A DNA stretch of 64,000 nucleotides, from the NCBI GenBank assembly GCA_963930775.1, contig OZ005699.1, forward strand, positions 8,887,501 through 8,951,500. The letters run 5' to 3'. Source of the stretch: Cliona cf. orientalis (Eukaryota; Porifera; Demospongiae; Clionaida; Clionaidae). Below the pieces are notes generated by a model. That model did not search any database. It saw nothing but the letters and a program-made list of their open reading frames with translations, and was not told the DNA's origin. A program made the translations under genes and the position numbers. Shown here piece after piece: positions 1-64,000 of the stretch; positions within the stretch are counted from its first letter, which is position 1; each line of letters starts with the position of its first letter.

Positions 1-962
1 CAGCAAGGGGCATTGACATGCATGGAAAATGGCAACTGGGTCCCTCTCCCTCAGTGTGTACTGGCAGGTATAATATATTACTATAAGAATGCTCCTAACT
101 AATTACTATTATTCCACTAGACTGTGGTAGTCCGAGTGTCTCCAGTGATGGAGGAGTTGTTATTGAGCAATTCAATGAAACCATGACATCGTTTAACAAT
201 ACAATCACTTTTCACTGTGAAGAGGGTCTCCTACCAAACACCACCATAGAGGCTGTTTGTGGGAGCACTGGAGTTTGGAGCCCTAATCCAGCTAATCACT
301 TCTGTGTGAATCAATCATCAGGTAAGCAATACAAAATTAATCATCTCTAGATATACGATTTTTCTCCTATAGCTTTCTGTAGTGCTCCAGCAGTTCCAAC
401 TGGTGTCCACATCAGTGATCGGTCCACTGGTTTTTACCCAGAGGGGACTAACATCACTTTGCAATGTGATGATGTGTCCCACACTGCACTGACAACTGTG
501 TGCCATGCTGATGGAAGTTGGAGGCCACCCCCATCTGAACTGGACTGTACTACTGCAACTTCTGAATCAGGTATACAATGTACATCAATTAACTTCATTA
601 ACGTAATAATTATGCCTGTATACTAGCTATATTTTTATTATCATTATTTAGCTACTGTAACAGCTGATGTCAAAAAGGTGCTCTCATGCAGTAGCCAGAC
701 TATTCTTGCTGCTGTCATTTGCTCTTTTGTGTTCTTCTTCGTTGGAGTCTTGGTTGGAGTTCTTTGTCATCACTGGGGTAGAGTCTTCATAAAGCCATGT
801 ACCGGTGATATCAAACGTTCAAACTGGAAGAGACGTGAACATCCTTCTCCCACCGATACACCAGCAGATGATGCTCCAGTCGTATATGAAGAGGTGACAA
901 CTGATTCACACTCTCGACAAAAAATTGAACTCGAGGAGAATGTTGCTTATGGCCATATATAG
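1..962 (+). CDS. Sushi (CCP) domain type I membrane receptor, 3' part
   Basis: Last four exons of a gene that begins before the window: 1-67, 121-321, 373-570 and 652-962, all joined by phase-1 introns with GT-AG ends. The first exon ends one CCP module; the next two each encode a complete CCP module (start DCG and AFC, conserved Trp near the last Cys). The last exon encodes a short linker, one transmembrane helix (about 700-770) and a cytoplasmic tail of about 65 residues. Class 1-1 exons are typical of shuffled extracellular modules. The tail carries VVYEEV and VAYGHI, both fitting the ITIM pattern [VIL]xYxx[VIL]. CCP modules usually bind protein or carbohydrate ligands, as in complement regulators and selectins; the ligand here cannot be read. 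N-terminal domains are outside the window. Confidence 0.85.
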
Positions 963-1263
963 AGATTATCATTGTCCTCAGCTGTGGTGTGTTGTTACTA
1001 AGTAAATGATACTAATTAGCATTAAGAAAGCAGCAAAAAGTATAATTATGACATTGTTCTGATATGCAAATGTTTGATAAACAATCAAGAAATACCAGAC
1101 AATAATTTAAAGTCGTAGATGTTTAATTATAGTATTATGGTAAATAAGTGCAATGTGATCAATTAGAAAAACAATCCAAACAGATGCATCTTAGTTTATT
1201 ATTATTGCTTGACAGTTGGGAAAACAAGATGCCTTTTACGGTGGCCCTGGAGGTCACGCGTCA

Positions 1264-1530
1264 TTCCAGTTTGGCTCCTCCTACCTCCGTGCGTCGTCAT
1301 GCCAGTTCCTGTCCTCCCACCTCCGTCACTCCAGTTCTGCATTGGTCGTCATGCCAGTTGCTGTCCTCCGTCACGCCAGTTCCTGTCTTCGCACCTCCGT
1401 CACTCCAGTCGCTGTGTTCGAATCTCCATCATTCCAGTACTTCTCAGTCCTCACTCCAGTGACCTACCCTCGTCAGTCGTCACGCCAGTTGCTGTCCTCC
1501 ATCATTCCAGTGAGGGGCTGTCCGACTTGA
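1264..1530. repeat. Minisatellite inside left foldback arm (22/29-bp units)
   Basis: About ten tandem units, each starting CAYNCCAGT. Most are 22 or 29 bp long, differing by a 7-bp block; the first is 36 bp and one is 23 bp. The same array appears inverted in the right arm. Confidence 0.8.
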
Positions 1531-3064
1531 ACCTCGTGCCTTTGCACCCTGAACCCCTCATAACACTAATGAAGATGAAAATCTTCTTGTACTTTTACTG
1601 ATGACCAGTGTCTGGTCTAGCTACACAGGGATGTTCCTGAGGTTGATAGTGAGTCAGCTAGACTACTCTATGGCAAGTGTATGAATGTTGCTAGTGACTC
1701 CCCGAATTGCAACCCACTGGCTTGGCAGTCAAGTGCACTATTTCAAGACTATCATGAGTATGCCTGGGTCATCAACTCGGGACTGTTGGGGCCCTGCTTC
1801 AGACTAAGTCTTAACCCAGCTCTACAAATTTCTGGTGTTGCCTACACTGGACTACTGCGCTCCTTTGTGGGACCCTCACTTTGCAATCCACTCCCAAAAG
1901 CTGGAAGCTATCCAACGGTTTGGTTACCGAGAACTGGAGTGACAGTTATGACCACCTGCTCATCTAAACCGGTCAACTCTCTCCACAAAGAGAAAAACAG
2001 AAGACAGCTTTGTGTTATCGTATCAAGAACAACTTGTCCATCATTCAGCCATCATTTTTCACCCCTCACCCCTATAGCTAGCAGCCCGGCATTCACTATA
2101 TCCTGATTGGGCTTTTTTCTTTACACAAGTTCAATGTACAAGCATACAGTATACATCAGGACAAGCCACCTAGCCAAAAAGGCTAATATTAAGGCTGCCC
2201 AAAAACATAAGCAGTGAGAATATACAAGCAAGTGGTGAAAGAATAAAACTTAAATTACAGGCAATAATTTCAACAAATGCTTAAAAATAGGAGGAGAGGA
2301 TGATACAACATCAGGGTGTAAACAGTTCCAGATGGGAACGACGCTTACAGAAAAAGAAGGAAGATGAGAAAGGGTACAGATAGTGGGATGGACAGTCATG
2401 ATTAATTGTGTCGGAGTTGAGGAGAGGTCTGAATCATGTACAAACCCCTGGCAAAACTAATGTCGTATTCCAGGGTATGACACTGGAATCAGTATTCTGT
2501 TACAATATTATTAGCTTACTTACAGTGTGCAATAGCTGTCATGATCACATTGCAATGACTTAATTAGTTTGTCCTCTAGTAGCACCCTCGACTCACTAGC
2601 TACATACGATCATCACACATAGGACCAGGAGAAAGGCCCTATAAGAAAGGAATAATTTGTCATACCCTGGAATATGACATTAGTTTGCCAGGGGTTCATA
2701 CAGGATTCAGACCTAGCGTGTAGTCGTTCCCTATACCGTGATTGGGCTTAGTCTGAAGCAGTGCCCCAACAGCCCCAAGGGATATGATCCCAGCATACTC
2801 ATGATAGTCAGGTTCAAATAGTGCACTAGACTGCCAAGCCTATACACTGGCACCAGTGAGTTGCAATTCGGGGAGTCACTAGCAACATTCATACACTTGC
2901 CATAGAGTAGTTGACTCACAGCTATCAACCTCAGGATCATCCGACATCCCTGTGTAGCTAGACCAGACACTGGTCATCAGTAAAAGTATTAGAACAACAA
3001 GATTTTCATCTTCATTAGTGTTATGAGCGGTGTAAAATTAGGGGTTCAGGGTGCAAAGGCACGA

Positions 3065-3335
3065 GTTCAAGTCGAGGACAGCCCCTCACTGGAATGATGG
3101 AGGACAGCAACTGGCGTGACGACTGACGAGGGTAGGTCACTGGAGTGAGGACTGAGAAATACTGGAATGATGGAGATTCGAACACAGCGACTGAAGTGAC
3201 GGAGGTGCGAAGACAGGAACTGGCGTGACGGAGGACAGCAACTGGCATGACGACCAATGCAGAACTGGAGTGACGGAGGTGGGAGGACAGGAACTGGCAT
3301 GACGACGCACGGAGGTAGGAGGAGCCAAACTGGAA
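3065..3335. repeat. Minisatellite inside right foldback arm (inverted copy)
   Basis: Reverse complement of the array at 1264-1530, with the same order of short and long units, so the arms were copied together or are kept alike by exchange. Confidence 0.8.
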
Positions 3336-3661
3336 TGACGCGTGACCTCCAGGGCCACCGTAGCCTTTCCATGGCTTATGATATCTCCTGTATTGCATAT
3401 CTTAAAGATCTTGCTACCTGTCTATGATTGTTCTCATACTGACACCTGGTCCAATAAACTACATCAAATGGCATGCATAGCTACAGAAATGCCATAATAA
3501 GTATTGATGGATGGTGGCAAATAATAATATTATTATAACAGTTACAATATTATTTAAGGGCTGATAGGTATACAAATATAAACAGAAATTGCATAATATT
3601 ATTAATTATTATACATACATAACACCCAAGATAGCAGCAGCATTGTAAAGCTGTTCACTCT

Positions 3662-6600
3662 TCAGCTTTCAAGTAAGCTCTCTCTTAATCTTGTGAATGT
3701 CTCTCTCTCCTGGAGTACCACAGGAGGTGGATCAACATCTTCAAACTCTAATACAGGATCACGATTCGAGTTTTCTTCCAAGTCCAAAACTAGATCAGTA
3801 CCCTGGACTACAGACTGGTCATTATCCAGGCTGATCTCTGAATGTGTCACAGCCACGCTAGCCTTAGATTTCGTCCCGATGATCGACGTAATACGACTTA
3901 GGATCACAGATTTAACTTTGCAGAGTCTCTCTCGTAGAAGGTACACAAATATAACAGCGATGGTTGCGTAGCCAATGAGCACTATGATTATAAGGATCAC
4001 CTTTTCAAGAATATCCAGTAGTCCGGTGAAATGTTCGATTACTCCGTCACCTCCACTATCTGTGAAAATTGCCCCTATCATTATCATGATTATTGTCCCT
4101 ATAAGGAAATTATCGACATAGTTCATCATGTTGGACTTAAATGGCTTGAAGACCAGTTGTAGGTAAAGGAATATCAGAAGCACCCAAGTAGTTATGATAA
4201 GACTATAGTAAATTAGTTCTGGTAAGGAAAAGAGCACCAGCCTAATAATCAGACGTATCCCGAGCCAGAATCGATACTTTGTCTTATAAGGAGCCCAGAG
4301 AGCGTCGTAAAAAGGTATAAATTTCTTGACATAGCAGTAGAGCAACTGGGGACAAAGCATTAAGAATGGGAAAGGAACAATATAGACGACCATTAGTATA
4401 GCTGCTATTAGCACGAGGGGTATGTGGTAATCTGCAAAGTATTCCTGGTTTGCATCTGTGAGCCATCGTACCGACCTCCTGCCATCTAAAGTATACACTG
4501 TCTTCTTAGCGAGTATGGTGATACAAGTGGTCAATGTGTTGACATAGCACATTATGAGGAGAGTGACAAATGTGGGTGTAGGCGAAAACCGCTTGCTAAG
4601 CCAGTAATACCTTCGGCATAGAAGGGCAAAAATGGCCATAAGAATATACAGGAAGAAGGGGAAGACTAATTGAAGTCCAATTTTAGTAAGAGGAGTCATT
4701 CCATCGTAGAAGCATAAGCCTACTCCAAGCTGCAGGCTTATCAGGGATGAAGGGATAAATATGTAGTCAACGCCATATGTAGACGTGAGCACAACTGATC
4801 CCCTCAAGCTAAGGAAGTTGGAGTAAAATAGGATGATATATATCCATCCTTTGTCTATCGTGAATCCTAGAAGGGCTATTGTCACAAAAAGAAGAATTCC
4901 AGCCAGACCGAATACAGGAATGAGTAGTATGGAGTAGTTAGAGCAGTTCTTACAACTGTTGCTTCCTAATAAGGCACTGGTGTTGGGAGCACATCCTCCG
5001 CAGAGCAAACCACTTCGTCGCAAATCTGGGGAACACTGACTGTCGAAGTAGTCCTGTTCGAAAATTTTACTTCCCTCTTGACAATATCTCGTGTTGCACC
5101 TAGTTATGAGCACATCTCCTTCGGAGTTGGCCGCACTGTCTCCCATTATAGTACCCATCCAGTTGTTGTCAGGAACAGTGATCTCAAATGTAGAATTATC
5201 ACACAAAACACCATGGGGTGACAGCCTTGGGTCACATGTGCAACTTGAAGTTGCACTGTTGTATGGTACACCTAATGGGCAGGTGCCTAGCCTAAAGGAT
5301 ACCTCTGTCTTAGTGAGATGTGTGGTCGTGAAGAACGTTACGTTGACGATGGAATTTTCCGCTCCTGTTAGTCGAAAAGTGGCAAGAGATTGAGTACTAC
5401 TATCGATGAACCAGTACCCAGATTCTCCCAGAGTGGAGGATACATTTGATCTGTTGTTAGAACTTGATGACACAAGTGACGAGAGAACAGCGGGGACCAT
5501 ATTACCATAATCGTCCATCACCGTGAACATTAGTTTGATCTGCTGTCCCGGTGTAAGTTCAAGGGGAGGGTTATCGACCGAAATACTCGAAGGTACCGTG
5601 CTTACTGTGGATGAACGATTGAGAGCTTGATCGATTTCGAACAGTGGTGACTGTTTCGTGGAAACGAACTCGAAGATAGTCAGATCCGGAGCCTTTTTGT
5701 CTCTCTGCCTCTGTATGTAGTTGACCCAGTAGCAGGAGTCCAGAGTTGAGCCATACACTACGCTGCCCAGAGGGGCACTGTTTCCCTCAAAGGACACACG
5801 AATACCCAGTGCAGTGAAATTATTACACTCTGACTCACTTGAACAGCCACTTCCTATAGATATCGGGGCGAAGAAGCAGTCGCTAGTGATTGGCAAAAGT
5901 ATATCGTCAGCACTCAGCGTGTCTGGAGTGACGTATATTGCCCCTCCTAGAATCGTCGCTCTGTTTTCTTTAAACAGAAGGTTGGAGTGTGGAAAAGCAG
6001 CTATTAGGGGACTTCTTCCAATGAGGTGGATACCTCCACCCAACACTCCAGTGTTTCTACTGACTGATAACGTGGTGTTTGTAAAAGTAATGAGTACACT
6101 AGAGTGAATATAGATGCCAGTCATGTCGTTATCGCTGACGTTTAAATAACTGTTTTCGTAGACAACAGCATATACACTTTCAAGGTGAATAGCAGAGGAG
6201 TCCATACTTCCAAATAGTCCCCGCCCTCCAGCTGGGTATACACTCTCGGATACATTCACATTGGTAATCAGTGCAACAACTTTTCCGTCATATCCATAGG
6301 CAGTCCTCTGTTGCAGTGACAGTGCTGCGCCGTAAGGTGCAGCATTGCGAAGAAAATTGCAGTCGTGCAGAATGAATATCGTATCAAATGTGTCGGCTTC
6401 TGGAATATCCGAGAGAGAGGGTAACGAATCGAATAGAGAAAACGTGAAAAGACCACCTCCTTTGGTGGCATTGTTTCCCACAAAATGGCTGCGTACGATG
6501 TGGACGATGACCTCGTTAGAGGGAAGAGAGACGTGGGCGTGAAGGGGATTCGTCAGTCCCGTGAAGACAGCCAGACCCCCTCCACCTGTGGCTTCATTCA

Positions 6601-7648
6601 GAGTAGGAACGCCACTGTTAGATTCAAAGGAACAATCCATGAAATTGATCGTAGTACCGAGAGCTATGCCAGCGAATAGCCCAACATGTGCCCCACCTCC
6701 GTACCTTGCACTGTTCATGGAGAACTCTGTCGATGAAACGGTTACGTTTATAGAGTAGTCAGTTTGTGCAAGAAATGCTGATAGACCTCCTCCTCCACCT
6801 ATGCGATAGAAAACATTGGGATTACTAGCGAGGATGTACCTGTAATTAGCCTCAACATCGGATATCCTGCTGCAGTCAGAATTAAACACAAACTGTGATT
6901 CAGTGATCAATAATGATGCTGTTTCTGATGTTGAATTTGAAATGCGTGTTCCATTAGACGATGTGGGATTACCGTAGAAAAAATAAACCCCACCACCCGT
7001 TACTAATTCATCGTAAACATTCACCGGGTAACACGAATAGTGCCGATTGTACGTAAATTCAACACCATACAATTGCGATTGGCCGAGAATGTTCACTCCA
7101 ACGAGTCCTATTCCGGTAGTATTTGTGACTGTAACATTTTCCATCACTACATCTTCACAGAGTCCCATAAAGATGGCAATCCGGATAAAAGGAGATATTC
7201 GAACAATAAATTGTATGTGATCGTAGACAATATTGATGGTTTCATTTAGTGCCTCATCTTGCACTCCGCATTCAGAAATGGTGACATCTTTTAGCAGAAG
7301 GCCAGAAATTTGTGAAAAGAGGAGGCCTTGTCCTTCAGCACAGGTGATAATGACGTCATGCTTTGTCACGTTCCGATCCTCAGCTGCGGCCTGTCCGACA
7401 ATCGAGATATTCGACATGTTTCTCAGAATGGTTGAATTGCGGATTATGTGTGTTCCAGGCTGTAGATACAACGTCATTCCTGATACCGTGTTCATGAGAG
7501 CTTCATCTAGCTCAAAGCAATTTCTTGAAGTAGCATTAAAATCAGAGCAGTTGACTTCAACAGTGATGAATTCTTCGCCATGGCCAATAGCAAATGCCAA
7601 CGAGAAGACGAATAGTATTCTCAGTGAGTAAATACTGCACCTATTCAT
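3662..7648 (-). CDS. Beta-helix ectodomain multi-pass membrane protein
   Basis: Single uninterrupted frame of 1328 residues, intronless in a region of intron-rich genes. Residues 1-24 are a signal peptide. Residues about 30-650 hold irregular repeats rich in GGG, N-x-S/T sites and turns (GGGLSAF, GGGAHVG, GGGLAVF, GGAIYV), the pattern of a right-handed parallel beta-helix (pectate-lyase-like fold). About 690-790 looks like one beta-sandwich (VMDDYGN). About 820-900 is Cys-rich (LLCGGCAPN), followed by eight or nine hydrophobic helices (about 903-1240) and an acidic, Ser-rich cytoplasmic tail. It is most likely a cell-surface receptor or channel-like protein. Similar beta-helix plus multi-TM proteins are known as large families in sponges and some protists, without an assigned function. 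The start ATG is the first in frame and is followed directly by the signal peptide. Confidence 0.9.
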   Translation of the reverse strand: MNRCSIYSLRILFVFSLAFAIGHGEEFITVEVNCSDFNATSRNCFELDEALMNTVSGMTLYLQPGTHIIRNSTILRNMSNISIVGQAAAEDRNVTKHDVIITCAEGQGLLFSQISGLLLKDVTISECGVQDEALNETINIVYDHIQFIVRISPFIRIAIFMGLCEDVVMENVTVTNTTGIGLVGVNILGQSQLYGVEFTYNRHYSCYPVNVYDELVTGGGVYFFYGNPTSSNGTRISNSTSETASLLITESQFVFNSDCSRISDVEANYRYILASNPNVFYRIGGGGGLSAFLAQTDYSINVTVSSTEFSMNSARYGGGAHVGLFAGIALGTTINFMDCSFESNSGVPTLNEATGGGGLAVFTGLTNPLHAHVSLPSNEVIVHIVRSHFVGNNATKGGGLFTFSLFDSLPSLSDIPEADTFDTIFILHDCNFLRNAAPYGAALSLQQRTAYGYDGKVVALITNVNVSESVYPAGGRGLFGSMDSSAIHLESVYAVVYENSYLNVSDNDMTGIYIHSSVLITFTNTTLSVSRNTGVLGGGIHLIGRSPLIAAFPHSNLLFKENRATILGGAIYVTPDTLSADDILLPITSDCFFAPISIGSGCSSESECNNFTALGIRVSFEGNSAPLGSVVYGSTLDSCYWVNYIQRQRDKKAPDLTIFEFVSTKQSPLFEIDQALNRSSTVSTVPSSISVDNPPLELTPGQQIKLMFTVMDDYGNMVPAVLSSLVSSSSNNRSNVSSTLGESGYWFIDSSTQSLATFRLTGAENSIVNVTFFTTTHLTKTEVSFRLGTCPLGVPYNSATSSCTCDPRLSPHGVLCDNSTFEITVPDNNWMGTIMGDSAANSEGDVLITRCNTRYCQEGSKIFEQDYFDSQCSPDLRRSGLLCGGCAPNTSALLGSNSCKNCSNYSILLIPVFGLAGILLFVTIALLGFTIDKGWIYIILFYSNFLSLRGSVVLTSTYGVDYIFIPSSLISLQLGVGLCFYDGMTPLTKIGLQLVFPFFLYILMAIFALLCRRYYWLSKRFSPTPTFVTLLIMCYVNTLTTCITILAKKTVYTLDGRRSVRWLTDANQEYFADYHIPLVLIAAILMVVYIVPFPFLMLCPQLLYCYVKKFIPFYDALWAPYKTKYRFWLGIRLIIRLVLFSLPELIYYSLIITTWVLLIFLYLQLVFKPFKSNMMNYVDNFLIGTIIMIMIGAIFTDSGGDGVIEHFTGLLDILEKVILIIIVLIGYATIAVIFVYLLRERLCKVKSVILSRITSIIGTKSKASVAVTHSEISLDNDQSVVQGTDLVLDLEENSNRDPVLEFEDVDPPPVVLQERETFTRLRESLLES

Positions 7649-8501
7649 TGTCTTCGAGCGGATTAGCTACAGACAAGGTTTAAATCTACAGTTCATAGAT
7701 CTGATCATTGGGGGATGTAGCTATAATCTGATTAATTTAATAATATGGTCTATTACTCTATCAGGAATCATGATCAGCTGTCACATGAATAGGTTTTACT
7801 ATACCATTGTGACAGTCATGACTGTGTATGCCGCCTTATATTCTACACTTGGATGCACGCACACAGCACCAAGAATAGTAGCTAGCTATATTTGTCTTCT
7901 CTGCAATCCTGGCCCTGGGATTCAGAATTTGTGTTCCAATACATGTATGGAAATCAGTAGTAAACTGGGAGTTATTATTTCATAGGCTTGCAGTCACAAT
8001 CAGAATGGCATTGTTACCTCAAGCTCATCATCTCTGAGTCTTCCATTGGTGTAGCTTGTGGGTAATGATGGTGGGTAGACATCATGTGCTGAACTATGGC
8101 TGAGCCATGCATGAATCATGCATGATATAATATCATTAGTCGCAATCACAATGCCAATGGCATTTTGAGTTATCTTCCATTATAATATTAATATAGTGAT
8201 GACTGGTGGCCACATGCACTATACGTATCATGCGCTGATTCATGAAATTATGGTCACAATCACAATGCAATCTTCTATTGTCCAGTCTTCCATGGTCTAC
8301 GTAGTGATGACATCATAATGATTTGCACGCATCATGCATACGCTGATCAATGAACCGGAAGTACACCGATACTCGACCAGTACTCGAGCTCATTACTTGT
8401 TGTGACGGCATATAAAGTCATACTCTATGCTATTATAAGCGTAGTAAAAACAGCAGCAGACACTAAGCAGCTACAGAATCGATAGAAGCAGATCCGGAAA
8501 C
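7649..8501. other. Divergent intergenic region with degenerate repeats
   Basis: 853 bp between the 5' ends of two divergently transcribed genes, so it should hold both promoters. At least three loosely repeated units of roughly 130-150 bp can be seen between about 7990 and 8340, each with a core like GCAATCACAATGCC next to an ATCATGCATG-type stretch. No convincing gene. Confidence 0.6.
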
Positions 8502-11500
8502 ATGAAGACTGTATCTTTGTTTTTGATTCTTGCTACAATAATTCTGTGTGCATCACCAGCCAATGCTCAATTCTCAGGTAGCTATAAGCTTTTATCGAAA
8601 ATATTAGTGCTATAGAAAAAGCAGTCTGAGCTCAAAGACTGTCTAAACTGAAGTATTACAATCATTAATAAATAAACTCTGTTCAAGGATTTCTTTCATT
8701 GATACAGATCTCTGCCTGCCTCAGCCTATGAGGGAGGTCCCCATCACTATTCAGATTAGGAGAACCTCCGGGCTAGCTGTCTGCAGTGAGGATGGACTGC
8801 TGGCTCTGCCACAGCTCGCTTCTCAAGTGGAGGAGCAAATAATGAACAACTACCAGCCACCTCCACTGTATTCGGACTGCGAGATTGTCAGCCTTGAGCA
8901 TACATCTTGTGAAACGTTTGGTATGATTAAATTTTAGTAAACAGACAATAAAATTAATATGGAAGTTGTGGCTACCAACTGAACCCTAATCCCTCACTGA
9001 ATTTACCTGCAATAATTTATCACGAGCATGGTAAAATTGAGTTTTAGGAGTGGGGGTACTGACATGTGAAAAGCCTCAAAAGAAGTCCTATTGATTTTTG
9101 ATCATTCATGATCACATCCTCTGAGGTAATACTACCAATGATATTCATTGAAAGGTTAACTTAAACTTTGACACATGGCTCAAAGAAATGAGGTGACTTA
9201 TTAAATATAATCATGATGCTTGCCAGATGTGACATTATGGGAACACAATATTAATGAGCCAATGAAGACAGTAGCCTGGATAGTAGGTCATGACCATACA
9301 TGAGCTGACAAAGCAGATTGTTAAAATTTCAAATCCCAGTGCACAATTACTATAGTACAGAGTGTACCTGGTCCATGCCAATTTTTAAAGTGGCCACAGT
9401 GTCCACACCTAGCTTAGTCAGCCAAAATAATAATATGATTACAACTAGCATTCATCTATATAATATAGCTAATATTATATTATTATAGCTTTGAAGTACA
9501 AATGTCAATCGTTGAACAATCTATCGGCGAGTGATCTCCTGGATCAAATACTAAGCCATGATTGTATGCTGCTTTTATCCTGCATGCAGGGAGGCGTGGC
9601 CAGCGTGTTCTGATTCGCTACAAGGTCAACATGACATGCAGTGATGGCTGCTACTACCTCAAAGGGTTTGAACAGAAGGACACTGATGCCATCAGCCTCT
9701 ACTTCAGTCAGGTGGACAGTGTACTGAATGCCGGGAGGGCAAAGTCAACTGCAGAGTTCAACTATGGCAGTCGAGTAGTGGAGATTTCATACTTTAGAGG
9801 GAAGAAAGGAGAGATATTTTCGGCATGTAATGGAGATACTATGGTTCAGGAAGGAGTAACTGTTAACAAGAAGATACCAGCTTGCAGTAAGATGATTGTG
9901 AATTAAATTTATAGGTTACATAGTTAATTATTTATATACAGTGGAATAACTCTTAATGGCCACCCCAGGCTGATGAGCAGCCATCCTGTCAATAACGGCC
10001 ACTCACATTGGTCCCAACTTCATCACCATTAAAAAAACTGAGACATTAGGCCACCGCTCTATAATATTGTATGACCAAAGCTTCATTCTCCAATGGTGGC
10101 CACAATAATAGAGGGATTCCACTGTATACACTGTCATTAATTATTATGATAACTGTTCGCTTCAGGATGTCCTTCCAATTGCTCTAATCCTTGCACCTTG
10201 CCCCCTGAGACAGGCAGATGTCGAGCCAGCATTCCTCGCTACTACCACAACTCTGACTCCGGCCGGTGTGAGCTGTTCACCTACGGAGGCTGTGACGGGA
10301 ACCAGAACAGGTTCACAACTCAAGAAGAGTGTGAAAAAGCCTGCAAAGGTAAACTGTTGAGATTTGGAAAATTTTTCATTGGAAAGCTTTTGAAACTGAT
10401 TCTTTTTCTATAAATTCACTTGACGATTGCTGTATGTACTGTACTTTTATCACTCCCCTACCATGAAAATTTTAACTATCCCATTGTGCAGTGCATGGAA
10501 CCATAATGATTTTTGTTTCCAATATTCCCTCAATCATTACTGGAATGAGACCCAGACAACTCTTGTCTGAATTGTTTACGCATGTGAATGTTTACGTTGT
10601 CTACTGGGTTGTGTATTCTCGTGTCTACATGTACAGTGTGCCCAACTGGGAAGGTATACCAGGAGTGTGGCACTGACTGCCCAGAAACATGTGACAACAA
10701 AGACGAAGGAATACGAATCTGCAATCTGAGATGTGTCCAAGGTACATAATATTACAAATTTTACTCTGAGTCTTCAATCAGTGCATAGCCTTTCTCTTGA
10801 TCTATTATTCTCAAAAATTCTAAAGTACTTTTTTTATTTTACAGGTTGCTTCTGTCCCGCTGGTACTGTTGAGCTTGGTGACAAGTGCGTAGCTCCTGAA
10901 GATTGCTCGTCCTCTAACACAACAGCGGTTGAGGAGGAGCAGTGTCCTGAGGGCATGGTCTACAGGCAGTGTGGAAGCGCATGCCCCGTTACCTGTGAGA
11001 ATAAGGACGAGGATGTCAACTGTGTCGCTGTGTGTGTAACAGGTAAACATCTTGGTAGTTATATTAAGATTTGCTAATAATATTATTATCGATTCATAAT
11101 AATAAAGCACATACTGGGATAATAATTAGTTTGAATTTACCTCAGCATAATGAATATAGGAGAGGGGGAGTGGGTCTAGCTGGCCAGACTATCTGTGCAG
11201 CTAATTAAGGGTCATCCCCATTAATATCGCTGCAGGTTGCTTCTGTCCGAGAGACAAGTTGCTGCTGGAGGAAGATGGAGAGACAAAGTGTGTTGATCGT
11301 GACGAGTGTCCGTCCGTTGGAGGTGAGGAGTGCCCTGAGGGAAAAGTCTACAGGCAGTGTGGTACGGCTTGCCCTCTGACCTGCGAGAATAAGGATGATG
11401 ATGTCATCCCTTGCACTCTACAGTGTGTGCCAGGTAAGAAACCAATGACATCATAGACTATAGAGGGGGAGTGATGACATTGTAAATTCTCATACAAATA

Positions 11501-13962
11501 TGCATGTGACACCACAGCTTGTTCTGAATATTATTACCATGATATTATATTCGGAGGGTTATACATATCACAGTTTGCCCCTTAAGAGGCTAAGTTCTTC
11601 CGATTACAGGACCATGCATGCAATCATAGCAAGCTAGCTCATTATTCTGATAGTCAATGGATGTGTGTCAAAAATGAATTATTGAGCCATAATATGCATG
11701 ATGACGTTGTGTTCTTGTTGAATACACAGGTTGTTTCTGTCCCAGAGGCTTTGTGGAGAAAGGTGACTCATGTGTGGTACCAGAAGAATGTGAACCTGAA
11801 GTTGACCTTTGCTCCCTCCCACCCGTGACCGGTCTCTGCCTAGCCTACATCCCTCGTTACTTCTACAACAAGAGGTCTGAGCAGTGCGAGCAGTTCGTCT
11901 ACGGCGGTTGCGGTGGAAATGATAATAATTTTGAGACAGTGGAGGAATGTGAAGCCAGATGCAGCAGTGGCAATGGTGAGAGAGAGAGGTCTCAGTACAT
12001 AGCTGCATATTATGCCAAGGCAGTATTTATTGAGTCTACACATTAATATTATCATGGGCAACAGGGATATTTATAACATAGTGATTCATTGCACCATATA
12101 GCACAAGGGTGAAGCAGCCTGAGAGCTGCATGATGAGCGCATGCATCCCGAGTTGAAATTTTGTGCTTAAGTGAACACTTTCATACAATTTAATTTAAAG
12201 GGATCAACTGATCCATGAACATTAATTTCAAGAGCCCTTATTATTAGAGCTTCTATCCACATTACAAACATTATCAAATTTTACTTCATGCACACACATG
12301 ATCATGCATTAGAAACTGAAGAATTTGAGTGCCCCAATGGTAAGGAGTACCAGGAGTGTGGCACCAGCTGCCCCACCACTTGCAGGAACAAGGATGAGAA
12401 TCGTACTTGCACCTCTGAATGTGTCCAAGGTAAACCACATCTCATGCTTAGCTTTCCATTAATTAAAGTAGCCAGTTAAGTGTAGCCGACAGCAAATGGA
12501 TGTATGTCAAAAATGAATTATTGAGCCATATGCATGATGATATTGTGTTCTTGTTGAATACACAGGTTGCTTCTGTCCCAAAGGCTATGTGGAGAAGGGT
12601 GACTCATGTGTGGTACCAGAAGAGTGTGAACTTGAGGCTGACCTTTGCTCCCTCCCACCCGAGACCGGTCCTTGTAAAGGCTACTTCCGTCGTTACTTCT
12701 ACAACGAGAGCTCTGAGCAGTGTGAGCAGTTCGTCTACGGCGGTTGCCGTGGAAATGATAACAACTTTGAGACAGTGGAGGAATGTGAAGCCAAATGCAG
12801 CGGTGGAAATGGTGAGAGGTCTCAATACATAGCCGCGTATTATGTCAAGGCAGTATTAAATGATTTATTGAGCTCTATATAATAATATATGGTCTCTACA
12901 ATCATACTAACTTATCACGGGCATCAGAGATATGTATAATCAAAGCGCAAGGGTGAAGCAGCCTGGGAGCTGATGAGCGCATGCATCCCGAGTTGAAATT
13001 TTGTGCCTAAGTGAACCCTATGATCATGCAGTTTAAAGGGATCAACTGAACATCTTATTATTATAGCTATTATCCACATTACAAAAATTATTGACTTCAT
13101 GCACACACATGATCGTGTTAGAAACTGAGGAGTTTGAGTGCCCCAATGGTAAGGAGTACCAGGAGTGTGGCACCAGCTGCCCCACCACCTGCAAGAACAA
13201 GGATGAGATTCGTATTTGCACCTTTGAATGTGTCCAAGGTAAACCACATCTCATAACAAAATGTCATACTTAGTTTGTAGCTACCATTAATTTTCATGGT
13301 GAAGTATGCATGCATACGGAAGGGTCAGTCTATGCTATGGTGCTCTAGTACATACAGTTTGGCTGCTATCAAGTTGACAACACAGACACAAATGAATGAT
13401 AATATTATTATTATTATAAATGAATGAATGTGAATCCTGGGCTCCATGGATCCATATTATTAGGCTATTAAAGTCTGAATTATCATGCTCATACTAGCAC
13501 TATAGAATCACTCAGGTCACTGCCATGGTTTATCTTCATTATCTCAGGTTGCTTCTGTCCCTCTGGTACTGTTGAGCTAGGTGACAAATGCATAGCTCCT
13601 GATGAATGCCCAGCCGTCAATACAACAGTGTTACCAGAGGAAGAGTGTCCGGAGGGAATGGTCTATAAAGAGTGTGGAACTGCCTGTCCCACCACCTGTG
13701 AGAATATAAAGGATATGCAAGTGAGGCCATGCACTCTCCAATGTGTGCAAGGTATGTACGTATAGCGAGAAGATCCGGGACATAAAATTAGCTGTAATGA
13801 TCTGTGATTATGAATCAGCATTGTAAATCGTAAAAAATTTAATCCATCATCTCCATCCGGGCTGCAGGTTGCTTTTGTGCTGGTGACACCATTCTATTGG
13901 AAGAGGGAGGAAATGAATGTGTCTCTAATGATCAGTGCCCTTCCAATTGGAGTGTTGGTTAA
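8502..13962 (+). CDS. Secreted Kunitz and TIL multi-domain protease inhibitor
   Basis: Fourteen exons: 8502-8577, 8708-8920, 9489-9563, 9590-9886, 10166-10348, 10637-10741, 10845-11042, 11236-11433, 11730-11975, 12313-12429, 12566-12811, 13122-13238, 13548-13751, 13868-13962. All introns are phase 1 and the joined frame gives 789 residues. Signal peptide 1-23 ends in ANA. Residues about 26-220 form an unrecognised Cys-containing domain. Then come Kunitz 1 (about 222-281), three TIL domains, Kunitz 2 (about 470-530), TIL 4, Kunitz 3 (about 594-650), TIL 5 and TIL 6. Kunitz domains show FxYGGCxGNxNxF; each TIL shows ECGTxCPxTC and GCFCP, and is always split by an intron before GCFC. P1 residues (after the second Cys) are Arg, Leu and Lys, predicting trypsin-like, chymotrypsin/elastase-like and trypsin-like targets. 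Likely role is extracellular protease inhibition in defence or matrix control. Confidence 0.88.
9939..10134. mobile_element. MITE with CAGTGGAAT termini (pogo/Tc1-mariner-like)
   Basis: 196 bp in intron 4 of the Kunitz gene. It starts CAGTGGAAT, ends ATTCCACTG, and is flanked by TA on both sides, the target duplication of Tc1/mariner and pogo elements. Internally the two halves also match inversely around TGGCCAC. A related fragment begins at 48213. Confidence 0.7.
11655..13260 (+). repeat. Tandem duplication of a Kunitz-TIL exon pair
   Basis: Copy 1 (about 11655-12490) and copy 2 (about 12495-13260) each contain the end of an intron, a 246-bp TIL-Kunitz exon and a 117-bp TIL exon. Intron sequence is also shared, including the stretch around GTCAAAAATGAATTATTGAG before the large exon. 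Exon lengths are identical, so the duplication is recent and preserved frame because all introns are phase 1. Confidence 0.85.
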
Positions 13963-14117
13963 ACAATTATTACTATCAGTATTATAGTCAATGGACAAAA
14001 AATTGTGTTAATATTGCCTTTTTATGTGTGATGCAAAAATAATAATGGTGCTTGTTTTGCTGCATTTTCATCTGATGGTGAAGTATAATATACATGATAA
14101 TGAAAACTTGTATACAT

Positions 14118-14123
14118 AATAAA
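14118..14123 (+). terminator. Candidate polyadenylation signal AATAAA
   Basis: Canonical hexamer 156 bp downstream of the Kunitz/TIL stop codon and upstream of the next gene. Confidence 0.5.
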
Positions 14124-14139
14124 TGGTCGCGATCGCCAC

Positions 14140-14151
14140 TGCGCATGCGCG
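14140..14151. promoter_or_regulatory. NRF1-like palindrome TGCGCATGCGCG
   Basis: Matches the known NRF1 consensus YGCGCAYGCGCR and lies about 130 bp upstream of the ATG at 14280. Position and sequence suggest a core promoter element; binding is inferred. Confidence 0.5.
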
Positions 14152-14279
14152 TGAGCATGCTCCGCGTATTATCAGAATTGCACCATGCCACCACAATACT
14201 ATGATGCCACGTGTGGTGAAAGCGAGAGAGTAGCCCAGACTTGAAACACAAGGCTAGCAGCTCGATCGAGCAGAGATCA

Positions 14280-17200
14280 ATGGAGATAGATCAAAAAGTA
14301 AACAGTTATTATTAAACTGGTGTAAGTAGCTAATCCTTGAGGTGGTTTGTCTTGTAACTACAGATTGATCTCCTCCACCCTTTTGCTTCACTGAATTGGA
14401 GGGAGTGTAGGGGACCACCTGTGGATATTGGTGATGCCGATGCAGTGTGGCTGAATGATAAGGTCTATATAGGAGGAGGAGCAACATCAGAAAGTTTCAG
14501 ATATGCAGCCAGGCTCTATATCTACACCCCAGCTACTGATACATGGACTACACTGGACACTCCGGTGTGCTGGTTTGGCCTCACCACCTACCACTCCCAG
14601 CTGGTACTGGTTGGAGGGAGGGAGTATGTTGGTCCAAATGTTTTGGGAGAAGCTACAAATAAACTGTGGACATTGAGTGAAGATAGTCAGTGGCAGGAAA
14701 TTCTTCCTCCTATGCCAACACCATGCACTAATACATCTGCTGTGAGTCATGGAGATCATCTCCTGGTGATTGCTAATGGTATTCCTAACGAAGTTTATGT
14801 GTACAATGGTCATCACTGGGCAAGTGCACAACATCCACCTCAGCAGCTGAACTCCGTCAAGTCCACTGTCTTCAATGGTCACTTGTATCTGATGGGAATA
14901 ATACTGCATGAATCACAAAAAACCTGTGTTTATTCTGCCTCCCTGGACTCGCTCCTAGCCAGCTGTCAACCCAGTGAAATGTCACAGCCATCATCTCTAT
15001 GGAAGAGACTGACCGATGTTCCTAGTGAATGGTGCTGTCCTGCTGTGTTTGGAAACAGGCTGGTTGCTGTGGAAGGATCATCATCTCTCTATGCCTACCT
15101 CTCCCTCACCGGTACCCAGGCCTGGAAATACATGGGAGATACTCCACCAATACCGATTTATTCCCCTCCCTGTGCTGTACCTCTCCCCTTCAATGAGTTG
15201 ATGATTGTAAATGAATGGACAGCATTCCGATCTAAACTCACGTGTAAGTTTATTACTGTCAGTGGAGTAGGAAGCAATTACGTGTTGCGAGGACCACCGA
15301 TACAAGTTGTGGGTGTGGCTTTGATTACTCACCACAATTATTCTTATGTAGAGGTCGTATTTTGGTAATTTAAAACCAGACTTTTGCGAGGAAAGTGATA
15401 CATGATGAGAATACATACATAAGGGCTGTGTATTAAGCCTGATTATTGGGGGGGAGGGGGGCAGTGTCCCCCCCCCCCCCCCGAAGTTCCTACTCCATTG
15501 ATCATCATAAAACTACTTGCATTGTTATTCGTAGCTATAAGTTCTGAGATAAAAGCATTACAGAAGACATCCTTACCTTGGTTCTGCTACTTATTTTCAA
15601 TCATTTCTCGACTATTCAAAAAGCAGTCCTAAAAACATAATCTATCGCATTAAGAAGCAGTGGCGGATTTAAAGGGGGGCCTGAGGGGGCACAGGCCTGC
15701 CCTGTTATTGTACCTTTGTTGGTCACATGCTAATATTATGTGTTTATTTGCACTTCGCTAGAATTTCTCACTCAATTCTGTGCATCATAATTATTAATTA
15801 TAGTGATAATACTTCACTCAGGCCCCCTCTATAGATAAACCTAAAATCGCCACTGTTAAGAACTTCAAGTATCACTCCAATATTAATGAAGATCTAGAAT
15901 AAGAGCTGCCCTTGATTAGTAGCAGCACTCCAGCAAGGTCGAGATTAATAGTAGCCGCGACTATAATGCGGTAATAGAGTATAATGAACTCATTTGTATT
16001 GCAGTGACACCTTTTGATCCCGAGAGTCCATTTACCCTGAGAGCTGTGTCTCTACTGGAATCAGCTGCTGGTATCCCAGTGATGACAACACTGACTGACC
16101 ACACTCGCCATATTCAGAGTATCCTTGGTCTACAAATGACCACTAACCTTGATCTGAAGGGAGTGTTAAGCTATTGGATAAGCGGCATACCGTGGTTAGC
16201 TCCATCATGGCGAAATCTTCTCCAGATCATTCGTCTCTTCAACCAGGATGAGCTAGCCCAGAGGATGGAGACTTATCTCAGTGCCGGAGCAACAGAGGAG
16301 CTCTCTCCTACTAGAGGAAAACAAGGTGAGCTGGGAGGATAGTGTCAGCTGTAGCTACTCTCATTACATGTCAGGGTTTCATCCAGAAAAAAATTTTTGG
16401 GGGAGAAGTGGGCATGGCAGTTTCACGCACCGTGACCCCTCCCCCAATTAAGCATGATATGGATTAATGATTGTGTTTTCTGATGTCACTGAGGTATTGC
16501 ATAATTTTATCTAGTGCTCTTAAATAATTGAGTCATGAAGTAGGAGACTATACTGATCACTTGCAATGGGACGCAAAAATATACATGCTCCCCTTCCCCA
16601 ACCATGCACCTCTCTCTCTTTCTTTCTCTCTCTCTCTCTCTCTCTCTCCTTTTCCTCTTTTCTTCTTTCTCTCTTTCTTTTTGGGGGGGGGGGGGGGGGG
16701 GGGGGGAAGCTGGGTGTTTTGAGGGGGAAGCTTCCCCCCCCCCACTGGATGAAATCCTGCATGTGTGCTGTGTTCTAGGAGATGAAGAAGTGGATGAGCA
16801 GATACGGTTGAGAGATGACGTGATTTTTCAACTGAAGCAGCAAATGGCTACACAACAGCAGAGGATTGCTGATCTTGAGTATACAAACAAAGAACTTGAA
16901 GAATTATCCCAAATACCGATTGAGGAGGAAGGTATATCCATTGATTTGTACCAACAATAGCCTCTGCTTGCTTGTTTAGTGTATGTGTACACATAACGTA
17001 TGTGTGTGTGTGTGTGCTCGTAGAAGATGATCAGAAAGATACTAAACCAGGAATTCCTGGCGTGAAGACAGAGCTCAAAGAGGAACCACTAACTCTTGAA
17101 AAAGAGCGAGGAGTAAAGAGGGAGATCAAGGAAGAAGCTGTGCCAATAACCAAAGCCGAGACAACATCTGCTCAACCCACTACTGGTATGTCATCTCATT

Positions 17201-19610
17201 CTATCACTGCAATAGTTTGTGGAGCTAGCTACATGTCCACAGCCACCTGGAACTTGCGTGGTGTAGAAGTGTGTGGAGAAATGACAGTGCATGTGGTGGT
17301 CCATTCTTCTCATGGTCAGCAAATCACTTGGCCTGGCTATGGCCTGAGGCTCAACATCCCTAAGGGCTGTCTTCCAGCAGGCATGGAGCAGTGCACCATC
17401 AACATCAAGGCCTCTCTAGCTGGCCAGTATGAGTTCCCTGAGAACTCCCATCTGGTCAGTGCCATCTTCTGGCTGCGCTGTGAGGATGTGCACAAGTTCA
17501 CTAAACCAATCACAGTGGAAATCCAGCACTGCGCTAAGTCAGAGAATGTTACTAATCTTAAGTTGAGTTTTGTTCGAGCTGTTTGCAGTCAGGAACAGCT
17601 CCCCTACACCTTCAAACAGCTGCCGGGGGGTAACTTCACCAGCCACAGCTCCTATGGAGTCATTGAACTGAACAGTTTCTCTGGAGTGGGAGTAGCACAA
17701 GAGGGGTCAGAGGACAGGGAATACTGTTCACAACTCTTCTATCTTGGAAAGCCTACTCTGTGTAAAATTCATTTTGTAGTGTCATGGAATGTTGAAGCTC
17801 ATCTCACTGTGAGTTAGTTATCAATGCAATACAACTGCAGTTAGGCTATTGCTCTCTCTAGGAGGTAAAAAAGGAGTACAAAGAAGGCGCTATACTTGGT
17901 GTACACCAACTTGTAGAATTCGAGGCAGATGCCATCTCCCTGGACATTCCCATGGAGGGCCTCTCTATCAAAGGCTGGAAGATCACACCACTGATGCGCC
18001 CTGTGGTGAGTTCTTGTGTACACCATATCCAGCCAGCATAGAAACCAACTTCCCTCACTGCTCAGGTGACCAAGAAGCAGGTGGACAACTTTAGAGAGGG
18101 CAAGTCCACTCCATGCTGCCAGCTAAAGGCCGAGGTCTCTGGAAAGAGAAAGAAGATCCCACGATTGAGTCATCAAGTCAAGTTAGAAGGAGCTAAATAT
18201 CCACACAATGTATTCACCATTGACCTTCCTGCTGAAGGTATGTATTATTTTATGCCAACCATGACATTACAATAGCTTCATGCATACTCCTTTCTCCCAT
18301 CCCCTTTTTCCAGATCCTAATTCTCAACCGGCAAAGACATTTGGAGACTTTGCAGCAAGTATACTAGACAAAATTAACCACTCACTCTGATAATACCACT
18401 ATTAAAAACAGATTGTCAAGGTCCCCCTCCCAGCAAGAGAACTAGACTGTCTGAACCATCTGCTTCTGGTGCATCTTCAGCCAATGGCCTGGATACAAAG
18501 CTAGGTGAGTGGTAATAATCATGCATGTACATGTACACAGTGTTTCATACAGAACCATGGCTTTTGAGATAACTATGTTGGGGAGCTGATGCCATTTGGG
18601 GTGGGAAAGTAATACAAAGTATAGCAGTGAGAGAAAATCTTGAGGGGGGAAACTTGAGCTTTGGGGTGGGAAATCCCAGGGCACCCCACCCTCTGTATGA
18701 AACACTGGTACATGTATATAATATTGGATAAAAAAATTAGTGTTCTTTTTGTGCGTAAATGTGGGTTGAAACGTTGTTTAACCCGAGTTAACCAAAGGAG
18801 GGTGTGCCAACTAGGGGGCGGGGCAGCATGTACACTGCACGTATGCTTGATGGCAAGTGCGCATGCGCAGGGCGAAGCGTGCCAAAATCTAATGCTAGTC
18901 AGCTCCTGCCAGTTTGTCATTTCTCAGTCTCAGTCGACTATCAAGGCTTTGGCAGCAACAAAACGTTGTGACTTGCTAACAAAAGCTCCCACCCTCCCAC
19001 CTCCAGCCTCACAAAATCTCATCCAACCGATCCAACCGGTTGTGACCAGAACCTTGCCTGAGGACCAAATGGGGACAAGAGCCTATCCCCATCACTTGTA
19101 TCTCCAAGGAAACAGATGCAGGGGAAGGAAGGCGGAGGCCTGGCCATACACATTCCACAAAACACTCAGGTGTGGCATCATAGAGCACAGGGATAGGCCT
19201 CACGGAGCTAAAAATTAACAAGCCCCACCTCAGGCAGGGTACGCCCTGTAACACAAACCTCGCTTTACCTAATATGGGCAGGCAAATTTAATAAGTACGA
19301 CGCAATGTTTATATTCTTTGCAGTGAAACCAAAGCTAAAAGATCTCCTAAGGGAACTCTACAGCAAAGCTTCAAAGTGGATGAACATTGGTGTCCTCCTT
19401 GACATAGATACGGGGAGACTGGATGCGATCAAGACTGCTGAAAATCATGCACCTGATGATTGTCTTCGTGAGATGCTGATGATTTGGCTGAAGGGGGTTC
19501 CCCCTCCTCCCTCTTGGGCAGCCATTGCTGAGGCTGTTGAAGTGCTAGGAGACCAGAACCTTGCTAATCAACTGAGAACCAAGTATCATGTCCCCCCACA
19601 CCAAAACTAG
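14280..19610 (+). CDS. Kelch / Death-like / ZU5-UPA / Death protein, paralogue A
   Basis: Ten exons: 14280-14297, 14364-15243, 16005-16325, 16779-16931, 17024-17808, 17862-18005, 18066-18237, 18314-18358, 18412-18504, 19324-19610; joined frame 965 residues. Residues about 7-299 are a Kelch-type beta-propeller (repeats with VYIGGG, LVLVGG, WTTLDTP). About 300-406 is a Death-like helical domain ending PSWRNLLQIIRLFNQ. About 407-457 is a coiled coil. About 471-494 is a linker with four SUMO-type motifs (VKTE, LKEE, VKRE, IKEE). About 545-680 is ZU5 (GYGLRLNIPKGCLPAG), followed by a UPA-like segment (about 681-825), a basic PPPSKRTR stretch and a C-terminal Death domain (about 872-958). ZU5-UPA-Death is the supramodule of UNC5, PIDD and ankyrins. 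No signal peptide or TM, so cytosolic or nuclear signalling is expected. The short eighth exon is the least certain. Confidence 0.85.
15658..15855. mobile_element. hAT-type MITE in intron 2 of gene A
   Basis: Termini CAGTGGCGGATTT and AAATCGCCACTG (inner ends imperfect) fit the hAT pattern CAGNG. The flanks are TTAAGAAG and TTAAGAAC, an 8-bp duplication with one mismatch, the expected hAT length. Confidence 0.7.
16372..16759. mobile_element. Inserted MITE with CAGGGTTTCATCCAG termini
   Basis: The 453-bp intron 3 of gene A differs from the 67-bp intron of paralogue B by this block. Termini are CAGGGTTTCATCCAG and CTGGATGAAATCCTG. The flank CATGT is doubled (16367-16371, 16760-16764), while B has a single empty-site copy. 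The interior carries a CT tract and a long G run. Confidence 0.82.
16608..16706 (+). repeat. CT microsatellite followed by poly-G run
   Basis: Tandem CT/TTTC tract (about 16608-16682) running into more than 20 G (16683-16706), inside the MITE at 16372-16759. The open frames it creates are not genes. Confidence 0.8.
18538..18707. mobile_element. MITE with CAGTGTTTCATACAG termini
   Basis: 170 bp in intron 9 of gene A. Termini CAGTGTTTCATACAG and CTGTATGAAACACTG are near-perfect inverted repeats, flanked by GTACA on both sides (18533-18537, 18708-18712). Same terminal pattern and 5-bp duplication as the element at 16372-16759, so both belong to one family. Confidence 0.8.
18852..18863. promoter_or_regulatory. 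NRF1-like palindrome in intron 9 of gene A
   Basis: GTGCGCATGCGCAG inside an 819-bp intron. It could mark an internal promoter before the Death exon or belong to a repeat; no start exon is evident. Confidence 0.3.
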
Positions 19611-19916
19611 CCAACACCACACAAGACAAGACTAGTGATATTCCATCAGAAATTATGCTTACATTCTCTACATCAATAATATTCTAGGTCAATGCGGTTC
19701 TATGATAGCTAGAATCTCGTGCCCAGGACATACAGCACCCCCCCCCCCCCCCCCCCCAATGTCATTATCTGTACATGTATCCCCGCTCAATTGCAAGTAG
19801 CTAGAATGACGACCTTTACCAAACATACGTGCACGCCACACCCCTATCATAGTTTGGGGGTGGGGCGCGTCAGAGTAACCTTTGAACGCAGAGCTATGTA
19901 GCAGCTTAAGAGATCA
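19611..19916. other. Spacer between paralogues A and B
   Basis: 306 bp including a poly-C run at about 19737-19758. It should contain the 3' end of A and the promoter of B. No clear AATAAA or NRF1-like site seen. Confidence 0.5.
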
Positions 19917-21405
19917 ATGGAGATGGATCAACCGGTAAGCAGGTATAATTTAATTGGTGTAAGATCTAAGCCATGAAATGATTTGTCTTGTCCAGATTGA
20001 TATCCTCGACCCTTTAGCTTCACTGGAGTGGAGGGAGTGTATGAGACCACCTGTGGATGTTGGTAATACTGCCCATGCAGTGCAGCTGAAGGACAAGGTC
20101 TATGTGGCTGGAGGAGTAACATCAGGAAGTTTCAGATCTGCAGCCAGGCTCTATATCTACACCCCAGCTACTGATACATGGACTACACTGGATACTCCAG
20201 TGTACTGGTTTGGCCTCACCACCTACCACTCCCAGCTGGTACTAGTCGGAGGGAGGAAGTATGTTGGTGAGAAAGTTGGTGGTGAACTCACCAATGAACT
20301 GTGGATATTGAGTAAAGGTGGTCAGTGGAAGGAAACTACTCTTCCTCCTATGCCAATATCATGTGATAATCCATCTGTTGTGAGTCATGGAAACCATCTC
20401 CTGGTGATTAGTGCTAACGAAGTTTATGTGTACAATGGTCATCACTGGGCAAGTGCACAACATCCACCTCAGCAGCTGCACTTCATAAAGTCCACTATCT
20501 TCAATGGTCACTGGTATCTGATTGGAAGTGGAGGAATTGTTTATTCTGCCTCCCTGGACTCGCTCCTAGCCAGCTGTCGACCCAGTGAGACCTCACAGCC
20601 GTCATCTCTATGGAAGAGACTGACCGATGCTCCTAATCGATGGTGCTGTCCTGCTGTGTTTGGAAACAGGCTAGTTACAGTAGTAAAAGGATCAACTGGT
20701 ACCTCCATCTCACTATCTCTCTATGCCTACTCCCCCCTCACCCAGTCCTGGGTACACATGGGAAATGCTCCATCAACATCAATTTATCTTCGTAGTATTT
20801 CCACTCCCTGTGCTATACTTCTCCCCTCCAAGGAGTTGATGATTGTCAGTAGACAAAAAGGATTCCTATCTAGACTCAAATGTAAGTCTAATAGCCATAC
20901 AGCTATCTATAACAGGGGCGGAGAAATAGGGGGGGGGGGCAGAGGGGGCTTCAGCCCCCCCCCATTTTATCACATGCCATACTACAAAACTACAGCAACA
21001 TAGTTCTGGTGTTTGCAAAAGAGTGCTCGAGTAGAAATTGCAGTTCAAAAATTGCTGCCATATGCATCAGAAACGCTCTCAGAGAGTCGAAATTTCCAAA
21101 ATTTTCTGGGGGAGCATGCCCCCAGACCCCCCTAGGTGGGCTGTGGGCATATGCCCATAGCCTAACTGTTGTCACAGTACTGAGTCAAACCCCCCCCCCC
21201 CCCCCCCCCCCCACTTTTGCTACCTGTTCTCCGCCCTTGTATATTTATCATAGAGTCAGTAGGCTCTATAAGTAGGGATGGCCTGGAAATGCCATGTATG
21301 AAATACAAAACAATGACTTAGAGCAACTGAAGTTTTAAGATTTCAAACTTTCATATTTGCAGGGTGTAGGAAGCAAATTTTGGTTGGTCAGGCATGATGT
21401 GCCCC

Positions 21406-21436
<31 letters not shown>

Positions 21437-24400
21437 AAGCAGTTCAGTTAGCATTCACTTTCAGGAGAATTCTTTGCCTGTGTAGTAGTTTGCATTGCTA
21501 CCAGGCAAATAGGTCAAAGTTCATTCCCGAGCCTGTTTCCACATGCTTGTATTATTAAAAGTGAGCGCTATTCAGAACTTTGAGCAGAGTGCTAGCTAAA
21601 TTTCATGAATATAGTTTTCAATTGTATCATGAAAGCAGGCTCAGTATTGGTCCGGCAGCCGCCGGATCTGCCGGACCTGTTCCTACGCCCCTAATTGAGT
21701 AGCCCATGTCCTACCACTTCATGATCACCCTCCACAGTTTGTACATGCTCGCGTGCTTGCAATTCTATATAATATAGGTATATAGTAATACATTCATTCA
21801 TACTGCAGTGACACCCTTTGATCCAGACAGTCCATTTACCAGGAGAGCCTTGTCTTTACTGGAATCAGCTGCTGGTATCCCAGTGATGTCAACACTGAGT
21901 GACTACACTCATCACATTCAGAGCATCCTTGGTCTGACATCGACAATGATCATTAATGATCTGAATATACTGTTAAACAAGTGGACAAGCGATATACAGT
22001 GGCCATCTCCATCATGGCGAAATCTTTTCCTGATTATTCGTCTCCTCCACCAGGATGAGCTAGCCCAGAGGATGGAGACTTACCTCAGTGCCGGAGCAAC
22101 AGAGGATCTCTCTCCTACTAGAGGAAAACAAGGTGAGCTGGGGGGAATAGTGTCAGCTGTAGCTACTCTCATTGCATGTGCGTGTGTGCTGTGTTCTAGG
22201 AGATGAAGAAGTGGATGAGCAGATACGGTCGAGAGATGACGTGATTTTTCAATTGAAGCAGCAAATGGCTACACAACAGCAGAGGATTTCTGACATTGAG
22301 CATAGAAACAAAGAGCTTGAAGAACTATCACAAATATCAATCAAGGAAGAAAGTATGCCCATTTACCAATAATAGCCTTTGCTCACTTATTCGGCGTATA
22401 TTATTATGTATGTGTACATAATACCAAGGGCTTAATCTATAAGCCCTTGATAATACCCAAATTATGTGTATGTGCATAATATACAACGAAAAATATTTTT
22501 CAGAGCGACAATTTTCTTATATAGTCCGTGTCATTACATGAGGGCATGGATACACGTCTTGGAAGTGCCCGGTTGCTATGAACGCGCGGCGCGGGCGGAG
22601 AGAAAGTCCGCACTACAAGGCTCAGTATAGTGGCCCAGAGGGACACTCCGAATCTGACATACGAAGCTAAAAATATCGGATATCGCGGTATCGTTTCCGA
22701 AATCCGAGATACAGTAAAATGATCTAAATATCGGATCTCGGATCTCGGACTTCGGGACGTTACAAGCGAAAATATCGGATCTCGGACTTCGGGAGTAACT
22801 GTTAGTTATTGATTATTAGTAACGGTTGAATGGAGCCACTGAGCTGGTAGAGCTGAGGGGGTGCTCAAGCCCTCTGAACCCACTGGCCCCCTCTTCGGTC
22901 CTTAATTCACGGTATCTTTAGTAGCTACCGCTGATACATAGACCAGCTATAAAAGAAAAGGGGAGTGGCATGCATGGGAACGAGGGTAATAATTTATATA
23001 ACTTAGTGGCTATTTTTACCGCACCGTAAATGGCGGCAGCGTAACAGGGTTTGGGTTTGGGTGGGGTTTTAGGGTTTTAGTAGGGGTTTGGGCTACATGG
23101 TGAAGTCTAGAGCTTGCTGCAGAGCTTCGCTGAAGAGATACGAGCCGATCTTAAATGCGCATGCGTGAACGCGTTGCATAGTGAATGTATTGACTTCCTG
23201 CCGTAAAAATAGCAACGGCGTTTATATAATGACCATCTAGAGTTGGAGCCATCTGATCAACACAGTTTCTGCCAGCTCGGAAGTCGGACTTCGGAGTATA
23301 ATAAGCAGGATTTGGAATGCGGATTTCGGAGTATTTAATTGAATTTGTACCATGGTTGTAACATTCTGACCAATCAGATTGATTTATAGAAGGTGTCTAA
23401 ATAAAATAGACACCTCCTAGGAGGTGTCTATCTAGATAGACACCTACCTCTGAGGCTATGAAATTTTACATGATCATGCCTGCTAGGGTAGTTATAGCAT
23501 CTTTTGTTAGTGAAAGAGATAAAGTACAGAGCTCTAGTGCTATGCAGAGTACTCTATGCAGATGATTAGTGGGCAGGTCTTACTGCGTTAATTGAATGGG
23601 TGGAGCGAATGATTTGCCAAGTCAGCAGTAGTAAAAAAAACTGAGCTGCACTCTGATTACCTCGAGTTAAAATCAAGATAGCGATGACATGGCAGGCCTT
23701 TTATACGCAGAGACGATAGTATTGTGGTTCTGAATGTCAAGGAAGAAGCTCGAGTTGGACAGAAAACGGCGTCGGCTCACTATGCATCGATGTCCAGCGT
23801 CGACTCGATCGATGACGATGGTTTGAACTGTTGCTAGGTACGCGCTCGAACCTTTTATGGCCGGCGCTGTAGTTGCTAGGCCATAGATACGTTGTCAGGA
23901 CCACGTAGCCCATGGTACAAGTCGGTTACATCACTCGGTTCGGTCTCTACGCGATTTACACAGCCTCGGGCCTCCGGCCCTCGGTGTGTAAATCCCGTAG
24001 AGACCTCCACCTCGTGATGTAACCTATACTAGTATTAAAGTAGGATTTCGGAGCCGTAAATTTAGAAACTCGGACTTCGGAACTCGAACTTCGGTCCTTA
24101 ATGAGCGCCAATATAATTCGGAACTCGGACTTCAGAATTAGAATTTGGAGTGCGTTCAAACCATTGCCGAACTTGGACCGTAACAGGATAGCCTACAGTG
24201 TGCTAACTTACTTGTGGCATCATTGCATGCGCAACTATCCACTGTCATCAACAGGGGCAGAACAAGTATATTGAAAGTGGTGGGGTTTAGAAGTTGCGCG
24301 CGTAAGCGCGCGGCGAAAATTTTGGGTTTGCCACGCCCACTTTTGGAGTTTGAAGGATACAAAATTAATATATAATAGTTAGAGACCAAGTCCAAGGTCT

Positions 24401-27400
24401 CTACGCATTTTAAGAGACCCGAAGGCCCGAGGCTGTAGCATCCCGAGCGAAGCGAGGGTGCTACTAAGGGCCTGAGGGTCTCTTAAAAGCGTAGAGACCA
24501 TTGGACGAGGTCTCTAACTGGTTTAGAATATAGCAACTGTAACCGTGGTAGTTGACCTGAGGACTAGGCTACTGTTGCACTGTGCATCTTTCTTTGCCCT
24601 TGGCTATACTTGTAGGTCTCTATGAAACTTGTAGGTCTCTATGAGAAATAGAGACCTCTGAGTGTCCAATCAGATCACAGTATTTGTTACAACTATATTC
24701 TAAACACGTATAGGTTACATCACGAGGTGGAGGTCTCTACGGGATTTACACACCGAGGGCCGGAGGCCCGAGGCTGTGTAAATCGCGTAGAGACCGAACC
24801 GAGTGATGTAACCGACTTGTACCATGGGCTACGTGGTCCTGACAACGTATCTATGGCCTAGCAACTACAGCGCCGGCCATAAAAGGTTCGAGCGCGTACC
24901 TAGCAACAGTTCAAACCATCGTCATCGATCGAGTCGACGCTGGACATCGATGCATAGTGAGCCGACGCCGTTTTCTGTCCAACTCGAGCTTCTTCCTTGA
25001 CATTCAGAACCACAATACTATCGTCTCTGCGTATAAAAGGCCTGCCATGTCATCGCTATCTTGATTTTAACTCGAGGTAATCAGAGTGCAGCTCAGTTTT
25101 TTTACTACTGCTGACTTGGCAAATCATTCGCTCCACCCATTCAATTAACGCAGTAAGACCTGCCCACTAATCATCTGCATAGAGTACTCTGCATAGCACT
25201 AGAGCTCTGTACTTTATCTCTTTCACTAACAAAAGATGCTATAACTACCCTAGCAGGCATGATCATGTAAAATTTCATAGCCTCAGAGGTAGGTGTCTAT
25301 CTAGATAGACACCTCCTAGGAGGTGTCTATTTTATTTAGACACCTTCTATATAATAGTTAGAGACCAAGTCCAAGGTCTCTACGCATTTTAAGAGACCCG
25401 AAGGCCCGAGGCTGTAGCATCCCGAGCGAAGCGAGGGTGCTACTAAGGGCCTGAGGGTCTCTTAAAAGCGTAGAGACCATTGGACGAGGTCTCTAACTGG
25501 TTTAGAATATAGCAACTGTAACCGTGGTAGTTGACCTGAGGACTAGGCTACTGTTGCACTGTGCATCTTTCTTTGCCCTTGGCTATACTTGTAGGTCTCT
25601 ATGAAACTTGTAGGTCTCTATGAGAACTTGTAGGTCTCTATGAAAACTTGTAGGTCTCTATGAGAAATAGAGACCTCTGAGTGTCCAATCAGATCACAGT
25701 ATTTGTTACAACTATATTCTAAAAATCAATCTGATTGGTCAGAATGTTACAACCATGGTACAAATGCATATAAAATTACTCTAAGTGTGCCTTCGTTCTG
25801 TATTATGTGGTGACGCTGATTATGCAAAACTAATCGCGCTTGACGATCCCGTACCACATTCGTTAAACGAGTGATGCAGAGTGGTGGGGCTATGCCCCCA
25901 TGCCCTGAGAAGTGGTGGGGCTATATATAGCCCCACCGTCTGTGCTGCCCTTGATCAATATCAATATCATAGGCTTGTACAGTTGCTGTAGCTATGGCCA
26001 CACTCTCGCTGTTACTCCCGAAGTCCGAGATCCGATATCCAGGTCATTTTACCGTATCTCGCCTCTGCAACCGCTTCCATCTGCGCATGCGCACGTTACT
26101 AATGGGCTATGTTTGTGAGCATGTACTCTGTAACTGTTATTAAATACATGATCATGCATGCTAGCCACATTATCCCATGATTGTGACATTAAACATACTT
26201 GTGTATTTTGAAAATTAACAACTCCATATGGAATCATTGAACTGCACTATAATATTATAATCCATAGAACAACTAGATCGCTGCATCATGACTACTAGAC
26301 GTGCAAGGTGAGAGATACAATTATACCTAAACATTATTGGAGTTCACGTAATACTTTCACTACATAGACGGGTACAACTATTAGGATCTGACCATCCACG
26401 ACGCAGTCCTCGTTTGAGCCAGCATTATAGTAGTCAACCACCAGAAATGATTTCTTCTCATCCTCTAGTTCAGTCTCGACGATGTCTCAGACCAAGTGCT
26501 AATGTAGAACCTGCCAGTATTCTTGATGAGAGTGGTCAAAGTGTTCTTCCATGTTTTTATGGAGATGTGCCAGAACAGCCTGTAAAGGAAGCTGATGGTC
26601 CATTGCACAGCCATACCTTACAGCACGGTTTGCTAGAGCACCTCTATGGTATGTGAGTAACTGGGTGACATAAATTTATAGTTTCTCATTCCTGCCTACC
26701 GTACCTGTTCTAATTAAGGCGCCTCTCTAATATCAAACCCAAACCCAAACCGAGGCAGAAGTGAGATAGGTGAGATACCTCACCTATCTCACTTCTGCCT
26801 CTATCACCATCCGTTTTTACCCGATTGCCTGGAAATAATGTACAAATACAAGATACTCAGTACTATCGAGATATTGTCAGCTGTACATGTAAGTATACCG
26901 GTACTGCTATACAGAAACTAAGATTCATTCATTCAGGATTCATGACATTGCAATGTACTAGTTGCTAATTAATATTATACATAACCAGCCAGTTAAGGTA
27001 TGCTTTGTATTGGGTAGGGCTTGTAGAAGATGATACTATACTGTTTGTACATGAAGAGAAGCCAGTTGCTCTCCTTCCTGGCGTGAAAACAGAGCTCGAA
27101 GAGGAACCACTTACTCTTGAAGAACAACAAGAACATGTTCTCCTTTCAGTGAAGAGGGAGATCCAAGAAGAAGCTGTCCCAGTGACCAAAGCTGAGATAA
27201 CATCTGCTCAACCCACTACTGGTATGTCATCTCATTCTATCACTGCAATAGTTTGTGGAGCTAGCTACATGTCCACAGCCACCTGGAACTTGCGTGGTGT
27301 AGAAGTGTGTGGAGAAATGACTGTGGTGGTCCATTCTTCTCATGGTCAGCAAATCCCATGGCCTGGCTATGGCCTGAGGCTCAACATCCCTAAGGGCTGT

Positions 27401-28964
27401 CTGCCAGCAGGCATGGAGCAGTGCACCATCAACATCAAGGCCTCTCTAGCTGGCCAGTATGAGTTCCCTGAGAACTCCCATCTGGTCAGTGCCATCTTCT
27501 GGCTGCGCTGTGAGGATGTATGCAAGTTCACTAAACCAATCACAGTGGAGATCCAGCACTGTGCTAAGTCAGAGAATATTACTAATCTAAGCTTTGTTCG
27601 AGCTGTTTGCAGTCAGAAACAGCTCCCCTACACCTTCAAACAACTGCCAGGGGGTAACTTCACCAGCCACAGCTCCTATGGAGTCATTGAACTGAACAGT
27701 TTCTCTGGAGTGGGAGTAACACAAGAGGGGTCAGAGGACAGGGAATACTGTTCAAGAATTTTTTACATGCCTTCAAGTCATGAAGTACCTGAAAATCGCG
27801 AAATACAATTTGTGGTGACCTGGAACGAGGAGACCCATCTAACAGTGAGAAATTTTCTATAGATAAGAATTATTATAATTATTATTATAGCTCATAATTT
27901 ATTGTTGCTTTGTATACATGACTTACGTAGGTGATAAAAAATGAATATAATGAGAAAGGTGCTCTAGTTGGCCCTCACCAACCAGTAAAATTTGAGGCAG
28001 ATGCCATCTCCCTGGACATTCCCATGGAGGGCCTCTCTATCAATGGCTGGAAAATCACACCACTGATACGTCCTGTGGTGAGTTCTTGTGTACACCATAT
28101 CCACCCAGCATAGCAACCAACTTCCCTCACTGGCTTCAACCTCAGGTGACCAAGGAGCAGGTGGACAAGTTTGAACAGGGCAAGTTGACTCCATGCTGCC
28201 AATTATTTGCTGAAGTTTCTGGAAAAAAGAAAAAGGTCCCAAGTTTAAAACATCAAGTCAATCTGATAGGAGCAAAGTATCCTAACAATGTCTTTGTCAT
28301 CAACCTTCCTGCTGGAGGTACGTGTAAATACACATTACTTCAAGTGTTGTACTCACTATATTATTATATTAAACCATTACGAATGATTATACAGACGCCT
28401 CGCGCCTTCAAGAGAGATTACAGACATCTAGAGACCTAAATGCAGGTACACTATCTCAGTTACTTATTTACAATAATAATTATTATAGTGATTACTAATT
28501 CCAGGTCCTCCACCCATCAAGAGAAGTCGATTGCTTTGCAATGATTCATTTTCTAGTGACCTCAGTCTAAGTCAGATGTCATACGAATCAGATAATACAA
28601 CTAACACTGCAGTGGCTACTGGATTGGATACTAAACTAAGTACAATGCAAATTAATACTCCTGTGCTTTCTGACATCAAGCTTTCTTTGTTTCAGACCTC
28701 AATTCAGACCATTTCAAAGTCACCCAATACCTACAAAATCTCGATGAGAATCACATTTATACAGTGGGAGGAGCTCTGGGACTCTCTTATAGCACACTGC
28801 ATAAGATGACCAAGTACTCTGATGAGATAGTCGCAGCCTGGCTGAGGAAGGAGGACCGTGTGATGAATATGAGTGGAGAGCCAACATGGAGGAGTCTGGT
28901 GGAGGCACTCAGGAAAATAGGGCAAGAAGGAATTGCTAGAAATATTGAGGAGAAAGAAAGCTGA
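19917..28964 (+). CDS. Kelch / Death-like / ZU5-UPA / Death protein, paralogue B
   Basis: Exons 19917-19934, 19996-20881, 21809-22132, 22200-22352, 27027-27844, 27931-28077, 28146-28317, 28395-28445, 28505-28639, 28696-28964; joined frame 990 residues, same domain order and intron positions as gene A. The Kelch and ZU5 parts are close to A. The linker keeps VKTE and VKRE but loses two SUMO-type Lys (LEEE, IQEE). The C-terminal Death domain (from 28696) is very different from that of A. Intron 4 (22353-27026) is 4.7 kb against 92 bp in A, because of a repeat nest. Two possible alternative first exons inside it (26288-26307, 26368-26648) join in frame to the ZU5 exon. Whether the full-length form is still spliced across the nest cannot be told from sequence. 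Confidence 0.8.
20913..21239. mobile_element. hAT-type MITE in intron 2 of gene B
   Basis: Termini CAGGGGCGGAGAA and TTCTCCGCCCTTG are inverted repeats of hAT style. The interior has poly-G and poly-C runs that mirror each other. No clear target duplication. Confidence 0.55.
21402..21439 (+). repeat. Poly-C then poly-A run
   Basis: About 24 C followed by 12 A in intron 2 of gene B; probably the tail or core of an old element. Confidence 0.6.
22660..24155. repeat. Degenerate TCGGA-rich repeat (R), interrupted
   Basis: Repeats of ATCGGATCTCGGACTTCGGG-like units at 22670-22800, 23276-23340 and 24040-24155, with an inverted stretch at about 26015-26065. They form the host sequence into which the F and X elements are inserted. 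Confidence 0.6.
23344..24028 (+). mobile_element. Hairpin-ended element F, copy 1
   Basis: Runs from TTTGTACCATGG to GATGTAACCTATA, about 685 bp. It contains a 20-bp palindrome around CTCCTAGGAG, a 24-bp palindrome around TATCTAGATA, and a terminal hairpin (about 23924-24024) with stem GGTTACATCAC and a GGGCCTCCGGCCC-like core. A nearly identical copy lies inverted at 24709-25764. No coding capacity. Confidence 0.75.
24371..24704 (+). mobile_element. Hairpin-cored repeat E2, copy 1
   Basis: The left half (24378-24520) folds into a long stem built on AGAGACC / GGTCTCT, with the mirror-symmetric core CCCGAGCGAAGCGAGGG in the loop region. The right half has two tandem units like CTTGTAGGTCTCTATGA and ends CCAATCAGATCACAG then TTGTTACAACTAT. 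Confidence 0.75.
24709..25764 (-). mobile_element. Element F, copy 2 (inverted, interrupted by E2)
   Basis: Reverse complement of 23344-24028 at near-100% identity by eye (for example 7 against 8 A in one run). It is split by an E2 insertion near 25351-25721. Together with copy 1 it makes a large inverted repeat with a 680-bp spacer. Confidence 0.8.
25351..25721 (-). mobile_element. Hairpin-cored repeat E2, copy 2
   Basis: Same sequence as 24371-24704 but with four instead of two tandem CTTGTAGGTCTCTATGA units; inserted in F copy 2 at CCTTCTATA. The strand given refers to its host F copy; E2 itself reads in the same direction as copy 1. Confidence 0.75.
26083..26096. promoter_or_regulatory. 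NRF1-like palindrome before alternative first exon
   Basis: CTGCGCATGCGCAC about 195 bp upstream of the ATG at 26288, in intron 4 of gene B. The spacing matches that seen at two gene starts in this window. Confidence 0.45.
26288..26648 (+). CDS. Candidate alternative first exons of gene B
   Basis: ATG exon 26288-26307 (GTGAGA donor) and exon 26368-26648 (TAG acceptor, GTATGT donor) give 100 codons starting MTTRRAR. They end in phase 1, exactly what the ZU5 exon at 27027 requires. The product would be a basic, Ser/Arg/Pro-rich N-terminus (RRSPRLSQ) joined to the SUMO-motif linker, ZU5, UPA and Death, without Kelch. An unrelated gene start is the alternative. Confidence 0.5.
26752..26801. repeat. 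Perfect 22-bp hairpin with 6-base loop
   Basis: Arms 26752-26773 and 26780-26801 are exact reverse complements, built around AGTGAGATAGG and CCTATCTCACT. It lies in intron 4 of gene B, 225 bp before the ZU5 exon. Confidence 0.85.
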
Positions 28965-29200
28965 TTTAATAATATTATACATGTAGCTAGGTTGTATCAA
29001 ATTTTTCATCTATCAATTTTGTGTACGTGCATTCTGCGCATGCGTAGTCTCGTTCGTTGAACAAGGAGCTATTGTTAGGAAATGGTCGTCACTTGCACTG
29101 ATGTCCCACGTGTGTAAAGGTGTTGTGGATGATATCTCTTTTCACCAGGACGCCTCGGTATTATATTTGATACTCTGGTACCGATACTGCAACAGCGAAT
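28965..29200. other. Spacer with PRPF40 promoter
   Basis: 236 bp. An NRF1-like TGCGCATGCGTA at about 29034-29045 lies roughly 160 bp upstream of the PRPF40 ATG. Confidence 0.5.
29034..29045. promoter_or_regulatory. NRF1-like site upstream of PRPF40
   Basis: CTGCGCATGCGTAG, one mismatch from the palindrome, about 155 bp before the start codon. Confidence 0.45.
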
Positions 29201-37211
<8,011 letters not shown>

Positions 37212-37725
37212 CATGTTTGTAACCATAGCAACCACATCTGTTAGGATATCAAACACTTTTCACGTATATTATTGTTACACTGTTCTTGCATCTTTCTCAC
37301 TCACTTTCACGACAGAATAAAAAAATTATGAATTTTGTTATTGTACCACTCCCTTTGTGCTGTACTGAAGAAGCACTGTGATTAATATTTAAGGTATACC
37401 CCTCTTTATTTGTAAAATTACTGCACGGGGTAATTTTCACAATAATTAATTTTTATCAGAAACTAATACATGTATATTATTATACTAGCAGTCTCAGTAG
37501 CCTTGTCCCCAGTCACCCCAATCTTTCTCTTGCATAAGATCGGAGATGAGGCATGTGAGGCTACAATCTAGAACATTAATCTTAAGGGGCTGGGCATTAC
37601 TGTAGGCAGATTCCCATTCCGATCCGGGATCTAGAATGTGACGCGGAAGCCAGCTGAGTTTTAATGCACCACACCTATGTATACATGACCTCCTGCATAA
37701 TATTATAAATTAAGTGTATCTGGTC
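37212..37725. other. Spacer between PRPF40 and the MFS gene
   Basis: 514 bp with AATAAA at 37316-37321 serving PRPF40 and, presumably, the MFS promoter. No repeat or gene recognised. Confidence 0.5.
37316..37321 (+). terminator. Candidate poly(A) signal of PRPF40
   Basis: AATAAA 105 bp after the stop. Confidence 0.5.
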
Positions 37726-39261
37726 ATGGACGATGTGAACGAGAAGACAGGTCTTATTTCCAACCAAACGCGGCAGCACCAGCTGTCGGATCTCAGCGTG
37801 GATGATACAGGAGTGCCCGGATCTTCGCTCGATCACGGTATCATCTCTCAGGTTGAAAAACAGCAGAACACGACCAGAAAGATCACAGCAGATGACGTAC
37901 TCAATTTCGTCGGTTTCGGGCCGTTTCAAGTCATGGCAATGATCCTGGCTGGATTCACGTATTTTGCGTATGGCGTGGACGCTTCCATATTCATCTACAT
38001 TGGCGAAAGTGTCCGTGCACAGTGGAATCTAACGGACACAGAGTATGCTGCCATGCCTGCATCAGCATGCTTGCCGAACGTAGTCGGAGCATTTCTCTTT
38101 AGCTACCTCACCGATAGATTTGGAAGGGTGTGGCCGTACGCCATTTGTATGATTTGGATCGGCGTGTTCAGCATTGCGTCCGCATTCGCCAATAGCTTCC
38201 CTCTTCTCATTGTGCTGCGTTGCGGAGCAAGTTTGGCAATCGGAGCGGTAGCCGGACTCACTTTTCCGACTCTAATAGAATTTCTACCGGTTCAGAATCG
38301 AGGGAAGGCGAGTATTCTCAACGGTCTCGTAGGAATCTCTGGTCTCAGTGTGTCCTGTGGTCTCGCCTGGTGGCTAATTCCCACTTATCCCAACATCGGA
38401 TGGCGATACTACATTATGGCAAGTGGCGTTCCTTCGGTGATAGTCGGATTTTGTAGACTTTTACTTTACGTCGAATCTCCTCGATATCTCATGGCAAGGG
38501 ATAGGAAGAGCGAAGCATGGAATGTATTTAAGACTATGGCCAGGATCAATTGTAAAGATATTAATTCCTTTTCTTCCAAGGAGAATTTCTGCAGTAATTT
38601 CTCCCTAAACGAGAGTCACTGTGAACACACAAAGAAAATTAGAAACAGATTCATAATCTTGCAATTGTTGGAGATTTTTAGAAAGCGGTATCTCAGAAGA
38701 ACCATTCCACTCAGCATCGTGATTATGACTGAGTCCATCGGGTACTACACTTCACAACTGTTTCTCATCGATTTTTTGAAGAAAATCGGTGCTGATCCCT
38801 ACTTTACGGTCCTCTCCCTCACACTAGCCCAGATACCTGGATTTCTGCTAATGGCGATTATAGTAGAATGGCCTCGTGTAGGAAGGCTCAACACTTTCCG
38901 ATTCTTCTCAGTTCTATCCATGATCTTTTTCTTCCTGTTTGCCTTCATTCAGACTACCGTATCGATACCGGTTTTTCTGATCCTAATCTACTTCAGCGCC
39001 GCCCCAAATCTTGGTCTTCTCTATACTTACGTATCTGAAGCCTACCCCACTACGATTCGTGCAATAAGCACATCGTATTTCTACATCATTCAAGCTCTTT
39101 CTTACATGTGTGGAGCTTTTATTTCTGGCACTGTGGAAGATCTCCCCCAGACGTGGTTGTATCCTGTGGTCTATGCTTGTGTGTTCTTTGTTCAGCTACT
39201 AGCCGGGCTGGTACTAAACCACGAAACCTATGGAAGAAGACTGCAAGACACTTTGGATTGA
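37726..39261 (+). CDS. MFS transporter, SV2/SLC22-like, intronless
   Basis: Single exon of 511 residues from the ATG at 37726 (an upstream in-frame GTG at 37714 is not needed). The pattern is twelve hydrophobic segments with a hydrophilic N-terminus of about 55 residues and a large cytosolic loop in the middle. MFS motif A is seen as YLTDRFGRVW after TM2; ESPRYLMARDRKSEAW follows TM6; SEAYPTTIRA lies before TM11, as in SV2, SVOP and SLC22 members. It should move a small organic solute across plasma or vesicle membrane; substrate unknown. AATAAA follows at 39290-39295. The lack of introns suggests retroposition or ancestral intron loss. Confidence 0.88.
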   Translation: MDDVNEKTGLISNQTRQHQLSDLSVDDTGVPGSSLDHGIISQVEKQQNTTRKITADDVLNFVGFGPFQVMAMILAGFTYFAYGVDASIFIYIGESVRAQWNLTDTEYAAMPASACLPNVVGAFLFSYLTDRFGRVWPYAICMIWIGVFSIASAFANSFPLLIVLRCGASLAIGAVAGLTFPTLIEFLPVQNRGKASILNGLVGISGLSVSCGLAWWLIPTYPNIGWRYYIMASGVPSVIVGFCRLLLYVESPRYLMARDRKSEAWNVFKTMARINCKDINSFSSKENFCSNFSLNESHCEHTKKIRNRFIILQLLEIFRKRYLRRTIPLSIVIMTESIGYYTSQLFLIDFLKKIGADPYFTVLSLTLAQIPGFLLMAIIVEWPRVGRLNTFRFFSVLSMIFFFLFAFIQTTVSIPVFLILIYFSAAPNLGLLYTYVSEAYPTTIRAISTSYFYIIQALSYMCGAFISGTVEDLPQTWLYPVVYACVFFVQLLAGLVLNHETYGRRLQDTLD

Positions 39262-39621
39262 TTCTGTGGTTGTCATTTTAATGTTAGATAATAAATTCTG
39301 TCAAGCATTTGACGTAAAATCAGTGGTATTTGTATAATTAATCATGAGACCTCGATAGGCCTAGCTATCAATCAGATCTACATGAACTGTGCAGCAATAC
39401 ATGTACTGTACATGTATGTGGCACGTGGCTAGGCTTGGAATTTGAATCGCGCCACTGACCGCGAGATTGGCGGCGCGCGCAGCCGGCCGGATGTCAGGTG
39501 GTCATATCATGTGATCGTTATAAAGGTCAAAGTTCACCAACGGTGAAGGGGAGGGCCACTCGTAATCTCATCTTCAGGCTTGAGAAAGCATTAAAGAGAG
39601 AGAGATTAATAGAGAGACGCC
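39262..39621. other. Spacer with VPS45 promoter
   Basis: 360 bp: AATAAA at 39290-39295 for the MFS gene, then a GC-rich patch (39460-39490, GGCGGCGCGCGCAGCCGGCC) about 140 bp before the VPS45 ATG, likely promoter DNA. Confidence 0.5.
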
Positions 39622-40213
39622 ATGGACGTGGTTCAAGGCGTGAAGCAGTATATCACTAGGATGATTAAGGAGAGCGGAGCTGGGATGAAGGTGCTGCTCA
39701 TGGACAAGGAGACGGTGAGTTGGTACATGCAAATACCTGAGATGTTCTCTTTCTCGTGGGCTGTCACTGATCTGTCAGATTTTATGTTGGCAATTTTGGC
39801 CTCCTAGATGCCTATGAACTTCAACTGTTTGAGTCCCACAAGGTTACGTACAGGAATAATTTTCCACACTATTTCAATTTTGACCGTGTGCCCAAGGAGA
39901 ATATAATTTAGGTGGGTATGGGTTCTCCCAAGAAATGTTTGTGTGTGTACTATTAAATACTACCATGAAGCACAGACACAGTGGAGATTTTATGCTTTGT
40001 AGTTAGGAGTATGACGGACATGTACATGTACATGCGTATTATGTGTATATTTCTTTGTTGATGCGTACAGATCAGCATAGTGAGTATGGTGTATGCACAG
40101 TCCGAGATTCTTCAGAAAGAGGTCTACCTGTTTGAGCTGATCAGCAACAAAGGGAGGGAGACGATGAAACATCTCAACGCCATCTGCTACCTAAGACCAA
40201 CACAGGTGTGCTG

Positions 40214-40291
<78 letters not shown>

Positions 40292-41464
40292 TCTCTCTCT
40301 CTCTCTTGGGAAAAATTTCAAGTACACGTAAACACAATTGTTACGTTAAATGATGGATATTTTATTTATTTCCTCCAGGAAAACATTGAATTGTTGTCGG
40401 ACGAACTGAAATCACCCAAATATAGCGCTTACTTTGTCTGTAAGTAATTGCATTACCGTGTTTATGCTACTAAAACGCATGATCTAATTAACGCAAGAAA
40501 ATTCGCATTCGAGTAAAATTAAAAATCGTAATTATTTTTTTAGCTTGCGTTCTATTAGCATAAACACGGTATCTATGAAACTGAGGGCAATAATTATGGC
40601 ATAGTAGGATGTACATGCACGTACATTCCTCAAGAATGTTATGACCTAATGATATGCATGTACGTCCACATAATACGGGGGGATCCCCCCCCCCACACAC
40701 TAGCCAAATTAGTGGTATCCTTCACTTTGGTCGGCTACTAGTCACTGGCCTGGACTGACTGAGTAGCCATTTTTGTCACTGCTTCCTTTTCAACCTGCTT
40801 TTGAGACCCATATTTATAGTCTCTGTGGAAAATGGTCACAAGATTTTGTACATGTATACATGCTTCGAGAACCCTATATATGTATGTACTACATGTACAT
40901 GTACCTGCCAATAGTTCCTGCTATCATGCACTGCGTGTATGGACAGTCCCAGACTGAGAAAACAAACGTTGAATTTGATAGCGTCCAAAGAGTAGCTGTC
41001 AAGTGCTATACAAACTGTCGTATGTCAAAGAGTATACTATTGCTATGATGTTTTTGGAGTTGCTGTGTGAGTGATTTGAAGTAATTGACATTAATCTCTC
41101 CCTCTCTCTCTTTCTCTCTCTCTCCCTCTCTCTCTCTCTCTCCCTCTCCCTCTCCCTCTCCCTCTCTCTCTCTCTCACACTCTCTCTCTCTCTCTCCCCC
41201 TCCCTCCCCCTCTCGACATAGACTTCTCCAACCGCCTTGATCGTCCTGCCATCAAGACTCTAGCAGAGTCAGATGAGCACGAGAGTGTGAGAGAAATCAA
41301 AGAGTTCTACGGTGACTACATCGCCGTCGGCAGCCATCTCTTCTCCTTCAACATCGAGCAGAGTGCCCAGCCTGGCTCCATGTGGAGGAGAGATGAGTTT
41401 ATCAGAGTGGTGGACGGACTCGTCGCTGTCATGTTGGCTCTCAGGAAAAGACCAGTGATCAGGT

Positions 41465-41499
<35 letters not shown>

Positions 41500-41967
41500 T
41501 GAGAAAGAGAGGGAGGGAGAATTGAAATGATTAGTAAATTTTAGGTAAGGAAGGAGGGACAAAGATACATGCAAGAAGAGGGAGAGAGAAAATAAGATTC
41601 GTGGGGGGGGGGGGGATCCTTTTAATTAGTTTAGTACACTAAACTATATATTTTGTAAATCTCCACTCTTGCAAGATAATTTTGTACAGAAAACTATTAA
41701 AATTACATTAATTATAGATACACCAAGTCATCGATGATGTCCCAGAGACTAGCAGAGGAGCTGAATCGCACCATGCAGCGGGAGCACGACCTCTTTGCAT
41801 TCACATCCGATGTTGCCCCCGTTCTGATACTCCTTGACCGACGGGATGACCCCGTAACCCCTCTCCTCAACCAGTGGACGTACCAGGCCATGGTCCACGA
41901 GCTACTCAGCATCAATAATCACAGGGTTGACCTCTCTAAGGCACAAGGGATCAAGAAGGAGATGCAG

Positions 41968-42007
<40 letters not shown>

Positions 42008-44692
42008 ATGTACCGGAACTTGGAAGCTTATGTAGCTCCATTGTTTGTACTAATTATAAATACTGGTGATGTCATTGTGATGTCATTGTTTCTGTTCCCT
42101 ATACACACGTACACACCCAGGAAGTGGTTCTTTCCCCACAACATGATGAGTTCTATAGAGAGGTAAGCCCCTAGTAATTAGGTTGTTACAAACTCTCTAG
42201 CTCAAACTTGTACATGTACATAAAATTTTGCCAATTAAGCACCTTTTAACTCAACTTTTCTCTTTTTTTTAGAACATGTACCTTAACTTTGGTGAGATTG
42301 GTGTTAACATCAAGACGCTGGTGGACCACTACCAGGAGAAGTCCAAGAGCCAGGCCAAGATAGAGTCCATCGCCGACATGAAGGTAAGATAACAAACAGC
42401 CTCTTTCACTCTAAACTAAGACCATTGATAGGTGCCCACCAGAGTGGGTACCCACTGTACACTGAATATTGATACACATGTCAATTGCATAGTAGAATGT
42501 ACTTGAACAGAATTACACGTGTCCAGTATTATGCTTTGCAAACTTTCACACGTAGACTCGTACTCACTCACATTCACAATATCATGTATGCATACATACT
42601 GTAATTCATTCGCAAAATTTTCGTGTTAGAAATATTTGTGTAATGATGTTTTCGTCAATTTCAAGCGCGTGCCATATATTCGCTATATAAGTTAGTACAG
42701 GTAAACTGTTTCCGCAGAAAAAAATTTTCGTCGCTTTGTGCAAAACAAAAATTTTTCAACAACGAAATTTTCGCGAATTACGGTAACTCATAATATACTT
42801 GCACACTCACTTGCATACATACCTTTTCTCTCTCTCATACATGTACATACAGCAATTCATTGAGAACTACCCTCAGTTCCGTAAGCTTTCCGGCACAGTG
42901 TCGAAGCACGTTGCCGTGGTGAGCGAGCTGTCCCGACTGGTCTCAGAGTACCACCTCATGGCCGTATCGGAGTGCGAGCAAGACCTAGTCACCGGCTCTG
43001 ACAGGGCTAATGCCATGAAGGTGAGGAGGGAGGATCCCCCTATAATTATATATTTCAATATTTCTTGAAAGTAGCGGACACGTACATGTTAATACTGAGT
43101 CAGAATTCTCCCCAATACAGTAGAGAGCCTAGTCCCCCTGATTTTTTTTAATGCTTTTCAGTATGCAACATTGAAATGTTGGGAATAGGGCTGGGCACGA
43201 GGCTACGATTAATTTTTATTACGCCAATTTTGTAATATGCAAATTAATACATGTATTTAGCAAAATTCCCTTGATTTTATTTCCTCTTCAATTATTCCAT
43301 GTCAGACAATAGAGACTCTTCTCTCCAACCCAATGCTTCGCTCGGACGACTGCATGAAGTTGTGTCTGCTCTACGCCATCCGCTATGAGGCCCAGGGGAA
43401 GTCAGAGATTGACAGACTGGACAGACTGCTGGCGTCGAGGGGCGTGGACGAGATGGAGAGAAAGGTCAGTGTTGAAGTCATGTGACAATCACATGATGTT
43501 GAAGTCATGTGTATACTTGGAATTTCTTTGCAGTTGTTGCGAGCTATTCTTGAGTTTGGTGGGCGGGGCAAGAGGACATCCGAGCTGTTTGAAACAGCCA
43601 CACCCCTCTCTATGACTCGGAAGTTTTTCAAAGGTCTGAAGGTCAGTCATCCACAATAATTGTTGCTACTTTCTGTAGATTTATGATAATTAATTTTTAG
43701 GCAAAAAAATTGGATGATAGGCTAGCTGGGCTAAATTTGCCGTGCCATTTGCAAGTGTCAATTGTTACATGTACTGGGACAACTTTCACCTACAAGATTG
43801 GTTACCCAATAATATTAGCCTTCTGCTACTACATGTATAGCAATGTCGTGCGTTATTTCACTGTCATAAATATTAAATTTTTCCAGGGTGTTGAGAATGT
43901 GTACACACGCCATAAGCCTCAGATCGTGGAGGTCCTTGATCAGCTGATCAAGGGAAAACTGAAGGAGGTCCAGTTCCCCTACCATGGAGACTACAAACTC
44001 ACCGACAGGTATAATATTAGCATCATAGATTTTTAAGTGACCCCTTAATAATAAGTCGGGGAGGACTGGTAAAATAATAATAGTAACATTAAGTGACCCC
44101 TTAATGATGACATTGTATGATTTTGTTGAAACTGTAGATAACAATGCATAATTTGTCGTTTTCACCACCTTTACTTTAAGTGACCCCTTATTAAAGTTTT
44201 CTCACAGAAATCTAGCTTCTAGAATTTAAAAATTTATGCATTACCCTCCTTGATGCAGGCCTCAGGATGTGATAGTGTTCATAATTGGCGGTGCTACATA
44301 CGCTGAGGCTCAGGCAGTGGCCAGCATCAACCAGTCAACACAGGGAGTCAGGATCGTACTGGGAGGAACAACAGTACACAATAGCAAAACGTAAGTAATT
44401 CTAATTTCATAGTTAAGTAGCCTCATTTCCAGGCCCATTTCCAGTTTTCAAAAAGAAAGAGATATACTCCTTATGCTGGATTAGCCTCGTCCCCAGGCCA
44501 CTCCCACATTTTCAATATTACACACGTACACACAGGGGACATGACAAGGCTTAGCTAGCTGTAATTTTGTCTTTGGGGACCCTTTACCAGATGATGGGTT
44601 CTTGACTAAAATTAAATTTTTGTTGCAGTTTCTTGAGTGAGGTCATAGCATCATCACACCACTTCAGCCGAGGTGGGAGAACGTATGCATGA
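39622..44692 (+). CDS. VPS45: Vacuolar protein sorting 45 (Sec1/Munc18 family)
   Basis: Thirteen exons: 39622-39714, 40071-40205, 40379-40439, 41222-41462, 41718-41967, 42121-42162, 42273-42383, 42853-43020, 43306-43464, 43534-43641, 43887-44008, 44259-44390, 44629-44692; 561 residues, close to the animal VPS45 length. Family signatures in order: [99 protein letters not shown] and [19 protein letters not shown]. It binds endosomal/TGN syntaxins (Tlg2/Syntaxin-16 type) and promotes SNARE assembly in endosomal traffic. No odd breaks; the C-terminus is slightly shorter than usual. Confidence 0.96.
40215..40308 (+). repeat. CT microsatellite in VPS45 intron 2
   Basis: About 45 CT units starting 10 bp after the donor. 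Confidence 0.95.
40454..40571. mobile_element. MITE family ACCGTGTTTATGCTA, copy 2
   Basis: Ends TACCGTGTTTATGCTA and TAGCATAAACACGGTA, 118 bp in VPS45 intron 3; perfect terminal inverted repeat. Confidence 0.85.
41094..41216 (+). repeat. CT-rich tract at a 3' splice site
   Basis: Runs to within 5 bp of the acceptor of VPS45 exon 4 and serves as its polypyrimidine tract. Confidence 0.9.
42597..42785. mobile_element. MITE family TACCGTAAATC, copy 2
   Basis: Ends TACTGTAATTCATTCGC and GCGAATTACGGTA, with the AAAATTTTCG motif in both halves, in VPS45 intron 7. Confidence 0.75.
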
Positions 44693-45151
44693 GACCACAC
44701 CCACCAATTGTCACATGACTTCCTGTCGTCACATTTGTCACTCAGCCATCGGATGGAACCATTGTACCATCTCTCTGTCTTGCGTTTTAACTTAGTATAA
44801 TCTTTTGTTGTACACAACAATTATTATTCTGTGTTATTGATTTATATATTATGTGTGCAAGGTAATTGTGATGTAGTCCCTATTAATAATATAATTATCA
44901 GATTTAATTAATTTTTAGAAACGCCAGCGCGCCATTATGGAAAATTTCCATGTATGGAGTTCACACAAATTACATAGCACATTTTGTGTTATTCACGACC
45001 TTTTCCTAATCGAGTCTAGTCACTCTGCCTCTGCAGTATAGCACAGTTGATTTTTTATACCATCTTACAGTTTTCATAGCTAGCTTCCGGGCGGAGTAGC
45101 ATATCTTGCATACCGTGAATATTGGACGAAGCAGCACAGTCGTATCCCATC
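44693..45151. other. Spacer between VPS45 and the six-TM gene
   Basis: 459 bp, AT-rich, turning more GC-rich near 45080-45150 before the next start codon. No gene or repeat recognised. Confidence 0.5.
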
Positions 45152-51608
<6,457 letters not shown>

Positions 51609-52935
51609 CCACCCTCTCTACGTATCTATAGACTATATATACCTAATCCCCACACCCACCCTCCCTTCCTCGCCTTGCCCCTGTGATAATTACGACTAAT
51701 TAACACGGTCACTATGGCTACCGACCTATAGCTAAGATATTATTGTATGACAGTGCATTTTTGTGTATGTGTGTACATGTGTATGTGTGTGTGTATGCGT
51801 GTACATGTATGTACATGTGCATGTACATGTATAGGCATGTGTATGTTTGAGACAGTGTAAAATGATAGTCTTGTGTGATAATAATTATTATTATTGTGAT
51901 ATTCCTGAAAGGATAGCTATTTTTTTCTCTTGAGTTTACATAACAAATGTTGAAATTTGTTTTGCTTTATTTCGACAGTCCTACTGTAACATGACAAGTG
52001 TTTGTAAAGCAAAGTGTTTTTAAATTACAGTTTCTATTTGTATAGGGTACTAGAATAATCTATGTACTCATGACTGATTTTAATGCCTGCAAACATTGGT
52101 CCCTGTGGTAGTTCAACAGCCTGTCGTGTGTATTAAACAATTGGCAGCTCAATAGCTATGGACAAACCAAAGTTTGTACCAGTCTCAATCGTACTCAGGA
52201 TCTCTCTCTCTCCAATATATCATGGGCATAGGAACCATGGCATTGGGGGCTCCGGGGGCTGGTGCCCCCTATGTTTTATGATATAATATAATAATTGCAC
52301 ACATTACACAAGCTCTTGCCTATAGATCTATAGAGCCCCCCCCCCCCCCCTTTATCGAACCATCTTCCTACGCTTCTGAATATAATGTATATACATCCAC
52401 AGCTTCCTCTTTCAAGATTCAATTTCACGAATCGCTGCTGTAATCATGATCTTTTTTCATGGGTATTGGCCTCGATCAAGTAACGACGCACACCATGCAT
52501 GGCTTGCATTAATTATAGTAGCATTGTCGACGTTTGATTTCACATGACAAGACCGGCCCAAAGTCCAGGACAAATTTTATGCTCTATTCTATCGATGGGC
52601 AGCTATAATATATAGCACAGTTACGTGCATGCAATGATCTGAACTCATTGCATCAGCTGTGAGGTCATAGGTACAGGCACTGACATATACAGTGCGCAGT
52701 GCAGCTAGGCTCAGTATGGTATAGCGTAATTAACCGCAATGAACGAGCTATTGACCAGTCACGCAAAAAATAACGAATAAATTAAAATATTTTGCTGAGG
52801 TGGAATTTCATAGTGTCATAGATAGTGACTTCGCGGTGCTGCTACCGCTGTAGGCCTTCTCCAAGGAGGCTTTGTTTAAATTATACTAACTCCCTCGCTC
52901 TGACACTCAGTCTGAAGGTTCTGTGGATATAGAAG
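51609..52935. other. 1.3-kb spacer before the glycosyltransferase pair
   Basis: Contains an ATGTAC/TGTG-rich low-complexity stretch (51760-51850) and a GGGGGCTCC / poly-C element remnant (about 52226-52375). No gene recognised; the promoter of the next gene should lie near its end. Confidence 0.5.
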
Positions 52936-54543
52936 ATGTGGAAAGTCAAAAAGAAAGCGCCTATATGGTTAGGCGTGGTTTTCCTACTGCTATTCTTTCT
53001 AGTTTCTCCCCTGCTCATGCCCCACTCGCCCATTCTCGACCTTGAAGGAAGCCAGTGCTCTCTAAACTCGAAACGGAGCAAGGAAGAAAGAACTAGCGAC
53101 CCCAGGGAAGCTTTTGGGGGCGAGTTCGAGTCTTGTCCAGCTACCACATTCCCAGGAGAGGACCTACACCAAGGTTGGCGCACTTTTAGGAAAGCTCTAG
53201 AGAGATATTCAAGATTTCATAAGGAAAAGTTGAAAAAACTGAAAGAGTCAGAGACTGGAGAAGGCGTTAAAACGCTAACTTGGGCCTGTAGCCAATCTAA
53301 GTGCTCAGGGCTGGGAGACCAGCTCTTTAGAATACAATATTTCTTTCTCTTAGCCATGATGTCCGATAGATTATTCACCATTTACTGGGACGATGCTTTA
53401 GAGCGGAGTGCACGGTACTTGATTCCGAACAAGATCGACTGGAGCTACTTTGACCACAACAAAGGAATGTGCACGGACAGAAAAGCTGTATTTGCTTCAA
53501 AACACTGTTCAAAGACAATTTTCAGCAGTAGCTCGATGTGGGGGTTTGGTTGGACAAAGGAGGAGTTTGCTCATTTTGGTGACGTCCTCTTCAGCTCGGA
53601 ACAGCACGTTACCGTTACAGGCGATGTCACAGCGTACGTCATGTTCATAAATAAAGACTTTTACATGAATCCGGGACCGAAGATAATGGAAGGTTTTGAA
53701 AAGCTCGGTCTGAACGATGTTTTTGTCGAAGAGAACCCCAACGATACCGTCAGTTGTGGTCACAATCCACTGTGGTACAGTATGCTGCATCGGTTTGGGG
53801 CGCACCATATCATGGAGATACCCGAAGTTAGCAGTGGGCGTGTAATCGCATACGAACCACTCTTCCAAGTCAGTCACGTGATTTTCTGTTACTTGTTCAA
53901 GTTTCCACAAGTCCTTGTGGCCGAGGTTGACAAAATATCGAAATCTTTAGAGATTGCCGACAAAAAGTATCTAGCCGTACATCTTCGGACGGGCTTTAAG
54001 GGGACAAAGTACGAAGAAAGCTACGTCACGCGCTGGATTCACAGAAATTGGAAGTTTTTCGATGATGTCAATGTCTGGGATGGAATAATGGTGCACAGTT
54101 TCGACTTGGCGGATAGAATGATTGGCCCTGGATCACCCGTTTATCTCTGTACCGACACGGATGTTGCAAAAGATCGCTTTAAGAAGAAATACGGCGACCG
54201 ACTTCGCATTGCCGACCTCTCTCTCACACACTCTGCCCACAGTCGAAGCGAGTGCGAAACCAAAAGCCAAGATATGGCAGAAGATGTCCAAGACACGCCC
54301 GCTACCCCTCAAAACACTGTCAAAGAAACTCCGTCGATTTACGATGACCCTTATGTGTCGATGTGGATCGACTTCTTTCTGCTGGGAAGAGCTCACGTGA
54401 TGGTCCACGGTGATAGCTCCTTCTCTGTGAACGCTTGCTTTCTCAGACCACTGCCCCATCTCAGACAATCTTGGGTTATGCACGACGACGATAGAAACTG
54501 TATAGCGTCGTATATGGGAGGTAACACCTCTTGCGTCTGTTAG
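52936..54543 (+). CDS. Fucosyltransferase-like type II Golgi enzyme, paralogue 1
   Basis: Single exon of 535 residues. Short basic cytoplasmic end (MWKVKKK), one signal-anchor helix (about 10-28), a variable stem to about 95, then a catalytic region. Conserved blocks: WACSQSKCSGLGDQLFRIQ (about 115-133), AMMSDRLFTIYWD, AVHLRTGFKG (about 347), YLCTDTDVAKDRF and SMWIDFFLLGRAH followed by GDSSFS. GLGDxL and HLRTG resemble donor-site motifs of the GT-B fucosyltransferase superfamily, so GDP-fucose transfer in the Golgi lumen is the best guess; family placement is not certain. The paralogue lies 0.8 kb downstream on the same strand. Confidence 0.85.
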   Translation: MWKVKKKAPIWLGVVFLLLFFLVSPLLMPHSPILDLEGSQCSLNSKRSKEERTSDPREAFGGEFESCPATTFPGEDLHQGWRTFRKALERYSRFHKEKLKKLKESETGEGVKTLTWACSQSKCSGLGDQLFRIQYFFLLAMMSDRLFTIYWDDALERSARYLIPNKIDWSYFDHNKGMCTDRKAVFASKHCSKTIFSSSSMWGFGWTKEEFAHFGDVLFSSEQHVTVTGDVTAYVMFINKDFYMNPGPKIMEGFEKLGLNDVFVEENPNDTVSCGHNPLWYSMLHRFGAHHIMEIPEVSSGRVIAYEPLFQVSHVIFCYLFKFPQVLVAEVDKISKSLEIADKKYLAVHLRTGFKGTKYEESYVTRWIHRNWKFFDDVNVWDGIMVHSFDLADRMIGPGSPVYLCTDTDVAKDRFKKKYGDRLRIADLSLTHSAHSRSECETKSQDMAEDVQDTPATPQNTVKETPSIYDDPYVSMWIDFFLLGRAHVMVHGDSSFSVNACFLRPLPHLRQSWVMHDDDRNCIASYMGGNTSCVC

Positions 54544-55341
54544 TACATGTTCACAAATAATAATCAGATCTCCATGTTTCCTCAGTTCCTGTCAGGTGTG
54601 TGTAGTGTGTTTGATTATTAATTTTATTATTACTGTCACTCTAATGTGTACTCAAGTAAGTACATATATATACAGGCTAAAAGGAAGGTAGTGAAGTTAT
54701 TCGTATGGTAAGGGGTCGACCTATTTCTGTCCCATTCCCAGATTCCATGTGTTAATGCTGTTCACGCATGCATGTTCCAATGCCGGAAATGGATTATGAA
54801 CTCTGACCCTTAACCTTAATTAAACGAACTATTACGTTCTATGATTGTAGGGGTTTTACTCCTGATTAATAATTAATTTTTTACGTTCATATTGTAGCCC
54901 TATAGCTATGAACGCATGCTGCAACACTTGCACTGCAGTTATTCTCACATAGTTGTAGCTATTTTGCCTCCCATTAGCAGCCCATTAAAGAACAAAATTT
55001 TAATATGGCTCGATCAACGGACAACATGCAAACTCACGGTAAACATACGGTGTCGACGTTCGTAGTAGAATTTGAGTGTAGCGATGTCGACCTCGGTCTT
55101 GGACTCCCGCCGCGTATTCATTGTCACTTCCGCGGGTGGGCAAGCATACAAAGACTGACTTCACGAGTGCAAAGGGCCAAAGAGGGCGAAGACTTCAATG
55201 GCTGAATCGGGAAAAATGATAGTAGAGCGGTGACGCGCGCGATTTTGTACCCTACGATCGAACACCGGAAGTACATTTGCGCGTAATACTGCAAACTGCG
55301 CTGCATACATAGAACTTGCCGGGCTGCAAAAAGTTGGAGTA
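54544..55341. other. Spacer between glycosyltransferase paralogues
   Basis: 798 bp, AT-rich at first and then more GC-rich near 55080-55260, probably the promoter of the second copy. The small frame at 55005-55205 has no recognisable content. Confidence 0.5.
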
Positions 55342-56955
55342 ATGCGAAGAGTACACCCAAAGAGAGGACTTTGTGTAATCATCTGCACCGTTTTCTTGGT
55401 CGTTGGCCTGTTTCTAGTATCGCCGCTGTTGCTATCCCGCGCCCCAATCTTGGAAATAACCGACACGCCGCTGAGCGGAGAGGAGGCGGGCGATTGCACT
55501 GAAAATCATCCCGCGCAAGATCATACTCATAATAACGATGCTGAAGAAAATATTAATACTGATCAGTTTAACTCAAACAGCGCCATCTCGTGCCCTAATC
55601 CCGGACTTGTATCAGACGTAATTTCGGACGCTAACAAGGATTGGGTCACCTTCAGCAGAAAGCTAAAAGCCTATAAAGCATTTCACGCAAAAAAGCTGCA
55701 AAAACTAAAGAATGGAGATAACTCTGTTAAGACTTTAACCTGGGCGTGCAGCCAATCGAGATGCACTGGACTTGGAGATCAATTATTGAGGATGCAATTT
55801 TTCTTTCTTTTAGCAATGATGTCAGATCGTATCTTCACTGTGTACTGGGATGAGGGGATAAAAAGAAGCTCCAAGTACTTACTTTCGAACGAAATCGATT
55901 GGAGTTATTTTGATCAGAATAAAGGAATGTGCTCGGATGATAAAGCAGTATTTTCTGGCCACAATTGTGCTAAAACGACCTTTGACGCAACCTCCATGTG
56001 GGGGTTCGGATGGAATAGCAAAGAATTTGCTAATTTCGGCGATGCGCTTTTTGGTTCTGAGCAGCACATCACAGTTACGGGATGGGTGAAGGTGTACACC
56101 ATGTATATCGGCAACGATTCAATCTTCAATCCAGGTGAAAAGATCAAGACGGGTTTTGAAAATCTTGGCCTTTGGAAACTCCTCACGATTGATTCTGAGA
56201 ACACGGTCCACTGCGGACACAAGCATTTCTGGTACCATCTCCTGCACAAACTTGGGGTAAATCATATAATGGAAATTCCCAAAATCAGCAGTGGAAAAGT
56301 ATTGGCTTCAGAGCCATGGCTACAACTAAGTCACGTCATATTCTGCTACATGTTCAAATTTCCTGAAATCTTAATAAGAGAGGTGGACAAGGCGATGAAA
56401 TCGCTGGGCATCAACAATAAACAGTACCTAGCCGTTCATCTGCGGACAGGGTTTAAGGGGATGCCATACGAAGAGAGCACGGCCACTCGCTGGATTCATA
56501 GAAACTGGAAGATGTTTGACGATGAAAGTACGTGGGGCTACATCCTGGACTATAGTTTTGATGTAGCCCATCAAAAAATAGGCCCCAATTCTGTGATGTA
56601 CCTGAGCACCGATACCGATATCGCTAAGGAACGATTCATTAAGAAGTACCATGGCAGATTAAAGGTGATGAATACTTCCGCAACACACTCTGCATTCGTT
56701 CGCAGCAAGTGTGAAGGGCAGAAGTCACCTGAACATGTCCATCAATTTTCGCCCGACGACCCTTACATGTCCATGTGGATCGACTTTTTCCTGCTGGCAA
56801 GAGCACATATCGTCGTCCATGGAGAGAGCTCATTCTCACTAGCGGCCTGCTTTTTTACCCCCATCGCTCATCTTAACCAGGTCTGGTACATGCATGATGA
56901 TAGCAGAAACTGTATTGCTTCGTACATTGGTAGCAATTCAACATGCATTACTTAG
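55342..56955 (+). CDS. Fucosyltransferase-like type II Golgi enzyme, paralogue 2
   Basis: Single exon of 537 residues, co-oriented tandem duplicate of 52936-54543. Same plan: MRRVHPKRG, signal anchor (about 11-30) ending LLLSRAPILE, divergent stem, then WACSQSRCTGLGDQLLRMQ (about 133-151), AMMSDRIFTVYWD, AVHLRTGFKG (about 364), YLSTDTDIAKERF and SMWIDFFLLARAH followed by GESSFS. All motif residues of paralogue 1 are kept, so both copies look functional. The stem differs most, as is usual for Golgi enzymes. Intronless like its twin, so the ancestor was intronless before duplication. Confidence 0.85.
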   Translation: MRRVHPKRGLCVIICTVFLVVGLFLVSPLLLSRAPILEITDTPLSGEEAGDCTENHPAQDHTHNNDAEENINTDQFNSNSAISCPNPGLVSDVISDANKDWVTFSRKLKAYKAFHAKKLQKLKNGDNSVKTLTWACSQSRCTGLGDQLLRMQFFFLLAMMSDRIFTVYWDEGIKRSSKYLLSNEIDWSYFDQNKGMCSDDKAVFSGHNCAKTTFDATSMWGFGWNSKEFANFGDALFGSEQHITVTGWVKVYTMYIGNDSIFNPGEKIKTGFENLGLWKLLTIDSENTVHCGHKHFWYHLLHKLGVNHIMEIPKISSGKVLASEPWLQLSHVIFCYMFKFPEILIREVDKAMKSLGINNKQYLAVHLRTGFKGMPYEESTATRWIHRNWKMFDDESTWGYILDYSFDVAHQKIGPNSVMYLSTDTDIAKERFIKKYHGRLKVMNTSATHSAFVRSKCEGQKSPEHVHQFSPDDPYMSMWIDFFLLARAHIVVHGESSFSLAACFFTPIAHLNQVWYMHDDSRNCIASYIGSNSTCIT

Positions 56956-58030
56956 CTGCATGAAGCATAACGTAGTTTTATGCATTTAGATTCCTTCAAA
57001 ATTAATCATATTATTTATTATGATTGGTACAGCTTATTGGATTGCTTAAAATTAATACTACTATAGAGTGATGAGGATTTAATTCGGTGATTATTTTGAA
57101 AGCTAGTTAGCTAGCTACCAGGTTTTAATAAATTTAGCATGTGTGCCTATAATTATTAAATCTCCTGAGATTTAATAGTTTTCCCTTTGTAGCTGTAGTG
57201 TTGTATCTAGACTACACAGACTCTGACTATAATACTCTGACTGATTTTCAGAACAATAGGGCCGGTATAAATAATATTATTATAACTACGAACTATTTTT
57301 GATAGTTCTGTGAACAGGTCTAGGTAGGTAGTGCCAATGGAGGAACAGATTCGTTCAAGTACATCAACTACAACACATGTGACTACGTACATTCCCTTGT
57401 GGATAGCTATTAAACCATCACCCCATGCATCATGAGAGTAAATGTGTACGTACCCCTATAGAGCAAGTGCATGTATACAGAGCCAATTAATAGGCCTATG
57501 TTTGTAGCAATGAATCTTCGTTGGAATGGTAGTTATGATTATCTTTGTCTCCAAGCCGTTCCCAATGGCATGCACATTTGCTATACCTAGCTACATGGTT
57601 CCTGGGGACAAGGCTAATTAAATAAAGTGGCAGTAAAGGGTCCACTATATTATAGAAGTGAGACCTTAGGGGTGTATCCTTCATGTGGTGTATCCTTTGT
57701 GTAATATGTGTTTCATTCACTTCCTATAGCTAGCCCACAGTGCATGTATATAATAGCTACAGATAGCAACGCAACCTATTCATTAACTTTGATGCTGTCA
57801 CTGGAGTGGCAGTTGAATGGTGGCGAAATTAATACTGTGTGCATACTAGAAGTGGGTAAAACTGCATGATGGCTCCTTAGTTATAGGGTTGCACATGATG
57901 TACTCAGTATTAGTGTGTGTAGGTGTACTTGTGTTTGTGGGTGAGTATGTGTTGATCACTTCCTTCGACCTTGCAATGCTAAACAGATTGGCACCTGGCT
58001 GTCGTATAGCTTAATACGTGAGCTTAGTTT
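56956..58030. other. AT-rich spacer without recognised genes
   Basis: Follows the second glycosyltransferase. Short open frames only, none with recognisable content or splice context. Confidence 0.5.
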
Positions 58031-58039
58031 GACTAACTT

Positions 58040-58388
58040 ACATAAAGCAGATGGAGTGATCGGAACTGCATGAGCGTAACCCAAACAATACCTGATCAAT
58101 GGATTGCAATACCTTATAGCAAGGGCTTATCGAGCCACGTAAGCGGCTTGTGTAAGCGGCTTGCTTATAGCTAGCTAATCGCAGGAAGGCATTGACTGGT
58201 GGTGTGATGCCACGTACAGTTAGGCTAACGTTAACCAAGGGTCAAAAAGGGATAGGGTGTATGTATACCAATAGGGATGTATCGCTTAGTCAGGCTGGTG
58301 CGTGCTAGTGCAATGCCACAGTTAGGGTAACGTTAAACAAGGGTAAAAAAGGGATAGGGTGTATGTATACCGATAGGGGCGTATCGCT

Positions 58389-58425
<37 letters not shown>

Positions 58426-59130
58426 CACGCTGTGTCCTTAGTCAGGCTGGTGCGTGCGTGGCGGTCACATGAAAAGCCTAAGAATGTCAACAATACGGTA
58501 GTCGATGATAGCTGATTATTTGTTAAGTACAAAGTTAAACAGATGGGGTGATCAGACCTCAGTGTAACCAAAAAAGTACCCGATTATGAATCTTTTTGAC
58601 CAACCATAACAAGCTTTTGACGGACTATCGATGGATGGCACAATTACATTATGTGGTTATGTAAGCGGAAGGAGTTTCAATAGCTATATATAGAGAGAGA
58701 GAGGGCGTTGATATATTATAATATATATGGGGCGTATCTTTCACGTGTTAGTCTAAGATAGCAATAAGTGCAATGGTTCTAGTAGTACAGTAGATAAGAC
58801 ATCTCCATGGCAATACTTGTATGTATATATACACCATAGATGTGGGCTAAAAGCTGAGTTCAAAGTACAAGAATGTTACTTAAAAGCAGATGGGGTGATC
58901 CAGCCTGAATAAAGTGGAACCAAAAAAAAATTACCCTGAATATGAATAATTTTATTTGATGGACCACATCAAGGCATTGATTGAGTGTAAGCTAATCGCT
59001 ATGCTAAGTAAATTATAGGCAAACTACAAGAATGACACTCAGAGGCTAGGGATGGAGCAGCTGGGTGACCACCCTTTGGCCCTTGCGCTTTAGGTGTGGG
59101 CAAAAAAGTACCATGAAACATCCTGGTAAT
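58040..59130. repeat. Degenerate repeats with GATGGGGTGATC and CAAAAAAGTACC
   Basis: At least four diverged units near 58045, 58535, 58870 and 59025, each with a TACAAGAATG-like start (where kept), a GATGGGGTGATC-like core and a later CCAAAAAAGTACC. A further unit lies at 62208-62310. Unit length about 80-100 bp; origin unknown. Confidence 0.55.
58208..58460. repeat. Two-copy tandem repeat of about 110 bp with TG tract
   Basis: Copies share GTTAGG-TAACGTTAA, AAAAAGGGATAGGGTGTATG and CTTAGTCAGGCTGGTGCGTG. The second copy contains a TG microsatellite (58389-58418). Confidence 0.75.
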
Positions 59131-59770
59131 CCACAACAACGCGTGACATTTTGTTGACAACCTACAGGGACCAACCAGCTGTGTCTAGCGTCATTAAGCG
59201 CCAGTTACCATAATATTGTGTAATAGGGGGGTAATTTACGGCACGAGGCATGCACCAGTGACCGTGTGACCTGACACGCTACCAACATGGCACACTTCGT
59301 TGCCATTGCAAGAAGTCGAGGGGGTAGCAGAATAGGTGATAATGCATTTTGGAAATGGTGGAAAAAAATGTACCTATATAGCTATAATAATTATATACCT
59401 AGCCATTCATAGTATTTTGTAATAAGGATATTAAGATTTAGGCCATGATGTACAAACAAAACTAGCTAGTGCTACAGCTCGCTGGAAGTACAGACTTGAA
59501 TAGGAAATGTACACCTCGGATCCATAATCTTCTCCGTAATTTACAAAACCATAATGTTCATACATAATTATATTTTATGGACTGCATGTGTAAATTAATA
59601 ACGCTAGAATACAGTAACTGTAGCATAACATTATCCGATGATTCAGAACCAATCAAGAAGTCTGCTACTTAATCAGCTATAAAATGATTATACTGCATAC
59701 TCAGCGTTAATGTGCATGTGTGCGATTACACCATCATGGCATGGCATGGCATCTGGTGTCTTCTGAGTAT
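59131..59770. other. Spacer, nothing recognised
   Basis: AT-rich sequence with no gene, RNA or clear repeat visible. Confidence 0.4.
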
Positions 59771-60052
59771 TAGTTAGACACTGTTTACGAGGTTTCTATG
59801 TAATTTAGAAGATTTCAGGGTTCTATATAATAATTAGCTATGTAGAATCCCGAGCGAAGCGAGGGTTCTACGAAGCGCCCTGAGGTCCTCTAAATCACTT
59901 AGAAACCGACTAAACAGTGTCCATAACAAGTTTAGATCATAATTATAGTAAAGTTGTAGGGGTTCTATGCAGACTTGTAGGGATTCATACATTACATATA
60001 GGTACCTGTTAATGACCAATCAGATTGCAGTATTTGTTACAATGATCTAATA
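59771..60052. mobile_element. Hairpin-cored repeat related to E2
   Basis: Same plan as E2: start TAGTTAGACACTG, a stem formed by GACACTGTTTA and TAAACAGTGTC plus inner AGAAACC pairing, the core CCCGAGCGAAGCGAGGG, tandem CTTGTAGGG units, and the end CCAATCAGATTGCAG then TTTGTTACAA. Diverged from E2, so the family has several ages. Confidence 0.7.
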
Positions 60053-62205
60053 ACTGGGGACCAGTTACTGAAGCAACTTAATTCTGTCTATATGTTTACT
60101 AGTGATCAAAATAATTGGTTTGACATTAATTTTCAAGAAACGTAATACAATTTGATGCAGTGACCAATAATTCATTATCTATAATATCGTACATTGGAGG
60201 CTGAACTTGGCTGATACTAATTACAAAGAGTATTATAATTATGATTGTGATGAATAGTGCATGCATAATTTATCAAAATGTTGTCGATGTGCAGTATCAC
60301 AAGGGTGGAGAAGGGGCAATAAAAGTGGGGGCAAGCTCTTTGATGGTGTAGTACTGTGACCATTAGTTTGCCCCCATGGCCATCTAAGGGCGTCTGGGGA
60401 ATGCTTCCCCAGAAAATTTAATTTAGACTCTCTGAGAACCTGAGGCATTTTGGCAATTGTTTTTGGAGGGTCTAACCAAAGTGAGTTAGTGGTCTGGATA
60501 CCATCACACTATACTGGAAAGTAGGTATAAGAAAACGATGTGAAGGATATAGGAAAGCGTGTGTGCGTATGATCCATTTCATATCATCAAAGAAGTACAG
60601 TAACTGGTAATGTATCTGAGAATTTGACCCCCGTTTTGTGGGAAATTGCTCAATTGTGTTTGGGAATAGTATTGGAATTTCCCACACTATTCCAATCTTA
60701 TCAGTGGGAAAGTGTCGGCATAAATAGTGTTGGAATAGTACTGAATGTAGGTTTAGTATGGTAAAAATTTAATTATTCAATTGTGAATATCATAATAATA
60801 TTAGAAAAGTCGATGAATAAAACTAATCAACATGATAATTAGAGTGAAACCAACGATAAAAAATAATGATAAAACCAAATTTAGATGTTCAGTAATACAG
60901 AATTTCGACAGTACATTAATTTTAGTACTTGAGGCTTACACCATATGATAAGTTACAATATCATCTTCTGGAACCGTGGGTCATCATGACATTGTAGAAT
61001 CTGTACAACAAAAAAAAATAATATTATCATAATGCTTTAGCGTAGCCTTGAGCTTGTACCAGGGACATTCCATGTTATTCAACATTGCATGTTGAAAAAC
61101 ATGCCAGGATGGGCAGAGTACGACACTATTGTAGTATAAATGTAAGACAGGGAGGGGATATATTATGTGACCTGCCATGAGAAAAGGGACCATTCATGTT
61201 AGTATGAAACGAACAATTTTTATTGTGACAATGTCCAACTTGCTTTCTACAAATGTAGTAGTGAGTATACTTGTATCAGTATATTGATATCAACATACTC
61301 TATGCATACAAGTACAAGCTATATTATACGACAAACACGAAGTTCCAAATGGTCCCTTTTCTCACAGTTGGTTACATAATATTATAGTGGTATTTATTCG
61401 AAAGTGATGACTTCTATTTGAGAGCGGTGTTTATTAGTACCAGTAGCTGCCAGAGAGGCAATCCATAGAGAAATGGTCAATCGACACCACTGATTCGGAC
61501 CCCTTTGCCGATGTAGAAGGTTACAGCTTGTTCTAGAAGACTGCTAAGTATTTAATTTTAGTTACTTAGAACGAGTCGTGAGGCATACTCAAATGCTAAT
61601 GATCTATAGTAAGTGTGGTACGGCTATTATTCAAGAGCGGCAGCTATTAATTTTTGTTCAATACTTCTGGAGGTGCGGCAACTAATCGAGAGAGGCGTCT
61701 ATTCGAGTGAACACGGTAGTTAGAGAACCAACGAGTGCTACCAAACCTTGAATTAATAGCCACTATAATAGAAACTCCAGCATATTATTAAATTTTAATA
61801 ATATGCACATATTCTTGCAGTCAATGGAATTATAGTCTACGTACACCAGTATATAACAACATTCCTTTAGTACATATCATGAAGTATGTACATAACTCCA
61901 TGGATACGTACTTTCCCCATAGAGATGTACCATACTTAATTCATGAGGGTATTCCTCACAGAAGTGCCAGTAATGCTTTGATTGCATCATACCGTCTCAG
62001 GTGATGTTGTCGCTTAAACTGCCTTATAAGTCCTTTTCATGCATGTATTACCTCTAGATCTATAATACAAAGAGGGGTGCATTACTATAACAATAATATT
62101 ATTATAGCATAGTCAGAATCAACAAAAGTAATGGTCGAGTCAAAATACAAGAGCCATACAAGTTAACACAATGTCATGCATGCAGTCATGCATGCAGTGT
62201 TTAAA
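60053..62205. other. Spacer with repeat fragments
   Basis: A fragment at 60300-60470 (CCCCAGAAAATTTAATTT, CTCTCTGAGAACC) resembles the intron-2 element of gene B near 21070-21120. 61385-61730 has ATTCGAAAG / TATTCGAG blocks ending in ACACGGTA, a MITE-like pattern. No gene. Confidence 0.4.
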
Positions 62206-62325
62206 TACAAGTGGGTACAAGAATGCTACTAAAAGGGTAGCTAAAGGGGGCGTCCAGCTGGTGGCTTTGATTAGAGGGCCTTGCATGTGGGTGAGCCAAA
62301 AAGTACCACAGCCACAATAAATACA
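62206..62325. repeat. Distant copy of the GTACAAGAATG / CAAAAAGTACC unit
   Basis: Shows TACAAGAATGCTACTAAAAG, CAGCTGGTGGC and GAGCCAAAAAGTACCAC in the same order as units near 58870 and 59025. Confidence 0.5.
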
Positions 62326-63085
62326 TTTACCATACCATACTATAATTATAGGCTAGTTAGGGGGGAATTTGCATTTGGTCTGTGAGCATGGCTTAGCCAT
62401 TAGCTACTTCAATTATTGTTAGCAGGAATGCTACAAATTGTGAATCATTTGTTGATTGTAGCTAGTCTAGCAACAAAATTTTTGTACCATACAAATTGCC
62501 AGCTGCTAGAAGTCCAATTGGGTATAGAGAACATGATGAACCGGGTCACACAAACTACTTTATGACCATTATAACTGTAGGGTGCATTTGACCATAATTA
62601 ATTGCTTGCATGACTCACTTGCCAAACTTGTCAAAGTGATGAAAGTACCAATTACTCCTGTCAAGTGTCACTCATTAGGAGTGTGACACACACACAGATG
62701 TCCTATAAATAAATCCCTGCTATGTAGTTACAGTAGCTAATTAGTATTCTGTGTCTTAGAACTTAGCTATAGAGTAAACATCACAGTACACACAAGTAGA
62801 TGGGATAATCTGAAGGGGGGATTTCTGTGTGTGTGTGTGTCATAGGGTATGTCTATACTAACATGAAAGGGTGTGGATACAATAATAATATCGGTAGTGA
62901 TAATTGTACATAGCTGGGGGGATTCATCAGCACCAGATGCGGCTAATTATCCTGTAAATTTCTTTTCATGTGGTTCAGTCATGTAGGCATGCCTGAATGG
63001 TATTTCCCCCCAGGCTAACCATTGACTGTGGGAAGCTCAACTTTCATGCATGACAATCATGTGCAGCTCGGGACTGCCACATCGT
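62326..63085. other. Spacer, nothing recognised
   Basis: AT-rich, with a short TG tract near 62823. No gene or structured repeat seen. Confidence 0.4.
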
Positions 63086-63890
63086 TTTTGCGAGCATTAA
63101 ATTTTAATTTTGCAATTTGCATTATTATACAAACATATTATTCTGGCAGAATTCAGTATCCACAAAAAAGGTCGGATGATTTCGCTTGGTAATGATCGTC
63201 TGCGCATGCGCAGCTCATCAACATGGTGGAGCTCAGAGCATGAATAAAGTTTTTTATGGGGTGATTTGTTTATAAATACTGTCAATGTAGACATTAATGT
63301 CAGAATTATTAAACCCAGCTCAGCATGTGATGAGAACTATTAAACCATTGAGAATGCACAGCGCAGCAGTCATACATATAATTGGAACTCGCGCGATCTC
63401 GATCTCGCCCACACACAGGAATCGTGTGGCGCATGTGGTGGTACATGGTGGGTGTGTCGAGGGTCCGGTTGCACGTGCACTGCCCGGGAGTTTTTGCGAG
63501 CATTAAATTTAAATTATGCAAACACATTCTGACAAAACTCAATAAAGTCTGTGATTTCGCTTGGTAATGATCGTCTGCGCATGCGCAGCTCATCAGGAAG
63601 GTGGAGCTCAGAGCATGAATAATATAATTTTTTTTATGGGGTGATTTAATACTGTCAATGTAGACATTAATATCAGAACTATTAAAATCCAGCTCAGCAT
63701 GTGATGAGAACTATTAAACCATTGAGAATGCACAGCGCAGCAGTAATACATATAATTGGAACTCGATCTCACCCACACACAAGAATCGTGTGGCGCAGGT
63801 GGTAGGTAGTGGGTACGGGGTGTGTCGAGGGTCCCGTTGCACGTGCACGTACGATGCTCCAGGCATGCGCGCGCACAATCATGCACGCAC
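63086..63890. repeat. Tandem duplication of a 400-bp unit
   Basis: Units 63086-63490 and 63491-63890 share TTTTTGCGAGCATTAAATTT, TCGCTTGGTAATGATCGTC, CTGCGCATGCGCAGCTCATC, CTGTCAATGTAGACATTAAT and GAATGCACAGCGCAGCAGT. Each unit carries one NRF1-like palindrome (63203-63214, 63575-63586). Small frames on both strands are repeated too, but lack recognisable protein content. Confidence 0.85.
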
Positions 63891-64000
63891 GATACTGCCT
63901 TCTCCACTGTAAACAGCTATATACAACAAGTGCATGGGGCTGGAATTTTGTACTATTTCTACAAGAATTCGTCTGGAAAAGGGATGAAAATACTGATAAG

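Follow-up and report, generated by a model that had tools for sequence, protein, structure and literature searches.

Two adjacent genes in the genome of the sponge Cliona cf. orientalis raise the question of whether a Kelch propeller and a ZU5-UPA-Death module are carried by one protein, and what such a protein may do. The genes lie in a stretch of 64,000 nucleotides (the window, i.e., the whole stretch of DNA that was analysed), and all features given below are on its + strand.

Structure of the gene pair

Gene 1 (14280..19610) has 10 exons (14280-14297, 14364-15243, 16005-16325, 16779-16931, 17024-17808, 17862-18005, 18066-18237, 18314-18358, 18412-18504, and 19324-19610) and encodes 965 aa in an open frame. 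Gene 2 (19917..28964) also has 10 exons (19917-19934, 19996-20881, 21809-22132, 22200-22352, 27027-27844, 27931-28077, 28146-28317, 28395-28445, 28505-28639, and 28696-28964) and encodes 990 aa. Position 14280 is the first base of the gene 1 ATG, and position 28964 is the last base of the gene 2 stop. GT-AG splicing was found in 18/18 introns of the two genes, the intron phases were equal between them, and no in-frame stop was present in the coding exons of either. The gene 1 exons were reproduced by a spliced alignment guided by the gene 1 protein itself. In both genes, the domain order was Kelch, Death-like, coiled coil, ZU5, UPA, and Death. The original prediction had placed these domains in one protein and claimed a tandem duplication; both are borne out, and the two genes are identical at 668/1012 aligned positions.

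Two features had escaped the original prediction, namely that the C-terminal Death types differ between the genes and that intron 4 of gene 2 is swollen by a repeat element. This intron (22353..27026) measures 4674 bp versus 92 bp in gene 1, and the element is palindromic, with arms at 23385-24029 and 24708-25351.

Sensor and middle domains

The gene 1 Kelch propeller exon (14364..15243) matched Pfam Kelch_6 at 1.1e-8 (35.2 bits) and PDB Kelch chains at best at 1.8e-4, and the gene 2 exon (19996..20881) matched Kelch_6 at 1.3e-10 (41.4 bits); the cut-off is 25.3 bits, and a propeller is predicted. Of the domains for which the original prediction suggested profile searches, Kelch and ZU5 scored above the Pfam cut-off; UPA and the C-terminal Death domain did not.

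The middle Death-like domain exons (16005..16325 in gene 1 and 21809..22132 in gene 2) were assigned on the same weak basis in both genes, an hhalign comparison in which the middle-domain profile A5 matched the C-terminal Death profiles at 1.2e-5 (42 columns) and 2.2e-6 (39 columns). A Pfam Death match was obtained in 3/10 homologues (best 0.0042), no Pfam match was obtained for the gene 1 domain, and no Death chain was found in a PDB profile search with this domain. The putative coiled-coil exon of gene 1 (16779..16931) was recognised from the look of its sequence (QLKQQMATQQQRIADLE), where the Pfam matches were weak, and that of gene 2 (22200..22352) shares 86% identity with it.

ZU5-UPA hub and C-terminal Death exons

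The ZU5 domains (gene 1, aa 534-676, 17251..17679; gene 2, aa 548-686, 27287..27703) scored 23.3 and 21.5 bits, both barely above the Pfam cut-off of 21. A Phe-Ser pair marks the ZU5/UPA junction of each gene: Phe676-Ser677 in gene 1 (NSF|S, 17677..17682), compared by eye with published CARD8 peptides, and Phe686-Ser687 in gene 2 (27701..27706). The UPA-like domains follow at aa 677-823 of gene 1 (17680..18233, comprising the end of exon 5 and exons 6 and 7) and at aa 687-838 of gene 2 (27704..28313). No UPA match was found by Pfam in gene 1 or gene 2, and the ZU5-UPA alignment retrieved in the PDB profile search only the ZO-1 ZU5 at 0.83, plus unrelated chains. A predicted structure of the ZU5 exon of the gene pair had a mean pLDDT of 40 and was discarded for the fold search. 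In the model of P0004, a homologue from Halichondria panicea, the UPA adopts a fold like those of CARD8, NLRP1, and UNC5b, and the Death domain a fold like that of FADD; the best Foldseek match was ankyrin-B. Through alignment A1 and the modelled P0004 fold, a UPA fold after ZU5 is supported in genes 1 and 2.

The C-terminal Death exon of gene 1 (19324..19610) is of type A, FADD/PIDD/RAIDD-like. Its profile A7, built from 3 type A sequences of the Cliona genome and 4 from other proteins, matched FADD at 1.1e-5, PIDD at 0.014, and CRADD at 0.019. Pfam Death gave 15.7 bits with the whole gene 1 protein and 21.1 bits with the domain alone, both below the cut-off of 22.6. The gene 2 exon (28696..28964) is of type B; it scored 16.6 bits, also below that cut-off, and no Death chain was found for it in the PDB profile search, and it was aligned to type A by hhalign at 1.1e-6 with a probability of 91%. 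A C-terminal Death domain is therefore supported in both genes, more weakly for type B of gene 2 than for type A of gene 1.

A family of paralogues

The tandem pair is one corner of a large family and not an isolated peculiarity: the full domain order was found at eight further loci of the same genome, and the ZU5 exon gave 114 match rows. Some paralogue models contain stops, and the site of intron 4 is short in most paralogues. Over ten paralogues, the dN/dS was near-neutral for Kelch (0.91) and low for ZU5 and UPA (0.29). For the dN/dS, tree, and variability analyses, ZU5 was taken as gene 2 residues 535-672 and UPA as residues 673-838, a cut lying 14 residues ahead of F-S. C7_1090 was excluded from the ten-paralogue alignment; no Kelch was found there in 8.1 kb. 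Variable sites made up 52/97 in the Kelch loops versus 15/169 elsewhere, a contrast that is biased to some degree since the loops were assigned, on the basis of the Kelch motif, after the variability string had been seen. Kelch loops of the assigned kind form the ligand face. Positive selection on these loops was not demonstrated in the paralogue alignment.

Among the paralogues, the distribution of the Death exons is at odds with the UPA tree, and an exchange between two highly dissimilar Death exons is probable. Four ZU5-exon loci were inspected (L050, L051, L052, and L053), and each lay downstream of exons read as NACHT or ROC-COR. Since L050 and L051 were picked for a nearby NACHT match, the two NACHT loci out of four represent no frequency; L052 and L053 were picked irrespective of the sensor. 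The Pfam scores in L052 were 23.7 for Roc (cut-off 27) and 32.5 for COR-A (cut-off 35.3), both below the cut-off, and the adjoining stretch had no Pfam match.

Comparison with known systems

In the available text of PMC3210808 and PMC3482391, PIDD1 consists of LRR, two ZU5, UPA, and Death. Genes 1 and 2 resemble it in having sensor repeats followed by ZU5, UPA, and Death and an F-S at the ZU5 end, and the type A Death profile also has a weak match to PIDD. However, Kelch replaces LRR, a single ZU5 stretch stands instead of two, SFS instead of HFS, a Death-like domain and a coiled coil are added, and cleavage at their F-S is only putative. No Pfam match to LRR was found in genes 1 and 2, and none to NACHT in either gene at E values up to 10, which sets them apart from PIDD1 and from NLRs. 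Compared with the FIIND proteins NLRP1 and CARD8, they have Death for CARD and Kelch for NACHT-LRR; CARD8 also lacks NACHT-LRR. The cytoplasmic part of UNC5b and the ZU5-UPA-Death part of ankyrins differ from the gene pair in lacking Kelch; UNC5 proteins are transmembrane receptors, and ankyrins contain ankyrin repeats.

Of 15 protein matches, 11 were named sponge proteins and the other 4 bore no name; PADLOC gave no match on P0008 and P0012. PMC3482391 (2012) mentions a sponge ZU5 group that is lineage-specific and may serve in defence, and PMC12909245 names NACHT-Zu5 architectures in early animals. The sponge ZU5 expansion and NACHT-Zu5 are, to that extent, already known. The word Kelch is absent from the main texts of both papers, no description of sensor or Death-exon exchange was found in their available text, and no report of a Kelch-ZU5-UPA-Death architecture was found in the literature searched.

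Proposed function

We consider it probable that each gene encodes an autoinhibited Death platform of the PIDD/UNC5 kind that bears a variable sensor, and that its signalling serves immunity or cell death. Such an intracellular platform would sense a ligand through the variable loops of the Kelch propeller, and the middle Death-like domain and coiled coil may aid its oligomerisation. ZU5 packed on UPA would hold the UPA-Death end shut, in the manner of UNC5b and of the FIIND of NLRP1/CARD8, until signalling in the Kelch half released the clamp; the freed UPA-Death end might then assemble with Death-domain adaptors and so trigger cell death or defence signalling. The innate-sensing or cell-death role put forward in the original prediction fits, by family resemblance, the context of a near-neutral Kelch, a constrained hub, a probable Death-exon exchange, and ZU5 exons near NACHT and ROC-COR exons.

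The gene pair look like members of a mix-and-match family of alarm proteins. Tentatively, the ZU5-UPA clamp could be a common sponge hub, on which sensors (Kelch, NACHT-LRR, ROC-COR, and ankyrin repeats) and Death outputs are swapped by exon exchange, giving combinatorial innate receptors beside the classical NLRs, some of which may self-cleave and release like NLRP1. If so, the clamp of PIDD and of the NLRP1/CARD8 inflammasome would be a general sponge hub with exchangeable sensing heads, which would bear on the origin of animal Death-domain platforms and would allow a test of whether clamp release is older than the inflammasomes of vertebrates.

Alternative explanations

The F-S junction would fit an NLRP1/CARD8-like sensor, in which ZU5 would cut F|S while folding, the halves would stay paired, and loss of the Kelch half would free UPA-Death. 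Phe-Ser is found in genes 1 and 2 and in 9/9 paralogue models, and 40 of the 114 ZU5 rows were sampled, of which 39 cover the site (34 FS, 4 FC, and 1 LS, the LS stretch also having a stop). Among nine Halichondria panicea proteins covering the site, six share the HFS of PIDD, and in six a His lies, by eye, near the CARD8 catalytic position; in P0004, F658|S659 directly precedes the NLRP1 UPA match (from 660), in a part of the model (residues 641-670) of low confidence. However, in a control with the eight top-scoring Pfam ZU5 loci in the genome, F[SC] was read by eye in 6/7 readable ZU5 domains outside the close family (2 FS and 4 FC; one other lacked the motif, and L003 was unreadable). The motif is therefore generic to ZU5 in this genome, and F-S was dropped as strong evidence, which lowered self-cleavage to an unlikely alternative. 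Moreover, the published catalytic His (CARD8 H270 and NLRP1 H1186) appears, judging by sequence, to have no clear counterpart in genes 1 and 2: gene 2 residues 639-674 and the corresponding gene 1 stretch contain no His. His675 of gene 2 lies 12 residues before the Ser, is conserved in 10/10 paralogues, and could be a candidate stand-in.

A scaffold or guidance-type protein without any defence function, in which cytoskeleton or membrane partners would be held in place by the Kelch and the ZU5-UPA-Death parts, is quite improbable. It would agree with ankyrin-B being the top Foldseek match and with ankyrins and UNC5, which share ZU5-UPA-Death and are not known to be immune sensors; nevertheless, 114 ZU5 match rows and a Death exon off the UPA tree would be unusual for it. 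That neighbouring genes or pseudogenes were read as one, or that the copies are decaying, is very improbable. The 4.7 kb intron of gene 2 and the stops in some paralogue models would be explained, but genes 1 and 2 are intact with equal phases, and the corresponding intron is short in most paralogues. Furthermore, the same domains are joined in Halichondria panicea: five gene models have Kelch joined to ZU5-UPA, three of them with a C-terminal Death by Pfam, which counts against the Kelch and ZU5 exons belonging to separate transcripts.

Structure of the tandem genes

The six frames of the window were read and joined by GT-AG splicing. The tandem gene pair that the original prediction had claimed at 14280-28964 proved to be real and intact. 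Gene 1 (14280-19610, plus strand) and gene 2 (19917-28964, plus strand) each consist of ten exons, encoding 965 and 990 aa, respectively, and share the intron phases 0,1,1,1,0,0,1,1,1. No in-frame stop was present in either gene, and 668 of 1012 aligned positions were identical. A script for spliced alignment recovered the same exons for gene 1 when given this gene's protein as guide. Intron 4 was 92 bp in gene 1 versus 4674 bp in gene 2 (22353-27026), where it holds a palindromic repeat element. The inverted arms of this element (23385-24029 and 24708-25351, approximately 645 bp) were 99.8% identical, and direct repeats were found at 24369 and 25348. The near-identical arms reflect either a recent element or an assembly effect.

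Upstream of gene 1, the gene at 11705-13765 carries a Kunitz/BPTI domain and repeated cysteine-rich stretches, TIL-like by eye; it likely encodes a protease inhibitor. The gene downstream of gene 2, at 29290-31760, has a WW domain, resembles splicing factors by eye and includes a long simple repeat rich in GA.

A large paralogue family

A paralogue search of the 216.8 Mb genome in which the window lies (C11:8887501-8951500) showed that the pair is part of a large family. A query with the Kelch-to-coiled-coil half yielded at least 104 match rows from the 93 of 613 candidates that were scored. A further search, in which 85 of 1068 candidates were scored, yielded at least 22 ZU5 places of 67% or higher identity and one fragment. 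By our own count, a Kelch exon lay upstream on the same strand in at least 12 of the 22, which is a minimum because the Kelch-half search scored only part of its candidates (93 of 613). The ZU5 exon gave 114 match rows with identity down to 25% (all 128 candidates scored); more than one row may stem from the same locus, and among those of lowest identity are generic ZU5 domains, one of them the control L002. Of nine loci that were assembled and modelled, eight contained Kelch, the middle domain, the coiled coil, ZU5 and UPA, and in all eight tblastn located a Death exon; at the remaining locus, on contig C7, no Kelch was found within 8.1 kb.

Sequence evolution among paralogues

Among ten paralogues, amino-acid identity averaged 0.92 (ZU5 part), 0.74 (UPA), 0.73 (Kelch) and 0.44 (Death exon). 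The dN/dS values were 0.91 (0.74-1.14) for Kelch, 0.66 (0.44-0.93) for the middle domain, 0.29 (0.18-0.45) for ZU5 and 0.29 (0.21-0.39) for UPA. Since dS was as low as 0.126 in ZU5 versus 0.586 in UPA, gene conversion in the ZU5 part is suggested. The type A Death exon occurs in three of the ten (gene 1, C11_9154 and C11_9413), and type B in seven. A single type A clade was rejected on the UPA part (p-AU 2e-58), whereas it was not rejected on Kelch (0.072), DD-CC (0.219) or ZU5 (0.348). These tests indicate that Death exons have probably been exchanged.

The ZU5-UPA junction

CARD8 and NLRP1 are self-cleaved at SF|S (PMC3210808, PMC8081665), and the corresponding junction reads NSF|S in both window genes. 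When 40 of the 114 ZU5 rows were sampled, FS or FC was kept in 38 of 39 informative rows; at four loci (L072, L074, L075 and L089) the ZU5 end carried Phe-Cys rather than Phe-Ser. However, F[SC] was also present in 6 of 7 readable control ZU5 domains outside the close family, which undermines an inference of self-cleavage from this conservation. Moreover, no clear counterpart of the catalytic His published for CARD8/NLRP1 was found in the gene 2 sequence. UNC5b-like autoinhibition without cleavage would fit the data as well as self-cleavage.

Other putative sensors and possible function

Four more distant ZU5 loci were read. Two had a NACHT exon upstream and two a ROC-COR-like exon, adjacent in the genome at gaps of 0.5 to 3.8 kb. 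At L050 and L051, NACHT exons lie 0.5 and 3.8 kb upstream of hub-family ZU5 exons on the same strand, and L050 also has LRR. Death, NACHT and a ZU5 stretch 51-55% identical to that of gene 1 are combined in the single proteins P0005 and P0006; ankyrin-repeat versions occur in Halichondria panicea (P0013, P0014).

PMC3482391 mentions an expansion of ZU5 in sponges that may have a role in defence. TRADD-N/Death expansions in the sponge Amphimedon are described in a 2021 eLife survey (PMC8195603), and NACHT-Zu5 is named in PMC12909245. In PMC11508797, the only NLR types reported for invertebrates are NLRC and NLRD. No paper on the Kelch-ZU5-UPA-Death architecture was found in the open-licence literature on Kelch with ZU5, sponge, invertebrate or Death. 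The window genes are a Kelch-bearing variant of the ZU5-UPA-Death kind. PMC6208332 lists, for one of its two sponges, a Kelch-motif gene whose log fold change in response to microbial elicitors is strongly negative; this gene is a candidate member of the family. Among the readings considered, an immune or cell-death role for the window genes ranks as the most likely, and we moderately favour it.

Other Kelch combinations

At L094 (G000:C11:7976000-7979000), a second-clade Kelch exon (that of L020, 54% identical) is followed by an exon that shares 50% identity with the ROC-COR-Death-like protein P0002 across 96 aa. A weak middle-domain match was seen in four other members of L020's Kelch clade and none in L020 itself. 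L095 (G000:C4:10774500-10777500) belongs to the large cluster of Kelch loci on C4; here Kelch is preceded by a protein kinase and a coiled-coil-like stretch, an arrangement resembling Dysidea avara P0003 with the context in part reversed. In the predicted protein P0001, a related Kelch propeller (56% identical) is joined to an integrase core domain (PF00665).
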